A stretch of 64,000 bases of DNA from an uncultured Campylobacterales bacterium. Lineage in GTDB: Bacteria; Campylobacterota; Campylobacteria; Campylobacterales; Arcobacteraceae. Each line of letters begins with the position of its first letter. Position 1 is the first letter of the stretch. Shown in pieces: positions 1 through 64,000 of this stretch. Both the position numbers and the translations under genes were made by a program. Below the pieces are notes generated by a model that worked only from the letters and a program-made list of their open reading frames with translations, had not been told where the DNA came from and ran no database searches. The DNA is taken from positions 124,001 to 188,000 of the forward strand of contig CANLWY010000004.1 of the NCBI GenBank assembly GCA_947494995.1. Reading direction: 5' to 3'.

Positions 1-1
1 A

Positions 2-796
2 GATATATATAATCTTTTTGAGCAAAATGAGTTTGATCAAGAGATGACTTACACTATTATGAAAAAAACTATTAAGCAACTACCTGTTGCTCTTAAAGCA
101 AATCCGAAAAAAGTAAATGATTTTTTTAAATTAGTTTTAAGAAGAATTATTCCAATTAAGCAAGAAATCCCTTTAAGAAAACATCAAAGAAAAATTATAA
201 TGATGGTGGGACCAACAGGAGTAGGAAAGACTACAACTATTGCGAAACTTGCTGCAAGATATGCTTATAAGTTAGGGCAAAACTATAAAGTGGGGATTGT
301 AACTTTAGATTCATTTAGAGTTGGTGCAATTGAACAATTGCAGGCTTATACAAATATTATGAGACTACCTTTAGAAGTAGTTAAAAAACCAGAAGATTTA
401 GTTGAAGCTCTTCTTAGGCTTAAAGATTGCAACTATATTTTTATTGATACTGCTGGTTCATCACAATATGATGTTGATAAAATTGAACTTATAAATGAGT
501 ATCAAGAAAGAGTTAATGAACTACCTATTGAGAAAGTTTTAGTTCTTCCTGCAAATGTAAAGCACAGCGATTTAATAGATATTTATACAAACTATTCAAG
601 ACTAAATATTGATTTTTTAACTTTTACTAAGTTAGATGAAACGAAAACTTTTGGAAATCTTATCTCTTTTGCTCATAAGACAAAAAAATCAATAACTTAT
701 TTTTCTATAGGTCAAAATGTACCTGATGATTTAATAGTTTCAGATTCAAGTTTTTTAATTGATTGTTTTATGAATAATGGCTGTGAAAGGAGATAG
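2..796 (+). CDS. flhF: FlhF, SRP-type flagellar GTPase (5' end outside window)
   Basis: FlhF is an SRP-family GTPase that directs the site and number of flagella at the pole. The frame is open without a stop back to base 2, so the ATG at 44 is internal and the N-terminal region lies upstream. The G1/P-loop GPTGVGKTTTIAKLA is encoded near 209-253. The switch motif DTAGSS lies near 451-468 and the G4-like TKLDE near 631-645, the usual order for FlhF/Ffh NG domains. It ends 3 bases before flhG, whose ribosome site overlaps its last codons. Family assignment is firm. The missing N-terminus is a window-edge effect, not a truncation. Confidence 0.95.
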   Translation, partial: DIYNLFEQNEFDQEMTYTIMKKTIKQLPVALKANPKKVNDFFKLVLRRIIPIKQEIPLRKHQRKIIMMVGPTGVGKTTTIAKLAARYAYKLGQNYKVGIVTLDSFRVGAIEQLQAYTNIMRLPLEVVKKPEDLVEALLRLKDCNYIFIDTAGSSQYDVDKIELINEYQERVNELPIEKVLVLPANVKHSDLIDIYTNYSRLNIDFLTFTKLDETKTFGNLISFAHKTKKSITYFSIGQNVPDDLIVSDSSFLIDCFMNNGCERR

Positions 797-799
797 CTA

Positions 800-1615
800 T
801 TGTTTAATGCAATTTCTTCACAAGCTAGTAAGCTTATTAATCTTACAAAAAACAATACTCTTAACTCTAAAACAAAAATAATAACAGTAACTTCAGGAAA
901 AGGTGGAGTTGGTAAATCTACATTTACTGCAAATATTGCATATTTACTTGCAAAAAGAGGATTTAAAGTAGCAGTAATTGATGCAGATATAGGTTTAGCA
1001 AATATGCAAGTACTCTTTGATGTTAAACCAATATTAACACTTTTTGATTATATTGAAGGACGAAATACTATAAATGAAGTTATTTCGGATACCTCATACT
1101 CAAATGTATCCTTAGTTGCGGGGAAAAGTGGATATCAATATACAAACTTAAAGAATTCTCTTGTTTTAAGTAGAGTAGTTGAAGATATAAGAGATCTAAA
1201 TAGATATGATATTGTTTTGATAGATACAGGTGCAGGATTAAATGAACATGTACAAGAGTTCTTAGCAGTTTCTGATAATATTTTAGCCCTTACAACTACA
1301 GATCCAGCAGCATTAACTGATGTTTATGCTTTAATGAAACTACTCTCAATTGATAAAGAAAAACTACTTTTATGTTTTAATCATACAAGAAATTTTCAGA
1401 TAGGGGAAACAATTGCCAATTCTTTGGTTAATTTAGCTAAAAAAAATAGGTTAAATTCAAATTTTATGGTAAAATATATAGGTAATGTCTCGAGCTCCGC
1501 AAATATTTCTACAACTTCAAGGCTTAGAAAACTATTTGCACATGAATTTGGAAATGATGAAATAACTAAACAACTTCAAAGGGTTATTGATATATTACTA
1601 ATTGATATTAAGTAA
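800..1615 (+). CDS. flhG: FlhG (FleN/YlxH), MinD-like flagellar-number ATPase
   Basis: FlhG is a MinD/ParA-type ATPase that limits flagellar number and works with FlhF. The deviant Walker A motif TSGKGGVGKST lies at about residues 31-41, followed by the switch motif VIDADIGLANMQ and the Walker B region VLIDTGAG. At 271 aa it has the usual family length. The start is TTG at 800, preceded by AAAGGAGA at about 786-793 at normal spacing, and only 3 bases separate it from the flhF stop. In Campylobacter the downstream neighbours are a small membrane protein and then fliA. Here the small membrane protein is present but fliA is not. Confidence 0.93.
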   Translation: MFNAISSQASKLINLTKNNTLNSKTKIITVTSGKGGVGKSTFTANIAYLLAKRGFKVAVIDADIGLANMQVLFDVKPILTLFDYIEGRNTINEVISDTSYSNVSLVAGKSGYQYTNLKNSLVLSRVVEDIRDLNRYDIVLIDTGAGLNEHVQEFLAVSDNILALTTTDPAALTDVYALMKLLSIDKEKLLLCFNHTRNFQIGETIANSLVNLAKKNRLNSNFMVKYIGNVSSSANISTTSRLRKLFAHEFGNDEITKQLQRVIDILLIDIK

Positions 1616-1671
1616 GGTTTGTTTGTGTTTGTATTGGCATTTAACATTTTTTTATCTAGTACAGGGATAGT

Positions 1672-2001
1672 ATGGTAGTAGAAAAATTTTCACAAAGTGT
1701 GATAAATAGTGGAGTATTTAGATTATATATTGCCACTGGTTTTTTTGCCACTCTTATTTTCTTTGTAGTAAATGCAGATTTATACACGCCACTTGAAATG
1801 ATATTTGGAATTATCGGTGTAACGGTAGTTTTAAAAGGTGTTTCAAATATGATGCTTTCACTAATAATTTTACTTTTTAATCTTGATAATAAACGAAATG
1901 AATTAAATTTTAAATATAATGAAGAAAAGATAAATACAATGATGGCTGAGCTTGGTGTGCAAGAAGCACAAAATATTGCAAAAAAAGTAAATAAAAGTTA
2001 A
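1672..2001 (+). CDS. Small two-helix membrane protein of the flhG locus
   Basis: A 109-aa protein with hydrophobic segments at roughly residues 18-34 and 43-68, then a charged C-terminal tail (KRNELNFKYNEEKINTMMAEL) likely to be cytoplasmic. I do not recognise a named family. Its place directly after flhG matches the small integral membrane protein that follows flhG in Campylobacter jejuni, so a positional orthologue is a reasonable inference. It sits 8 bases before fliE in the same orientation and is probably co-transcribed with it. A link to flagellar placement or basal-body assembly is guilt by association only. Confidence 0.8.
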   Translation: MVVEKFSQSVINSGVFRLYIATGFFATLIFFVVNADLYTPLEMIFGIIGVTVVLKGVSNMMLSLIILLFNLDNKRNELNFKYNEEKINTMMAELGVQEAQNIAKKVNKS

Positions 2002-2009
2002 GGGTTTAA

Positions 2010-2306
2010 ATGAATATTTCATCAATCACTAATTCAATTGGCTCTATTGCCTCTAATCAAACAAATCAAGTTAATAAAACAGATGATAAAACTTTTGAAA
2101 ATATGTTAAAAGATACTATTTCTGAAGTAAATGATACTCAGGTTCAAGGTTATAAAGCAATGGAAGGTATAGCCACAGGAAATGTTAAAAATCTTCAAGA
2201 AGCTGTTCAAAAAATAGAAGAAGCTGAATTATCTTTAAAGCTTGCTCTAGAAGTAAAAAATAAAGCAATTGCCGCATATAAAGAAATCGGTAGAATGCAA
2301 GTATAG
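2010..2306 (+). CDS. fliE: FliE, flagellar MS-ring/rod junction protein
   Basis: FliE joins the MS ring to the proximal rod and is an early export substrate. The 98-aa length, the central region TFENMLKDTISEVNDTQ, and the C-terminal pattern VQKIEEAELSLKLALEVKNKAIAAY followed by EIGRMQV match the family: the C-terminal helix with SLKLALEVRNK and the M-Q-V ending is diagnostic. GGGTTTAAATG supplies a modest ribosome site. It is followed by flgC 15 bases on. flgB, which normally precedes flgC, is not in this window. Confidence 0.92.
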   Translation: MNISSITNSIGSIASNQTNQVNKTDDKTFENMLKDTISEVNDTQVQGYKAMEGIATGNVKNLQEAVQKIEEAELSLKLALEVKNKAIAAYKEIGRMQV

Positions 2307-2321
2307 GCTTAGGAGAGTAGT

Positions 2322-2783
2322 ATGGGGTTTTTTGATGGATATGATGTAGCTGTTTCAGGAATGACAGCACAAAGAACAAGAATAAATATTACAAGTGCAA
2401 ATATTGCAAATGCAAAAACTACCCATAGTGAAGATGGGGGACCATATAAAAAACAAAATGTTGTTTTTGAAGAGGTTCTTTTACAAGAAGGTAAAAAGGT
2501 AAACAGTAATAACTTAGAAAATCTAAGTAAAGAAAAAAATGATTTAGCTTTAAGGGGTGTAGGAGTAAAATCTATAGTAGAAGATGATGCAAAACCTGTA
2601 ATGAGGTTTGAACCATCACATCCAGATGCGAATGAAGATGGTTATGTTGCATATCCTGATATTAATCCAGTAGTAGAAATGGTGGATTTAATTGAAGCTA
2701 TGCGTTCATATGAAGCTAATGTCTCTACTTTCAAGACACATAAAAATATTGATACGAAGACATTGGATATATTAAAAGCGTAG
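2322..2783 (+). CDS. flgC: FlgC, flagellar proximal rod protein
   Basis: FlgC is a proximal rod component exported by the flagellar type III apparatus. The N-terminal rod signature is present as DVAVSGMTAQRTRINITSAN followed by IANAKTT. The C-terminal signature reads PVVEMVDLIEAMRSYEANV, which forms the coiled-coil helix common to axial proteins. At 153 aa it is slightly longer than the enterobacterial protein. TTAGGAGAG precedes the ATG. fliK starts 3 bases after its stop. The usual partner flgB is not adjacent, so it must be elsewhere. Confidence 0.93.
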   Translation: MGFFDGYDVAVSGMTAQRTRINITSANIANAKTTHSEDGGPYKKQNVVFEEVLLQEGKKVNSNNLENLSKEKNDLALRGVGVKSIVEDDAKPVMRFEPSHPDANEDGYVAYPDINPVVEMVDLIEAMRSYEANVSTFKTHKNIDTKTLDILKA

Positions 2784-2786
2784 ATT

Positions 2787-5543
2787 ATGACTAAAGATGT
2801 AGATTTTTTATCACTTAGCAAAAGTGAAAATAGTACAAGTTCCACTCAATCTAATACAACTTCTTCTAAGAAAGAAGGCTTATCTCTTTTTGATTCATTA
2901 TTAGTAAATAGTAAAAAAGAGATGAAAACTGTTTCTGAGGATACTAATGCTGAAAAATCTATAAAAAATGAAACTTCACAAAAGAATACTCAAGAAGGTA
3001 ATTCTCAAAATAATCAAGTAAAACTTGATAATAAAAAAGAGACTATTACTGAAAATCAAAAAGTTCAAAATCAAGAACTAGGGAAGAAAGAGACCTTATC
3101 TACTGAAAATAAGACTGATATAAATAGCTCTAAAAATCAGAATCAAAATATAAATAATAATATAGAGACTTCAAAAAATAATGATGTGCAAAAAAATACT
3201 GAGACAAAAGATATTACTAAAAGTAATAATGTTGAGGTAAAGAGTGAAACAAAAGTTCAATCATCTGCTACATCGCTTTTAGATAGGATGGTTTTAGAGG
3301 CTAAGAAGAATGTAAAAACTTTAAAAGTGCAGAATCTTGATAGTGATGGAAAAGTTGAAACTAAAACGCTTAATACAAATACCTCTTTGAATAGTGAAAC
3401 AAAAGTAGAGGATACAAATTTACAAACTAAAGCAGATTCAGTTAATAGTGAATCAAAAGATACTAAAAGTGAATCTGTTAAAACAGGAACTTTAAATAGT
3501 GATGAAAAAACAGAAACAACTAAAGTAAAAATACCAGATATAAACGATGATAAAAAAGTAAATAATAAAGAATTTGAAAAGAAAGAAATAAATAGTAGTG
3601 AAATAAAAACAGAAACAAAAGATATTAAACAATCAGGTTCACTTTTAGATAGAATGATTTCTCAAGCAAAAGAGAGTATTGATTCTTCAATAAAAAGTCC
3701 TGAAATTGAAAATATTAAAGAAAATAGTTTAGATAAAAAAGTTACTTCAAATATTAATGAAAATGTAAATAAAGTAGAGAAGAATATAGATAATAGTTCT
3801 TTACTTAGTAAAAATATTGAATCTTCTTCTGTTGAAATAGAAAAGAATGAAAATCAAGTTAAAATAAAAGAAGAAGTAAATAGTCTCATAAAAAATACTC
3901 AACCAGAAGCTAATGGAAAAATAGAAACACAAATAAATTCTGACGTTAATAAAAAAGCTACTTTAGAAGACTCTTCAGTAAAGCCTGAAATTAAAATAGC
4001 TATAGCCAATACTAAAGATGATAATATTACTGCTGTTTCAAAAGATCAGACTCAAACTACAATGGATTTTGAATCTGAAGTAAAGACTTCGAATCCTCAA
4101 ACTATTGAAAATAATAAAGAAATAAAAGTAAATGTGGGAACTAATATATCTTCTGAAAAAATAGTTGAAAATAATGATATGAAAGCTGAAGTAAAAGGTC
4201 AAAGTGTAGAGACTTCGATTATAAAAACTTCAGATATAAAACAGGAAATTACTTCTGATACAAAAATTCAGAATAAAGAAATTATTTCAAATGATACTGA
4301 AATTGATAATAAACAAGTAAAAGATGTAAAGAGTATTGTTAAAGATGAGACTGTTCAAGCTGTGAAAATAGAAGTCTCACAAGATTTAAAACCAAATACA
4401 AAAACGACTGAGCAAGTACAAACACAGATAAATACTCAAACTTCAAAAAGTATGACATCTCTTGATAATGAAGCTCTTGTAAATAATGAAGAACAAAGAG
4501 TAAATATAAATAAAGATATTTTAAAAGAGCCTTCTTCTGAAGTAATTAAAGATGAGCCAAAAACAGATAATAAGAATAATAAAACTTTAATGGATAGATT
4601 GTTTGATAATGCAACAAAGCAGACTTTATCAGTAAAAAATTCAGATATAAATAATCAAACTTTAGATTCTCAAACAACAAATCAAAAAACAAATGATATA
4701 GCAACAAATATTTTTTTAAGTTCACAAAAAAACTCAATTTACACACAAATGGTTGTTAATAAGAGTGAAGGTGTTAAAACTGTAAAAGATGGCAGTACTC
4801 TTGAAGATGTTAAGAAAGGTGCAAACATTTTAAATCTAGGCTTGCAGGATACTTCTATTGATGTCGAACAAGCTGTTGATCAAGTAAATCCCCAACAAAC
4901 TAAAACTTTAGATAGTAAAGTTTCTCTTCTTGATAAGCTTGCCTTTGATAAAAATATGAGTGCTCAAGAGCTTTTAAGTAAACTAAATACTAAACATACA
5001 GTAACTAATGAAACATCATCAATGGCAAGTACTAGTAGTTCAACAACAACTATTACTGCAACTGAAATTGATTTAAATGTAAATGCAACATTAGCTTTAA
5101 GTATACAAAATAGGATTGTAGGTGCTCAGCAACAAATGTCTTCTATGATGTCAGATGTTGCAAGAAACATGTATGAAAATTATAAACCACCAGTGACAGC
5201 TTTTAGACTAAATCTATTTCCTGCACAATTAGGTCATATTGCAATCTTAATGAAAAATGACAAAGAAAACTCAATATCAATTACAATGAATATGTCTCAA
5301 TCTTCAACTTTAGATGCTTTCGTTGAAAATCAAAATAGTTTAAGAGATGCTTTAAATAGGAGTTTTACCAATAATCAAACAAACTTTAACTTAGATTTTA
5401 ATATGCAAGGTCAAGATTCTAATAGTTCTTTTTCCCAAGGAGAACAGAATAGTAATCAAAATAATCAAACACACTCTTCAGATGAGATTGTAGAATCAAT
5501 TATTCAAAACCAGGATGTAGCTGAAGATATAAATTATATGTAG
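2787..5543 (+). CDS. fliK: FliK, giant flagellar hook-length control protein
   Basis: FliK measures hook length and switches FlhB substrate specificity. The recognisable part is the C-terminal hook-control domain at about residues 800-880: FRLNLFPAQLGHIAILMKND, then ISITMNMSQSSTLDAFVEN and LRDALNRSF. The other roughly 790 residues are low-complexity, rich in K, N, S, T, E and Q, and make this 918-aa protein about twice the enterobacterial length. A short motif (SLLDRM/SLFDSL-like, often followed by AK) recurs five times, near residues 32, 161, 284, 597 and 710. Immediately downstream are fliR and flhB, which encodes its switch partner. Assignment rests on the C-terminal domain and on context. 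Confidence 0.87.
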   Translation: MTKDVDFLSLSKSENSTSSTQSNTTSSKKEGLSLFDSLLVNSKKEMKTVSEDTNAEKSIKNETSQKNTQEGNSQNNQVKLDNKKETITENQKVQNQELGKKETLSTENKTDINSSKNQNQNINNNIETSKNNDVQKNTETKDITKSNNVEVKSETKVQSSATSLLDRMVLEAKKNVKTLKVQNLDSDGKVETKTLNTNTSLNSETKVEDTNLQTKADSVNSESKDTKSESVKTGTLNSDEKTETTKVKIPDINDDKKVNNKEFEKKEINSSEIKTETKDIKQSGSLLDRMISQAKESIDSSIKSPEIENIKENSLDKKVTSNINENVNKVEKNIDNSSLLSKNIESSSVEIEKNENQVKIKEEVNSLIKNTQPEANGKIETQINSDVNKKATLEDSSVKPEIKIAIANTKDDNITAVSKDQTQTTMDFESEVKTSNPQTIENNKEIKVNVGTNISSEKIVENNDMKAEVKGQSVETSIIKTSDIKQEITSDTKIQNKEIISNDTEIDNKQVKDVKSIVKDETVQAVKIEVSQDLKPNTKTTEQVQTQINTQTSKSMTSLDNEALVNNEEQRVNINKDILKEPSSEVIKDEPKTDNKNNKTLMDRLFDNATKQTLSVKNSDINNQTLDSQTTNQKTNDIATNIFLSSQKNSIYTQMVVNKSEGVKTVKDGSTLEDVKKGANILNLGLQDTSIDVEQAVDQVNPQQTKTLDSKVSLLDKLAFDKNMSAQELLSKLNTKHTVTNETSSMASTSSSTTTITATEIDLNVNATLALSIQNRIVGAQQQMSSMMSDVARNMYENYKPPVTAFRLNLFPAQLGHIAILMKNDKENSISITMNMSQSSTLDAFVENQNSLRDALNRSFTNNQTNFNLDFNMQGQDSNSSFSQGEQNSNQNNQTHSSDEIVESIIQNQDVAEDINYM

Positions 5544-6293
5544 ATGCAAGAGTTATTATCTTTATTAAATGAGGAAACTCTTTACTCATTTTTACTTCTA
5601 TTTGCAAGAGTTCTTGCCTTTGTTGTTTTTATGCCAGTTTTTAGTCATACAGCAGTTTCATCACCTATAAGAATGGCAATTGCTTTTTATATGACAATTT
5701 TTTTATATCCTATAGTAGAGCTTCATGGAAATTTCACAGAAGAAACCTTTGTTTTAGCATTAATTACTGAAATAACTCTTGGGGCAGTCGCTGCAATGTT
5801 TTTAAATGTAGTTTTTGCCGCCGTTAGAATTATTGGAGACTTTGTAGGTTATTCAACTGCTTTATCAATGGCAAGTATGTTTGATCCTGCTACAGGTTCA
5901 AATGAAGGTTTAGTAAGTAGACTTTTATATTGGATATCATTAATGATTTTTTTTGAAACAGGAATGTATGAAATGACAATTGTTATTTTATCGAAAAGTT
6001 TTTCAATGATACATCTTGGAACTTTTAACATATTCTCCTATGATGGTATTCAAATAGCAATTGATGAGATAAATAGAATGTTTGCATTTGCTTTTGCATT
6101 TGCTTTGCCTCTATTTTTTATTGGTTTTATTATGGATATTTATTATGGATATGGAACTAAGTCAATGCCAGCATTTTCTCCTTTTGTAATTACTTTTCAG
6201 CTAAAATTTGCTTTAATATTTGTATTCTTAATTTTAGGAATGGAAGTATTTACTGATAGTTTCACTAATTACTTAATTACAAAGTTTGAATAA
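5544..6293 (+). CDS. fliR: FliR, flagellar export gate membrane protein
   Basis: FliR is part of the FliPQR export gate of the flagellar type III apparatus. The 249-aa protein has about six hydrophobic segments and characteristic FliR stretches: FARVLAFVVFMPVF near the N-terminus, FVGYSTALSMASMFDPATG in the middle, and ALPLFFIGFIMDIYYGY late in the chain. The ATG follows the fliK stop with no spacer (TAGATG), so translational coupling is likely. flhB follows after 11 bases, a conserved order. Confidence 0.93.
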   Translation: MQELLSLLNEETLYSFLLLFARVLAFVVFMPVFSHTAVSSPIRMAIAFYMTIFLYPIVELHGNFTEETFVLALITEITLGAVAAMFLNVVFAAVRIIGDFVGYSTALSMASMFDPATGSNEGLVSRLLYWISLMIFFETGMYEMTIVILSKSFSMIHLGTFNIFSYDGIQIAIDEINRMFAFAFAFALPLFFIGFIMDIYYGYGTKSMPAFSPFVITFQLKFALIFVFLILGMEVFTDSFTNYLITKFE

Positions 6294-6304
6294 AGAAGAG
6301 ATAA

Positions 6305-7357
6305 ATGGCTGGTGACGAAGAAGAAAAAACCGAAGAACCTACTCCCAAAAAAATAGAAGATGCTAAAAAAGAGGGTAATGTTCCTAAATCAATGGAAGTA
6401 ACAGGTGCTGCAATACTTTTTTTTGGTTCATTATATCTTTTATTTTTTTCAGGACCTTCCTTACAAGAAATAAAAAAGCTCATGCTTTTTTCTTACAATT
6501 TTATTGGTCAAGATATGTCAGGAAATACTTTATATTCTATAGGGTATACAACAGTTATGACTATTGTAACTAGTTTAATGCCTTTGTTTATATTAGTAAT
6601 CGTTCTTGCTTTAATTACTAATTGGACTCAGTTTGGAATGCTTGTAACACCTTTAAAAATTGATTTACAAAAACTAGATCCTATAAAAGGATTAAAAGGT
6701 GTATTTGGACTTAAAAAAGCATTAGAAGCTTTAAAACTTACTTTAAAATTAACTATTATCGTGATCGTTATGTGTCTTGTTTTTATTTTTACATATAAAT
6801 CTTTTTTAGCTATGATGGATAAAGAACTTCATGCAACAATCTATGCAATTGTTGAGCTTACAGGTTATTTTCTTGCAGCGATACTTTTAATTATAATTAT
6901 TTTTGCTATAATAGATTTTTATTTTACAAGACATTATTATTTTAAATCTCTTAAGATGAGTAAACAAGAGATAAAAGATGAATTTAAAAATATGGAAGGT
7001 GATCCTCAAGTAAAGGGTCGTATTAGAAAAATACAGATGCAAATGGCACAAAAGAGAATGATGTCTGATGTTCCTGAAGCTGATGTTGTAATTACAAATC
7101 CTACTCATTATGCAGTAGCTTTAAAGTATGATAATCAAGTAGATAGTGCACCAAAAGTAGTTGCAAAAGGGATTGATTTTATTGCTTTAAAGATAAAAGA
7201 TATAGCAATACAAAATGATATACCAATTATTGAAAATCCATCACTTGCTAGATCTATTCATTCTCAGTTAGAGATTGAGCAAGAAATTCCAAGTGAATTT
7301 TATAAAGCGATGGCAGAGATTTTCTCTTATGTATATGAGTTAAAAAAGAAAAAATAA
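6305..7357 (+). CDS. flhB: FlhB, self-cleaving export switch protein
   Basis: FlhB is an inner-membrane export component whose cytoplasmic domain cleaves itself and changes substrate specificity when signalled by FliK. The N-terminus DEEEKTEEPTPKKIEDAKKEG is typical. Four hydrophobic segments lie between about residues 30 and 210. The autocleavage tetrapeptide NPTH is intact at residues 265-268, in the context VVITNPTHYAVALKYD. The 350-aa length is normal. An AGAAGAGAT ribosome site lies before the ATG. The TPR protein follows after 13 bases. Confidence 0.95.
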   Translation: MAGDEEEKTEEPTPKKIEDAKKEGNVPKSMEVTGAAILFFGSLYLLFFSGPSLQEIKKLMLFSYNFIGQDMSGNTLYSIGYTTVMTIVTSLMPLFILVIVLALITNWTQFGMLVTPLKIDLQKLDPIKGLKGVFGLKKALEALKLTLKLTIIVIVMCLVFIFTYKSFLAMMDKELHATIYAIVELTGYFLAAILLIIIIFAIIDFYFTRHYYFKSLKMSKQEIKDEFKNMEGDPQVKGRIRKIQMQMAQKRMMSDVPEADVVITNPTHYAVALKYDNQVDSAPKVVAKGIDFIALKIKDIAIQNDIPIIENPSLARSIHSQLEIEQEIPSEFYKAMAEIFSYVYELKKKK

Positions 7358-7370
7358 AGGGGTCGAATTT

Positions 7371-9365
7371 TTGAGATTATTAGTAATATTATTTCTTTTT
7401 ATCTCTTTACTTGAGGCAAAAAAAGATTTCTATTATGGTTTTATAAACTCTAGTGGAGATCAAATTTCAGAAAAGAGAAGACAAGCAATTTCTGATGGGT
7501 TCGAAGTGGTAAACCATGTAAGAAAAATTGCAAAAGAGGGTAAGATAGATGAAGCTTATACACAAGTAGAGGCTTTTAAAAGCCAAAATAAAATTAGGAT
7601 TTTAAACTCTGATTTAATTATTTTACATGCAGAATTGTCTTTGAAAAAAAAGTCAAAAAGACTTATCTTACAAGCTTCTAAAGAGCTTGAAAAAGCAATA
7701 AATGATTCAACGATTCATGAGGAAGATTTATCAAGAGCTTATATGGTCTTAATTGAGTTGAAATTAAATACAAATAAAGTAACAGATGCAAAATATTTTG
7801 CAAATATTATAATAAATAATTTTGATAATAAAATTATTAACGCTTATGGAAAAATCTATTTGGCAAAAATTTATAAACACCAAAGAGATTATAGAAAAGC
7901 TGAAACTGTTTTATATAAAATATTAACAGAAACAACAGATGTTTTAGTAGCAACCTTAGTCGCAGATGAGCTATTTGATGTATATATTTTAGATCAACAA
8001 AGGGATAAAGCTTATAATTTAATATCAAAAGTTTTAAAAAAGAATATGGATTATTACGCAAATGATTCTTTTTTAGCCTTAGAAAAAGTAAATAGATTAA
8101 CTCGCGCAGGAATGCCAGAATTTGCTGTTGAAATTTTAAAAGAGCTTTTAAATAGAACAGATAAGCCTGATTCAATAGAGGATTTTAAGTATAAATTAGC
8201 AAATACCTATATGAGTATGTATGATAAAACTGATAAGTATTTATTAGCAGCAAAAGAACTTTATAAAGATATTATAAATGACTATCCAAAAGGTATATAT
8301 TTTCAAAAATCAAAAATGTATTTAGATGAAATATTAATGCGTGAAGGTAAAATAGAACCAGCTGTATTAGCTTCTAAATACCAATCATCAGAGGCGATGC
8401 AACAAAAAGTATTACTTCAAGAGCTCCTTAATGACAAGGCTCAAAAAAAATATGAAATCATTTTAAAATCAAAAAGAATTTATAAAAAAGTTTCTAATTC
8501 AATTTCACAAAGGTTTGGTTATCCTTCAGTTGATGTGATTTTTGATGAAGTTAATATTGATATGATCAAAAACCATCTTAAAACAGGAAAATGTTTTTTA
8601 TTGAATAAAGCATTAAAAACAGCAAGAAATGAGACTTTAGAACTTTTGATTTCTGATGAAAAAACAAAATATGGATTTTTTGAGTGTTTGATTGAAGCTC
8701 CATATGAAAAGGCTTATTTATTAGTAAAAGAGACTTTTAATAAAAGTAGAGATGCTAATATTTATCTCTATTTAGAAAGAATGGCTTTAGCTTTAAAAAA
8801 ATATGAAGAAGCGGAGCTTTTTTCTGCTAAGATCGATATGGTTAATGATAAAAAAGTATTGAGTGAAGAGTTTTTATACCGATTTTTAGTTTTAAGTGAA
8901 AAGGATGACTCTGTAGCTTTAGATAGGTATTTTAATTATGCCTATAAAAATCAAAATTTTATAAAAAATAATGAAGCTAATCCAGTAATTATCGATTTTT
9001 ATTATAACTATTATCTTTATTTGATAAAAAAAGAGTTAAATAATGAAGCAAAAAATATTTTAAATAAATTATATGAAAAACAAAAGGAACTAAATGCATA
9101 TGTTTACTCTCCTTTTGTAGAATTAGAATCAGCAAAAATAGAACAGACTAATAACAATAATCCAGTAGCTTTAGAACTGCTTTTAAATGGTTTAGAATAC
9201 TCAAGAAAAATTAAACCAAATGATTTAGCGCAAACTTATTATGAGATAATCAAACTTTATGAAGAATTTAATAATAATATCAAAAAAGATGAATATATAA
9301 ATAAGTGTAAAGCCCTTGAAAATACACAAGATAGTCTATATAAAAAAATGTGTGATGAGATGTAG
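7371..9365 (+). CDS. Secreted TPR-repeat protein, possible PflA-like motility factor
   Basis: A 664-aa protein with a TTG start (AAAGGGG ribosome site), an N-terminal signal peptide (LLVILFLFISLLEAKK), and helical-repeat sequence through most of its length, so it is probably periplasmic. It lies between flhB and fliI, with the fliI ATG directly after its stop. In Campylobacter, PflA is a periplasmic TPR-rich scaffold of the enlarged flagellar motor, and this gene has the right architecture and location. I cannot confirm orthology from sequence memory. A general TPR outer-membrane assembly factor is the alternative. Confidence 0.8.
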   Translation: MRLLVILFLFISLLEAKKDFYYGFINSSGDQISEKRRQAISDGFEVVNHVRKIAKEGKIDEAYTQVEAFKSQNKIRILNSDLIILHAELSLKKKSKRLILQASKELEKAINDSTIHEEDLSRAYMVLIELKLNTNKVTDAKYFANIIINNFDNKIINAYGKIYLAKIYKHQRDYRKAETVLYKILTETTDVLVATLVADELFDVYILDQQRDKAYNLISKVLKKNMDYYANDSFLALEKVNRLTRAGMPEFAVEILKELLNRTDKPDSIEDFKYKLANTYMSMYDKTDKYLLAAKELYKDIINDYPKGIYFQKSKMYLDEILMREGKIEPAVLASKYQSSEAMQQKVLLQELLNDKAQKKYEIILKSKRIYKKVSNSISQRFGYPSVDVIFDEVNIDMIKNHLKTGKCFLLNKALKTARNETLELLISDEKTKYGFFECLIEAPYEKAYLLVKETFNKSRDANIYLYLERMALALKKYEEAELFSAKIDMVNDKKVLSEEFLYRFLVLSEKDDSVALDRYFNYAYKNQNFIKNNEANPVIIDFYYNYYLYLIKKELNNEAKNILNKLYEKQKELNAYVYSPFVELESAKIEQTNNNNPVALELLLNGLEYSRKIKPNDLAQTYYEIIKLYEEFNNNIKKDEYINKCKALENTQDSLYKKMCDEM

Positions 9366-10670
9366 ATGGATATAGATTCACTATTAAATGCTATAGACTC
9401 TACTGAGTTATCAATTCCCTTTGGGCGAATAAAGCATATTTCTACAACTACAATTAAAGCAACAGGAATAGAAGTTGCTGTTGGTGATATTGTAAAAATC
9501 GAGTCTCAAGCTCACCTTTATACTGTTTTAGGAATGGTTGCATCCATTGAGTCAGGAGATTTTACAATTGTTCCTTTCTCTTTTATAGATGGTTTTAGAA
9601 TTCATGATAAAGTATATTTACAAAAAGAAGGCTTATCTGTAAAATCAGGATATGGACTTTTAGGACGGGTGGTAAATGCACTTGGTGAGCCTATTGATGA
9701 GAAAGGAAAAATTAGAGATTTAAGTGAAAGCTCTGCTATTAATAAACTATCTATGCCAGCACTTGAAAGGGGAATTATTGATGAAAGATTCTCTACTGGT
9801 GTAAAAGCGATTGATTCAATGCTTACTTCAGGAAAAGGACAAAAAGTAGGTATCTTCGCTGGTTCAGGAGTAGGAAAATCAACTTTGATGGGTATGATAG
9901 TAAAAGGATGTGAAGCTCAAATAAAGGTTGTAGCACTTATAGGAGAAAGAGGACGTGAGATTCCTGAGTTTATTCACTATAATTTAAATAATGATTTAGA
10001 AAATACAATTATAGTTGCAGCAACTTCTGATGAATCAGCCTTAATGCGTAAATATGGAGCCTTTACAGCTATGGCTATTGCAGAATTCTTTAGAGATAAA
10101 GGGCATGATGTCTTACTTATGATGGATTCAGTTACAAGATTTGCAATGGCTCAAAGGGAGATTGGATTAAGTACAGGAGAACCTCCTGTAAGTAGAGGGT
10201 ATCCTCCTTCTGTATTTGCTTTATTACCTCAGTTAATGGAAAGAGCAGGGAATAATGCAAAAGGTTCAATTACTGCATTTTTTACTGTATTAGTTGATGG
10301 TGATGACTTAAATGACCCAATCGCAGATCAAAGTAGGTCAATTCTTGATGGACATATAGTCTTAACAAGAGATTTAACAGAACAAGGATTTTATCCACCA
10401 ATAAATATTCTTAAATCAGCTTCAAGGGTTATGGATAAAGTTGTTAACGATGAACACTATAATGACTTCTTAAAGCTAAAAAGGATATTATCTTTAATTA
10501 AAGAGAATGAAGTTTTAGTAAGAGTTGGAGCTTATAAGCCAGGAATGGACCCTGAATTAGATGATGCTCTTGCTAGAAAAGAGAAAATTAGAGAATTCTT
10601 GACACAAAGTATGAAAGAACAGTATAATTATAATGAAATAATTGCTAAATTCAAGGAGGTATTCAAATGA
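9366..10670 (+). CDS. fliI: FliI, flagellar export ATPase
   Basis: FliI is the F1-beta-like ATPase of the flagellar export apparatus. The Walker A motif AGSGVGKST lies at residues 165-173. The Walker B region VLLMMDSVTRFAMAQREIG and the family signature GEPPVSRGYPPSVFALLP are intact. Its 434 aa is the standard length. The start ATG abuts the stop of the TPR gene and its stop overlaps the flgL start by 4 bases (ATGA), so translation is likely coupled on both sides. The stator protein FliH is not adjacent. Confidence 0.96.
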   Translation: MDIDSLLNAIDSTELSIPFGRIKHISTTTIKATGIEVAVGDIVKIESQAHLYTVLGMVASIESGDFTIVPFSFIDGFRIHDKVYLQKEGLSVKSGYGLLGRVVNALGEPIDEKGKIRDLSESSAINKLSMPALERGIIDERFSTGVKAIDSMLTSGKGQKVGIFAGSGVGKSTLMGMIVKGCEAQIKVVALIGERGREIPEFIHYNLNNDLENTIIVAATSDESALMRKYGAFTAMAIAEFFRDKGHDVLLMMDSVTRFAMAQREIGLSTGEPPVSRGYPPSVFALLPQLMERAGNNAKGSITAFFTVLVDGDDLNDPIADQSRSILDGHIVLTRDLTEQGFYPPINILKSASRVMDKVVNDEHYNDFLKLKRILSLIKENEVLVRVGAYKPGMDPELDDALARKEKIREFLTQSMKEQYNYNEIIAKFKEVFK

Positions 10671-11980
10671 TTAAGTCAACTTCACAAATGCTTTATAGGT
10701 TAGATACCCTAAATTCAGAGCAGCAAAGAATAAGTCATCAAATGAGTACTGGTAAAAAACTTCAATATGGTAGTGATGATGCAAATACATATACAAGAGA
10801 ACTTTATATAGAAGATAAAATTAGAGTATATGAAGGTTTAAAACTTCAAATAGAGAAAACAAATGCTCAAAATGATGGTTCAGACTCAGCACTAGCTGAA
10901 GCAAAAGATTTATTAACACATGTAAAAGCTGAAATTCTTAAAGCTTTAAATGCAACTAGTGATGATACAGCAAAAGAAGCAATAGCAACAAATTTAAAAG
11001 GTATAAAAGAGAATCTTTTAATGCTTGCAAATGAGCAAATAGAAGGAGAATACCTTTTTGCAGGTTCTGATTCTTCAATAAAACCTTTTGAAATCGATGA
11101 AACAACAGGGAAAGTAACTTATTTAGGAGATGATGGACTCAGAAAGGTTGCTGTTGATGAAGGATCTTATCGGGATAGAGGAGTTAATGGTATTGATAGT
11201 TTCTTTCATATATCATCTAGTGCTTCAACTGGAGAAGTTCTAAACTTTACAATTAATGATATAATTGTAGATGATGAAGGGAATCAATGGGGATATAGAA
11301 CACTTTCTCGTGCAAATGAAACTTTTACATTCCATCCTACACAACCTATTATCGACTCTAATGGGGATAATTGGAATTTCAATAGTACACTTTCTCAGCT
11401 TGAAGATGGTAATGGAAATAGTATAGCTGCGACCCCCAATGGAAGTTATTTTGATGTAACTGTTCCTAGTAATTTATCTAGCATGGCAGTAAATCAATTA
11501 AGAGAAGCTGATGAAAATGGAAACTTTTTTGGTTCCATTATGTTAACTACAACTGGACCAGATAATAATAGAGAAGTAATCATCCCTTCAAACCCTAGTA
11601 AGCTTGAAGTAAAATCGAATATATTTGATATAATAGATGATACGATTAATGCTTTAAATAAAGAAAATAGTGTTGGAAATTCAATAACAGATATTAACTC
11701 GAGGGAAGTTTTAAAAAGAAATTTAGAAAAAATTACAAGTGCATATGATAGTATGAACAACGCTCATGCAAAGCTTGGTGGTAGAAATAAGGTATTTGAA
11801 ATATCTTATGAAAGAATTAGTGCAAAAACTTTTCAGTATGAGAAGTTACAACAAGATGTATCTGGTGTAGATTTAGCTAAAGTAGCAACAGAAGCAAAGG
11901 CCTTGGAGCTTACGTATACGGCACTTTATTCAACAATAAACAGAATGAATGAATTATCATTGGTTAATTTTATTAGATAA
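10667..11980 (+). CDS. flgL: FlgL, hook-filament junction protein
   Basis: FlgL (HAP3) forms the second junction zone between hook and filament. The N-terminal D0/D1 region contains LDTLNSEQQRISHQMSTGKK followed by YGSDDA, and the C-terminal helix ends with AKALELTYTALYSTINRMNE, both typical of flagellin-like axial proteins. At 437 aa it carries a larger central variable domain than the enterobacterial protein (about 317 aa). It overlaps fliI by 4 bases. An AAGGAGG ribosome site lies inside the fliI tail. Confidence 0.9.
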   Translation: MIKSTSQMLYRLDTLNSEQQRISHQMSTGKKLQYGSDDANTYTRELYIEDKIRVYEGLKLQIEKTNAQNDGSDSALAEAKDLLTHVKAEILKALNATSDDTAKEAIATNLKGIKENLLMLANEQIEGEYLFAGSDSSIKPFEIDETTGKVTYLGDDGLRKVAVDEGSYRDRGVNGIDSFFHISSSASTGEVLNFTINDIIVDDEGNQWGYRTLSRANETFTFHPTQPIIDSNGDNWNFNSTLSQLEDGNGNSIAATPNGSYFDVTVPSNLSSMAVNQLREADENGNFFGSIMLTTTGPDNNREVIIPSNPSKLEVKSNIFDIIDDTINALNKENSVGNSITDINSREVLKRNLEKITSAYDSMNNAHAKLGGRNKVFEISYERISAKTFQYEKLQQDVSGVDLAKVATEAKALELTYTALYSTINRMNELSLVNFIR

Positions 11981-12006
11981 TAATAAGATTAAATAAAAAG
12001 TATTAG

Positions 12007-14124
12007 ATGAATTTAAGAAGATTTTTTTCAAAAGATTTATTTGTAGTTGCACTTTTTGTGTCAATTCTGATGATTATTATTGTCCCCTTACCAAAGGGGG
12101 CACTTGACTTTTTCTTAATTGTATCATTATCTTTATCTCTGCTTATTCTATTAATCTCACTTTATATTCAAAAACCAGCAGATTTAACGACATTTCCAAC
12201 TATTATTCTTATATTAGCGCTTTTTAGGTTATCTTTAAACATAGCAACTACCCGTTCTATTCTTAGTGAGGGGCATAATGGACCAGAGGCTGTGAGTTCC
12301 ATAATCTCTGCATTTGGAGATTTTGTTGTTGGTGGAAATATGGTAATTGGAATTATTGTATTTATTATTCTTGTACTTATAAACTTTATGGTTGTAACAA
12401 AAGGTGCAACAAGAGTTGCTGAGGTTACAGCTAGATTTACCTTAGACTCTATGCCTGGTAAACAAATGGCAATTGATGCAGACTTAAATGCTGGATTTAT
12501 TGATGATAAAGAGGCACAACAAAGAAGAAAAGAGTTAATTACTGAAGCAAACTTTTATGGAGCAATGGATGGTTCTTCAAAGTTTGTAAAAGGTGATGCT
12601 ATTGCTGGTATTATTATTACATTAGTAAATCTTATTGGTGGACTTTTAATTGGACTTTTTCAACATGATATGACAGTTTCACAAAGTGGTGAAATATATA
12701 CAATCTTAACTATTGGTGATGGTTTAGTAGCTCAAATTCCAGCACTTATTTTATCAACTGCAACGGCAATTATTATTACACGTTCAAATATGGATGAAGA
12801 TAAATTTGCAAATCAGTCTGTTGCTCAACTTATCAAAGACTCTAAATCACTTATATTAGTTGGAATAGGAATGGTTTTATTTGGATTAGTTCCAGGATTT
12901 CCTACTGGTATTTTGATGGTTATGGGACTTTTCATGGTATTTATTGGATATGCAATATATATGGTTGAAGAGGATAGAGATAATATAATTACAAGATTTT
13001 TGAAACCTGAACAAGCAAGTTCGTCAAAGATTGAACCAAGTGCAGATATTGAGACTTTAAAAGATAAAAAAAGAAGAGCTGTTCCTGATGAAAAACAGGT
13101 TATGGAAAATATTATGAAACTAGAAGTTCTTGAATTAAAACTTGGTATTAGACTTCTTCAACTTGTACAAGGAGACTCTGAACTTTTAGATAAAATAAAG
13201 GCAATTAGAAAAACAATAGCAAGTGAATTAGGTTTTATAATCCCTCAAATTAGAATTTCTGATGATGCAAATCTTTCACCAAATGAGTATGAATTATATT
13301 TAAAGAGAATTCCTCTTGTTAAAGGGAAAGTTGAGATAAACAAACTTTTAGCAATGGGTGGAGTAGGAAATGAAAAACTAAAGGGACTTAGAGTTAAGGA
13401 ACCAGTATTTAATCTTGATGCCACATGGATAGAAGCTGAGCTTAAAGAAGAAGCTTTGATGAAAGGTTTTACAGTTGTTGATGCTCCTACAATAATCTCA
13501 ACACATATTTCAGAAATCATTAAAAAACATGCAGAAGATATTATTACAAGACAAGATATCGTTGATATAGTAGAAGGTCTTAAAAAAGACTTCCCAATTG
13601 TTGTAGAAGAGGCAATGAAAGTAACTTCTTATGGAGCTCTTCTAAAAGTTTGTAAAGATCTATTGCATGAAAAAATTCCAATTGTTGATATGCTTACAAT
13701 AATTGAAGCAATTGCAGATATTGCAGAGTTTACAAAAGCTCCAGATGTTTTACTTGAACATGTAAGATCTAAACTATTTAGACTAATTACTGATAGGTTT
13801 AAAGATACAGATGCAACTTTACATATTATTACAATAAAACCTGATATAGAACAACAGTTTATTGGAAAATTACAAGAGCAACATGGAGTTTCACAATTAA
13901 TGTTATCAATTGCAGAAATTAATAATTTAGTTACGAAAACAAAAGAGATGTTAGAGCAAGTTGAAGCAAAAGGTTTCTCAAAAGTTGCAATGGTTGTAGA
14001 TCCATTACTTAGAAAAAGAATATCTGAAATTTATGAAAAATTTGGTCTTCAAGTTGCAGTATTATCCCATGCTGAACTTGATTCAAAAGCAAATTTTGCT
14101 ATTGAAGGAACATTGGAATTTTAA
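12007..14124 (+). CDS. flhA: FlhA, flagellar export gate protein
   Basis: FlhA is the large export-gate ring protein. Residues 1 to about 330 hold the membrane segments. The conserved cytoplasmic loop reads ATRVAEVTARFTLDSMPGKQ followed by MAIDADLNAG, the FHIPEP-family signature. The C-terminal cytoplasmic domain follows and carries LGIRLLQLV. The 705-aa length is normal. The stop overlaps the next start by one base (TAATG). It is the last unmistakable flagellar gene of the block. Confidence 0.96.
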   Translation: MNLRRFFSKDLFVVALFVSILMIIIVPLPKGALDFFLIVSLSLSLLILLISLYIQKPADLTTFPTIILILALFRLSLNIATTRSILSEGHNGPEAVSSIISAFGDFVVGGNMVIGIIVFIILVLINFMVVTKGATRVAEVTARFTLDSMPGKQMAIDADLNAGFIDDKEAQQRRKELITEANFYGAMDGSSKFVKGDAIAGIIITLVNLIGGLLIGLFQHDMTVSQSGEIYTILTIGDGLVAQIPALILSTATAIIITRSNMDEDKFANQSVAQLIKDSKSLILVGIGMVLFGLVPGFPTGILMVMGLFMVFIGYAIYMVEEDRDNIITRFLKPEQASSSKIEPSADIETLKDKKRRAVPDEKQVMENIMKLEVLELKLGIRLLQLVQGDSELLDKIKAIRKTIASELGFIIPQIRISDDANLSPNEYELYLKRIPLVKGKVEINKLLAMGGVGNEKLKGLRVKEPVFNLDATWIEAELKEEALMKGFTVVDAPTIISTHISEIIKKHAEDIITRQDIVDIVEGLKKDFPIVVEEAMKVTSYGALLKVCKDLLHEKIPIVDMLTIIEAIADIAEFTKAPDVLLEHVRSKLFRLITDRFKDTDATLHIITIKPDIEQQFIGKLQEQHGVSQLMLSIAEINNLVTKTKEMLEQVEAKGFSKVAMVVDPLLRKRISEIYEKFGLQVAVLSHAELDSKANFAIEGTLEF

Positions 14125-15587
14125 TGAGATCATTTAGATATTTTTTAATACTTATATTTTTTAATTTATCTTTATTTGCCAATATAAAAATGACAGCTCC
14201 TGATTATTTTATAAAAGGAGAAGCTTATTATTTTGAATTTCAAGCAGTAGGAAGTTCAGTAAAATTTCCAAAAATTGAAAAAATAGATGGCTATTTAGTT
14301 GAAGATTTAGGAACTTCTAGATCTTTACAAATTATAAATGGCAATTATGATGAAAAATTGTCAAAAAAATATAGAATTGTACCTCAAAATAATTTTGAAA
14401 TTCCAAGTTTTACTTTCATAATAAATGATGAAAAAATATATTCTCCTTCAAAAAAAATTTTTGTTAAAAAGATTGAAAAAACAGCTTCAAATAATTTTGA
14501 TTTGACTTTGTTAGTTTCAAAAAAGTCTTTATATGTTGGGGAAGATTTAATAGTAAAACTTATTTTTAAGTATAAAAAAGGTCTTCAAATTACCAACTTA
14601 GGTATTGAACCTCCTCATTTTGAAAACTTCTGGTATAAGAAAAGAGAGGGTTCAAATAGAATATATGAAGAGAATGATTATAAAGTTCATGAATTAGAGT
14701 TTTTACTTTTTGCTCAAAAAAGTGGTGAACTTACTATCAATCCACTTAGAGTTGATGTTCAAATGGTAGATAGTTCAAAATCTTCAAACTTTTCGTTTTT
14801 TACTGCTTCTCCAAAACTTGTAAAAGTTTATTCAAATGACCTTACTTTAGATGTAAAAGAGCTTCCTCAAGGAGTTAATTTAATTGGTAGTTTTGATATA
14901 AATGCAAATGTTGATAAAGCAAAAATAAAACAAGGTGAATCTATATCTTATAAATTGAATATTAAGGGAATTGGAAACTTTGATGATTTAGGTGATATAA
15001 GTTTGAATATTCCAGATGCATTAATTTATGATAATAAGCCAGAGATAAAAACTAATTATACTAATCAAGGTAATGAGGGTGAGTATTCAAAAGTTTATTC
15101 AATAATTCCAAATAATTCTTTAATTATTCCTAGTGTTGAGTTTAAGTATTTTGATAAAAATTTAAATGAAGTAGTTATTAAAAAAACGAAACCTTATAAT
15201 ATTGAAGTTATAGGTAAAGAAGTTAAAAAAGTTGTTTTAGAAAAGCCAAAAGAAAAAATTGAGGTAAAAAAAGAGATCATTGTAAAGAAAGAGAGTTCTT
15301 TAGAAGATAAAATCACTTATTTTTTATTAGGAATAATTTTTAGCATATTAATATTCGGTTTAATAAGATACGTTACACTTCAAAAAACAAAAAAACAAAA
15401 AGATGATATTCCTTTACTAAAACTTGTTAAAAAAGTAAAAGATAAGCAAGAGTTATTAAAGGTATTAATTCCATATTTAAAAACTGATTCTAGATTAGAC
15501 AAATTGATTTTTGAGTGTGAAAGTGATAAAGATTTTAAAAGTTTAAAAGATGAGCTTTTAAAGCTTTTAAAAGAGATAAAAATTTAA
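14124..15587 (+). CDS. batD: BatD-like oxygen-tolerance membrane protein
   Basis: A 487-aa protein with a signal peptide (FRYFLILIFFNLSLFANIKM), tandem immunoglobulin-like beta domains, and a single membrane helix near residues 395-415 followed by a cytoplasmic tail. Segments such as SKKSLYVGEDLIVKLIFKYKKG and the E-F-L-L-F-A-Q-K-S-G-E-L-T-I stretch match the BatD/aerotolerance family, whose exact role is unsettled. It overlaps flhA by one base. Its usual partners (BatA, BatB and BatC) are not next to it, but a BatB/BatC fusion lies at 53.7-55.5 kb. Confidence 0.78.
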   Translation: MRSFRYFLILIFFNLSLFANIKMTAPDYFIKGEAYYFEFQAVGSSVKFPKIEKIDGYLVEDLGTSRSLQIINGNYDEKLSKKYRIVPQNNFEIPSFTFIINDEKIYSPSKKIFVKKIEKTASNNFDLTLLVSKKSLYVGEDLIVKLIFKYKKGLQITNLGIEPPHFENFWYKKREGSNRIYEENDYKVHELEFLLFAQKSGELTINPLRVDVQMVDSSKSSNFSFFTASPKLVKVYSNDLTLDVKELPQGVNLIGSFDINANVDKAKIKQGESISYKLNIKGIGNFDDLGDISLNIPDALIYDNKPEIKTNYTNQGNEGEYSKVYSIIPNNSLIIPSVEFKYFDKNLNEVVIKKTKPYNIEVIGKEVKKVVLEKPKEKIEVKKEIIVKKESSLEDKITYFLLGIIFSILIFGLIRYVTLQKTKKQKDDIPLLKLVKKVKDKQELLKVLIPYLKTDSRLDKLIFECESDKDFKSLKDELLKLLKEIKI

Positions 15588-15596
15588 GAGGGAAAT

Positions 15597-16304
15597 ATGA
15601 GATATTTATTAGTAGTTTTAGTATTTTTAAATTTAAGTTTTGCAAATGAATTTTATGCAAAGTTAGAACCAATAGAAAGTTTTCAAGTAAAATCTTCTGT
15701 TTCGGGAAAAGTAATTTATTCTAATGAAATGATAGAAGGAAAAAAATCAAATAATTCAAAAATTATAGAGATTGATTCCTATGTTGATAGAATTGATTTA
15801 GAACAGTCAAGAGCTAAGTTAAAAGCTGTAAATGAAATGATGAAGATTGAAGAAAAAAACTATAATAGACTTTTAAAAGTTACTTCAAAATCAGGTTTTG
15901 AAAAAGATAATCAAAAGTTGAAAGTAATCAACTTTAGAACAACAAAAGCTGATATTCAAATAAGAATTGCAAATTTAAGAGATAGTATAAAAAATAAAAA
16001 GCTTATTGAAAAAAGTAATTATATTTATAATATTGCTGTAAAAAAAGGTGACTATGTAAATCCAGGAACATTTCTTTATGAATCAAAAGATCTAAGTCGC
16101 GGAAAATTAGAAATATTTGTTCCAATTTCTGATATTGAAAGTATAAAAGATAAAAAAATATTTTTAGATAGTAAAGCAACAGATTTAAAGATAGCTAAAA
16201 TTTACAAAGTAGCCGATACTAAACATATATCCTCTTATAAAGTAGAGATTATAATAAATAATCCAAAAACTTTTTCGAGGTTAGTAAAAATTGAATTCAA
16301 ATAG
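15597..16304 (+). CDS. Orphan HlyD/RND-type periplasmic adaptor-like protein
   Basis: A 235-aa protein with a signal peptide (YLLVVLVFLNLSFANEF), a lipoyl-like beta segment (FQVKSSVSGKVIYSNEMIEG), a central coiled coil at about residues 65-135, and a returning lipoyl half (YNIAVKKGDYVNPGTFLYES). This is the layout of membrane-fusion adaptors of efflux pumps. No inner-membrane pump or outer-membrane channel gene is adjacent. GAGGGAAAT precedes the ATG. The stop overlaps the next gene by 14 bases. The fold class is reasonably sure and the function unknown. Confidence 0.7.
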   Translation: MRYLLVVLVFLNLSFANEFYAKLEPIESFQVKSSVSGKVIYSNEMIEGKKSNNSKIIEIDSYVDRIDLEQSRAKLKAVNEMMKIEEKNYNRLLKVTSKSGFEKDNQKLKVINFRTTKADIQIRIANLRDSIKNKKLIEKSNYIYNIAVKKGDYVNPGTFLYESKDLSRGKLEIFVPISDIESIKDKKIFLDSKATDLKIAKIYKVADTKHISSYKVEIIINNPKTFSRLVKIEFK

Positions 16305-17997
16305 CGTAGCCTGTCCACTAGATTGTTTTGATGCATGTGAGGCAGTTTTTCATGATGATATATGTAAAGGTAGTAAAGAACATAAAGTAACAAATGGAAA
16401 GCTTTGTGTAAATTTTGCAAATCTATTAAAAGAAGATTTTAATATAGACTCTTATATAGAAAATCAAAAGGTCTCTTTAGATAAAGCTTTAGAGCAAGTT
16501 GTTGAAAAATTAAAAAAAACAGACCCTTCAAATACTCTTTTTTATAGAGGTGATGGTAATTTAGGAGTAATGCAAAATGCTCCTAAAACATTTTTCTCTA
16601 AATATGGTTCTGTTATGACAAAGGGAAGTTTGTGTGATGAAATAGGAGCACAAGGTTTATCTCAAGGTCGTGGAGGAAATGTATTAAATCCTCCTATTGA
16701 AAACCTCATAGAATCTGATGTAATTATTGTATGGGGAAGAAACTTTACAGTTACAAGTCCTCATATGTACAACTTAGTAAAAGATAAAACTTTTATTACT
16801 ATTGATCCTATATGCACTCCTATTTCAAAAAAGAGTGAACTTCATATGCAAATAAATCCTAAAACTGACCATGAGTTAGCACTTCTATTAACACGTTTTA
16901 CATATATGGAAGATGCTGAAGATGAAGAGTTCATTGAAGAGTTTGGTGAAGGAGCAGATTGGTTTTTTGATTTAGCAAAAGCAAGACCCGTAGTATCTTA
17001 TGAAGCTACAACAGGAATTAGTTTAAATGATGTAACTAAATTTTTTGAAATAATAAAAGATAAAAAAGTTTCACTTCTTTTAGGACTTGGAATACAAAAA
17101 TATAATGAAGGCGTTCAAATAACAAGAGCTGTAGATTCTTTTGCTGCTTATATAGGATTGCATAATAAAGATGTTGGTGGAGTTTGGTATTTAGATGAAT
17201 CTTCATATGGTTATGAACAACAATTAAAAGCAAACCCTAAAAAGACTGTTTCATTACCAGAAGTTGATTATGGTTCTTATGATTTGGTCTTTATACAAGG
17301 GGCAAACCCTGTTGTATCTGCTCCAAATACAAAAAGAGTTATTGAAGGTTTAGAAAACACTTTTGTAATATTTTTTGGAACAACATTAAATGAAACTTCA
17401 AAATATGCGAATATTATAATTCCTGCATCAAATTTTTTAACAAAAAGAGATGTAAGACTATCTTATGGACATCAATATAAAACAATTTCAAATGCAGTAA
17501 AACCAAAAGTTGAAGGTACGATTTCAGAGTATGAATTAACACAGTTTTTAAATGAAAAGTTTGACTATGAATCTTTAATAGAACAAGAGAAGATATTAGA
17601 TTATTATATAAATACAGAGGTTAAAAAAGATTATAGAATTGATTCTTTTGAGTTTTTAGAAGAGTTAGAAGTAGAAAATCTATATGAACAGAAAAAAGAG
17701 AATGAATTCTATTTTATTACTGCAAAAAGAAAAGAGAATCTAAACTCCCAATTTAAAAGTGATGATAAAGTATATTTACATCCAAATAGTGGTTTTAATG
17801 AAGCAGATGAGGTTATTGTAAGTTCTAAGGTTGGAAGTGCAAAGTTTATTGTTTCATTAAGTGAAGATATTAAAGAGAATTGTCTTTTTGTATTTAGTGG
17901 AAATAGAAAAGCAAATTATTTAACAAGTGAAAAAAAAGATGAAGAAGCTGATTCTGCAATATTTCAAGAGGTTTTAGTAAGTATTGAATTATCGTGA
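16291..17997 (+). CDS. Short molybdopterin oxidoreductase
   Basis: A 568-aa member of the Mo/W-bisPGD oxidoreductase family. The N-terminal cysteine cluster CPLDCFDAC plus a downstream cysteine (KLCVNF) fits the [4Fe-4S] site. KGSLCDEIGAQG, DVIIVWGRNFTVTSPH and IFFGTTLNETSKYANIIIPA are typical active-site and cofactor regions. A C-terminal dinucleotide-binding domain begins at about residue 465. It is shorter than most formate dehydrogenases and has no twin-arginine signal, so it is probably cytoplasmic. The only usable start is the TTG at 16291, inside the preceding gene. No partner electron-transfer subunit is adjacent. Substrate unknown. Confidence 0.82.
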   Translation: MNSNSVACPLDCFDACEAVFHDDICKGSKEHKVTNGKLCVNFANLLKEDFNIDSYIENQKVSLDKALEQVVEKLKKTDPSNTLFYRGDGNLGVMQNAPKTFFSKYGSVMTKGSLCDEIGAQGLSQGRGGNVLNPPIENLIESDVIIVWGRNFTVTSPHMYNLVKDKTFITIDPICTPISKKSELHMQINPKTDHELALLLTRFTYMEDAEDEEFIEEFGEGADWFFDLAKARPVVSYEATTGISLNDVTKFFEIIKDKKVSLLLGLGIQKYNEGVQITRAVDSFAAYIGLHNKDVGGVWYLDESSYGYEQQLKANPKKTVSLPEVDYGSYDLVFIQGANPVVSAPNTKRVIEGLENTFVIFFGTTLNETSKYANIIIPASNFLTKRDVRLSYGHQYKTISNAVKPKVEGTISEYELTQFLNEKFDYESLIEQEKILDYYINTEVKKDYRIDSFEFLEELEVENLYEQKKENEFYFITAKRKENLNSQFKSDDKVYLHPNSGFNEADEVIVSSKVGSAKFIVSLSEDIKENCLFVFSGNRKANYLTSEKKDEEADSAIFQEVLVSIELS

Positions 17998-19165
17998 ATT
18001 ATTAACTAACTATCCTCTTGTAAAAAAACTGTCTCTCCTTCAATTTGTTGCATATTTTGGTGCATGGTTTTCAAATGTAGCAATTTATACTATGCTTGTG
18101 GAATTTGGTTCTTCTGCTTTTGCAATCTCAGTTGTAACTGCAATGCATTTACTTCCTGCTGTTATAATTGCTCCATTAAGTGGTGCTATTATTGATAGAT
18201 TTAAAATAAAATCTTTGATGTTAACTCTACTTTGTACAGAGCTTATTATGACTTTGCTTTTTCTTACAATTGATAGTAAAGATGAACTCTGGCTTTTAAT
18301 GATTTTTATTTTTATTAGAATGGGAAGTGCTTCTATGTTCTTCTCAACAGAGATGTCTCTTCTTCCAAAAATAGTATCAGGAAAAGCATTACAAAAAACT
18401 AATGAAATCCATTCAATTATTTGGTCATTTACTTATGCTGCAGGAATGGCAGCAAGTGGTGTTATAGTTAATTTATGGGGTGTAAAAACTGCAATTATTA
18501 TTGATGCTTTCTTTTTTCTTGCGGCAATAATTCTATTTTTAAATATAGAGTTTAAAGTTGATGTAATTCATACAAAAGAGAAAATCTCAACTATGATAAA
18601 AGATGGATTTATCTATCTTAAAAATAACAAAATAGTTTTACATCTTATTTTACTTCACTCTTCTGTTGGACTTACTGCTTTTGATACACTAGTAACTTTA
18701 TTGGCTAAAAATGAGTATAAATATGTAATAGCAGTTCCTTTATCTATTGGGATTACAAATGCAGTTCGTGCAGTTGCACTAATGGTAGGTCCTCTATTTA
18801 TTACAAATTGGGTAAATAAACAGACTTTGATATATATTTTTATCTTTCAAGGTCTCGCAATTATTGCTTGGGGATTTTTACAGTTTAACTTTTATCTTGC
18901 TCTTGTGGCAGTATTTTTAACAGGGTTTACAACTACTACAATTTGGTCTTATACATATGCACTTTTACAAGAGAAAGTTGAACAAAAATATTTAGGGCGA
19001 GTAATTTCATATAATGATATGATTTTCATGGTTTCAAATGTTCTTACAACTCTTTTTATAGGTGCAATGGCAAATATAATCTCTTTAGAGTTAATTACAA
19101 TTATTATAGGAGCTGCATTTTTTATTGTAGCAATTTATTACAATAGTTTAAAGGATAAAATTTAA
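17984..19165 (+). CDS. MFS transporter
   Basis: A 393-aa major facilitator with about 12 hydrophobic segments. PLSGAIIDRFKIKSLML matches the loop 2-3 signature of MFS efflux proteins of the EntS/MFS_3 type. It starts at a TTG 14 bases inside the molybdopterin oxidoreductase gene, and its stop overlaps the following 75-aa ORF by one base (TAATG). Substrate cannot be inferred. The tight coupling hints at a shared role with the upstream oxidoreductase. Confidence 0.83.
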   Translation: MNYRELLTNYPLVKKLSLLQFVAYFGAWFSNVAIYTMLVEFGSSAFAISVVTAMHLLPAVIIAPLSGAIIDRFKIKSLMLTLLCTELIMTLLFLTIDSKDELWLLMIFIFIRMGSASMFFSTEMSLLPKIVSGKALQKTNEIHSIIWSFTYAAGMAASGVIVNLWGVKTAIIIDAFFFLAAIILFLNIEFKVDVIHTKEKISTMIKDGFIYLKNNKIVLHLILLHSSVGLTAFDTLVTLLAKNEYKYVIAVPLSIGITNAVRAVALMVGPLFITNWVNKQTLIYIFIFQGLAIIAWGFLQFNFYLALVAVFLTGFTTTTIWSYTYALLQEKVEQKYLGRVISYNDMIFMVSNVLTTLFIGAMANIISLELITIIIGAAFFIVAIYYNSLKDKI

Positions 19166-19392
19166 TGGATGAAATGAATAAAAGAGTTTTGTTGCTTGCA
19201 ATCTTAAAAAAAGAAGAAGATGAAACATTAATGGATGTCGTAAAAAAGATGGATAATACAAAAGTCTTTTCTTTAAAGATGGGTAAAAAGTATTTAAAAG
19301 AGCTAAAAAAAGAGTCTCTAGTTGATACAGAAGGGCTTACAATGATAGGAATAACAAAAGCAAAAGAGGTTGAATTAGAGTTTAAAATCTAA
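19165..19392 (+). CDS. 75-aa hypothetical protein, winged-helix-like
   Basis: A small charged protein coupled to the MFS gene by a TAATG overlap. It is lysine- and glutamate-rich with no membrane segment. The alternation of short helices and the end segment VDTEGLTMIGITKAKEVELEF resembles the wing of a small winged-helix domain, but this is only an impression. It converges on bioD with a 4-base tail overlap. No family is recognised. Confidence 0.6.
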   Translation: MDEMNKRVLLLAILKKEEDETLMDVVKKMDNTKVFSLKMGKKYLKELKKESLVDTEGLTMIGITKAKEVELEFKI

Positions 19393-20012
19393 TCCAAGCA
19401 ATTAAGAAACTGAAGTTTACCAAACTTATTTTCTAAAAATGGGCGTGATACTTTATCAAAACTATTAATATCTTGATATAGATTGATATACCAATCAAAC
19501 TCTATTTCTCTACTTTTTAGAGCTTCCATTGAAAGAAGCGTGTCATTTATACATCCAAGTTTTGATGGTGTTATAAGAACAGCTTTACTATTAAATATTT
19601 TTATTAAATCAATAATATAAATATCATCTTGAATTGGAACCATTAGTCCTCCTGCACCTTCTATAATCAAAATATCACACATTGTTTGAAGATAGTTTTT
19701 TTTCTCTTTTAAAAATTCTATATTAATGTTTATATCTTCTTTAGCTACATAAGGAGCTGCTGGAAGTTTAAATTGATATGGAACAACATCATCAATAGAT
19801 GCTTTAAATTCAGGGTTTAATTCTTTTACTAGGGTTAGCATTTTAGTTCCATCAAGTGGATATTTCTCTACACCAGTTTCACAAGGCTTTAAGTATCCTA
19901 CTTTAAAACCTTTTTGTGCATAATGTTTTAGAATTTTCTCACAGGCAAAAGTTTTACCTACATCAGTATTAGTAGCTGTTATAAAAAGTGTTTTTTTCTC
20001 TTCTTTTTTCAT
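19389..20012 (-). CDS. bioD: BioD, dethiobiotin synthetase
   Basis: BioD closes the ureido ring of dethiobiotin using ATP and CO2, the penultimate step of biotin synthesis. The P-loop TATNTDVGKTF lies at residues 12-22. YLKPCETGV follows, as does the Walker B-like region LIIEGAGGLMVPI, all standard for the family at the usual length (207 aa). It is transcribed alone, divergent from the GGDEF-EAL gene. No other biotin genes are in the window. Confidence 0.93.
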   Translation of the reverse strand: MKKEEKKTLFITATNTDVGKTFACEKILKHYAQKGFKVGYLKPCETGVEKYPLDGTKMLTLVKELNPEFKASIDDVVPYQFKLPAAPYVAKEDININIEFLKEKKNYLQTMCDILIIEGAGGLMVPIQDDIYIIDLIKIFNSKAVLITPSKLGCINDTLLSMEALKSREIEFDWYINLYQDINSFDKVSRPFLENKFGKLQFLNCLD

Positions 20013-20110
20013 TAAGTATCTTTATTTATTAATTATATATTTTATCTAAGATACATTAAACTTTAGATAAGATATATTATTTTTTCTAAGTATTTAAAGA
20101 GGATAAGATA

Positions 20111-22348
20111 ATGCCAAAGTTTAAAGAAGTCAACTTCTGGCTACTTTATATAGCTATTGTTACAGTAATTATATTCACTTCGATTATTATTTTTTACAAT
20201 GAATGGAATTCAAATAAGAGTAAATATATTCAAGAACTATCAAATTTGAATAGAATTACAGCTCAAAATACTTTATCTTCTTTACGAAATCAAGAATCTA
20301 TTTTAAGAATTTTAGGTAAAAACCTTCTAAGTTTAAATGCATATAGCTATCCTGAAGAAGGAAGAAAAACTATTGAAGAAATGATTGAAGTAAATAAAGG
20401 ATTAGTAGCTTTTGGTTTAGCAAGGTTTAATGGTCAATTAATTCTTGTATCATCTTTGAAAGAGGGAGTATCTCTTCCAAATTTAATGACAAATGAAAAA
20501 ACAAGAGCGAGTTTTGAGATTGCAAGAAAAAATCCTAAAATGATGCTTGGACGAACTTATTTTATGAAGCAACTAAATAAATGGGTTATTCCAATTAGAA
20601 TGGGTGTAGAAAATAGACATGGAGAATTCCCCCTTGTAATGACAGCTGGTATACAAGCTGATGGTGGAGACACAGTACTAAATGTAAAAGAACTTCCTTC
20701 CAATATTAGTATACAAATAGTTAGAAGTGATGGATATTTACAGTTTCAAAACCCTTTAAAAATTCAAGATTATAAAAAGAGTTATAATACTCCTTTTAAT
20801 GAAAATGTTTTTAGAACTCTTCAAAAGATTTATTTTGAAAGTAGATTAGAGTTTATTGATACAAACTTGATGAAAGGGAAGACACTAACTTCAGTTAGTT
20901 ATATCAAAGATTATAATTTATATGTAATGGTTTCAATGCCTTATGAAGTTATTAATAAAGAGTATTTTAATAAATTGCTTCTTTATATAGTTTTAATAAC
21001 AGTTCTATTACTTGTCTTATATTATTTATTTAGTTATAGCATTAATATTCAAAACAATACAAAAAAACAATTAAGATATATTGCTAATCATGATACATTA
21101 ACAGGATTGCATAATAGATATGCTTTAAATGAGGAGATTGAAGAGAAAATATCTATGGGAGAGAGTTTTTATGTGTTATTTATGGATCTTGATAATTTTA
21201 AACATGTAAATGATACATATGGACATCAATTTGGTGATCAATTGCTTAAAGAAGTTTCTAGTAGATTAAAGCAATTGCTTATAAAAGGAGACTTTTTATC
21301 AAGAAATGGTGGAGATGAGTTTGTTTTATTAGTTCGTGAAAATCAAAATGAACCAATAAGGAATTTAGCAAATAAAATTTTAGAAATCTTATCAGAACCT
21401 ATTTTTATTAATAACAATGAGATTTATACGGGAACAAGTATAGGAATTTCAAAGTATGATGAAATAAATGTAAGTAGTTTAGATTTATTAAATCAAGCAG
21501 ATATAGCTTTATATAAAGCAAAAGAAAGAAGAAATTCATATGTATTTTTTTCTGATAGCATATACCAAGATTCTAAAGTGTTTTTAGAAATAGAATCGGA
21601 ATTGAGACATGCAATACGTAAAAACGAGTTTAGTATAGTATATCAACCAAAAATTGATGCAAAAACCCATAAACTAGTTGGGGTAGAATCCCTTATTCGT
21701 TGGCAAAATTCAAAACTAGGGTTTGTTCCTACTGAAAAGTTTATTGCTGTTGCTGAAAAGAGTGGAATAATAAATAGTATTGGTGAATATGTTTTAAATA
21801 GATCTCAAAAAGAAATAATGGAAGTTTGGGATATTTTAGACGTAACTTTTAGTCTTTCAGTAAATGTATCTCCACGACAAATCTCATCTCAAAGAGATAT
21901 ATTCAAGTTTTGGGAAATTATTAAAAGGTCCCCTTTTCCAAGAGAAAAATTTATAATAGAAATTACTGAAAATGTGTTTATAGGGGATGAACAAAAAATT
22001 ATTCTATTTTTAAATACAATTAAAGATTATGGAATAGGTATATCTTTAGATGATTTTGGAACAGGATACTCTTCTTTAAGTATTTTAAGTAAACTTCCTA
22101 TTTCAGAACTAAAAGTAGATAAGTCTTTTGTTCAAAATATGCTTTTAAATGAAGATAATATGATGCTTGTTAAATCAATTTTAAATATCGGTAGAGAAAT
22201 GCATGTAAAAGTAGTAGCTGAGGGAGTAGAAAGTCAAGAAGAGCTTAATGTATTAGATAAGTTTGGCTGTGATATTTATCAAGGGTACTATTTTAGTAAA
22301 CCTTTATCAAAAGAAGAATTAATAAACTATATAAAAACTGAAAAATAA
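20111..22348 (+). CDS. Membrane GGDEF-EAL c-di-GMP protein with periplasmic sensor
   Basis: A 745-aa protein: membrane helix at about residues 10-30, a Cache-like extracytoplasmic sensor, a second helix near 292-315, then GGDEF and EAL domains. The GGDEF motif is intact at residues 400-404, but the upstream inhibitory I-site arginine is replaced (IKGD instead of RxxD). The EAL motif reads ESL in the context LVGVESLIRW, while the metal and catalytic residues in SVNVSPRQ, IIEITENV, DDFGTGYSSL, LKVDKSF and VAEGVES are retained. It could therefore both make and degrade c-di-GMP. GAGGATAAG is the ribosome site. Confidence 0.92.
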   Translation: MPKFKEVNFWLLYIAIVTVIIFTSIIIFYNEWNSNKSKYIQELSNLNRITAQNTLSSLRNQESILRILGKNLLSLNAYSYPEEGRKTIEEMIEVNKGLVAFGLARFNGQLILVSSLKEGVSLPNLMTNEKTRASFEIARKNPKMMLGRTYFMKQLNKWVIPIRMGVENRHGEFPLVMTAGIQADGGDTVLNVKELPSNISIQIVRSDGYLQFQNPLKIQDYKKSYNTPFNENVFRTLQKIYFESRLEFIDTNLMKGKTLTSVSYIKDYNLYVMVSMPYEVINKEYFNKLLLYIVLITVLLLVLYYLFSYSINIQNNTKKQLRYIANHDTLTGLHNRYALNEEIEEKISMGESFYVLFMDLDNFKHVNDTYGHQFGDQLLKEVSSRLKQLLIKGDFLSRNGGDEFVLLVRENQNEPIRNLANKILEILSEPIFINNNEIYTGTSIGISKYDEINVSSLDLLNQADIALYKAKERRNSYVFFSDSIYQDSKVFLEIESELRHAIRKNEFSIVYQPKIDAKTHKLVGVESLIRWQNSKLGFVPTEKFIAVAEKSGIINSIGEYVLNRSQKEIMEVWDILDVTFSLSVNVSPRQISSQRDIFKFWEIIKRSPFPREKFIIEITENVFIGDEQKIILFLNTIKDYGIGISLDDFGTGYSSLSILSKLPISELKVDKSFVQNMLLNEDNMMLVKSILNIGREMHVKVVAEGVESQEELNVLDKFGCDIYQGYYFSKPLSKEELINYIKTEK

Positions 22349-22407
22349 AAATACCTTTAAAATATATAATAAATAACTTGTTTTACCTTGCTTTGTCTCT
22401 TTTTTGT

Positions 22408-22413
22408 TATAAT
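22408..22413 (+). promoter_or_regulatory. -10 element upstream of clpS-clpA
   Basis: TATAAT preceded by a T-rich run (CTCTTTTTTGT), the usual appearance of vegetative promoters in Campylobacterota, which often lack a clear -35 box. It lies 31 bases before the GTG start of clpS. Confidence 0.5.
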
Positions 22414-22444
22414 GAAGTTTATTTAAATAAAAAGGTATTATATC

Positions 22445-22744
22445 GTGGCAAACGAATTAGAGATAGAATTAGATAGTGACATAGAGGTATCAGAACCTAA
22501 AAAATATAAAGTATTATTGCTAAATGATGATTATTCGACAATGGATTTTGTAATTGATATTTTAACAAAAGTTTTTAGAAAGAGCGTAGATCAAGCAACA
22601 CAAATAATGTTAAATATTCATAATAATGGGAAAGATGTGTGTGGTATTTATACTCATGAAATTGCTGCAACAAAGGTTGCACAAGTAAAAGCATTAGCTA
22701 GAGAAAAAGGGTTTCCTTTAAAAGCTGTTATGGAAGAAGAATAA
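22445..22744 (+). CDS. clpS: ClpS, N-degron adaptor of ClpA
   Basis: ClpS binds proteins with N-terminal Leu, Phe, Trp or Tyr and delivers them to ClpAP. The core motif KVLLLNDDYSTMDFVIDIL, with the substrate-pocket residues NDD, and a later ICGIYTHEIAATKV-like helix (here VCGIYTHEIA) are diagnostic. 99 aa is the usual length. The start is GTG at 22445, supported by the A-rich AAAAGG upstream. clpA starts 1 base after its stop, so the two are co-translated. Confidence 0.94.
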   Translation: MANELEIELDSDIEVSEPKKYKVLLLNDDYSTMDFVIDILTKVFRKSVDQATQIMLNIHNNGKDVCGIYTHEIAATKVAQVKALAREKGFPLKAVMEEE

Positions 22745-22745
22745 A

Positions 22746-24974
22746 ATGATTAGTAAAGAGTTAAGAAATATTTTTGCGCAAGCAGTAGGGTATGCAAAAA
22801 AGAGTAGGCATGAGTATTTAACATTAGAACATATTTTTTTAATGCTTATTCATGATGAGGTTATAGAGAATTTATTTAATGATTTAGGTCTTGACCAAAA
22901 TAAAATATTTAATGATATTAAAAAGCATATTGATGAAAGTACACCTATTTTTCCTGAAGATATTGATGATGAGCCAATAGAGACTATCTCTTTATCAACA
23001 ACTATTGAAACTATGGTTGCAAGTGCACAAGCTAGTGGAAGAGGAAATGCAACAGTTGAGGATATGTTTGTTGCAATATTAAAAGATGAAAAGTCTTATG
23101 CTACTTTTCTTTTAAAATCAGCTGGTGTTGAAAGAGTTGATATCTTAGAAGAGATTTCTCATAAAGAGGATGATGAGATTGATGAGGAATCAGAAGAGAA
23201 GGTGGGAGCACCCAAAGAGAATAAAGTATTAGATAAAAACTCTACTGAACTTGTCTCTTTAGCAAAAAAAGGTGAAATCGATCCAGTTATAGGAAGAGAA
23301 CTTGAAGTTTCAAGAGTTATTCAGATTTTAAGTAGAAGAAAAAAGAATAATCCTATTTTAGTTGGAGAACCTGGAGTTGGAAAGACTGCTATTGCAGAAG
23401 GATTAGCTTTAGAAATATCGAATAAAAGAGTTCCAGAATTCTTAGAGGATGCAAAAATATATTCACTTGATATGGGTTCAATGCTTGCTGGAACAAAATA
23501 TAGAGGTGATTTTGAAAAAAAATTAAAAACACTTTTAAAAGAAGTTACAAAAATACCAAATGCAATATTATTTATAGATGAGATCCATACTTTAGTTGGT
23601 GCAGGAAGTGTTAGTGGCTCGGCAATGGATGCTTCAAATATTTTAAAACCAATGCTTGCAAATGGTAAGTTAAGATGTATTGGTGCTACTACTTTTACAG
23701 AGTTTAGAAATGAATTTTCAAAGGATAAAGCACTTTCAAGAAGGTTTGCAAAAGTAGATATAAATGAGCCTTCTATTGAAGATACAGTAACTATCCTAGA
23801 AGGATTAAAGACAAAATATGAAGAGTTTCATAGTGTAAAATATAGTAAAAATGCTATAGAAATGGCAGTTGAACTTAGTAAAAAATATATTACAGATAGA
23901 TTTTTACCTGATAGTGCAATTGATGTTATTGATGAGGTTGGAGCTTCAAAGAAAATAGAGTATGCAACAGTAAATAAAAAGAATATTCAAGTTTTACAAA
24001 AAGATATTGAAGATACAGTTGCAAAAATGGCACATATCCCATCAAAAGCAACAACAAAATCTGATTTAAGTTTACTTAAAAATCTTGAGAAAAGTATGCA
24101 AAAAAGAGTATTTGGTCAAGATGGGGCTATTTCAACAATTGTACAATCAATAAAAAGGAATAAAGCAGGGCTTAATATTGACAAAAAACCAATTGGAAGT
24201 TTTCTATTTACAGGACCTACTGGTGTTGGTAAAACTGAAGTTGCAAAAGAGTTATCTAATCAATTAGGAATTCATTTTGAAAGATTTGACATGAGTGAAT
24301 ATATGGAAGCTCATACAATATCAAGACTTATTGGAGCACCCGCTGGATATGTTGGATTTGAAAATGGTGGTTTATTAACAGAAGCTATTAGAAAACATCC
24401 TCATTGTGTACTTTTACTTGATGAAGTTGAAAAAGCACATCCTGATTTAATGTCAGTACTACTCCAAGTTATGGATAATGCTGAACTTACTGATAATAGT
24501 GGAAATAAAGCAGATTTTCAAAATGTGATTTTAATTATGACTTCAAATTTAGGTGCTAGTGAAGCAAATGTTATGGGATTTGCAAAAGATGATAATTTAA
24601 ATGAGAGTAAAGCTGTAAATAAATTTTTTGCTCCAGAGTTTAGAAATAGACTTGATGCAATGGTTAGTTTTGAATCTTTAAGTATGGATATAGTTGCAAA
24701 AGTAGCAGGTAAATTTATTCAAGATTTAGAGAAACAACTTGAAAATAAAAAAATTAAAATTACTATTTCAAATAAAGCAAAAAAAGAGCTTGCAAATCTT
24801 GGTTATGACAAAGCAATGGGTGCAAGACCTCTTACAAGAGTTATTTCGGAAAAAATCAAAAATATTCTTACTGATGAGATATTATTTGGAAAACTTAAGA
24901 AAGGTGGACAAGTTAAAATCGACTTTGTAAAAGATGAGTTTAAATTTGATTATAAGGCTTTAGAAAAAGTATAA
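22746..24974 (+). CDS. clpA: ClpA, ATPase of the ClpAP protease
   Basis: ClpA is a hexameric AAA+ unfoldase that feeds ClpP. It has an N-terminal Clp repeat domain (about residues 1-140), a first AAA module with Walker A GEPGVGKTA at residues 207-215 and Walker B LFIDEIHTLVGAG, and a second AAA module with Walker A GPTGVGKTE at 490-498. The 742-aa length and the absence of a ClpB-type middle coiled coil fit ClpA rather than ClpB or ClpC. It pairs with clpS just upstream. clpP is at 56.9 kb. Confidence 0.95.
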   Translation: MISKELRNIFAQAVGYAKKSRHEYLTLEHIFLMLIHDEVIENLFNDLGLDQNKIFNDIKKHIDESTPIFPEDIDDEPIETISLSTTIETMVASAQASGRGNATVEDMFVAILKDEKSYATFLLKSAGVERVDILEEISHKEDDEIDEESEEKVGAPKENKVLDKNSTELVSLAKKGEIDPVIGRELEVSRVIQILSRRKKNNPILVGEPGVGKTAIAEGLALEISNKRVPEFLEDAKIYSLDMGSMLAGTKYRGDFEKKLKTLLKEVTKIPNAILFIDEIHTLVGAGSVSGSAMDASNILKPMLANGKLRCIGATTFTEFRNEFSKDKALSRRFAKVDINEPSIEDTVTILEGLKTKYEEFHSVKYSKNAIEMAVELSKKYITDRFLPDSAIDVIDEVGASKKIEYATVNKKNIQVLQKDIEDTVAKMAHIPSKATTKSDLSLLKNLEKSMQKRVFGQDGAISTIVQSIKRNKAGLNIDKKPIGSFLFTGPTGVGKTEVAKELSNQLGIHFERFDMSEYMEAHTISRLIGAPAGYVGFENGGLLTEAIRKHPHCVLLLDEVEKAHPDLMSVLLQVMDNAELTDNSGNKADFQNVILIMTSNLGASEANVMGFAKDDNLNESKAVNKFFAPEFRNRLDAMVSFESLSMDIVAKVAGKFIQDLEKQLENKKIKITISNKAKKELANLGYDKAMGARPLTRVISEKIKNILTDEILFGKLKKGGQVKIDFVKDEFKFDYKALEKV

Positions 24975-25073
24975 AACACAATAATTTCACTTTATAGTAC
25001 TAAAATAAATTATTAATACTTTTTTAAGTCAAAAGAAGTAAAATTCAAAATTATTTTATGTAAGGATGAGAGA

Positions 25074-25766
25074 ATGACAAAAATTTTATTAAGTTCATTA
25101 GTGGCAGTTGCACTTTTAACTGGATGTGGTGAAGAAAAAGCTGTTGAGTCTAAACCAGCAGTAGAAGCAAAAGTTGAAGAGGTTAAAAAAGAGGTAGCAA
25201 AAGTTGAAGTTGCAAAAGAAGTTGAAACTAAGACGCCTGAAGCAAAGTTAGTTGATCAAGTAAAGGAGTCAACACAAAAAGTTGCAACACAAATTGTTGA
25301 AGAGTCTAAAAAAGTTGCAGAGGCTATGCCAGAAGTTGTAAAAAGTGTTAGCAATAAAGTTGTAGCTACAACAGAAGAAGTTACAAAAGAAGTAGTTGCA
25401 AAAACTGAAGAGGTTACAAAAGAAGTTGTAAATAAAGCAGTTGAAACAAAAGATAAAATTGAAGAAAGTATGAATACTATAGTTGCTACAAAGACTGAAG
25501 CAAAAGCACCAAGTGCTGATTTATCTGCAAAAGGTAAAGGTTTATACTTAAAATGTGCAGGATGTCATGGAGCATCTGGTGAAAGACCAGCCTTAGGAAA
25601 ATCTCAAGTTATTAAAGGTTGGGATGCAGCGAAAACTGCTGAAGCACTTAAAGGTTATAAAAATGATACTTATGGTGGTGTTATGAAAGGCGTAATGAAA
25701 GGTCAAGTTACAAACTTAAGTGATGAAGAAATTGATGCACTAAGTGCATATATAGCTACATTTTAA
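25074..25766 (+). CDS. Lipoprotein with C-terminal cytochrome c domain
   Basis: A 230-aa protein with a lipoprotein signal ending in LLTGC (lipidated Cys about residue 18), a spacer of about 125 residues rich in E, K, V and A, then a class I cytochrome c domain with CAGCH at residues 161-165 and a likely distal ligand in GGVMKGVMKGQV. The spacer contains two near-identical 11-residue units (TEEVTKEVVAK and TEEVTKEVVNK) and reads as a long amphipathic helix that would hold the haem domain away from the membrane. AAGGATGAGAG precedes the ATG. A strong terminator follows the stop. Redox partner unknown. Confidence 0.88.
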   Translation: MTKILLSSLVAVALLTGCGEEKAVESKPAVEAKVEEVKKEVAKVEVAKEVETKTPEAKLVDQVKESTQKVATQIVEESKKVAEAMPEVVKSVSNKVVATTEEVTKEVVAKTEEVTKEVVNKAVETKDKIEESMNTIVATKTEAKAPSADLSAKGKGLYLKCAGCHGASGERPALGKSQVIKGWDAAKTAEALKGYKNDTYGGVMKGVMKGQVTNLSDEEIDALSAYIATF

Positions 25767-25770
25767 TAAT

Positions 25771-25799
25771 GAGGGAAGGTTTTCTTCCCTCTTTATTTT
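25771..25799 (+). terminator. Rho-independent terminator after the cytochrome lipoprotein
   Basis: A perfect 8-bp stem, GAGGGAAG and CTTCCCTC, around a 5-base GTTTT loop, followed by TTTATTTT. It begins 4 bases after the stop codon. It is the clearest intrinsic terminator in the window. Confidence 0.9.
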
Positions 25800-25907
25800 A
25801 AACTCTTTCTTAAATAACTCTTTAAAAAAAATCACAAAACTTAATAGTTCTAATTTCTAATCTAATATATGCTATTTTACATTTTTATAATTAGTTAGGA
25901 AAGAAAT

Positions 25908-26654
25908 ATGATTAAAAAAATAGATACTGAAACTGATGAGTTTCAAATAGAACTTGAATTGACAAAACAGTTTACAGATAAGGTTTGTGAAGAGCATGGA
26001 TTGTTTTATAACCCTGAAATAGATGTAAATGAATCTATACAAATGGGACTTACAAGAAACAAAATGATTTATGGCACAAGGTTTTGTCCCTGTTTTATGG
26101 TAGTTGGACAGACAAAAGAGGAACAAGTAAATAATAAAGAAAATAGACTTTGTCCCTGTACACCAGCTTTAACAAATGAAATTCCTCAAAAAGGTCACTG
26201 TCACTGTGCAATTTTTTGTACTCCTGAGTTTGTAAAATCACAAGAAGAGAGTTCTTTAATAGTTGAAGAACAAACTCATTCAAAAGGTTTTACAAAAGAA
26301 GAGTGTAAAGATTTTTTAAAAAAAGAACAAGTAAGTGCAAGTGAAATAGAAGCTTTATTAGAAGCTAGAGAATTAGGTTTTGTTGATTTCCTTTTAGTTG
26401 ATACAAGAGAATGGATGGAGTGGGTTGGTACAAGAATCAAGGGGACTGACTTTTTAGTTCCAACAACTTCTTTTTATCAATCATTAGATCAAATAGAAGG
26501 TAAAAAAGATACTCCTATAATTTTATATTGCCATAGTGGAAGTAGAAGTGCTTATTGTCAAAGAATTATGTTAAGTAATGGATATGAGACTGTAATCAAT
26601 TTTGATTATGGAATTATGACTTATCAGGGTGAACTTGAGGCTGGTGAAGAATAG
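25908..26654 (+). CDS. Ferredoxin-thioredoxin-reductase-like / rhodanese fusion
   Basis: A 248-aa two-domain protein. Residues about 10-110 hold the cysteine pattern of the ferredoxin:thioredoxin reductase catalytic chain: CPC at 60-62, CPC at 82-84 and CHC at 98-100, which in the family ligates a [4Fe-4S] cluster beside a redox disulphide. Residues about 150-245 form a rhodanese domain with LLVDTREWMEW and an active-site loop starting at Cys208 (YCHSGSRSAYC). The fusion suggests coupling of iron-sulphur disulphide reduction to sulphane-sulphur transfer. The gene stands alone, convergent with the AI-2E permease gene across a hairpin. Electron donor and substrate are unknown. Confidence 0.85.
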   Translation: MIKKIDTETDEFQIELELTKQFTDKVCEEHGLFYNPEIDVNESIQMGLTRNKMIYGTRFCPCFMVVGQTKEEQVNNKENRLCPCTPALTNEIPQKGHCHCAIFCTPEFVKSQEESSLIVEEQTHSKGFTKEECKDFLKKEQVSASEIEALLEARELGFVDFLLVDTREWMEWVGTRIKGTDFLVPTTSFYQSLDQIEGKKDTPIILYCHSGSRSAYCQRIMLSNGYETVINFDYGIMTYQGELEAGEE

Positions 26655-26672
26655 AAAGATTACTTTCTATTC
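26649..26672. terminator. Bidirectional hairpin between convergent genes
   Basis: A perfect 10-bp inverted repeat, GAATAGAAAG and CTTTCTATTC, with a 4-base loop. It spans the stop codon of the FTR-rhodanese gene and the 3' end of the convergent permease gene. It lacks a long U-tract, but its position suits shared termination. Confidence 0.6.
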
Positions 26673-27724
26673 TCTACAGTTTGTTCAATTGAATAAAAAT
26701 CATCACTAAACTTTTTTAGTAGTTGCATTAGTGAGATGAAGAATGTTACCATCGCAGGCCCAATAATCATTCCCCAAAAACCAAAAGTTGAAAGTCCTGC
26801 AACAATAGCAAAGAAGATTAAAAGTTCATTTACTTTTGTGGGTGTTTTTACTACATTTTGATTGATATATTTAATAATTATGGGTTTAATAAAAGTATCT
26901 GCAATTACTGAAATTACAATTATTGAATAAGCGGCTATTGCCACTGCATTCCCTGTACTTCCTGTAAAAATTTCATAAATAGCAACTGGAAGCCACATAA
27001 TAAGACCTCCAACAACTGGGATTAATGAAGCAAAACCGTATAAAACACCTAATAAAATACCATCGTATCCAAAGAAAGAGATAAATACTCCAAATAAAAA
27101 ACCTTCTAAAATTGCTGTTGCAAGGATTGAGTATAGTACAACACTCATCACATTTGATGATTCATAAAATAGTGTGTTTGAATCCTCTTTTTTTAGGGGG
27201 AGTGAATCTTTAAAATAGTGAGCCAAAGAAGTACTATAAAAAGTAAAGAAAAAGAAAAATACTAAAATCATTACCATATCAATAATAAATTTTGCAGAGT
27301 TTTTCCCTAAAAATGCCCCTATAGAAAATAATGATTGAATAAATTGTGGAATATCTACTTTATCTAAAACATTGTTTAATTGGTCTTTTATAAATATAAA
27401 ATCATTTGGCATATTCTGAACCCAAGCTTGAATTACTTCAAATATCTCAAAAAGGGCTTTTTGGTCAATTTTGTTAATTAAAGAAGCAAAAGAGAAAATA
27501 CAGTATAAAACTGGAACGAAGAATATTGCTGTTAAAAAAACAGTCATCAAACTTGCACTTATAAAGTTATTTGGTATTTTTCTTCTAAAATATATATTCA
27601 TAGAGTTTGTTGCAACTGCTAAAAGTAGGGCAACAATCATTGGCTTTAAAAAAGGAGAGAAAAGTTGAAACATAAAGAATATTGTAACAATAGCTAAAGC
27701 TATTAGAAAATATTGTGGTTTCAA
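26660..27724 (-). CDS. AI-2E/PerM-family membrane permease
   Basis: A 354-aa polytopic protein with about eight hydrophobic segments. The region [20 protein letters not shown] followed by [15 protein letters not shown] is the family hallmark. Members have been linked to autoinducer-2 export or sodium/proton exchange, and substrate cannot be deduced from sequence. It starts 4 bases inside the ruvB 3' end, so it is the last gene of a panB-ruvB-permease operon. Confidence 0.88.
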
Positions 27725-28755
27725 AATAGTTGTCCTTGATTTTCAGATTCTAGTTTTTCACTTCCTGGATATGAAAGCCTAAACATCTCATATGTTTTTA
27801 TAGAAGCTACTCTTCCTCTAGCAGTTCTTTCTATATAACCATTTGCTAAAAGATATGGTTCTATTGCATCTTCAATTGTTCCTTCATCTTCACTTAAAGC
27901 TGCTGCCATAGTTGAAAGACCCATAGGTTTGCCTTTATTTAAAACAAGTAATTCTAGAAGATTTATATCCATTTCATCAAAGCCAGAGTCATTTACTCCT
28001 AATTCATCAAGAGCATATTCACATCTTTTCAAATGTATCGAATCTTCATTTTCAACTTCAGCAAAGTCACGGACACGTCTTAAAAGTCTGAGGGCAACTC
28101 TTGGTGTTCCTCTTGAACGTCTTGATATCTCAAGAGCCGCATCATCTTCACAATATTTTCCTAGTTTCATAGAAGCTTTTTGAATGATTTTAGCTAACTC
28201 TTCATGGGTATAAAACTGCATTCTAAAGTGCATACCAAATCTTTCTCTAAGAGGATTTGAAAGCATACCTGCTCTTGTAGTTGCTCCAATTAGAGTAAAC
28301 CTTGGAAGGTCTATTTTTACTGTTTGAGCAGCAGGTCCTGACCCAATAATAATATCAAGTCTATAATCTTCCATTGCTGGATAAAGAATCTCTTCAACAG
28401 CAGGACTTAGTCTATGAATTTCATCAATAAAAAGGATATCTCCTTCTTCTAGGTTTGTTAAAATTGCTGCCAAGTCACCTGATTTTTCAATCATTGGACC
28501 TGCAGTTACTTTGATATTTGTATTCATTTCATTTGAAATTAGATATGAAATAGTTGTTTTACCAAGACCTGGAGGTCCGTAAAAGAGTATATGATCTAAG
28601 GCTTCATTTCTTTTTTTAGAAGCTTCAATAAAAACCTTTAGGTTCTTTTTTATCTTTTCTTGACCAATATAATCATCCCAAGAAGATGGTCTTAAACTTA
28701 CTTCTGCATTATCCTCTTCAAATGAAATTTGTTCTACTTCAACTACTCTTTCCAT
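27721..28755 (-). CDS. ruvB: RuvB, Holliday-junction branch-migration helicase
   Basis: RuvB is the AAA+ motor of the RuvAB complex. N-terminal [19 protein letters not shown], Walker [10 protein letters not shown] at residues 60-68, Walker [21 protein letters not shown], sensor [18 protein letters not shown], and a C-terminal winged helix ([18 protein letters not shown]) are all present. 344 aa is normal. It lies 3 bases downstream of panB and overlaps the permease start. ruvA is not adjacent. Confidence 0.97.
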
Positions 28756-28758
28756 ATT

Positions 28759-29568
28759 TTAATATTCTTCCTCTTTTGCTGGGAAAGAAGTATCTTGTAC
28801 ATCTTTTCTATATTGATTAACTGCCTCTTTTACTTCAGCTGCACCATTCATATAGTGTCTTACAAATTTTGGTTTAAACTCTTCAAAGAAACCTAACATA
28901 TCTGACCAAACTAAAACTTGACCATCTGTTACATTTCCAGCACCTATTCCTATAGTTGGAATAGAAACAGCCTCTGAAATTTTTTTAGCAGTATCTGACA
29001 TTACTCCTTCAATAACCATTGCAAAGGCACCAGCTTTCTCAACAGCAATTGCATCTTTTATTAATTGTTCAGAATCTTCTTTTGTTTTTCCTCTAACTTT
29101 ATAACCGCCTTCACTTCTTACATATTGTGGCATTAGTCCTATATGTCCCATTACTGCAATAGAGTTTGATGTTAGATGTTCAACAATATGTGCTCTATCT
29201 TCACCACCTTCAATTTTTATTGCTGCGGCATTTGTTTCTCTATATACTTTTACAGCATTTGTAAGTGCTTCGTCTTTATTAATATATGTACCAAAAGGCA
29301 TATCTAAAATTGTAAAAGCTCTTGGTGCTCCTGTACAAACTGCATTAGTATGATATATCATTTGATCTAACGTAGCAGATAATGTATCTGGTTTACCAGC
29401 AAAACTCATATTTAAACTATCTCCTACTAAAATCATATCTGCAATTTCTTCAAATAGTTTTGCAAAAAGTGCATCATATGCAGTAATCATTGTTAGTTTT
29501 TTATTATTCTTTGCATTTTTAATTTTTGTTATATTCATTTTTTCAAAATCATTTTTGATAATACTCAT
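28759..29568 (-). CDS. panB: PanB, ketopantoate hydroxymethyltransferase
   Basis: PanB transfers a hydroxymethyl group from methylenetetrahydrofolate to ketoisovalerate in pantothenate synthesis. The conserved KKLTMITAYDALFAKLFEE, ILVGDSLNMSFAG, KIEGGEDRAH and GHIGLMPQ stretches are present at the usual length (269 aa). The start at 29568 is supported by TAGGACC six bases upstream. The internal Met11 has no comparable site. First gene of the panB-ruvB-permease run. Confidence 0.95.
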   Translation of the reverse strand: MSIIKNDFEKMNITKIKNAKNNKKLTMITAYDALFAKLFEEIADMILVGDSLNMSFAGKPDTLSATLDQMIYHTNAVCTGAPRAFTILDMPFGTYINKDEALTNAVKVYRETNAAAIKIEGGEDRAHIVEHLTSNSIAVMGHIGLMPQYVRSEGGYKVRGKTKEDSEQLIKDAIAVEKAGAFAMVIEGVMSDTAKKISEAVSIPTIGIGAGNVTDGQVLVWSDMLGFFEEFKPKFVRHYMNGAAEVKEAVNQYRKDVQDTSFPAKEEEY

Positions 29569-29736
29569 ATATAGGTCCTAATAATTTATTAAATTTGGTA
29601 AATATTGTATCAAAATTATCCTTTTTATTGTTTTTTCATTAAGCTTATAATTTAAAAACTAAATAAACACTCATATCAAATCAAGATAAAATACGCTAAA
29701 ATATATGCTTTATCAAATATTTTATAGGATTTTATT

Positions 29737-30477
29737 TTGAAAAATTTAGTAGGTTATATAACTTCTTCAATACCAGATAACAATTTTAGCGTTGATTTAG
29801 CTTTAAGTATGAAAGATGCAGGTGTGGATACTTTAGAATTGGGAGTTCCTTTTTCTGATCCTGTTGCAGATGGTCCTGTAATTGAAAAAGCAAATCAAGT
29901 TGCTTTAGAAAATGGATTTAAATTAAAAGATTTATTTGAAGTATCTTCAAGAATAGCGCCAAATATGGATATGCTATGGATGGGTTATATGAATCCATTT
30001 TATCATTATGGAATAGAAAACTTTTTACAAAAAGCAGATGAGTATGGAGTAAATGGAATGATTATTCCTGATGTTCCTTTTGAAGAGGCGGAGCTTTTAA
30101 AACCATATTTTCAAAAATATAAAAAAGCAAATATCTCTTTTGTAGCTCCAACACATACAGAAAATAGAATTAAAAAAATTGTTACTAATTCAGAGAAGTT
30201 TATTTATATGGTAGCTTACGCAGGAATTACAGGAAGTGGTAAAAGTGAAGATTTAACTACAATTATTGAAACTGTTAAAAAATATTCAAAGACTCCATTA
30301 TATATTGGTTTTGGAGTTGATGAAAAGACATGTAAAGATAAAGCAAAAGGTGTAGATGGTGTTATTGTAGGAAGTGCCTTTGTTAAGCATTTAATTGATG
30401 ATTCTCTTTCTCATAATGAAAAAATTACACGAATTTGCTCTATTGCAAAAGAGATTAAAGAAAAAATAAACGAATAA
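29737..30477 (+). CDS. trpA: TrpA, tryptophan synthase alpha chain
   Basis: TrpA cleaves indole-3-glycerol phosphate and passes indole to TrpB. The signature LELGVPFSDPVADGPVIEKA, with the catalytic aspartate, and the phosphate loop YIGFGVDEK and VDGVIVGSAFVKHL are clear. 246 aa. The start is TTG at 29737 with an AGGAT site. trpB is not adjacent. bpt follows after 3 bases and is likely co-transcribed. Confidence 0.95.
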   Translation: MKNLVGYITSSIPDNNFSVDLALSMKDAGVDTLELGVPFSDPVADGPVIEKANQVALENGFKLKDLFEVSSRIAPNMDMLWMGYMNPFYHYGIENFLQKADEYGVNGMIIPDVPFEEAELLKPYFQKYKKANISFVAPTHTENRIKKIVTNSEKFIYMVAYAGITGSGKSEDLTTIIETVKKYSKTPLYIGFGVDEKTCKDKAKGVDGVIVGSAFVKHLIDDSLSHNEKITRICSIAKEIKEKINE

Positions 30478-30480
30478 AAA

Positions 30481-31218
30481 ATGCATATTTTAGAACATGA
30501 TGTGGAGTTTGTAGAGGAGAATAGGGATTGTTCTTATTTTTCTGATGAAATTTCAGATATACGATATAGATATATACATAAATGTGATAAAAAAGATTAC
30601 CAAAATATGCTAGAACATGGATGGCGTAGGTTTGGTAAAATGCATTTTGTACCAGAGTGTAAAAACTGTACAAAATGTGTTTCTATGAGAATTGATGTAA
30701 AGAACTATAAGTTTTCACGTTCAGAAAAAAGAGTATTCAAAAAAAACTTAGACACTAAACTATATATACAAGCTCCATCTTTAACTTTGGATCATTTATC
30801 TCTTTATGATAAATACCATTCTCATATGAGTAAAAAGAAAGAGTGGACTTATTCTCCTATTGAACCTTCTGAGTATGAAAGGTCTTATGTTCAAGGAAAA
30901 GATGAGTTTACCAAAGAGTTTTTATACGTAAGAGATAATAAATTAATTGGAGTTGCCTTAGTTGATATTTTGACTAATGCGATTTCATCAATTTATTGTT
31001 TTTACGACCATGATTATGAAGATTTGTCGATTGGAAAATTCTCTATATTGGCACAAATAAAAATAGCAAAAGAGTTAAATGTCCCTTATATTTATTTAGG
31101 TTACTGGATTAAAGATCATTTTTCTATGGGATATAAAGAGTCTTATACTCCCTTTGAAATTTTGACTAATAGAGTGAGTTTAGAAGAAGAGACTATATGG
31201 GAAAAGTATCAAAAGTAA
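30481..31218 (+). CDS. bpt: Bpt, leucyl/arginyl-tRNA-protein transferase family
   Basis: Bpt conjugates leucine to proteins with N-terminal Asp or Glu, creating N-degrons for ClpS/ClpAP. The signature is well preserved: MLEHGWRRFGKMHFVPECKN, then CTKCVSMRIDV with the paired cysteines, followed by WTYSPIEPSEYERSY and the later FYDHDYEDLSIGKFSIL region. The 245-aa length suits bacterial Bpt rather than eukaryotic ATE1. There is little ribosome site of its own, so it is probably coupled to trpA three bases upstream. clpS and clpA lie 6-8 kb away in the same window. Confidence 0.9.
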   Translation: MHILEHDVEFVEENRDCSYFSDEISDIRYRYIHKCDKKDYQNMLEHGWRRFGKMHFVPECKNCTKCVSMRIDVKNYKFSRSEKRVFKKNLDTKLYIQAPSLTLDHLSLYDKYHSHMSKKKEWTYSPIEPSEYERSYVQGKDEFTKEFLYVRDNKLIGVALVDILTNAISSIYCFYDHDYEDLSIGKFSILAQIKIAKELNVPYIYLGYWIKDHFSMGYKESYTPFEILTNRVSLEEETIWEKYQK

Positions 31219-31230
31219 TTACTTTTATGA

Positions 31231-31236
31231 TATAAT
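31231..31236 (+). promoter_or_regulatory. Extended -10 promoter of the 112-aa secreted protein
   Basis: TGATATAAT: a TATAAT with an upstream TG, located 31 bases before the ATG and just after the bpt stop. Confidence 0.5.
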
Positions 31237-31266
31237 CAACTCAATTTTGTTTTAAAGTGAGATAAG

Positions 31267-31605
31267 ATGAAAAAGTTAATCTATAAGCTATTGTTTATTA
31301 GTTCACTGGCTTTTTGTGAAACTATTGACATTGAGAGTAAAAATAGTGCAGACTGCTTGATATTACAAGATGAAAACTCTATTATTTGTAAATATCTACA
31401 TGAAAGAGTTGAAGAAGATAAAGATATTCTTATACAGTGGATAAATCCAAAAGGTGACATCTCTAGGGAAAGAACTCTAATTATTCCTGCTGGACACGGG
31501 TCCATTTATGATTTTAGATATATTGAAGGAAGAATGAAAGGAATTTGGCAGTTTAAAGTTATAGATTCAGATATTGAAACAACTGCAAATTTTACAATAG
31601 AATAA
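31267..31605 (+). CDS. Small secreted hypothetical protein with Ig-like sequence
   Basis: A 112-aa protein with a signal peptide (KLIYKLLFISSLAFCETI). The mature part is beta-rich and has two cysteines (ADCLIL and IICKYL) spaced so that a disulphide in the periplasm is plausible. The end pattern GRMKGIWQFKVIDSDIET resembles an Ig-like or copper-chaperone-like beta sandwich, but no family is recognised. It has its own promoter and is closed by a strong hairpin shared with feoB. Confidence 0.75.
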   Translation: MKKLIYKLLFISSLAFCETIDIESKNSADCLILQDENSIICKYLHERVEEDKDILIQWINPKGDISRERTLIIPAGHGSIYDFRYIEGRMKGIWQFKVIDSDIETTANFTIE

Positions 31606-31632
31606 TCGTATAAGAATTAACTTATACGATTA
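31603..31632. terminator. Bidirectional hairpin between the 112-aa gene and feoB
   Basis: A perfect 12-bp inverted repeat, TAATCGTATAAG and CTTATACGATTA, with a 6-base loop. It lies at the convergent junction and includes the feoB stop region. Confidence 0.7.
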
Positions 31633-33748
31633 TAATTGATGCAATTTTATATGTTATAAAAGATAATATCCACGCTGTAGTAGTTGTAAAAACAAATAAA
31701 TATACTAAATACTTCCATCCACCTGCTTCCTTAGCAAATACCATTGATGCTGCTAAACAAGGTAAATAAATCATTACAAAAACAATAAATGCTAAAGCAG
31801 AAGCTAAAGGTATATTATTTCTAATTTTTTCAATCAAGGTTTCTGAGCTCTCATCTAGTTCATCTCCTAGTCCATATAAAATACCAAGAGTTGAAACAAC
31901 AATCTCTTTTGCAGCAAGTCCTGTCTCAAGTGCAACTGTCATTCTCCAATCAAACCCTAAAGGAGCAAATAAAGGTTCTGAGAATTTACCAATTTTTCCT
32001 AAATATGAGTTTTCAAGATTATATAAAACAATTTTATTTTGAAGTTCAAATCTTTCTTCTTCAGATGTTGCTATTTCTATTTTTTGATTCATCATTTCTT
32101 CATATTCTAAATGTTTTGGATAGTTTGAAGCAAACCAAATTAAGACAGATGCAGCAAGAATAAAGGTTCCTGCTTTTCTTAAATACATCCAAGCTTGATT
32201 TGATACAGTGTGCCATATTAGTTTAGTAGAAGGCATTCTGTATTTTGGCATCTCCATTACAAAAGGTTCATCTTCACTTTTAAATACTACTACTTTTAAC
32301 ACTTTTGCCGCTACGAGTCCTAATAATGCTCCTCCAATATAGATTAAAAATAATACATTTCCCGCATTTTCTCCTGCAAAGAAAGCTCCTGTAAATAGGA
32401 CATAAATCGGTAGTCTAGCTCCACAAGACATAAAGCCAATAATAAATAAAGTAAGAAGCCTATCTCTTTCATTTTTTAATGTCCTTGCTGCCATATAAGC
32501 AGGAACAGAACAACCAAAACCAGAAACTAAAGGAATAAAAGATTTACCATGAAGTCCAAATTTATGGAAAAAACCATCCAATAAAAATGCAACTCTACTC
32601 ATATATCCTGTTGTTTCAAGAAGTGCTATTCCTAAGAAAAGAATTACAATATTAGGTAAAAATAGAACCACTGCTCCAACTCCTGCTATTGCTCCATCTG
32701 CAATAACGGAAGATAGAGTAGTATCTCCTAATATCTCTTTTGTTTTATCAATCATTGATGCAAAAAAAGCATCTATTAAATCCATAGGTATATTTCCAAT
32801 TTCGAATGTAAGTTGAAATAATCCCCACATTAAAAATAGAAAAATTGGAAGTCCAAATAGTTTATGAATTAGAATTGAATCAATTTTATCAGATATAGTT
32901 TTCTCTTCACTATCTTTTTTTATTTCTTTTAATGTCTCTGTAACTGCACCTTTTGCAAAAGCAAATTTTTCATCTTCAAAGATATCATCTATATTTTTTG
33001 TTCCAAAGTGTAGATATATATGTTCAAATGATTTTGTTAAAAGAGGTTGTAGATCTAACCAAATTGGTTCATTATGAAACTTATGATAAGTTTTTTTATC
33101 CTCTTTTAAAAGTTTAATAGCTATTTCTCTATAATGAACATCACTTCTGTATTTTTTTTCTAAAAATAGTTTTTTTATATTTTCTATCTCTTCTTCAATT
33201 ACATCAGAAAAAATTAGTTTTGTTTCAAATTTAGGAGATTCATATTTTGTTATTAATATTTCAATTAATTGTTCAATACCAGTTTTATCTTTTGCTGATG
33301 TCTTAATACAGGGCTTACCAATGATTTTACTTAATTGTTCTTCATCTATTTCCATACCTTCATTATGTGCTTCATCAGTCATATTTAAAGCTAAAACCAT
33401 CTTCTTATCAAGTGCTAAAAGTTCACTTGTAAGATATAGATTCCTTTCAAGATTTGTTGAATCAAGTACATTTAATATAATGTCATAATTTGCTTCTTCT
33501 AAATAGTTCTTAGTTACTTTTTCTTCTAAGGTATAATCATTTAAAGAGTATGAACCTGGAAGATCAGTAATTTTAAATAAGTAATCTTTATACTCAAACT
33601 CTATTTGAGTTTTTTCAACAGTAACGCCTGAAAAGTTTCCAACTTTTAATCTAGAGTTAGAAATAGAGTTAATAAGCATTGATTTCCCAACATTTGGTTG
33701 TCCAACCAATGCAATTTTAATTAGTTTTTTTTCACTCAGTTTTAACAT
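31622..33748 (-). CDS. feoB: FeoB, ferrous iron transporter
   Basis: FeoB imports Fe(II) across the inner membrane. It has an N-terminal G domain with G1 GQPNVGKS at residues 16-23, G3 DLPGSYSL and G4 NMTDE, then a helical insertion, then a large membrane domain with gate-type sequences (FGCSVPAYMAARTLKNERDR and a later ETGLAAKEIVVSTLG). At 708 aa it is within the family range. The G1 loop is GQPNVGKS rather than the commoner GNPNCGKT. It overlaps feoA by 7 bases and sits under the same Fur box. Confidence 0.95.
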   Translation of the reverse strand: MLKLSEKKLIKIALVGQPNVGKSMLINSISNSRLKVGNFSGVTVEKTQIEFEYKDYLFKITDLPGSYSLNDYTLEEKVTKNYLEEANYDIILNVLDSTNLERNLYLTSELLALDKKMVLALNMTDEAHNEGMEIDEEQLSKIIGKPCIKTSAKDKTGIEQLIEILITKYESPKFETKLIFSDVIEEEIENIKKLFLEKKYRSDVHYREIAIKLLKEDKKTYHKFHNEPIWLDLQPLLTKSFEHIYLHFGTKNIDDIFEDEKFAFAKGAVTETLKEIKKDSEEKTISDKIDSILIHKLFGLPIFLFLMWGLFQLTFEIGNIPMDLIDAFFASMIDKTKEILGDTTLSSVIADGAIAGVGAVVLFLPNIVILFLGIALLETTGYMSRVAFLLDGFFHKFGLHGKSFIPLVSGFGCSVPAYMAARTLKNERDRLLTLFIIGFMSCGARLPIYVLFTGAFFAGENAGNVLFLIYIGGALLGLVAAKVLKVVVFKSEDEPFVMEMPKYRMPSTKLIWHTVSNQAWMYLRKAGTFILAASVLIWFASNYPKHLEYEEMMNQKIEIATSEEERFELQNKIVLYNLENSYLGKIGKFSEPLFAPLGFDWRMTVALETGLAAKEIVVSTLGILYGLGDELDESSETLIEKIRNNIPLASALAFIVFVMIYLPCLAASMVFAKEAGGWKYLVYLFVFTTTTAWILSFITYKIASIIIV

Positions 33749-33972
33749 GGTGTTTTCTCAACAGTAATTAGTTTAGCTTCTGAAACTCTTAAAGCAATAT
33801 TTGTATTTTTTACTCTTACTTCAATTGTATTTTTAGCAATTGTTTGTTCAATAATATATGCAGTATTTCCTCTACATATACCAAAAGAACTAAATCTTGA
33901 TTTTAGAATGGGATCTGACTCAATAGAAATAATTTTTCCACATTCTCCTATTTCTAATTCATTTAATTTCAT
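33742..33972 (-). CDS. feoA: FeoA, SH3-like partner of FeoB
   Basis: A small cytoplasmic SH3-fold protein that supports FeoB. The real start is judged to be the ATG at 33972 (MKLNELEIGECGKIISIES), because GAAGGGGAAAAGA precedes it. A longer frame beginning at 34014 would run through the Fur box. That gives a 76-aa protein of normal length with the typical central FGICRGNTAYIIEQ-like turn. Its last 7 bases overlap feoB. Confidence 0.88.
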   Translation of the reverse strand: MKLNELEIGECGKIISIESDPILKSRFSSFGICRGNTAYIIEQTIAKNTIEVRVKNTNIALRVSEAKLITVEKTPC

Positions 33973-33997
33973 TCTTTTCCCCTTCTTTAATAATAGA

Positions 33998-34014
33998 ATG
34001 ATAATAATTATCAT
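33998..34014 (-). promoter_or_regulatory. Fur box of feoAB
   Basis: ATGATAATAATTATCAT: two perfect 7-bp arms around a 3-base centre, matching the GATAATnATnATTATC type of Fur operator. It begins 25 bases upstream of the feoA ATG, where it would cover the start of transcription. Iron-replete repression by Fur is the expected outcome. A fur-family gene lies 194 bases away, divergently transcribed. Confidence 0.82.
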
Positions 34015-34207
34015 AATATAACCGATGAAATATTAATATATTAAATATAAAAAAGTGCTTATCTGAAATGTCATTTGCTTGTCACTCTTCCATAACAAAA
34101 TATTATAATAAAAAGCTTTAATAAAATGTTTTTTTATAATATGATACTCATTTTTAATATATATTTTGCAATAATTAACTAATTAGAATTTTTGAAGGTT
34201 ATAACAT

Positions 34208-34648
34208 ATGGTTAATAGTGAAGAAGTAATTGATGAATTAAAAAAAATAGTTAAACAAAAAGGTTTAAAATATACAGAACAAAGAGAGATTGTTTTAAAT
34301 GTTTTACTTCATGCAGATGGACATTTAACTGCAGAAGAAGTTTATAATCTAATTAAGACAAAAAAACCTGAATCAAATATAGGAATTGCTACAGTTTATA
34401 GAGCTTTAGGCTTTTTAGAAGAAGTTAATCTTATCACTTCTATTACTTTTGGTGCAGATGGAAAAAAATATGAGAGTAATACTAAAGATCACCATGATCA
34501 CTTAATCTGTACAAACTGTGGAAAAATTGTTGAGTTTGTAGATGATGAGATAGAAAAAAGACAAGACAGAATAGCAAAGAAAAACAAGTTTAAAATAACA
34601 AGTCATTCTATGCAATTGTATGGAGCTTGTTCAGACTGTCAAGGATAG
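34208..34648 (+). CDS. fur: Fur-family ferric uptake regulator
   Basis: A 146-aa Fur-family repressor. The winged helix spans about residues 18-80 (IGIATVYRALGFLEEVNLI is the recognition region). The dimer domain carries the HHDH metal ligands (residues 95-98) and two structural zinc pairs, C101/C104 and C141/C144. The length and ending fit Fur. PerR remains an alternative, because the two cannot be separated safely by eye. The divergent feoAB operon with a Fur box supports Fur. Upstream, ATGATACTCAT near 34141 is a weak candidate autoregulatory site. Confidence 0.87.
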   Translation: MVNSEEVIDELKKIVKQKGLKYTEQREIVLNVLLHADGHLTAEEVYNLIKTKKPESNIGIATVYRALGFLEEVNLITSITFGADGKKYESNTKDHHDHLICTNCGKIVEFVDDEIEKRQDRIAKKNKFKITSHSMQLYGACSDCQG

Positions 34649-34664
34649 ATTTTATTTAAAATCT
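34647..34664. terminator. AT-rich hairpin between fur and flavodoxin genes
   Basis: An 8-bp inverted repeat, AGATTTTA and TAAAATCT, with a 2-base centre at the convergent junction. Low stability, so only a candidate. Confidence 0.35.
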
Positions 34665-35152
34665 CTCTTTAAACCCTTTACCCAAGATTCTATTCTTGGG
34701 ATTGTTAACTCACTTTGATTATCTAAATCAAGAGCTAAACCAACAAATTTATTTCCTATTAGTGCTTTTGAATCTTTAAAGTGATAGTCTATATTGTCAG
34801 TAAAACCTATAACGTTTGCACCAGCTGATTTAAGTTGATCATATAAAGGTTTCATTGCATCACAAAAGTTTTCAGGATATTTTTTTTGATCTCCTAAACC
34901 AAAAATAGCAACTGTTTTATTTGAGAAGTCTATTTTTTTGAAATCATCCCAAACCATTTGCCAGTTCTCTTGAATAGAACCTCCATCCCAGGTGGAAATA
35001 CCAAATATTATATTATAGTAATCAGTCATATATTCACAACCAGTCACTTTTATATCATACTCTTTTATCTCTTCTAAATGTTTTGAAATCTCATCTGAGA
35101 TATCTTTTGTTCTTCCTGTTTTACTTGCATAAAAGATGGCAACATTTTTCAT
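34652..35152 (-). CDS. fldA: Flavodoxin, long-chain type
   Basis: A 166-aa FMN electron carrier. The phosphate loop is IFYASKTGRTKDIS at the N-terminus, followed by ISTWDGGSIQENWQ (the isoalloxazine-binding W loop) and VAIFGLGDQKKYPENFCDA with the second flavin loop. The roughly 20-residue insertion in the last strand marks the long-chain class. In Campylobacterota flavodoxin is the acceptor for pyruvate and 2-oxoglutarate oxidoreductases. Its place next to fur suits replacement of ferredoxin under low iron. Confidence 0.93.
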   Translation of the reverse strand: MKNVAIFYASKTGRTKDISDEISKHLEEIKEYDIKVTGCEYMTDYYNIIFGISTWDGGSIQENWQMVWDDFKKIDFSNKTVAIFGLGDQKKYPENFCDAMKPLYDQLKSAGANVIGFTDNIDYHFKDSKALIGNKFVGLALDLDNQSELTIPRIESWVKGLKRDFK

Positions 35153-35266
35153 ATGAAATCCTTTTTCTTTTATTCGTCTTTATTATTATATCAGATTTTA
35201 AAAATATATGTTAGAATCATAATATATTTTTTAATTATAAAATTTGTTAAATAAGGATAAATCAAG

Positions 35267-36178
35267 ATGTTTAAGATTATTTTTTTAATTTTTTTTATTA
35301 TATTCACATCTTTTGCTGCAAATATTACACCAATTCCTGAAACAATTGATTATAATTTAGAAAAAGCACTATTAGGTAAAAAGCTTTTTTTTGACACAAG
35401 ATTATCTAAAAATAACACTATTTCATGTAGTTCTTGTCATGATTTGACTTCTGGAGGAGATGATAATTTAATTTTTTCAGTTGGTAATGAAGGTAAAGTT
35501 GGAAATATAAATGCTCCAACGGTCTTAAATGCAGTTTTTAATTTTAGGCAGTTTTGGGATGGACGAGCAAAAAACTTAGAAGAACAAGTACTAGGGCCAA
35601 TAGAAAATCCAATTGAAATGGCTCACAATTTTGAATTTTTAATAAAAGAATTAAAAAGAACAGAGTATCTACAAGAATTTGGTAAAATTTATAAAGATGG
35701 TATTAGCAAAAAAAATATAGCAAATGCAATAGCAGAGTTCGAAAAAACATTAATAACTCCTAATTCAAGATTTGATGAGTATTTAAAGGGTGATAAGAAA
35801 GCAATTACGCAGTTTGAAAAAGAAGGCTATGAACTTTTTAAAAATAAAGGCTGTATTAGTTGCCATCATGGAATAAACATAGGAGGAAACCACTATAACA
35901 AGTTTGGTGCAATAGTATCAATTAACAGCAAGAATTTAGGTAGATATAATGTTACTAAAAATGAAGATGATAAGTATTATTTTAAAGTTCCTACTTTAAG
36001 AAATATTGAGCTTACATCACCATATTATCATGATGGAAGATATAATGATTTAAAAAATGCTGTCTCTACAATGTCTCAAGTTCAACTAGGACGACCTATA
36101 AAAGATGAAGAAATAGAAAAAATAGTGGCATTTCTAAAAACCTTAACAGGCAAATTAAAAATAATTGAATCGGACTAA
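35267..36178 (+). CDS. Di-haem cytochrome c peroxidase
   Basis: A 303-aa periplasmic enzyme that reduces hydrogen peroxide with cytochrome electrons. A signal peptide (IFLIFFIIFTSFAANITP) is followed by two CxxCH sites: CSSCH at residues 54-58 and CISCH at 196-200. The family stretches LSKNNTISCSSCHD, NAPTVLNAVFNFRQFWDGRA and VPTLRNIELTSPYYHDGR are present. MauG-like proteins share this fold but usually act on other targets, so peroxidase is the likelier call. The next gene starts 2 bases after its stop, so they are probably co-transcribed. Confidence 0.92.
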   Translation: MFKIIFLIFFIIFTSFAANITPIPETIDYNLEKALLGKKLFFDTRLSKNNTISCSSCHDLTSGGDDNLIFSVGNEGKVGNINAPTVLNAVFNFRQFWDGRAKNLEEQVLGPIENPIEMAHNFEFLIKELKRTEYLQEFGKIYKDGISKKNIANAIAEFEKTLITPNSRFDEYLKGDKKAITQFEKEGYELFKNKGCISCHHGINIGGNHYNKFGAIVSINSKNLGRYNVTKNEDDKYYFKVPTLRNIELTSPYYHDGRYNDLKNAVSTMSQVQLGRPIKDEEIEKIVAFLKTLTGKLKIIESD

Positions 36179-36180
36179 TT

Positions 36181-39021
36181 ATGAAAAAAATAAAAAATAT
36201 TTATAGTTTGCAACTTTTATTTTTTGCAATATTTATATCCATACTCTTTGTTTATCTATATAAAATTGCAAACAATATCAAAAATTATAATAGTTATAAA
36301 AATGATATAAGTTCAATGATGGTCTTAAACTTAAAGCTAAATAATTTTTTAGAAAAAAATGATCAGTTTATAAACTTTGATCTAATTGTAGAAAAGACCA
36401 ATAATTTTGAAGAAAGATTAGATATTCTTTTAAGAAGTAAAATAGGCGAAGAGTTTGGGGAAGAGTTTATCCCTTTAATAAAAGCAATAAGAAAAGATTA
36501 TAAAAAAAAGATAGATTTAATCGAAAGGTTTAAATCCAGACAAGCTTCAAATTTAAACTCTCTTCACTATGTATATGATTTAAATCATTATTTTAGTTCA
36601 AGAAATATAATAAGTGAAAACCTAAAACTTAAAATGAACAATACTCTTTTTATGATAATGCAACATTTTATAAATCTAAATAAAAAACGTGATGAGATTC
36701 TAGCAAATTTAAAAGATATAAAAGAGATTAATCAAACAATAGATTTAAAAAAAATTAACTTATTATATATTCACTCAAAAAAAATAATAGATAATATAGA
36801 TTATTTAGAAATCACAAAGAGGAAGAGTTTAGGACTAGATTTAAACAAAAAGCTTTTAGTTTTACACTCTCTTTTAATTAAAAAATATAATGAAAAACTT
36901 TTCTACCAGTCCATAATTGTTTCTTTTTTCTTTTTATCAATTCTTTTTGGTCTATATTTAATTTATAAGGAACAAAGGAAGACAATAAAAATAAAAAATG
37001 AATTATCTGCTTTTAGATTTGCAGTTGAAAATAGTGATAATTCTGTTGTTATAACAGATCCTGATAGAAATATTCTTTATGTGAACGATATTTTTGAAAA
37101 AAATACAGGATTTAATAAGAATGATATAAAAGGACAAAAACCAAAATTATTAAGTTCAGGAGAAACCCCTGAAAGTACCTATGTAGATTTAGATAAAAAG
37201 CTTAATGCTGGGCAAAAATGGGAAGGTGAGTTTGTAAATAGAAGAAAAGATGGCACTATTTTTTATGAAAAAGCTTCAATTGTTCCTATTATTGTTGATG
37301 ATGAATTAATAAACTATTTAGCAATAAAACTTGATATAACAAAATATATTGAACAAAATGAGAAGTTAAAACTCTCTTCGGCAGCTTTTGATAATATTCA
37401 AGAAGGAATATTAATTTGTGATAAAGATAAAAAAATCATTATATTAAATGATGCTTTATCATCATTAACTGGATATTCAAAAGAAGAGCTATTAGGAAAT
37501 AGACCAAATATTTTTAAATCAGGTCAACATGATAGAATGTTTTATAAAAAAATGTGGCTTGATATAAAAGAGAATGGTAGATGGAAAGGAAAAGTTTATG
37601 ATAAAACAAAGGATGGAGAGATTATTCCTTTTTGGTTAAACATAATAGCTTTAAAAAATAAAAGAGGAGAAGTCTCAAAATATATAGCTGTTCATACAAG
37701 TTTAAAAGAGATAATTGATACACAAAAGAAGGCTGAGTTTTTAGCATATCATGATAGTTTAACTTCTCTTCCCAATAGGGTTAAGCTAGAAGAAGATTTA
37801 AATTATTTGATAAAGTTAGCAAAAAGAAATGCTCTTAATTTATTTGTCCTTTTTATAGATCTTGATAGATTTAAAATTATTAATGATACGTTAGGACATA
37901 ATATTGGAGACGAATTATTAAAAATTGTATCTTCAAGGATAAAAAAGAATTTAAGACAAAGTGATATCCTTGCTAGAATGGGTGGTGATGAATTTATTGT
38001 TGTTTTAGATTCTATTCGTGATAAAAAATCAGCAGGGTATGTTTGTGAAAAAATTTTAAAGGTGATAAAAGAGCCAATAGTTATTGAAAACAATACACTT
38101 AATACAAGTGCAAGTATTGGTATTGCAATGTATCCAAATGATGGAGAAAATTATGAAACTCTTATTAAAAATGCTGATACTGCAATGTATCATGCAAAAG
38201 ATTTAGGAAAGAATAATTTTCAATACTATGATGCTCAATTATCGTTGGATGTTCATGAGCAGTTAAAGATTGAACAAGCATTAAAAGAAGTGGTTAAAAG
38301 AAATGAACTTTTTTTAAATTATCAACCACAATATGATTTAAATGAAAAGAATATTCACGGTTTTGAGGCCTTAGTAAGATGGATACATCCAGAATTTGGG
38401 TATGTTCCTCCTGATAAGTTTATCCCTATTGCTGAGGATACTGGAAGTATAATAGAGATAGGTAAGTTTATTTTTGAAACAGCTTGCAGAGATTTTGTTA
38501 AATTTAAAGAGTTAAACAAAGAGTTGAAATATATTGCTATAAATATCTCTAGTATTCAATTTAAAGATAGTGAGTTTGTTTCAGACCTTATAGCTATTAT
38601 TAATAAATACAATCTTAAAGCAAATGAAGTTGAACTAGAAGTAACAGAGCGTTATATTATGGAGTTCTCTCAATCAAATATGAATACTATAAACTCTTTA
38701 AAAGAGTTAGGATTTAGGTTTTCTATAGATGATTTTGGTACAGGATACTCTTCTCTAAGTTATTTAACAAAACTTCCAATCAATGTTATAAAAGTAGATA
38801 AAGCCTTTATTGATAGGACTCCCCATGATAATAATAATGTTCAGATAGCTAAAGCAATAGTTGCACTAGCAAAAAGTTTGGATTATAGTGTAGTTGCTGA
38901 AGGCATAGAGGATATAGAACAAGAAGAGTTTTTAAAAAATCTAAAGTGTGATATGGGACAAGGATATCTCTTCTCAAAACCATTAGACTTTGATGGAATA
39001 ATAAAGTTTTTGAAGAGATAG
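36181..39021 (+). CDS. Membrane PAS-PAS-GGDEF-EAL c-di-GMP protein
   Basis: A 946-aa protein: a helix at about residues 8-27, a helical periplasmic region, a second helix near 242-262, two PAS domains (about 275-395 and 400-515), then GGDEF and EAL. The GGDEF motif is intact at 601-605 and an RxxD I-site (RQSD) precedes it, so product inhibition is expected. The EAL motif is canonical (FEALVRW), with DDFGTGYSSL and VIKVDKAF retained. It follows the peroxidase gene by 2 bases, which may link peroxide or redox state to c-di-GMP output. Confidence 0.93.
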   Translation: MKKIKNIYSLQLLFFAIFISILFVYLYKIANNIKNYNSYKNDISSMMVLNLKLNNFLEKNDQFINFDLIVEKTNNFEERLDILLRSKIGEEFGEEFIPLIKAIRKDYKKKIDLIERFKSRQASNLNSLHYVYDLNHYFSSRNIISENLKLKMNNTLFMIMQHFINLNKKRDEILANLKDIKEINQTIDLKKINLLYIHSKKIIDNIDYLEITKRKSLGLDLNKKLLVLHSLLIKKYNEKLFYQSIIVSFFFLSILFGLYLIYKEQRKTIKIKNELSAFRFAVENSDNSVVITDPDRNILYVNDIFEKNTGFNKNDIKGQKPKLLSSGETPESTYVDLDKKLNAGQKWEGEFVNRRKDGTIFYEKASIVPIIVDDELINYLAIKLDITKYIEQNEKLKLSSAAFDNIQEGILICDKDKKIIILNDALSSLTGYSKEELLGNRPNIFKSGQHDRMFYKKMWLDIKENGRWKGKVYDKTKDGEIIPFWLNIIALKNKRGEVSKYIAVHTSLKEIIDTQKKAEFLAYHDSLTSLPNRVKLEEDLNYLIKLAKRNALNLFVLFIDLDRFKIINDTLGHNIGDELLKIVSSRIKKNLRQSDILARMGGDEFIVVLDSIRDKKSAGYVCEKILKVIKEPIVIENNTLNTSASIGIAMYPNDGENYETLIKNADTAMYHAKDLGKNNFQYYDAQLSLDVHEQLKIEQALKEVVKRNELFLNYQPQYDLNEKNIHGFEALVRWIHPEFGYVPPDKFIPIAEDTGSIIEIGKFIFETACRDFVKFKELNKELKYIAINISSIQFKDSEFVSDLIAIINKYNLKANEVELEVTERYIMEFSQSNMNTINSLKELGFRFSIDDFGTGYSSLSYLTKLPINVIKVDKAFIDRTPHDNNNVQIAKAIVALAKSLDYSVVAEGIEDIEQEEFLKNLKCDMGQGYLFSKPLDFDGIIKFLKR

Positions 39022-39026
39022 AGGTG

Positions 39027-39329
39027 TTACTTCTTTTTACCTTCTGGAATATATTTAAAAAACAGGTATAAAACTGCAAGCATTATAATGATTGTAACAA
39101 CTGACATAACACTTAATTCTACTTCTGGACCTGCTCCTCTTTGGTAGTTTTTAGGCATAAATAAAAACATCGATGATAGTAACATAAATGATGAAGTGAC
39201 TATTGCAATTAAGTGTGCAAATACCATGTGAAACTTTGTAATATAAAAATCTTTAACCATTTTCCAAGTTAAAACTGCTGCGGTTAAAACAATAATTAGA
39301 ACAATGATTTTATCATAATTTGGCTCCAT
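39027..39329 (-). CDS. 100-aa three-helix membrane protein
   Basis: A small hydrophobic protein with membrane segments at about residues 7-24, 37-58 and 72-91 and a lysine-rich end (EGKKK), which suggests a cytoplasmic C-terminus. AGGAGTCTC precedes the ATG in the reverse orientation. It converges on the GGDEF-EAL gene and diverges from the histidine kinase gene. No family is recognised. Confidence 0.72.
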   Translation of the reverse strand: MEPNYDKIIVLIIVLTAAVLTWKMVKDFYITKFHMVFAHLIAIVTSSFMLLSSMFLFMPKNYQRGAGPEVELSVMSVVTIIIMLAVLYLFFKYIPEGKKK

Positions 39330-39469
39330 GAGACTCCTTTAAATAAACGCATAGTATTTTAGTAAAATTAACTTAAAAACTACTCAACTTAATTTATTAA
39401 ATAGAGTTTAAACTCTCTTGAAAAATAAATTAAATATAATATTATATGATTATTAATTAGGAGTTTTCT

Positions 39470-42100
39470 GTGGGAAATAGCAATGAACGTAAGCTTTTAC
39501 AGATAGTAAAATATACTCCTGCAATAATTATCTTACTCTCTAGTATAATGATCACGTCCTTTTTATATGATCAATATTCAAAAAGTTTAGAACTTAGAAA
39601 AAATAAAAGTAGAATAGAGTTTATAAATAGACAAAAACGACTTATAAAAGAGTATGTAAATACAGTCTATGGACATATGAATGCGATTGATAAAAGTATT
39701 AATGAAAAGATTGATAAATTTATTAATCAAAATGTAATAAATGCACATAAAATAGCAACTACTCTTTATGAAAAATATAAAGATACAAAGACGCAAGAAG
39801 AGATTAAAGAGATAATTGCAACAGCCTTGAAAGAAATAAGATTTCAAAATGGGGAATCTTATATAATAACAGTTGCTTTAGATGGAGAAATAATTGTTCA
39901 TCCTACAGCTCCTTTAGGAATGAATGTATTTGCTCAACATAAACAAAAGGGTATTAGTGAACTATATTTAAGGGTTTTTGAAAAATTAAAGATAAAAAAT
40001 GATTATTACACTTTTTGGTATTGGAAAAAAATTGAGAGTAAAAAGCACTTAAAAAAAGTTGGTTACTTTAAGCTTTTTAAACCTTATAATTGGGCAATAG
40101 GAACGGGAGTTTATGTAAAAGATATTGAAGATAGTTTGAAGAGAAAAATAATTGATGAGGTTTCTGCCATTAGGTTTAATGAAGGAAGAAGCTTTATTGC
40201 AATAATTGATTTAGAAGATTATACTTTACTCACCCATGAAATTAAAGAGTTTATAGGTAAAAATACTCTAAATATAATTAGCGATCCCTTGAAAATTAAA
40301 GAGTATAAGGAGATTTTGAAAAAAGGAGAAGGGTATTTAACATTTTTTTATAATGAAAGAAATGAAAATATTACAGTTTACATAAAAACTTTTCCTAAAT
40401 GGAATTATGCAATTGCAACTTCATTTTCAAATACAGAGATAGAGGAGATAATAAAAGAGAAAGAAAAAGTTGAAGAAGAAGAGTTTCTTTCTGCTATAAA
40501 CACACTTTTTATAATCTCTGCACTGTTTACTATTATCCTTTTATTGTTTTCAACATATATATCAAGAGTTTTAGAAAAAATGTTTTTAGCATATAAAAAA
40601 CAAGTAAAAATTGAGAGTGAGAAGAAATTAAAAGAGGTTATAGATAAAGAGTCTCAATACAATGATCTTTTTACAAAAAATAAGATGATTCAACTTTTGA
40701 TTGATCCTGAGAGTCTATTGATCTTAGATATAAATGAAGCTGCAATAAATTTTTATGGGTATACAAAAGAAGAGTTTGAAAAATTAAAAATTAGTGATTT
40801 AAATACTCTTTCAGAAGAGCAAATAAGAGCAGAGATTCAAAGAGCAACTTCTATGAAAAATGACTATTTTGAGTTTAAACATAGATTAAAGAGTGGAGAA
40901 GAAAAAGATGTAAAAGTACATTCAATTCCAGCTACTTTTAAAAATAAAAAAGTTTTATGCTCTACAATTGAAGATATTACTAATCAACTTCAGACAAAAT
41001 ATGAACTTATAAAATCAAAACAAATTTATGAAAACATGTTTAAATTGACAAATGTAGGAATGTTTGTAACTAAAGCAGATTTAAAAGTTGTTGATGTAAA
41101 TAAGAAATTTTTAGATATGTTAGGATATTCAAAAGAGGAAGTTCTTAAATTAGATATGTATGGAATTACTTATGAAGGAGATTATAATAATTCTGCTGAA
41201 AAATATAAAAAGGCTTTAAATAAAGAGATAGATAGTTTTATTTTAGAAAAGAAGTATCAAAAAAAAGATGGTTCTTTATTTGATGCGATATTATCTTCAA
41301 AAATGGTACGTGATGAAAATGGAGAACTACTATATGCTTTAGGAACAGTACTTGATGTAACAGAGTTTAAGAAAAAAGATACACTTCTTCTTCAGCAAAG
41401 TAAAATGGCTTCTATGGGAGAGATGTTAAGTAATATAGCCCATCAATGGAGACAACCATTATCTTTAATATCAACTCTTTCAAGTGGTTCAAAACTACAG
41501 AAAGAATTAGGGCTTTTAACTAAAGACAAAGAGATTGAAGCTTTTGAAAAGATTATTGAAGTTACACTACACTTATCAAATACAATTGAAGATTTTAGAA
41601 CCTTTTTTCAACCAGATAGAAGACAAGAAGAATTTTCTACGAGTGAATTATATGAAAAAGTATTAAAACTTATAGAAGCAAAGTTTAAAAATAGTGGGAT
41701 TCAAATCATAACAAATATTGAAGAGATAATGTTAGACTCTTATATGAATAATTTACTTCAAGTAGTATTGAATATTTTTCTAAATGCTTTTGATGCTTTT
41801 GAAAATTTAAGTGACAGAAAATTAATATTTTTTGAAATCTATAGAAAAGGCCAAAAAGTTATTTTTGAAATAAAAGATAATGCAGGTGGAATTGAAGAGT
41901 CTATAATAGACAGAGTTTTTGAACCATATTTTACTACAAAACATCAGTTTAATGGAACAGGAATTGGACTTTATATGAGTGAAGAAATTGTAAAAAGACA
42001 TCTTGATGGGAAAATAACAGTAGAAAATGAAAAATTTATTTATGAAGATAAGAGTTATACAGGAGCAAAGTTTATAATTGAATTGGATATTGAATATTGA
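39470..42100 (+). CDS. Cache-PAS-PAS sensor histidine kinase, orphan
   Basis: An 876-aa kinase: first helix at about residues 13-31, tandem Cache sensor domains in the periplasm (YIITVALDGEIIVHPTAPLG and YWAIGTGVY-like segments are typical), second helix near 343-363, two PAS domains, then HisKA and HATPase. The phospho-acceptor is H658 in IAHQWRQPLSLIS. The ATP lid reads DNAGGIEESI with FEPYFTTK and GTGIGLYMSEEI. It starts at GTG with a TAGGAG site. No response regulator is adjacent. The next gene, 29 bases on, is glycerate kinase. Confidence 0.92.
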   Translation: MGNSNERKLLQIVKYTPAIIILLSSIMITSFLYDQYSKSLELRKNKSRIEFINRQKRLIKEYVNTVYGHMNAIDKSINEKIDKFINQNVINAHKIATTLYEKYKDTKTQEEIKEIIATALKEIRFQNGESYIITVALDGEIIVHPTAPLGMNVFAQHKQKGISELYLRVFEKLKIKNDYYTFWYWKKIESKKHLKKVGYFKLFKPYNWAIGTGVYVKDIEDSLKRKIIDEVSAIRFNEGRSFIAIIDLEDYTLLTHEIKEFIGKNTLNIISDPLKIKEYKEILKKGEGYLTFFYNERNENITVYIKTFPKWNYAIATSFSNTEIEEIIKEKEKVEEEEFLSAINTLFIISALFTIILLLFSTYISRVLEKMFLAYKKQVKIESEKKLKEVIDKESQYNDLFTKNKMIQLLIDPESLLILDINEAAINFYGYTKEEFEKLKISDLNTLSEEQIRAEIQRATSMKNDYFEFKHRLKSGEEKDVKVHSIPATFKNKKVLCSTIEDITNQLQTKYELIKSKQIYENMFKLTNVGMFVTKADLKVVDVNKKFLDMLGYSKEEVLKLDMYGITYEGDYNNSAEKYKKALNKEIDSFILEKKYQKKDGSLFDAILSSKMVRDENGELLYALGTVLDVTEFKKKDTLLLQQSKMASMGEMLSNIAHQWRQPLSLISTLSSGSKLQKELGLLTKDKEIEAFEKIIEVTLHLSNTIEDFRTFFQPDRRQEEFSTSELYEKVLKLIEAKFKNSGIQIITNIEEIMLDSYMNNLLQVVLNIFLNAFDAFENLSDRKLIFFEIYRKGQKVIFEIKDNAGGIEESIIDRVFEPYFTTKHQFNGTGIGLYMSEEIVKRHLDGKITVENEKFIYEDKSYTGAKFIIELDIEY

Positions 42101-42129
42101 TTTTCAAAATATGGGTACAAAGGTAGAGG

Positions 42130-43284
42130 ATGTCTAAAGAAAAGCTAGAAAAAGTATTTAATATAGCATTGAATAAGGTAAAAGCAAAATCGCTTATTAA
42201 AGATAATATCTTTTTAGAAAAAGATATTTTAACTGTTGTAGATGAAAAAATAGATTTAAACAAAATTGATAATTTTTATATCTTTGGTGTAGGAAAAGCT
42301 GCTTTTTCTATGGCTAAAGAGTGTGAAAATATAATTGACAAAAGAATTAAAGATGGTTTTATAGTTTCTTATACAAAAGGAAAACTCAATTTTCTTGAAC
42401 ATTTTACTTCAACACATCCAGAAGTTACGAAAAAAAGTATTAAAGCTGCAAAGAAACTTTTAGATAGTGTTTCTAAATTAAAGAAAAATGACTATTTTAT
42501 TTTTCTTCTTTCTGGTGGTGCTTCTGCAATGATTGAAAAACCAATAAAAGGCTTAAGTTTGGAAGAGTTTACCAAAGCTTCATCAGCTTTATTAACTTCA
42601 GGGATTGATATAAAAGCATTAAATACTATAAGAAAATCAATCTCAAATATTAAAGGTGGAAAGTTAGCTGATGCTATTAAAGCAGAAGGAAAAGTACTTG
42701 TCTTAAGTGATGTGATTGGAGATGATTTAAATATTATTGGGTCGGCTCCTATGAATAATGGCAGATTCAAACATTATGTTATAGGAAATAATAAGATTGC
42801 TTTAAAAGAGGCAGAAAAATATTGTAAAAACAAGTATAAAGTTTCAAAAATAGTAACTACCTCATTGCAGATGAGTTCAAAAGAAGCATCTTGTTATATA
42901 AGTGAAAAAATTGAAGAGTATGACAAGAAATATAAAAGTTTTGCACTTTTATTTGGAGGAGAGACCACAACTATTGTAAAAAAAGGTGGTGGTTACGGAG
43001 GAAGAAACCAAGAGTTGGCATTAAGACTTCTTCTTGAAAATAAACCAAATAAAAAAATCTCTATTTTATGTGCTGGAAGTGATGGTATAGATGGAAGATC
43101 TGATGCGACAGGAGCTTTTATAGATTTTAAAATTTATCAAGAGATTGAGAAAAAGAGTTTAAACCCAAAAGTATATTTAGATAATAGTGATAGTAATACA
43201 TTTTTTAAGTTACTTAACTATGATTTAACAACAGGTATTACAGGTACAAATGTAATGGATTTTATAATAGTTTTAAAAGATTAA
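42130..43284 (+). CDS. Glycerate 2-kinase, MOFRL family
   Basis: A 384-aa GckA/TtuD-type kinase that phosphorylates glycerate to 2-phosphoglycerate. It has the N-terminal GVGKAAFSMAKE, then FLLSGGASAMIEKP (phosphate-binding loop), then a C-terminal MOFRL domain with LFGGETTTIVKKGGGYGGRN and ILCAGSDGIDGRSDATGAF, all standard. It precedes galU and pgi, so the stretch 42-46 kb groups entry of glycerate carbon with hexose-phosphate chemistry. Confidence 0.9.
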   Translation: MSKEKLEKVFNIALNKVKAKSLIKDNIFLEKDILTVVDEKIDLNKIDNFYIFGVGKAAFSMAKECENIIDKRIKDGFIVSYTKGKLNFLEHFTSTHPEVTKKSIKAAKKLLDSVSKLKKNDYFIFLLSGGASAMIEKPIKGLSLEEFTKASSALLTSGIDIKALNTIRKSISNIKGGKLADAIKAEGKVLVLSDVIGDDLNIIGSAPMNNGRFKHYVIGNNKIALKEAEKYCKNKYKVSKIVTTSLQMSSKEASCYISEKIEEYDKKYKSFALLFGGETTTIVKKGGGYGGRNQELALRLLLENKPNKKISILCAGSDGIDGRSDATGAFIDFKIYQEIEKKSLNPKVYLDNSDSNTFFKLLNYDLTTGITGTNVMDFIIVLKD

Positions 43285-43450
43285 AGCAGTTATAAAAAGA
43301 GAAAAGTATAATACGAAAGTATTTACTTAACAAAGAGTAAAAAGTAAAGATTTTTTATACATTAAATGATAATATAGTGTAATTATTTTGTGGTACACTA
43401 ATTTTAAATTGCATTAAAATAAAACTAACCAAAAAGAAGGGACAAAAAGA

Positions 43451-44287
43451 ATGATAAAAAGATGCCTATTTCCAGCAGCAGGATATGGAACAAGGTTTTT
43501 GCCAGCAACAAAAGCGATGCCAAAAGAGATGTTGCCAATATTGACAAAACCATTGATACAATATGGAGTAGAAGAAGCTATGGAAGCAGGATGTGATATT
43601 ATGGCAATAATCACAGGACGAGGTAAAAGAGCAATAACAGATCACTTTGATATCTCATATGAACTAGAACACCAAATACAAGGTTCATCAAAAGAGTCAA
43701 TGTTAACAGATATAAGAAATATAATAGATAAATGTACCTTCACATATACAAGACAAAATGAGATGAAAGGTCTAGGAGATGCAATTTATAAAGGGAAAGT
43801 ACTAGTAGGATCGTCAGCTCCTTTTGCAGTAGTACTAGCAGATGATTTATGTGTAAACCCAGATGGAGATGGAATCTTAACTCAAATGGTAAAACTGTAT
43901 GAGAAATATAAATGCTGTATAGTAGCCACAATGGAAGTACCAAAAGAAGAAGTGCATAAATATGGAGTAATAGAAGGTAAAGCTATGGAAGATGGAGTAT
44001 TTATGGTTTCAAATATGATAGAGAAACCAGATAATGATAAAGCACCATCAAACTTAGCAGTAATAGGAAGATATATCTTAACTCCAGATATTTTTGAAAT
44101 GATACAAAATACAAAACCAGGGAAGAATGGAGAACTACAAATAACAGATGCTCTATGTAGTCAAGCAAAAAAAGGAATGGTACTAGCATATAAGTTCAAA
44201 GGTAAAAGGTTTGATTGTGGTTCTGTAGATGGATTTGTTGAAGCCACTAACTATTTTTATGAGTTAGAGAAGAAAAAAGAAGAGTAG
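43451..44287 (+). CDS. galU: GalU, UTP-glucose-1-phosphate uridylyltransferase
   Basis: GalU makes UDP-glucose for surface polysaccharide. The N-terminus LFPAAGYGTRFLPATKAMPK followed by EMLPI is diagnostic, with EKPDNDKAPSNLAVIGRYIL later. 278 aa is normal. AGAAGGGAC precedes the ATG. Codon choice is unlike its neighbours: isoleucine is mostly ATA, valine mostly GTA, leucine often CTA or TTG, and A-ending codons dominate the four-fold boxes. This could reflect a different recent history for this gene. Confidence 0.95.
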   Translation: MIKRCLFPAAGYGTRFLPATKAMPKEMLPILTKPLIQYGVEEAMEAGCDIMAIITGRGKRAITDHFDISYELEHQIQGSSKESMLTDIRNIIDKCTFTYTRQNEMKGLGDAIYKGKVLVGSSAPFAVVLADDLCVNPDGDGILTQMVKLYEKYKCCIVATMEVPKEEVHKYGVIEGKAMEDGVFMVSNMIEKPDNDKAPSNLAVIGRYILTPDIFEMIQNTKPGKNGELQITDALCSQAKKGMVLAYKFKGKRFDCGSVDGFVEATNYFYELEKKKEE

Positions 44288-44331
44288 TCAAATAAAGAAA
44301 TAGATAAGTATTGTATAAACAAGGGTTTAAT

Positions 44332-45969
44332 ATGAAAGAAATAGATATGCTTTTTAAAGAATTAAAAGAGATTAAAACTAAATTAGATAAAAATTTACTT
44401 TCTGATTTATTTAAATCAAATCCAAAAAGATTTGAAGAGTTTAGTCTCTCTTTGGATGAAATGATTTTAGATTATTCAAAAGTTCATATAAATAAAGATG
44501 CATTATCTAAACTTTTTGAAGTAGCAGTTGAAACTAAAATTGAAGAGAAAAGAGATTCAATGTTTAGTGGAGAAAAAATAAACAATACAGAAAATAGAGC
44601 TGTACTTCATACGGCATTAAGAAGTAAATCTAATCAATCGGTTTATGTAGATGGAAAAGATGTAATACCAGATATTTTAATTGAATTAGAAAAGATGAAA
44701 AATTTTACTAATGATATACGAAATGCAAAGATATTATCTTCATCAAATGAAAAGTTTACAGATATAGTAAATATTGGTATAGGAGGTTCACATTTAGGGC
44801 CTGAAATGGTTACACAAGCATTATCTCCATATTGTAATACTTTAAAGGTTCATTTTGTATCTAATATTGATTCTTCGCATATTGAAGATACTCTAAAAGA
44901 TTTAAATCCTTCTACAACACTTGTAATAGTTGCTTCAAAAACATTTACTACTATTGAGACGATGACGAACGCAAATACTGCTAAGAAATGGTTTCAAAAC
45001 TCACTTAGTGAAGAAGAGTCAAATTTACACTTTGTTGCTTTATCTACTGCTTTAGAAAAAACTAAAGCTTTTGGTATTAGTGATGATAGAGTATTTGGCT
45101 TTTGGAATTGGGTAGGAGGAAGATATTCAATCTGGAGTGCCATTGGACTAAGTGTGATGTTAGCAATTGGTGTGGAAAACTTCGATGAGTTTTTAAGCGG
45201 TGCATTTGAAATCGATGAGCATTTTAAAACAGCACCTTTAGAAGAAAATATGCCAATAGTTTTAGGACTTCTTGGTATTTGGCATAGAAATATTTGTGAT
45301 TATGAAACAAGAGCACTTCTTCCCTATGATCAAAGATTAAGCTCTTTTCCTAGGTATGTACAACAACTTGATATGGAAAGTAATGGCAAAAGTGTAGATT
45401 CTCGTGGAAATGAACTTTCAATAAAATCAGGTCCAATAGTTTGGGGAGAACCAGGTACAAATGCACAACACTCATTTTTCCAACTTTTACATCAAGGAAC
45501 TAATATAATCCCTTGTGAATTTATGATTGCAGTAAATAATCATGAAGAAGATATGCAGATGCACAATGACCTATTAATCGCGAACTGTTTCGCTCAAAGT
45601 CAAGCTTTGATGAATGGAAGAAATTTAGATGAAGTAAAAGAGATATTAAAAGAGTCAGGATTATCTGAGGATATGATTGAAGAACTTGCTCCACACAAAG
45701 TATTTAAAGGGAATAGGCCTTCATCAACTCTGATTTATAAAAAACTTGATCCTAAGACATTAGGAAAAATAATTGCTCTTTATGAGCATAGAGTTTTTGT
45801 AGAGGGGGCTGTTTGGGATATAGACTCTTTTGATCAATGGGGAGTTGAACTTGGAAAAGAGTTAGCAAGTAAAATGCTTACTTATATAAAAGGTGATGAA
45901 GTGGCAAAGAGTATTGATTCATCAAGTAGGGGATTATTAAATACTGTAAAACTATGGAATAAAGATTAA
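44332..45969 (+). CDS. pgi: Pgi, glucose-6-phosphate isomerase
   Basis: Pgi interconverts glucose-6- and fructose-6-phosphate. NIGIGGSHLGPEMVTQAL is the phosphosugar loop. VASKTFTTIETMTNA and the family signature FWNWVGGRYSIWSAIGLS follow, with the catalytic region GTNAQHSFFQLLHQG near the end. The ATG at 44332 is chosen because AAGGG lies 6-10 bases upstream. An upstream TTG at 44311 would add seven residues and has no such site. About 545 aa, normal length. Confidence 0.95.
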   Translation: MKEIDMLFKELKEIKTKLDKNLLSDLFKSNPKRFEEFSLSLDEMILDYSKVHINKDALSKLFEVAVETKIEEKRDSMFSGEKINNTENRAVLHTALRSKSNQSVYVDGKDVIPDILIELEKMKNFTNDIRNAKILSSSNEKFTDIVNIGIGGSHLGPEMVTQALSPYCNTLKVHFVSNIDSSHIEDTLKDLNPSTTLVIVASKTFTTIETMTNANTAKKWFQNSLSEEESNLHFVALSTALEKTKAFGISDDRVFGFWNWVGGRYSIWSAIGLSVMLAIGVENFDEFLSGAFEIDEHFKTAPLEENMPIVLGLLGIWHRNICDYETRALLPYDQRLSSFPRYVQQLDMESNGKSVDSRGNELSIKSGPIVWGEPGTNAQHSFFQLLHQGTNIIPCEFMIAVNNHEEDMQMHNDLLIANCFAQSQALMNGRNLDEVKEILKESGLSEDMIEELAPHKVFKGNRPSSTLIYKKLDPKTLGKIIALYEHRVFVEGAVWDIDSFDQWGVELGKELASKMLTYIKGDEVAKSIDSSSRGLLNTVKLWNKD

Positions 45970-45998
45970 CAATACAAAAAATAAAAAAGGAACATTTT

Positions 45999-46094
45999 AT
46001 GGATGTTTTTATGTCTGTACTTTTTATAATTGCCATTTTGGCATTTATCTTTTTTAAATTTATAAAACCTTTTTTAGATAAAAGATATAAGTAG
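45999..46094 (+). CDS. 31-aa single-helix membrane microprotein
   Basis: A short frame (MDVFMSVLFIIAILAFIFFK, then 11 more residues ending in LDKRYK) preceded by AAAAAAGG eight bases before the ATG. It has one membrane helix and a positively charged tail. It begins 29 bases after pgi and ends 2 bases before the 3' end of a convergent small membrane ORF. The good ribosome site, clean topology and charge asymmetry support a real gene, but no homologue is recognised. Confidence 0.55.
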   Translation: MDVFMSVLFIIAILAFIFFKFIKPFLDKRYK

Positions 46095-46096
46095 TT

Positions 46097-46273
46097 TTAA
46101 TCTTTACTATTTAATACTTTTCTATTATGCTCAATAATGTCTTCATGAGTTTTTATTAATTCACCCTTTAGTTTCTTTTTATAATAAATGAATAGATTTA
46201 CTATCGTAGTTATTACAATAAGACCAATAAATATAAACAAAAACATTTGTGTTAGTAAGTTATTAAATTCCAA
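46097..46273 (-). CDS. 58-aa small membrane protein
   Basis: Read on the minus strand from a TTG at 46273 with AAAGG six bases upstream: MEFNNLLTQMFLFIFIGLIV, then a second stretch ending the helix at about residue 31, then a basic region (YYKKKLKGELIKTH) and a charged end. An internal ATG at codon 10 would give a 49-aa form but has no clear ribosome site. One membrane helix with a cytoplasmic C-terminal tail is predicted. It lies downstream of ssrA on the same strand and converges on the 31-aa ORF. No family recognised. Confidence 0.6.
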   Translation of the reverse strand: MEFNNLLTQMFLFIFIGLIVITTIVNLFIYYKKKLKGELIKTHEDIIEHNRKVLNSKD

Positions 46274-46368
46274 AACATACCTTTATAAGCTTTATTTAAA
46301 TGTTATTTTAAAGATATTTAGATAAAAAGTAACTTAAATGTAATATAAAAATTTAAGGTATATCAAAG

Positions 46369-46403
46369 AATATCAATATTTAACTCTTATTTTGATTGAT
46401 ATT
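46369..46403 (-). terminator. Candidate hairpin downstream of ssrA
   Basis: A 9-bp inverted repeat, AATATCAAT and ATTGATATT, with a 17-base loop, 14 bases beyond the mature 3' end of tmRNA. There is no strong U-tract, so the call is tentative. Confidence 0.35.
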
Positions 46404-46416
46404 TTTGATTTTAAAA

Positions 46417-46814
46417 TGGTGGAGATGTGGAGAATCGAACTCCAGTCTTAAAACAGCTACTATCAGCGTCTACATGCTTAGAAGGGTTGAAAAATTTCAC
46501 TTCACAACAGCTCAACCCGCAAGACAATTGCGAAGCTAAGATTTAAATTGTCTCAAATTAGTCAAATCAATCCTAATAAGATAATCTATCTTGGGTGAAC
46601 CCACTAAAATCTACTTAGATAGAATCAGTAGTGTGAGCCTCCGAGGTCTCAAGCCCTAGGGCGAGTCCTATAAGTTGTTAAACTTACGCAGCTTTTGCGT
46701 AAGCTGGAGCGTAATCAGTATTGTTTGCGTCTAAAAAAAATGAACCGCGTAACGGCATGTTCAGGCCGACATGCAACTAATCCTCACTGCTCTAATCGAT
46801 ACCAAGTCATCCCC
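46417..46814 (-). ncRNA. ssrA: tmRNA (transfer-messenger RNA)
   Basis: One-piece tmRNA of 398 bases that frees stalled ribosomes and tags nascent chains. The 5' end GGGGATG pairs with CATCTCC at the 3' end, followed by discriminator A and an encoded CCA. The T-arm GTTCGATTC and a tRNA-like D-region (GACTTGGTATCGA) are present. The tag frame at 46684-46728 (minus strand) reads ANNTDYAPAYAKAA and stop, with GCA as resume codon. The AKAA ending is a signal for ClpAP/ClpXP-type proteases, and clpA and clpP are elsewhere in this window. smpB is not in the window. Confidence 0.96.
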
Positions 46815-46833
46815 ACTTAAAAATGAGAAGCGA

Positions 46834-46839
46834 ATTATA
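46834..46839 (-). promoter_or_regulatory. Extended -10 promoter of ssrA
   Basis: On the minus strand TGCTATAAT lies 20 bases before the mature 5' end of tmRNA, leaving room for a short leader removed by RNase P. Confidence 0.6.
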
Positions 46840-46877
46840 GCAGAAGAATTTTAGATTTACAAGTGATTAATGAAAGA

Positions 46878-46897
46878 GAAAGCTTTTAAAAGCTTTC
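46878..46897. terminator. Palindrome at the 3' end of the chemoreceptor gene
   Basis: A perfect 20-bp palindrome made of GAAAGCTTTT and its complement, overlapping the stop codon of the chemoreceptor gene. It could act as a terminator or transcript-end hairpin, although it has no loop and only a short U-run. Confidence 0.4.
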
Positions 46898-48994
46898 CCA
46901 TTCGTCATTATCATTGGATTGAGAAGTAATTGTTTGTGTTTTTACAGGTTCAACAAGCTTTTCTTTTTTTAAAGGTTTGTTTATTGTAGGTTTTGGTTTA
47001 GGCTTTATATCAATTTTTTTTATAGTTGATATTGAGCTTTGTAGATTTATTTCATCACCTTTAACATTATCCTTACCATTAAACTTTTTTGCATTTGCAT
47101 TAGTAACAATTTTTTGTGCAATAGTTGATGTTTGTTCAGCTATTCCTTTTGTATTTGTTGCGACACTTGCATTTTGTTGAGTTTGTTGATCTAGTTGATT
47201 TACAGCATCATTAATTTGTTCAATTCCTATTAATTGCTCTTTAGAGGATTCTGAAACTCTTGTAATAAGGTCAATTGTATTTGTGATATTTTCATTAAGA
47301 CCATTATATCCTTCAATCATACCATCAGCAATCTCTTTTCCTTCGTTTGCTTTAATGTTCGCATCTTCTACTAAGTCCTTAATCTCCTTAGCAGCTTCGG
47401 CAGATCTTGCTGCAAGGTTTCTAACTTCTGCTGCAACAACTGCAAAACCTTTTCCTGCTTCACCTGCTGTTGCTGCTTCAACTGCTGCATTAAGTGAAAG
47501 GATATTTGTTTGGAATGCAATTTGATCAATAACAGTAATAGCTTCATTGATAGAAGTTACTTTTTCATTGATTTCATCCATCGCAACTGTAGTTTTCACT
47601 GCTAATTGTTGTCCAGAACTTGAAGAGTGATTAAGTTTATTTGCATATTCTGACATTTGAGATACAGATTCACTATTCCCTCTAATATTTTGAGTAACTT
47701 GTTCTAGTGCGGCAGCTGTTTCTTCAAGTGAAGCGGCAGCGCTATTTGCACTATCATTTAGGTTTTCTACATTAGTTAAAAGGTGATGAGCACTATTATC
47801 AAGAGTAAGTCCATTTTTCTTATTCTCAATTAGCATTTGGGTAATTAAGTCACCAAGGTTATTTAATGCAACTGAAATCTTACCATTATCATTCTCAACT
47901 TTTTTAGTAAAGTCTAAATGTGAAAAATCCTCTAATACTGATAAAAGTTTATTTGTATCAGTACAAACATTTGCTTCTAAAGCTTGAAGCATTTCATTTA
48001 GTTTTTGTCTTAACTCTTCTAAAGTATTTGAATGAATTGGTTCATTGAACCTTTTATGCATATTTCCTTTTTCAACTTCTTCTAGCATTTTTTTAACTTC
48101 TTCAATAAATTTATGTTCTGAAGTTACTAATTCTTTACTGTTTTCAATATTTTCATTTATAACTTTAAGCATCTTACCTATTTCATCTTCTGAGTCAATT
48201 TGTACAGGTTTAACTTCTGATGATTCTTTATTTACAAACTTAAAGAAACTAATAAGCCCTTTTTCTAAGTTTTTAAGAGGTTTTAGTATTACTCTTCCAA
48301 ATACTATATATACAACAGATAATAAAACAAGACCTAATGCAAAAACAGCACACATAATAATAAAGCTTAAAGAGCTTACATTTGCAAGTTGGTCTTCAAT
48401 AGGTGTAATTACCTCTAAAGAACCTCTTACATCTCCCATCTTCCAATCATTTCTTGGAGTATCAGTTCTTATATTGTGACATTTTACACAACCTTCAGCA
48501 ACCATATAGTCTGGTATAGCAACTCTTACAGACTCTTTCCCTTCATACTTTTCAATAGAGATATAAGGTTCTTCGTCTCCATTTCTAAATTTTTTCATAG
48601 CAGTTTCTGAAAAATCATCTAACTGTCTTGAAGCTCTATTTGGGAAAGGGTAATCACTATAAAGTTTTAGCTTAATCCCACCTTCTTGCGCACTAACTAA
48701 TGCTCCCATATCATGAATCATAGTTGCAGGCAAGGGAATCGTGTCTTTTTTAGTTGCGTGGTCAAAATTAATTTTAATTTCTGAATTACTTTTTACCACT
48801 GGAACAACATTTTTAGCATAATAAGCTCTTAGTGTTTTATATTGATCAACAATATTTTTAGCACTTATTATACTTTGATTAATTACATTATCTCTTGTTT
48901 GATAAGAAATAAAAAAATAGATTCCCCATACAGCAATTATTGCTATAACAATTACTGGTAGAAAAATCTTAAACATTATACTTTTACTATTCAT
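46886..48994 (-). CDS. Chemoreceptor with periplasmic haem-c (Tll0287-like) sensor
   Basis: A 702-aa methyl-accepting chemotaxis protein. First helix at residues 8-29, a periplasmic domain to about 207 carrying a haem-c motif CVKCH at 169-173, second helix at about 208-233, a HAMP region, and a signalling domain whose hairpin tip contains [20 protein letters not shown] followed by [19 protein letters not shown]. The sensor resembles the DUF3365/Tll0287-like haem family, which suggests redox or gas sensing. The protein ends in EWESF after a flexible linker, the pattern of a CheR-binding pentapeptide. It is monocistronic and followed by a palindrome. Confidence 0.92.
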
Positions 48995-49107
48995 GCATAT
49001 CCTTTGAATAATCTTAACTGAATATATTAGCGAAAAAATATAAAATGCGCTTGATTCTAGTCAAAAAAAATTAAGTTATTTTTAACAAATCTTTACCAAA
49101 AATAGCT

Positions 49108-49113
49108 TATAAT
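49108..49113 (+). promoter_or_regulatory. -10 element of the polyamine operon
   Basis: TATAAT 26 bases before the ATG of carboxynorspermidine dehydrogenase, in the gap that separates it from the divergent chemoreceptor gene. Confidence 0.5.
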
Positions 49114-49139
49114 AATAAATATTTTTATTGGAGAATTAA

Positions 49140-50342
49140 ATGGAAAAAAAAGGTATTTTAATCATAGGTGCAGGTGGTGTAAGTAGAGTTGCAACAGTAA
49201 AGTGTGCTATGAATATTGATACATTTGAAAAAATTACTTTAGCATCAAGAACTATTAAAAGATGTGACTCTATAGCTATGTATATAAAAGATAGCCTAGG
49301 TGTAGAAATAGCAACTGCACAAGTTGATGCAGATGATATTCCTCAATTGGTAGAACTTATAAAAGAAGTAAAGCCTAAAGTAGTATTAAATGTAGCTCTT
49401 CCATATCAAGATTTAACAATTATGGATGCTTGTACACAATGTGGAGTCGATTATGTTGATACTGCAAATTATGAACATCCCGATGAAGCAAAGTTTGAAT
49501 ATAAAGAACAGTGGGCTAGAAATGATCAGTTTAAAGAAGCTGAAATAAAAGCACTTTTAGGTTCAGGTTTTGATCCTGGTGTTACAGGTGTATTTTGTGC
49601 ATACGCTCAACAAAACTTATTTGATGAGATAAACTATATTGATATTATGGATTGTAATGCAGGGGATCATGGGTATCCTTTTGCAACAAACTTTAATCCA
49701 GAAATCAACTTAAGAGAAGTATCTGCAAATGGAAGATATTGGGAAGAGGGCGAGTGGATAGAAACAAAGCCACTTGAAATAAGAGTTGAACATGACTATC
49801 CGGAAGTTGGAGTTAAGCCTTCTTATTTACTTTATCATGAAGAGTTAGAGTCTTTATCAAAGAATATAAAAGGTTTAAAAAGAATTAGATTCTTTATGAC
49901 ATTTGGTGATTCATATATTCAACATATGAATTGTTTACAAAATGTAGGAATGCTAGGAATTGAGCCTGTAATGCATAAGGGTGTAGAGATTATTCCTATT
50001 GAATTTTTAACTACACTTTTACCAGACCCAGCATCTTTAGGCCCAAGAACTGTAGGTAAGACAAATATTGGTTGTATTATTGAAGGGTACAAAGATGGTA
50101 AGAAGAAAAAAGTTTATATCTACAATGTTTGTGATCATCAAGAGTGTTATAAAGAGACTGGGGCTCAAGCCGTATCTTATACAACTGGAGTACCTGCAAT
50201 GATAGGTACAAAAATGCTTTATAAAGGTATTTGGGATGGAAAAGGTGTGTTCAACATAGAAGAGTTTGAAGCAAAACCTTTTATGGATGAACTTATGACT
50301 CAAGGACTTCCTTGGAAGATTCTTGATTTACCAGTAGAATAA
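49140..50342 (+). CDS. Carboxynorspermidine dehydrogenase (saccharopine-dehydrogenase fold)
   Basis: A 400-aa NAD(P)-dependent enzyme expected to condense aspartate semialdehyde with a diamine to carboxy(nor)spermidine. The Rossmann start [20 protein letters not shown] and [19 protein letters not shown], with [20 protein letters not shown], match the CANSDH branch rather than true lysine-pathway saccharopine dehydrogenase. The partner decarboxylase gene nspC lies two genes downstream, which supports the call. TTGGAGAAT is the ribosome site. Confidence 0.9.
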
Positions 50343-50359
50343 TTTTTAAAGGAGTGAAG

Positions 50360-50527
50360 ATGCAAAAGTATATCTGTACAATATGTGATTGGGTTTATGA
50401 CCCTGCGCTTGGAGATCCTGAAGGTGGTATTGAACCTGGAACAGCGTTTGAAGATATTCCAGAAGATTGGGAATGTCCTGATTGCGGTGTAGCAAAAGAG
50501 GATTTTGAACCATACGATGGAGAATAA
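50360..50527 (+). CDS. Rubredoxin
   Basis: A 55-aa iron-only electron carrier. The two knuckles are [12 protein letters not shown] (C6, C9) and [14 protein letters not shown] (C39, C42), and the middle [16 protein letters not shown] is canonical. A strong AAAGGAG site lies five bases before the ATG. It sits between the two polyamine genes and its end overlaps the nspC start by 11 bases. Rubredoxins usually serve oxidative-stress reductases, so this location is unexpected. Confidence 0.95.
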
Positions 50528-51659
50528 AGTTTTAAAGAGTATTGAAGAATTACCAAGTCCAGCCTTTGTATGTGAAGAGAGACTTTTAAGAAAAAATCTT
50601 GAACTTTTAAAAAAGGTTCAAGATGAAGCAGATGTGAAAATTTTGTTAGCATTAAAGGGTTTTGCTCTTTGGTCAACTTTTGATTTATGTAAAGAGTATT
50701 TACAAGGATGTTGTGCAAGTGGTTTACATGAAGCAATCTTAGCCAAAGAAGAGTTCGGACGAGAAGTTCATACTTATTCTCCTGCTTTTAAAGAAGAAGA
50801 GATAGATGAAATTATTGAAATTTCAAACCATTTGGTTTTTAACTCTTTTAATCAGTTAAATCAATTTAGGGAAAAAGCACTTGGGAAAACTTCTATTGGA
50901 CTAAGGGTAAACCCTGAATACTCTTCTGTTGAGGTAGATTTATATAATCCTTGTGGCGTATATTCAAGGCTTGGTATTACAAAGGAAAAGTTTCAAGCTG
51001 ATAATCTAGAAGGAGTAGAAGGATTACATTTTCATGCACTATGTGAACAAAATGTAGATGCTTTAGAAGGAGCTTTATCAAATTTTGAAGAAAAATTTGG
51101 TGCTTTTTTACCCCAAATGAAATGGGTAAACTTTGGAGGAGGTCATCATATCACAAGAAAAGACTATGATGTGGAAGGTTTAATTAGACTTCTAAAAGAG
51201 TTTAAAAAAAGATATCCTCATTTGGAAGTTTATTTAGAACCAGGAGAGGCTGTAGGTTGGCAAACAGGTTACTTAGTGGCTACTGTGCTAGATATTGTAG
51301 AAAATCAAATGTCAATAGCCATTTTAGATACTTCTGCTGAAGCACATATGCCTGATACTTTAGCTATGCCTTATAGACCAGATATAAGAGATTCTGGAAA
51401 AGAAAATGAGAAAAAACATACATATCGTTTAGGTGGCAATACATGTTTAGCAGGGGATATAATTGGGGATTATTCATTTGATAAAGCTTTAAAAGTGGGT
51501 GATAAAATAATACTTGAAGATATGATTCACTATACTATGGTTAAGACAACTACATTTAACGGAATAAAGTTACCATCAATTGTAATAAAAAAAGAGGAAG
51601 AGTGTTATCAAGTTGTAAAAGTGTTTGGTTATAATCAATATAAAACAAGATTATCATAA
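50517..51659 (+). CDS. nspC: NspC, carboxynorspermidine decarboxylase
   Basis: A PLP-dependent fold III decarboxylase that converts carboxy(nor)spermidine to (nor)spermidine. [20 protein letters not shown], then [13 protein letters not shown] with the PLP lysine, [15 protein letters not shown], and [20 protein letters not shown] are typical. An upstream TTG at 50505 is in frame, but its spacing from AGAGGA is too short. The ATG at 50517 gives the expected N-terminus ([15 protein letters not shown]). About 380 aa. Confidence 0.93.
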
Positions 51660-51680
51660 TCTTGGAAGGGGAAGTTATAA

Positions 51681-52601
51681 ATGGGACAAGATAGAGTTAT
51701 TATTGCGGATGAGTTTAAAGATAATGAAGAAATTGATACAGAAGAAGAGATAAAACATAATAAAGATAGTAGAAGAGATAGAAAAGAGCTTAAATCAAAA
51801 GGTAAAAAAGTTCAAATCTGGGTTAAAAAAGAGACTTTAGAGTATGAAAAAGAACTTACTAAACTTCAAATCGAACTATTAAAATTTCAAAACCATGTAA
51901 AAGAAAAAGGACTTAAAGTTCTTATGATTTTTGAAGGAAGGGATGCTGCTGGAAAAGGTGGAACAATAAAAAGAATTACTGAACACCTAAACCCTAGGGG
52001 TGCAAGAGTTGTTGCTCTTGAAAAACCAAGTGATAAAGAAACTACTCAATGGTATTTTCAAAGATACACTCAGCACTTACCAAGTGCAGGGGAAATAGTA
52101 TTATTTGATAGATCATGGTATAACAGAGCTGGTGTTGAACCTGTAATGGGATTTTGTACATCAGAAGAACATCATGAGTTTTTAAGAGAAGTTCCAGAGT
52201 TTGAAAATATGCTTGTGAAATCTGGAATTATCTTGATGAAGTTCTATTTTTCAGTATCAAAAAAAGAACAAGCTAGAAGATTTAAAAAAAGAGAAACTGA
52301 TCCTTTAAAACAGTATAAATTATCTCCTGTAGATAAAGAGTCACAAAAGCTTTGGGATAAATATACAATTGCTAAGTTTTCTATGTTAATGGCTTCAAAT
52401 AGTGATGTTGCTCCATGGACAGTAGTTAAGAGTGATGATAAGAAAAAAGCTAGAATAAATTGTATTAAGCATATCTTATCAATTGCTGAATATCCAAATA
52501 AAATAGATGATAGTGAGATTAAAACAAATGGTAAAATACTAATTTCTGGTGGAGAAGAACTAGGAATTATGGAAGATGAAAATAAATTTGCAAAGGCATA
52601 G
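51681..52601 (+). CDS. ppk2: PPK2-family polyphosphate kinase (first copy)
   Basis: A 306-aa kinase that moves phosphate between polyphosphate and nucleotides. Walker A is GRDAAGKG at residues 86-93, then RITEHLNPRGARVVALEKPS, TQWYFQRYTQHLPSAGEIVL and FDRSWYNRAGVEPVMGFC. One kinase domain, as in class I PPK2. A second PPK2 gene starts 6 bases after it. AAGGGGAAG is the ribosome site. Confidence 0.93.
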   Translation: MGQDRVIIADEFKDNEEIDTEEEIKHNKDSRRDRKELKSKGKKVQIWVKKETLEYEKELTKLQIELLKFQNHVKEKGLKVLMIFEGRDAAGKGGTIKRITEHLNPRGARVVALEKPSDKETTQWYFQRYTQHLPSAGEIVLFDRSWYNRAGVEPVMGFCTSEEHHEFLREVPEFENMLVKSGIILMKFYFSVSKKEQARRFKKRETDPLKQYKLSPVDKESQKLWDKYTIAKFSMLMASNSDVAPWTVVKSDDKKKARINCIKHILSIAEYPNKIDDSEIKTNGKILISGGEELGIMEDENKFAKA

Positions 52602-52607
52602 AAAAAA

Positions 52608-53723
52608 ATGAATTTAAGTGATTTTGAGAAGACAAACTATAGTGGTTTATATATTTCAAAAGCTGCTCATCCAGCTTTTGGTAAAAAATATATTGCAAGA
52701 TTTCAGTATGATAAAAAAAGATATGTAAAAGTTCTTGGGTATACAAAAAAAGATAATCTTACTAAAAAGGCTGCTTTAAACTTAATGCAAAAGTTTAAAG
52801 ACTCAATTGTAATAACAAAAGAGCAGAAGTCTTCAAAAAATACTAAAAATACTAAAATAAATGATGAAAAGTATGAAGAACTATTAGATGAAAATAGAAC
52901 TTTAAAAGAGATACTTGGAAACTTTAAAGATGTAGATCCTCAGGTTTTAAATGATGGAATTCAAAAAATCTATGACCTAGAAGAGCTTAAAGATTATCAA
53001 ATTGAGTTAATAAAACTTCAAAGTTATCTTGAGTCTCAAAACAAAAGAATGATTATTCTTTTTGAGGGAAGAGATGCTTCTGGTAAGGGTGGTGCTATTA
53101 GACGTATTACTAGATATATGAATAATAAACATTATAGAATAGTTGCTCTTGGTAAACCAACTGAAACTCAAAAAAATCAGTGGTTTTTCCAAAGATATAT
53201 TCAACACTTTCCAACAGGTGGTGAAGTAGTTTTATTTGATAGGTCTTGGTATAACAGAGCTATGGTAGAACCAATTTTTGGATTTTGTACAAAAGAAGAG
53301 TATGAAATCTTTATGGAAGATGTTGTAAATTTTGAACAAGATTTAGTAAGACAAGGAATGATTTTAATTAAACTTTATTTCTCAGTTTCAAAAGATGAGC
53401 AAAAAAGAAGATTTGATAGAAGAATCAATGATCCTCTTAGACAATGGAAATTTTCAGAAGTTGATATGCAAGCACAGGATTTATGGTCTGAGTTCTCAGA
53501 AAAAAAATATGAGATGTTAAGACGTACTTCTTCTAGATCTGCTCCTTGGCATGTTATTAGAAGTAATGATAAACATAAAGCAAGACTTGAAGCCATGAAG
53601 ATTATTTTAAATTCTGTTGATTATGATGGAAGAAATTATACTCTAGATTTCCAAGCAGATGAAAATGTTAATATCTCTGTACAAAAAGAGTTAATGCAAA
53701 TGAGAAAATCAGCTAATTACTAA
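52608..53723 (+). CDS. PPK2-family kinase with extra N-terminal domain (second copy)
   Basis: A 371-aa paralogue of the preceding protein. The kinase domain has Walker A GRDASGKG at 154-161 and FDRSWYNRAMVEPIFGFC, so it looks active. Residues 1 to about 65 are extra: SGLYISKAAHPAFGKKYIAR, then FQYDKKRYVKVLGYTKKDNL and a helix. That order (G-L-Y-I, K-x-Y-x-x-R-F, K-x-x-K-x-L-G, helix) resembles the small beta-sheet arm-binding domain found at the N-terminus of tyrosine integrases. A linker rich in K, N and E joins the two parts. The two genes probably arose by duplication and are co-transcribed. Confidence 0.88.
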   Translation: MNLSDFEKTNYSGLYISKAAHPAFGKKYIARFQYDKKRYVKVLGYTKKDNLTKKAALNLMQKFKDSIVITKEQKSSKNTKNTKINDEKYEELLDENRTLKEILGNFKDVDPQVLNDGIQKIYDLEELKDYQIELIKLQSYLESQNKRMIILFEGRDASGKGGAIRRITRYMNNKHYRIVALGKPTETQKNQWFFQRYIQHFPTGGEVVLFDRSWYNRAMVEPIFGFCTKEEYEIFMEDVVNFEQDLVRQGMILIKLYFSVSKDEQKRRFDRRINDPLRQWKFSEVDMQAQDLWSEFSEKKYEMLRRTSSRSAPWHVIRSNDKHKARLEAMKIILNSVDYDGRNYTLDFQADENVNISVQKELMQMRKSANY

Positions 53724-53738
53724 GCTGGTATCTCTTTA

Positions 53739-55511
53739 TTACCAAGGATTTGAAGAATTATCTTCATTCTTGGTTTTTACTTTCTTTAGAAGAACTTGAG
53801 TTTTCTTATCTTGTATTTTTCCTAACCATTTTTTCTCTTCTAAATCAGATATTTCTTGAGGTTTTATTTTTTGTTGTTGTTTTGATTGCTGTTCTTTTTT
53901 ATCTTTTTCTTTCTTTTTATCTTCCTTTGATTGTTGTTTATTTTGTTTTTGTTCTTCTTTTTTTTCTTTATCTTTTTGTTTTTCTTTGTTATCTTGGTTT
54001 TGTTTATCTTTATTCTCTTTGTTATCTTTATTTTTTTGTTTTTTATCTTGCTCTTTTTTCTTTTTGTCTTGTTTATTCTCTTTGTTGTTTTTTTGATTCT
54101 TTTTATTTTGGTCTTTCTTTTGTTGTTTTATTTTATCAAGTGCTTTTTGAACAGTATCAAGGTTTTCTCTAGTCTCTTTATCTGCTTTAATTTTTAATGC
54201 GGATTCATACATTTTTTTTGCATTTTCTAAATCATTAAGTTTGACATATGAATTACCCATATTATGAAGCTTTTTATACTCTAACTCTTGGTCTGTAGTA
54301 GTAACATTTTTATATCTACTAAGAGCCTCTTTATATTTTCCTTCTTTGTACAATGAGTTTGCAAGATTATATCTAGCTTCCGGAGTATTTGCTACTTTTT
54401 CAAAATCTTTTGAGGCCTTTTTATACTCTTTATTTTGGTATTCTTTGTTTGCTTTATTTATTGTTTGAAAGTCAAATTCTATAGCTTTTAAATCATTATT
54501 TATTAAGAGGCTTAAAAAAATTACTAAAGAAGTAGCAGACTTTTTAGATAAAAATTTAGGAAGAGATGAAAAGGCTATTAAAAGAATAAATATAGCTAAT
54601 CCTAAAGGGTAATAGAATAGTTCAGTATAAGTTTTAAATTTTTTAGATTCTAACTCTTTTTTTGAGGATTTTCTATCAATATCAGCTAGAATTTGAGTTA
54701 TGTCTTCATTTGAAATTGAGTAATTAATGTATCCACCTTTTGTATTAAGACTTAGATTTTTAATACTTTCATTTAATGAAACAGTAACAATTGAACCATC
54801 TTTTTTTGTCATAAATTCACCGTTTTCTAACTTTATTGGTGCTGCTTTATTAGTAGCAACTGCTATTGTATAGATGTTTATAGCATTTTTATTTGCAAAC
54901 TCTATCTCATCTGTATAAGTAGTATTATTTCCACCATCTGTTAAGAGAATCAGGTTTTTATTATCATAATCTTTTAATAGCTTGTTTGTTGTTTCTAGTG
55001 TTGAGAATATATTTGAGCCATTATTAAAATTCATTCCTGTATCTAAGTTATTAACTAGTATTTTTAGAGAATTAAAGTCTTGTGTTACAGGAGAGAGGAT
55101 AAAAGAATCTTTTGCAAAAAGTACTACAGCTATTGCATTTTTTTTAGCATTTTCAATAATACTTAGAAGTTTTTGTTTAGCCATTGTTAGTCTATTTGGG
55201 TAGATATCATTTGCTAACATAGATTTTGAAACATCAATTGCAATAACTATACTTGCTACTTCTTGCTTAAAAGAGTGTTCTTTTTCATTTGCAACTGGAC
55301 GTGCAAGTGCTATTGTCATCAAAATAAGAGAAATAAAAAATAGAGTATTTCTTGTTGTTTTCCCCATATGTTTATTTGATATAGAGAGTTTCCCTAAGAC
55401 TTCTTTTGAAAAATATTTCTGAAAACTATCTTTATTTGTCAAGATTAAAAACATTAGAAGAAATATTGGAATCAACATGAAAAATAGTACATTTTGGTAT
55501 AAAAATTGCAA
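53739..55511 (-). CDS. BatB/BatC-type von Willebrand A and TPR fusion
   Basis: A 590-aa membrane protein: two N-terminal helices (about 6-24 and 55-70), a periplasmic VWA domain with the metal site DVSKS at 93-97 and LILLTDGGNNTTY, a helix near 306-323, another near 332-347, then TPR repeats at about 355-465. The next roughly 95 residues are almost purely K, Q, N, E and D, followed by a short conserved-looking end. BatB (VWA) and BatC (TPR) are usually separate genes, and here they are fused. A BatD homologue is at 14.1 kb. moxR and batA are not adjacent. Confidence 0.87.
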   Translation of the reverse strand: MQFLYQNVLFFMLIPIFLLMFLILTNKDSFQKYFSKEVLGKLSISNKHMGKTTRNTLFFISLILMTIALARPVANEKEHSFKQEVASIVIAIDVSKSMLANDIYPNRLTMAKQKLLSIIENAKKNAIAVVLFAKDSFILSPVTQDFNSLKILVNNLDTGMNFNNGSNIFSTLETTNKLLKDYDNKNLILLTDGGNNTTYTDEIEFANKNAINIYTIAVATNKAAPIKLENGEFMTKKDGSIVTVSLNESIKNLSLNTKGGYINYSISNEDITQILADIDRKSSKKELESKKFKTYTELFYYPLGLAIFILLIAFSSLPKFLSKKSATSLVIFLSLLINNDLKAIEFDFQTINKANKEYQNKEYKKASKDFEKVANTPEARYNLANSLYKEGKYKEALSRYKNVTTTDQELEYKKLHNMGNSYVKLNDLENAKKMYESALKIKADKETRENLDTVQKALDKIKQQKKDQNKKNQKNNKENKQDKKKKEQDKKQKNKDNKENKDKQNQDNKEKQKDKEKKEEQKQNKQQSKEDKKKEKDKKEQQSKQQQKIKPQEISDLEEKKWLGKIQDKKTQVLLKKVKTKNEDNSSNPW

Positions 55512-55550
55512 TCTCTTTTACTCACTTTTGTTTGTATAAAATGTATTTTA

Positions 55551-55556
55551 TATAAT
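55551..55556 (+). promoter_or_regulatory. -10 element in the bat/tig divergent region
   Basis: TATAAT 58 bases before the tig ATG. A second AT-rich candidate (TAAAAT) lies nearer at about 55574, so the exact start is uncertain. Confidence 0.35.
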
Positions 55557-55614
55557 CCTTATTAATTTTTAGATAAAATCACGTCTAAATTTAAAAAAAA
55601 ATCGGAGTAGATTA

Positions 55615-56916
55615 ATGGAATTTAACGCAAATAGAGTTGATGAAGCTAATGCAGTTATTACTTCAACTATTTCTGCTGAAACAGTAGAAAAGAATATTGA
55701 TAAAGTAGCTAAGCAAGCTGCAAAGACAATGGATATCCAAGGATTCAGAAAAGGTAAGGTTCCTGTAGCTGTTGTAAAACAAAGATATGCTGAGAAGTTA
55801 ACAGAAGATGCAGAAGGTGAAGCATTAAGAGCTGTTTTAGCTGATGGTCTTAAAGAGTTAGAAATTGCTAACGAAGATATTGTAGGTGAGCCTGCAATTT
55901 CAAAATATGACAAAAAAGAAGATGGTTCAATTGAAGTAGAAGTAAAAGTAGCTTGTAAACCAAATGTTGATTTAGGTGATTATAAAGCAGCTCTTCCTGT
56001 AGTTGAAGATAAAGCAGTTGATGCAAAAGAGATTGATTCAAGAATTGAAGAAATGGCTAAGCAATCTGCACCACTAGAAAAAATCAAAAGAAAAAGAATG
56101 GTAAGAGATGGTGATCATGCTGTTATCGATTTTGAAGGTTTTGTTGATGGTGTTGCATTTGAAGGTGGAAAAGCTGAAGAGTACGCATTAGAAATTGGTT
56201 CAGGTTCTTTCATCCCAGGATTCGAAGAGCAAATCATTGGTATGAAATATGAAGAAGAAAAAGATGTAACAGTTACTTTCCCAGAAGCTTATCAATCAAA
56301 AGAATTAGCTGGTAAAGAAGCAGTATTTAAAGTAAAACTTCATGAAATCCAAGAAAAAGTTGCAGCAGAAATCAATGATGAATTCGCTAAGCAATTTTTA
56401 CCAGATGCTGAAGAAGCTACATTAGATGCATTAAAAGCAAAAATTGAAGAGCAAATGAAAAATGAAGCAAAAGGTCTTTACTATAGAGAAGAGCTTAAAC
56501 CAGCTTATTTAGATACTTTAGTTACTGAGTTAAACTTTGCATTACCATCTTCAGTAGTTGACCAAGAGATTAACTTTGCACTTAACAACAAAGTTAGAGG
56601 TATGAAAGAAGATGAGATTAAAGAACTTCAAGAAGATGCTTCTAAAGTTGAGTCTATGAGAGATGAGTTAAGAGAAGATGCAGAGAAATCTGTAAAAGCT
56701 ACATTTATTGTTGATGCTTTAGCAAAAGCTGAAGGTGTAGATGTAAGTGATCAAGAAGTTACTCAAGTAATTTATTATGAAGCAATGCAAATGGGTCAAA
56801 ATCCACAAGATGTATTAAAGCAATATCAAGATGCTGGATATTTACCTGCAATTAAAATGTCAATGATTGAAGATAAAGTAATTTCTAAATTATTAGACGA
56901 AAAATTAGGACAATAA
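55615..56916 (+). CDS. tig: Trigger factor
   Basis: Ribosome-bound chaperone with prolyl isomerase activity. The ribosome-binding tail signature is present as GFRKGKVPVAVVKQRYAEKL. The FKBP domain (about residues 150-235) has DGDHAVIDFEGFVDGVAFEG and GSFIPGFEEQIIGMK. The C-terminal chaperone arms follow. 433 aa, normal. CGGAGT precedes the ATG. It heads the tig-clpP-def operon, a common bacterial grouping for nascent-chain handling. Confidence 0.96.
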   Translation: MEFNANRVDEANAVITSTISAETVEKNIDKVAKQAAKTMDIQGFRKGKVPVAVVKQRYAEKLTEDAEGEALRAVLADGLKELEIANEDIVGEPAISKYDKKEDGSIEVEVKVACKPNVDLGDYKAALPVVEDKAVDAKEIDSRIEEMAKQSAPLEKIKRKRMVRDGDHAVIDFEGFVDGVAFEGGKAEEYALEIGSGSFIPGFEEQIIGMKYEEEKDVTVTFPEAYQSKELAGKEAVFKVKLHEIQEKVAAEINDEFAKQFLPDAEEATLDALKAKIEEQMKNEAKGLYYREELKPAYLDTLVTELNFALPSSVVDQEINFALNNKVRGMKEDEIKELQEDASKVESMRDELREDAEKSVKATFIVDALAKAEGVDVSDQEVTQVIYYEAMQMGQNPQDVLKQYQDAGYLPAIKMSMIEDKVISKLLDEKLGQ

Positions 56917-56939
56917 ACCTAAAATTAGGATAGGAAAAA

Positions 56940-57524
56940 ATGAGTTATATACCATACGTAGTTGAGAAAAGTGGAAGAGGTGAGAGAAGTTACGATATTT
57001 ATTCAAGACTTCTTAAAGATAGAATTATTATGTTAAGTGGTGAGATAAATGATCAAGTTGCATCATCTATCGTTGCACAGCTTCTTTTTTTAGAGGCAGA
57101 AGATCCTGATAAAGATATCTACTTATATATAAACTCTCCAGGTGGAGTAATTACAAGTGGTATGTCAATTTATGACACTATGAACTATATTAAACCAGAT
57201 GTTTGTACTATTTGTATTGGTCAAGCGGCTTCAATGGGTGCATTTTTATTATCTTCAGGAGTAAAAGGAAAGAGATACTCTCTTCCTCACTCTAGAATCA
57301 TGATTCACCAACCTTTAGGTGGAGCTCAAGGTCAAGCAACTGATATTCAGATTCAAGCAAAAGAGATTCAAAGAATGAAAGATGAATTAAATGCTATAAT
57401 TGCTGAACAAACAGGACAAGATATAAAAACTGTTGAAAAAGATACAGATAGAGACAATTTCATGAGTGCAACAGAAGCTTGTGAATATGGTTTAATTGAC
57501 GAAGTTATTAAAAATCATAAGTAA
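56940..57524 (+). CDS. clpP: ClpP, proteolytic subunit
   Basis: Serine protease ring used by ClpA and ClpX. The N-terminal [20 protein letters not shown] is typical. Ser98 lies in [14 protein letters not shown] and His123 in [15 protein letters not shown], with the acidic residue in DTDRDNFM. 194 aa. AATTAGGATAGG precedes the ATG. Downstream of tig and 6 bases before def. Confidence 0.97.
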
Positions 57525-57530
57525 AAAAGT

Positions 57531-58046
57531 ATGATTAGAGAAGTAATAACGTATCCAAATAAACTACTTAGAACAAAATCAGAAGATGTGACGGAGTTTA
57601 ATGATGAACTCCACACACTTCTTGATGACATGTATGAGACAATGATTGCAGAAAACGGAGTAGGTTTAGCCGCTATTCAAATTGCAATTCCTCTTAATGT
57701 TTTAATAATAAATCTTCCAAATGAAGAAGAGATTCAAGACAAAGATGATTTAATTGAAGCAATAAATCCAGTAATCACACATAAAGACGGAACTCAAGTT
57801 TATGTTGAAGGGTGTTTAAGTGTCCCAGGATTTAATGAAGAAGTTAAAAGAGCTCAACATATAGTTGTAGAGTATTTTAACAGAGATGGTGAAAAACAGA
57901 CTATGGAAGCTGAAGATTTTTTAGCTGTTGCTTGGCAACATGAAATGGAACATCTATCAGGACATCTCTTTATTGAAAACTTATCTTTTATGAAAAGAAA
58001 GAAGTTTGAAAAAGATTGGAAAAAGAAGTTGAAGCAGAAGTCATAG
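57531..58046 (+). CDS. def: Peptide deformylase
   Basis: Removes the formyl group from nascent proteins. All three metal-site motifs are present: GVGLAAIQ, EGCLSVPG (cysteine ligand) and QHEMEH (HExxH histidines). 171 aa, normal. There is almost no spacer after clpP, so coupling is likely. It converges on a membrane-protein gene with a 6-base overlap within a hairpin. Confidence 0.96.
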   Translation: MIREVITYPNKLLRTKSEDVTEFNDELHTLLDDMYETMIAENGVGLAAIQIAIPLNVLIINLPNEEEIQDKDDLIEAINPVITHKDGTQVYVEGCLSVPGFNEEVKRAQHIVVEYFNRDGEKQTMEAEDFLAVAWQHEMEHLSGHLFIENLSFMKRKKFEKDWKKKLKQKS

Positions 58047-58052
58047 ACTTCT
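58036..58052. terminator. Hairpin at the def/membrane-protein convergence
   Basis: A perfect 7-bp inverted repeat, AGAAGTC and GACTTCT, around ATA, overlapping both stop codons. Confidence 0.45.
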
Positions 58053-58517
58053 CTTAACTCCTCCTTGAATAAATATCAATGCTGCTGCTGCAAAGGCTAA
58101 AATAACAAGAAACTCTGATATGGGGTTATTTGAAAATATAAACAATCCAAAGTTTATAATAATTGCCCCTAATATGGTTTTCTTCCACGAATCAAAAATA
58201 TCTAGTTTAATTTTTTTATCATCCTTATTATTTATATAATATCTAGTTACAAGTAGTAATGTAATTGTAAATATTAATACAAACAACCCAATTAACTGAG
58301 AAGAGGCATTTAGGCTAAGTGGTGAATGTAGTAAAATCAATGAAGAAGAGACTCCTAATCCTACGAAGGGAAGTACTTTTATTGATTGTTTTGAATATTT
58401 ATCTAAAACTGATTCAGGGTTTTCATTATATGCGTCTATCTCATTTTGGCACTGTTGCATAAAACAGGCACTAAGTAAATCCTGAGCTGAAGATTTTTCT
58501 TTTGTAGTTTCTGACAT
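58041..58517 (-). CDS. 158-aa membrane protein of unknown function
   Basis: A protein with an acidic N-terminal cytoplasmic segment of about 45 residues containing two cysteines (SACFMQQCQNEID), followed by about four hydrophobic segments between residues 50 and 150. No family recognised. The C-terminal end (QGGVKRSL) is positively charged. It stands alone between def and the comM promoter region. Confidence 0.75.
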   Translation of the reverse strand: MSETTKEKSSAQDLLSACFMQQCQNEIDAYNENPESVLDKYSKQSIKVLPFVGLGVSSSLILLHSPLSLNASSQLIGLFVLIFTITLLLVTRYYINNKDDKKIKLDIFDSWKKTILGAIIINFGLFIFSNNPISEFLVILAFAAAALIFIQGGVKRSL

Positions 58518-58748
58518 ATTAACTCTTTTGTAATTATTTGTTTTATGATATAGAATTTTTTTTATATATACAATTAAAAGTATACTATAAAAACATTTTT
58601 TATAAAAGATGTAACCTTTTTTAATACTTCTACTATTTTTTTGATTATTTGGTGATAAATAAAGTCTATGTATTTAATAATATTAAATATTACCTTTGTT
58701 TAAACTCTTTTCTATATAATTATAAAAATTATAATCTGAAAGAGAAAT
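58518..58748. other. Intergenic region upstream of comM
   Basis: A 231-base AT-rich gap. It holds the divergent promoters of the 158-aa membrane gene and comM. A TATAAT at 58715-58720 is a candidate -10 for comM. I see no RNA gene, repeat or ORF with a ribosome site in it. Confidence 0.5.
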
Positions 58749-60248
58749 ATGAAGATAATAAAATCTGCAACATTAAATGAGATTGAAGCAAAAGAAGTAA
58801 ATGTAGAAGCAACATTTACAAAAGGTTTACCAAGTTTTACAATAGTTGGTTTAGCTTCAAATAATATACAAGAATCAAAAGATAGAGTAAAGTCGGCACT
58901 TTTAACAAATGAGTTTAAATTTCCTCCTAAAAAAATCACAATAAACTTGGCTCCAAGTGAAATAAAAAAGAGTGGAAGTCATTTTGACCTTTCTCTTGCT
59001 TTACTTATATCTTTATATGAAGAGAAAAATATTTCTTTTGAAGAGTTTCATATTTTTGGTGAATTATCTTTAAATGGCTTAATAAAAGATAGTAACTCAA
59101 TTTTTCCTATTATTTTATCTTTAGCAAAACAAGGTTTGGTAAAAAATGTTTTAGTATGTGAAGATAGTGCGAAAAAAATATCAAAAATCCCAAATATAAG
59201 TATATATTGTGTAAAAAACTTAATTGAAGCAATAGAGTTTTTTAAAAGTAAAGATAAGAATAGATTTCTTTTTAAAAAAGAGAGTTTGAAACATGAAAAA
59301 ATAAATATAAATGGAAAAGAGTTTTTCTTTTTAAATAAATATTTAAATGACTTCAAAGATATAAAAGGTCAAGAAAATGCTAAAAAAGCAGCTTTAATTT
59401 CAGCCGCAGGTAATCATAATATTTTGTTAGTTGGCTCTCCTGGGAGTGGAAAAAGTATGATAGCAAAAAGACTACCGTATATAATGACACCTATGAGTTT
59501 AGATGAAATATTAGAGATTGCCAAACTTCAAGCCTTGGATTTGAAAGAACCAGATTTTAAGCCAATAAGAATACAACGTGCCCCACACTGTACAAGTTCA
59601 AAAGCTTCAATTCTAGGTGGTACAAACTTAGGTGAAGTTGCCCTTGCTAATAATGGCTCACTTTTTTTTGATGAGTTACCTCACTTTTCTTCTTCTATTT
59701 TAGAATCATTGAGAGAACCTTTAGAGGATAATAAGCTTTTAGTAAGTAGAGCAAATTCTAAAGTATTGTATGACACAAAATTCTTATTTATAGCTGCAAT
59801 GAATCCATGTCCTTGTGGAAACTTATTATCTTTGAATAATATATGTAGATGTAGTGATGTAGAAATAAAAAGGTATAAAAATCGTTTAAGTGAACCTTTT
59901 CTTGATAGGATTGATTTATATATTATTATGAATGAAACAAGTTTTAAAGATAAGGCAAGTGTATCTTCAAAGCAGTTGCATGAGTCAGTAATAAATGCTT
60001 TTAAAATGCAAGTTTTAAGAGGACAAAAAGATTTAAATGGAAAACTTTGTGATGAAGAGATTAGTAAGTATTGTATATTGAATGATGAGTGTCAAAATAT
60101 TCTAGAAAAAGCTACACAAAATTTCAACCTTTCATTTAGAAGTATAAATAAAATCAAAAAAGTTGCAAGAACAATTGCTGATCTAGAACAATCCTTCAAT
60201 ATAGAAAAGAAACATCTTTTAGAAGCACTATCTTATAGAAGAAGATAA
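58749..60248 (+). CDS. comM: ComM/YifB, Mg-chelatase-like AAA+ helicase
   Basis: A 499-aa AAA+ protein of the ComM family, which drives branch migration during natural transformation. The N-terminal Lon-S5-like domain (EVNVEATFTKGLPSFTIVGL) is followed by an AAA core with Walker A GSPGSGKS at 229-236 and LFFDELPHFSSSILESLREP, then a zinc-like cysteine cluster (NPCPCGN with a later CRCS), then the C-terminal helical domain. AGAGAAAT is the ribosome site. Its presence hints at competence, which would fit with a pilus-like operon 1 kb downstream. Confidence 0.93.
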   Translation: MKIIKSATLNEIEAKEVNVEATFTKGLPSFTIVGLASNNIQESKDRVKSALLTNEFKFPPKKITINLAPSEIKKSGSHFDLSLALLISLYEEKNISFEEFHIFGELSLNGLIKDSNSIFPIILSLAKQGLVKNVLVCEDSAKKISKIPNISIYCVKNLIEAIEFFKSKDKNRFLFKKESLKHEKININGKEFFFLNKYLNDFKDIKGQENAKKAALISAAGNHNILLVGSPGSGKSMIAKRLPYIMTPMSLDEILEIAKLQALDLKEPDFKPIRIQRAPHCTSSKASILGGTNLGEVALANNGSLFFDELPHFSSSILESLREPLEDNKLLVSRANSKVLYDTKFLFIAAMNPCPCGNLLSLNNICRCSDVEIKRYKNRLSEPFLDRIDLYIIMNETSFKDKASVSSKQLHESVINAFKMQVLRGQKDLNGKLCDEEISKYCILNDECQNILEKATQNFNLSFRSINKIKKVARTIADLEQSFNIEKKHLLEALSYRRR

Positions 60249-60263
60249 GTAGCAAAGTTTAGA

Positions 60264-60269
60264 TATAAT
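60264..60269 (+). promoter_or_regulatory. -10 element of era
   Basis: TATAAT 31 bases before the era ATG, in the 52-base gap after comM. Confidence 0.5.
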
Positions 60270-60300
60270 ACGCTTTTAAATAGATTGAAGGAATTATTAA

Positions 60301-61185
60301 ATGAATAAGTGTGGATATGTTTCAGTAGTAGGACGACCCAATGCAGGTAAAAGTTCACTTTTAAATTGGCTTGTAGGTGAAAAAATAGCAATGGTATCTC
60401 ATAAGGCAAATGCAACAAGAAAAAGATCAAATATCATTGTAATGCATGAAGATGATCAAATTGTATTTGTAGATACTCCAGGATTACACGAAACAGAAAA
60501 ACTACTTAATCAATTCATGTTAGATGAAGCATTAAAAGCAATTGGAGATTGTGATTTAATTCTTTTTTTAGCACCAGTTACTGATAAATTAACACACTAT
60601 GAGAACTTTTTAGAAAAGAATAAAAAGAATACAAAACATATTCTACTTTTAACTAAAATTGATAATGTAACAAACAATGAAGTCTTAGAAAAAATGAAAG
60701 AGTATGAAGAGTATTCTGAAAATTATGAAGCTATTATTCCAGTATCAATTAAAAAACAAACGAGACACTCAGATATACTAGATGTAGTAGTGAAAAATCT
60801 TCCAGAACATCCCTATCTTTATGATCCAGAAATTATGACAACAGAACACATGCGAGATATTTTTAAAGAGTTTATTAGAGAATCAATTTTTGAAAATATA
60901 TCAGATGAGATTCCATATGAGACTGATGTAATCATAAATAGAGTAGAAGAGAAAAAAGATTTAGATGTGGTAAAAGCAACTATTATTGTTCAAAAAGGAA
61001 CTCAAAAAGGAATGATAGTGGGTAAAGGTGGTAGTGCTATTAAACGTATAGGAAAAGATGCAAGACTAAAGATTGAAAAATTAACTGGCAGAAAATGTTT
61101 CTTGGAACTATTTGTATCTATTAAAAAAGGGTGGACTAAAAATAAACAAGGTCTTAAAGAGCTTGGTTATGATGTTACCTTTTAA
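60301..61185 (+). CDS. era: Era, ribosome-assembly GTPase
   Basis: Era binds 16S rRNA and is needed for 30S maturation. G1 is GRPNAGKS at residues 11-18, G3 DTPGLHE and G4 TKID. The KH domain includes GMIVGKGGSAIKRIGKDARL and the FLELFVSIKKGWTKN end. 294 aa, normal. AAGGAAT is the ribosome site. It is the last gene before the pilus-like operon. Confidence 0.97.
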   Translation: MNKCGYVSVVGRPNAGKSSLLNWLVGEKIAMVSHKANATRKRSNIIVMHEDDQIVFVDTPGLHETEKLLNQFMLDEALKAIGDCDLILFLAPVTDKLTHYENFLEKNKKNTKHILLLTKIDNVTNNEVLEKMKEYEEYSENYEAIIPVSIKKQTRHSDILDVVVKNLPEHPYLYDPEIMTTEHMRDIFKEFIRESIFENISDEIPYETDVIINRVEEKKDLDVVKATIIVQKGTQKGMIVGKGGSAIKRIGKDARLKIEKLTGRKCFLELFVSIKKGWTKNKQGLKELGYDVTF

Positions 61186-61275
61186 TTAAATAATCTAAAA
61201 AAATATTAATTTAAACTAAATACAAACTTTTTAATAATAAAATATCTTATAAAATATTTTTCTAGGGGAAATAAA

Positions 61276-62067
61276 ATAGAGATATTAGAAATAAAATCAA
61301 GTGAGATAATTGATAACAGATATATTAGAAAGTTTGTTTTTTCAAATATAAAATCAAAAAATATAAACTTCTCAAAAAAGAGTAAATTCTATTGTAATTA
61401 TATTAAAGAGTTACTTCTTTATCAAGTAATTATTTTTGATGAAATTCCTAAGTTTTTTCTATATAAATCAATGTCAAAAAATGAACTTTTTATAGAAGAT
61501 AATTATTTGATTGTTTATCAAGACTCAAAGCTTTATTATCTTCAAAAAATTGAGAATAAAAGTAAAATAAATGAGTTAATTACATATATACAAAAGAGTT
61601 TAAATCTTGATGAACTTACATCTATTCCAAAAAATAAAGTTGTATTAAATAAACAATCCTCCCACGAATTTTCTAGAGTAATTAAATCAAATCTTTTTAA
61701 TTATTTCTTTTTATATCTATTTCTACTCTGTATAGGGTTCTATAGTTTTGATTTTATAAAAAAAGAGCCTAGTTATGAACTTGAAAATATTCAAAAAAGT
61801 TCAAAAAATCTAAAGAAAGAAATTGTGTTTAAATATATATCTAAAGAGATAACTCTTTTATTTAAAATGGCAGAAGAATTAAATATACAGATACTATCTT
61901 TAAGTTTTAAAGAATCAAAATTTATGTTAACTCTTAGTGCAAAAGAGAAAAAAAGTCTTTATGCTTTTTTAGAGAAAATAAAGAATAGTAGTGTTGAAAA
62001 TATGCTCTTTAATAAAGAGTTAAAAAGGTATATGGCAAATGCAAGTTTTAAAGTCAATAGAAGATAA
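61276..62067 (+). CDS. PilN/GspL-like membrane protein, apparent AUA start
   Basis: The frame ending at 62067 is open back to 61210, but its first ATG is only at 61471 and has no ribosome site. AGGGGA at 61264-61269 sits six bases before an ATA at 61276, and the reading frame from there looks protein-like, giving 263 aa. No ATG, GTG or TTG occurs in frame between 61210 and 61471. The protein has a cytoplasmic part (about 1-150), one helix (about 155-175) and a C-terminal ferredoxin-like part (LNIQILSLSFKESKFMLTLS), the layout of PilN or a reduced GspL. It overlaps the next gene by 29 bases, upstream of a GspE ATPase. If only the ATG is used, the product is 198 aa. Confidence 0.65.
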   Translation: MEILEIKSSEIIDNRYIRKFVFSNIKSKNINFSKKSKFYCNYIKELLLYQVIIFDEIPKFFLYKSMSKNELFIEDNYLIVYQDSKLYYLQKIENKSKINELITYIQKSLNLDELTSIPKNKVVLNKQSSHEFSRVIKSNLFNYFFLYLFLLCIGFYSFDFIKKEPSYELENIQKSSKNLKKEIVFKYISKEITLLFKMAEELNIQILSLSFKESKFMLTLSAKEKKSLYAFLEKIKNSSVENMLFNKELKRYMANASFKVNRR

Positions 62068-62689
62068 GTTTGATTTCTTTCCTTTTGGAGTGAAGCTTGC
62101 ATTCTTTTTATTTCCAATATTAGCTTTCACATTTTTAACATATTTTATTTATGAAGGAGAGCATAATAAACTCTATATTCCTAAAAAAATTATAAGTGTA
62201 AAAAGTATTAAAATGAAAGAATCAGTTGTTGAAATCTTAAAAGAGATTGAAAAGTATACTTTTGAACATGAAATTGAAGTACATTTACTAAAAAAAGATA
62301 AGAGTTATATAAAGTTTGAAGTTTTTTCATCTTTGAGAAAAAGAATTCTTTTTTTAAATTATTTAGAAGGTTTTAACTCTTTTTCAAAGATACATGAGTT
62401 TAAATTTTTTAAAGATAGTTTGATTGTAGAAGTAGAGTTTAAAAAGTTTTATAAAAAAGAGAAGTTTATATTAACAAATGAACTCTCTTTTATTGAAAAC
62501 AAGAAAATAGAAAAGAAATTAGTTCTTCAAGCAATTGTTGGGAAAAGTGTTTTAGTCAATGGTTACTGGTTTAAAATTGATGATAAAATTGATTCCTTTA
62601 TATTGAAAAAGATAGAGAAGAACAGTATTTTACTTGAAAATAGATTTAAAAAATTAGTGTTAAAGTTACATAAAAATGAAGATATATGA
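62039..62689 (+). CDS. PilO/PilP-like pilus or type II secretion assembly protein
   Basis: A 216-aa protein with a short cytoplasmic N-terminus, one helix at about residues 18-40, a helical plus ferredoxin-like middle (IEVHLLKKDKSYIKFEVFSS), and a C-terminal beta domain (LVLQAIVGKSVLVNGYWFKI, then DDKID) that resembles the PilP/GspC homology region. It could combine two alignment-complex roles in one chain. Its start lies inside the previous gene and its end overlaps the ATPase gene by 14 bases, indicating one operon. Weak family similarity, so the call depends partly on context. Confidence 0.62.
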   Translation: MQVLKSIEDKFDFFPFGVKLAFFLFPILAFTFLTYFIYEGEHNKLYIPKKIISVKSIKMKESVVEILKEIEKYTFEHEIEVHLLKKDKSYIKFEVFSSLRKRILFLNYLEGFNSFSKIHEFKFFKDSLIVEVEFKKFYKKEKFILTNELSFIENKKIEKKLVLQAIVGKSVLVNGYWFKIDDKIDSFILKKIEKNSILLENRFKKLVLKLHKNEDI

Positions 62690-64000
62690 TGTTGTCATTG
62701 ATTATGAACTTGTATCAAGTTTTGATATAAATGAGTTAATTAAAAATTTAATTTTACCTATAAAAAAAGAGGGAGTTTACTTAGATTGTTTTACTTCATT
62801 AAATTCTAATATAGAAGAATTAAAAAATAATAGTTTAATTAAAGAGTTTTCTTTAGAAGAGATAGAAGTTCTTTTTTTCTTAAATGATATTGATATTAGA
62901 ACAACTCTTTATAAACTATCAAAAAATGCAACTTTGAGTGAGGAAGTAAATTCAAATTTTATTTCTGAGTTTTTTTCAATATTAATTAAAAAGTCAATTG
63001 AGTCAAGGTCTAGTGACATACATATAGAAAGTTTTGAAAAGAGTTTAGTAATAAGATTTAGAGTAGATGGAAACTTGAAGATTTTTTATATATTTGAAAA
63101 ATCTTTTTCTAGTATTATAAGTTCATATATTAAAATGCTTTCAAAGTTAGATATAACAAATATTAGAACTCCAATGGATGGAAGGTTTTCAATGAAGTAT
63201 GAAAACAAAAACTATGATTTTAGAGTTTCAACAATGCCAACAATCTATGGAGAGTCTATTGTAATTAGAGTTTTAGATAATGAAGATATTACTAAAGACA
63301 TAAATAATCTAGGGTTCTCTAAAAATATTTTGAAATCTTTTTATTCTATAACTAAACTAACCCAAGGTTTAGTATTAGTTTCAGGACCGACAGGAAGTGG
63401 AAAAAGTACAACTTTATACTCTATTTTAAAAAAGTTTAATAAACAGAATAAAAAAATTGTAACTATAGAAGATCCTATAGAGTATAAGTTAGATAAGGTT
63501 CAACAAATTGAAGTTGATGAGTCAATAGGATTAGGTTTTGATACTATATTAAGAAATATATTAAGACAAGATCCAGATGTGATTTTAATAGGTGAAATTA
63601 GAGATGTAATCTCTTTAAAAGTTGCCCTACAAGCAGCTCTTACAGGACACTTGGTTTTAGCATCAATTCATGCAAACAATTCTATAGAAACACTTTCAAG
63701 ACTTGTTGATCTTGATGCAAACAGATATCTATTATCTACTACTTTAAAGTATATTATATCTCAAAGATTAGTTTTGAAAATTTGTAGAACTTGTAAAAAA
63801 GAAGGGTGCACAAAATGTAATTTTACAGGCTATTATGGAAGAAGTAACTTATGTGAGGTTTTAAAAGTTGATGATGAATTATCCACAAAAATTTTAAAAG
63901 ATGATGATATAAAAAAATATTTAGAAAGTATAAGTTATCAAACTATGTTAGATGATGGAAAGAAAAAAGTAGAGGAAGGAATTACTACATTAAGAGAGCT
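62676..64000 (+). CDS. GspE/PilB-type secretion ATPase (3' end outside window)
   Basis: A hexameric ATPase that powers pseudopilus or pilus assembly. About 441 residues are visible and the frame is open at the window end. The N2 region carries SSDIHIESFEKSLVIRFRVD, Walker A is GPTGSGKST at residues 237-245, the Asp box TIEDPIEY follows, and Walker B is DPDVILIGEIRD, with a His box near HANNSIETLSRL. A zinc motif CRTC-x4-CTKC lies at 370-381, as in GspE/PilB but not PilT. It begins 14 bases inside the upstream gene. The N1 domain is short. T2SS versus type IV pilus cannot be decided here. Confidence 0.92.
   Translation, partial: MKIYDVVIDYELVSSFDINELIKNLILPIKKEGVYLDCFTSLNSNIEELKNNSLIKEFSLEEIEVLFFLNDIDIRTTLYKLSKNATLSEEVNSNFISEFFSILIKKSIESRSSDIHIESFEKSLVIRFRVDGNLKIFYIFEKSFSSIISSYIKMLSKLDITNIRTPMDGRFSMKYENKNYDFRVSTMPTIYGESIVIRVLDNEDITKDINNLGFSKNILKSFYSITKLTQGLVLVSGPTGSGKSTTLYSILKKFNKQNKKIVTIEDPIEYKLDKVQQIEVDESIGLGFDTILRNILRQDPDVILIGEIRDVISLKVALQAALTGHLVLASIHANNSIETLSRLVDLDANRYLLSTTLKYIISQRLVLKICRTCKKEGCTKCNFTGYYGRSNLCEVLKVDDELSTKILKDDDIKKYLESISYQTMLDDGKKKVEEGITTLRE

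Follow-up and report, generated by a model that had tools for sequence, protein, structure and literature searches.

A class I polyphosphate kinase 2 carrying an integrase-type arm-binding domain in Arcobacteraceae, and its possible tethering to DNA

The fusion gene and its locus

The window, that is, the whole 64-kb stretch of DNA that was analysed, belongs to an assembly of 3.17 Mb. On its forward strand an uninterrupted open reading frame with an ATG start (52608-53723) encodes a protein of 371 residues in which an arm-type domain stands ahead of a polyphosphate kinase 2 (PPK2). The genes and features of the locus are the following.

49140-50342 (+): probable carboxynorspermidine synthase (NF043000, 399 bits, under the cut-off of 800)
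50505-51659 (+): nspC, carboxynorspermidine decarboxylase (TIGR01047, 567 bits, cut-off 409)
51681-52601 (+): PPK2 without arm domain (TIGR03707, 373 bits), ending 6 nt before the fusion gene
52608-52811 (+): integrase-type arm-binding domain, residues 1-68 of the fusion protein (fold model, fold matches and profile matches to integrase N-termini)
52686-52730 (+): invariant polar residues of strands 2 and 3 (K27, R31, Q33, K37, R38 and K41; 67/67 distinct fusions)
52812-52898 (+): variable charged linker, residues 69-97 (pN/pS 0.81, mean majority residue 0.35)
52974-53627 (+): class I PPK2 kinase domain, residues 123-340 (Pfam PF03976, TIGR03707, solved structure 4yeg)

The Pfam match of the kinase extends over residues 123-340 (PF03976, E 9.6e-86), and the scores with TIGR03707 (cut-off 301.8) are 373 bits for the upstream PPK2, 329 for the genome's third PPK2 and 320 for the fusion protein itself. 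The Walker A residues G154, G159 and K160, followed by D211, N216, R268 and R272, are invariant in 34/34 sequences; these include N216 of the SWYNRA motif, which we take to be the class I Asn that follows Walker B. Judged by its fold, Walker A and B motifs, lid residues and this Asn, the fusion kinase is a class I PPK2, sharing the whole kinase domain, the Walker motifs and the class I Asn with PPK2s of Francisella (4yeg), of the P. aeruginosa type (TIGR03707) and of Campylobacter jejuni. The Francisella structure heads the solved relatives (E 1.2e-75, residues 126-350), and for none of the 18 matched solved PPK2-type sequences does the best stretch extend into residues 1-104 of the fusion protein. 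According to the available part of a PPK2 review, an Asn signature marks class I PPK2s, and the fused PPK2 proteins named there are PPK2-PPK2 only (PMC8776046).

A Pfam scan of the fusion protein identified PPK2 and nothing N-terminal to the kinase. The core-binding and catalytic domains of integrases are absent from the same scan, indicating that the protein is no tyrosine integrase. The first-pass annotation had described an intact PPK2 kinase joined by a charged linker to an N-terminal domain with the motifs GLYI, KYIARF and KRYVKVLG and a following helix, next to a PPK2 copy lacking that domain, and all of this was found again: the motifs lie at residues 13-16, 27-32 and 37-44, a helix is predicted at 53-68, and the linker is variable as well as charged, as seen from the alignment and from pN/pS. 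On the reverse strand, a single open reading frame at 53739-55511 combines a BatB-like VWA part (residues 10-310) with a BatC-like TPR part (328-503); both parts score below cut-offs, and the gene is a possible BatB-BatC fusion.

Relationship of the N-terminal domain to integrase arms

The N-terminal domain was modelled with a mean pLDDT of 91.9 as strands at 14-17, 27-34 and 37-45 and a helix at 53-68, with an extra short strand at 6-8. In the available part of PMC8138268 the arm domain of tyrosine integrases is defined as N-terminal, with three beta strands and one helix, and besides strand 6-8 this is the composition of the model. When the model was compared with PDB chains, 3rmp (Z 7.7), 3jtz (7.4) and 3ju0 (7.1) came out on top of the 998 chains aligned, the next one scoring 4.8, although by the tool's own caution a Z below 8 may mean merely a common arrangement. 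These three chains are arm-type domains of P4-like, HPI and HAI7 integrases. They share with the fusion arm the three-stranded sheet and the C-terminal helix, 62 residues superposing with an rmsd of 2.2-2.9 at 11-13% identity, and differ from it in that their arm belongs to an integrase and this one to a kinase. Foldseek likewise ranked 3jtz and 3rmp first with a probability of 1.00, but with weak E values of 0.04 and 0.06. A fold search of BFVD gave no match at E < 0.001, and its weak list includes integrases and homing endonucleases. In the model of the whole protein the kinase is of low quality (mean pLDDT 71.9), and we therefore draw no conclusion from it on the placement of the arm relative to the kinase.

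These fold comparisons are independent of the integrase sequences retrieved by profile search. The domain profile was built from the 34 sequences that remained when 67 distinct fusions were filtered at 88% identity, and was run over 397 genomes, all of the phylum Campylobacterota. At E <= 0.001 it matched 47 of them, 41 being in the family of the host, defined by the assembly's own genome grouping (f1) and taken as Arcobacteraceae. Outside the family there was no PPK2 fusion among the matches to these 397 genomes. The non-PPK2 matches fell at 11 places (L085, L086 and L135-L143), all of which we read as N-termini of tyrosine integrases. The best one, L135 in genome G311, is aligned gap-free over residues 1-68 with an E value of 2.8e-15 (52 bits) and has LGY.KKDNLT in common with the fusion domain; there an integrase catalytic domain comes after the arm (Pfam E 3.1e-15), in the place that the kinase takes in the fusion. 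The L135 integrase also matches PHROGs and annotated phage integrases. The Pfam Phage_integrase cut-off was passed by 10 of the 11 profile-matched proteins and by L088, which was matched by the first 90 residues used as query; in L142, a frame of 248 residues, integrase domains were found in Pfam only below the cut-off. Pfam arm models were found twice in the 12 matched integrases, both times below the cut-off (Arm-DNA-bind_2 in L086 and Arm-DNA-bind_3 in L143), and no curated Pfam arm model matched any of the 34 fusion domain sequences. Alignment of the fusion domains with the integrase N-termini by hhalign gave 99.3%, a value that is partly circular and overstates independence because the integrase rows had been chosen by the same domain profile.

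As a control we gathered 35 integrases by means of other domains and scored the 384 open reading frames in their loci. The six top profile scores were all integrase N-termini. Only one of the 35 integrases was significant (L212, which is the already known integrase of G016) and the next five were not; most integrase arms thus go unrecognised by the profile. The first 90 residues as a single query found nothing in Pfam, PDB sequences, plasmids or phages, the profile found nothing among PDB sequences, and a scan of viral contigs was likewise empty. A PHROGs search with the domain returned weak matches only, whose meaning is ambiguous. The empty single-sequence searches, and the fact that most integrases picked by other domains lack a significant profile match, are what one would expect if two domains of separate ancestry had converged on a small and common fold. 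Against this stand the profile matches, every non-PPK2 one being an integrase N-terminus and the best running colinear from residue 1, together with the ranking in the control set. Convergence is thereby largely refuted, and we find it hardly credible.

Profile and predicted fold together confirm the main reading of the first-pass annotation, namely that the start of the protein shares ancestry with the arm-binding domain of tyrosine integrases, and they confirm that the fusion architecture is real; a fold unrelated to arm domains, which that annotation had named as the outcome that would count against it, was not obtained. The domain end that it had placed at 52802 (residue 65) is about three residues short, since the helix ends at residue 68 (52811).

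Distribution, conservation and origin of the fusion

When the first 90 residues were used as query, 97 of the 104 genomes of the family were matched at E <= 0.01, and in all 67 distinct proteins that were checked at full length the domain is fused to PPK2. These counts, and a domain far better conserved than the linker, argue that the fusion is more than a chance event. The closest fusions in named records carry mostly Arcobacteraceae names. The fusion record L060 is titled Sulfurospirillum, but a match with identical contig coordinates occurs in G042, a genome placed in the family, and we regard the title as a labelling problem. On named genome contigs we found 51 loci, of which 42 (L034-L075) match over residues 1-371, except for L073, which is cut at a contig end; in the other nine (L076-L084) the match begins no earlier than residue 54. 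In one of these, on a contig labelled Actinobacteria (L076:4001-4717), the PPK2 is 67% identical to the kinase of the fusion, which may reflect horizontal transfer or misbinning.

Seven genomes of the family were not matched. For G024 the absence of the arm was not accepted as genuine, since a contig end truncates the gene. Two further genomes are incomplete: G073 (85%) lacks any PPK2 match, and G074 (61%) contains a single PPK2, without the arm. The other four belong to a single genus with small genomes (g6), in which G037 and G039 have armless kinases and G038 and G040 a different PPK2 pair. A second type of PPK2 tandem with both genes armless was observed at L155, L157 and L156 (genomes G038, G040 and G052); the first of the two genes clusters with PPK2s from families f7, f10 and f12, a possible sign of horizontal spread.

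To compare the segments of the protein, pN/pS was pooled over 615 pairs (80-97% identical) among the 67 distinct fusion sequences. It amounts to 0.177 for residues 1-68, 0.807 for 69-97, 0.430 for 98-122, 0.098 for the kinase and 0.204 for the tail, and the arm domain is thus under purifying selection (0.18 versus 0.81 in the linker). K27, R31, Q33, K37, R38, K41 and G44 are invariant in the 67 fusions, and the polar residues among them, in strands 2 and 3, probably form the binding face. In the 11 integrases Lys occupies position 37 in ten and position 41 in nine, while positions 31, 33 and 38 vary and Gln is never found at 33. At position 40, 33 of 34 fusions have Val, whereas all 11 integrases have Arg, Lys or Thr. 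The presumed face therefore differs from that of integrase arms at Q33 and position 40, which may mean a change of ligand. As a whole, the pattern suggests one fixed ligand and a contact surface that was adjusted after capture. Residues 1-68 of the window's protein have a net charge of +10 and a pI of 9.95, and across the 34 domain sequences the net charge ranges from +3 to +10.

The first-pass annotation had explained the gene pair by a duplication followed by gain or loss of the domain. We tested this with a tree of 58 kinase domains, midpoint-rooted for drawing only, which includes some long branches and, after clustering, eight fusion rows. The fusions lie in a well-supported set of 11 rows (100/97), together with the cut L073 and with the kinases of G037 and G039, which lack the arm and are nested within the set (98/86). 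The upstream PPK2 lies elsewhere: it joins PPK2s from further families of Campylobacterota in a supported, phylum-wide clade (99/94). Local duplication was therefore rejected as the source of the pair, which appears to consist of old relatives brought together. The genome's third PPK2 is placed outside the fusion set and inside a larger set of 17 rows (100/99). The nested position of the armless g6 kinases points to loss of the arm, and the simplest reading of the tree is that the arm was gained once, at or close to the root of the family, with a subsequent loss in g6. That this genus retains the kinase indicates that the kinase does not need the arm.

The gene pairing is conserved. The genes for 78 of 80 distinct fusion proteins immediately follow a PPK2 gene of the same orientation, the distance between the two, measured from the homologous start of the fusion, ranging from -20 to +18 nt; the exceptions are L061 and L097. 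At L061, nspC is present with no PPK2 found between it and the fusion gene, and the partner seems lost or unread. In all 37 named loci with room for it, nspC precedes the PPK2 pair, and a relative of the carboxynorspermidine synthase is present in 33 of these 37. The 23 best-scoring loci outside the family contain neither nspC nor a second, fusion-type PPK2 within about 1.5 kb.

We also screened for PPK1, using the single model PF02503, which matched 0/104 genomes of the family, the host included, and 179 of 200 genomes in a sample of the phylum. PPK1 and PPK2 counts were paired by identical genome handles in both samples. Of the 21 genomes of the sample without PPK1, 20 are listed; 19 of these have two or three PPK2 matches and G283 has one. 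Among the 179 genomes with PPK1, 13 have two or more PPK2 matches (counted by eye).

Proposed function of the arm and competing explanations

We lean modestly towards the view that the arm tethers PPK2, and hence polyphosphate turnover, to DNA. Early in Arcobacteraceae the arm-binding domain of a tyrosine integrase, encoded by a mobile element, would have been joined to the N-terminus of a class I PPK2. The arm would still be a basic clamp whose three-stranded sheet lies on DNA, and by this contact it would fix the kinase and its polyphosphate to the nucleoid. PPK2s form multimers, so that several arms per particle would hold the enzyme there. Such a multi-armed enzyme may keep its polyphosphate, whether product or substrate, on the nucleoid, next to the unfused PPK2 from the upstream gene, and in a family without detectable PPK1 the PPK2s would supply both polyphosphate and polyphosphate-driven NTP synthesis. 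A wider proposal, which we offer tentatively and hold to be somewhat doubtful, is that a family losing PPK1 rebuilt its polyphosphate system on PPK2 and a domesticated integrase arm, the result being a DNA-tethered kinase, perhaps sequence-specific, that puts polyphosphate synthesis and NTP regeneration on the chromosome and is expressed alongside polyamine synthesis. Polyamines bind DNA and polyphosphate, and the polyamine genes of the locus therefore fit a link between polyphosphate and DNA without proving it.

According to the available part of PMC9239181, polyphosphate granules of Pseudomonas form in the nucleoid, where the DNA-binding protein AlgP is speculated to anchor them. The proposed outcome is alike in the two cases, polyphosphate being kept on the nucleoid by a DNA-binding protein, but AlgP is a separate histone H1-like protein whereas here the DNA-binding module would lie within the kinase. 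How polyphosphate stays at the nucleoid, and whether it influences chromosome function, is an open question in the field. If the tether is real, a kinase with its own DNA-binding module, present nearly family-wide, makes the nucleoid question testable by the removal of 70 residues, and related families with PPK1 offer a natural comparison with the PPK1-less Arcobacteraceae. The fusion is also a clear example of how a metabolic enzyme has recruited a DNA-binding domain from a mobile element. No PPK2 with an arm domain was found in the available full-text literature, most subscription journals and all preprints being outside its scope, and none is described in the available part of PMC3030594, which contains the word Arcobacter; we regard this silence as a weak sign of novelty.

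The main rival to the DNA tether, which we consider unlikely, is that the captured arm grips polyphosphate instead, either holding the chain near the kinase channel and so raising processivity or affinity, or targeting the enzyme to granules. We know of no arm domain that binds polyphosphate, which counts against such a grip, and the invariant Q33 would suit the reading of bases and be needless for a simple charge grip; in its favour, polyphosphate resembles the DNA backbone in being a polyanion, all distinct fusions share the six polar residues without exception, and position 40 departs from that of integrases. Separate polyphosphate-binding domains do exist, as reported for CHAD in the available part of PMC6537752. 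We judge it quite improbable that the arm serves protein contacts, whether with the upstream-encoded PPK2, between subunits or in allosteric regulation. Integrase arm domains also make protein contacts, and the close upstream PPK2 gene in nearly all loci suggests balanced synthesis of the pair. However, the basic charge and the conserved basic residues of the strands are typical of nucleic-acid contact, and outside the family no fused partner accompanies the relative of the upstream PPK2 within about 1.5 kb at any of the 23 loci examined.

Nucleic-acid contact could also mean RNA or ribosomes, the arm then bringing GTP regeneration to translation. This would agree with the lower polyphosphate-dependent GTP synthesis of Campylobacter that has lost its class I PPK2, as given in the available part of PMC8776046, and with the appearance of chains of the Toxoplasma mitoribosome at fold ranks 7, 11 and 14 (Z 4.3-4.6). 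We nevertheless hold it to be very improbable, for every sequence relative that was found is an integrase, and DNA-binding AP2 domains occur at similar Z, at fold ranks 10 and 13.
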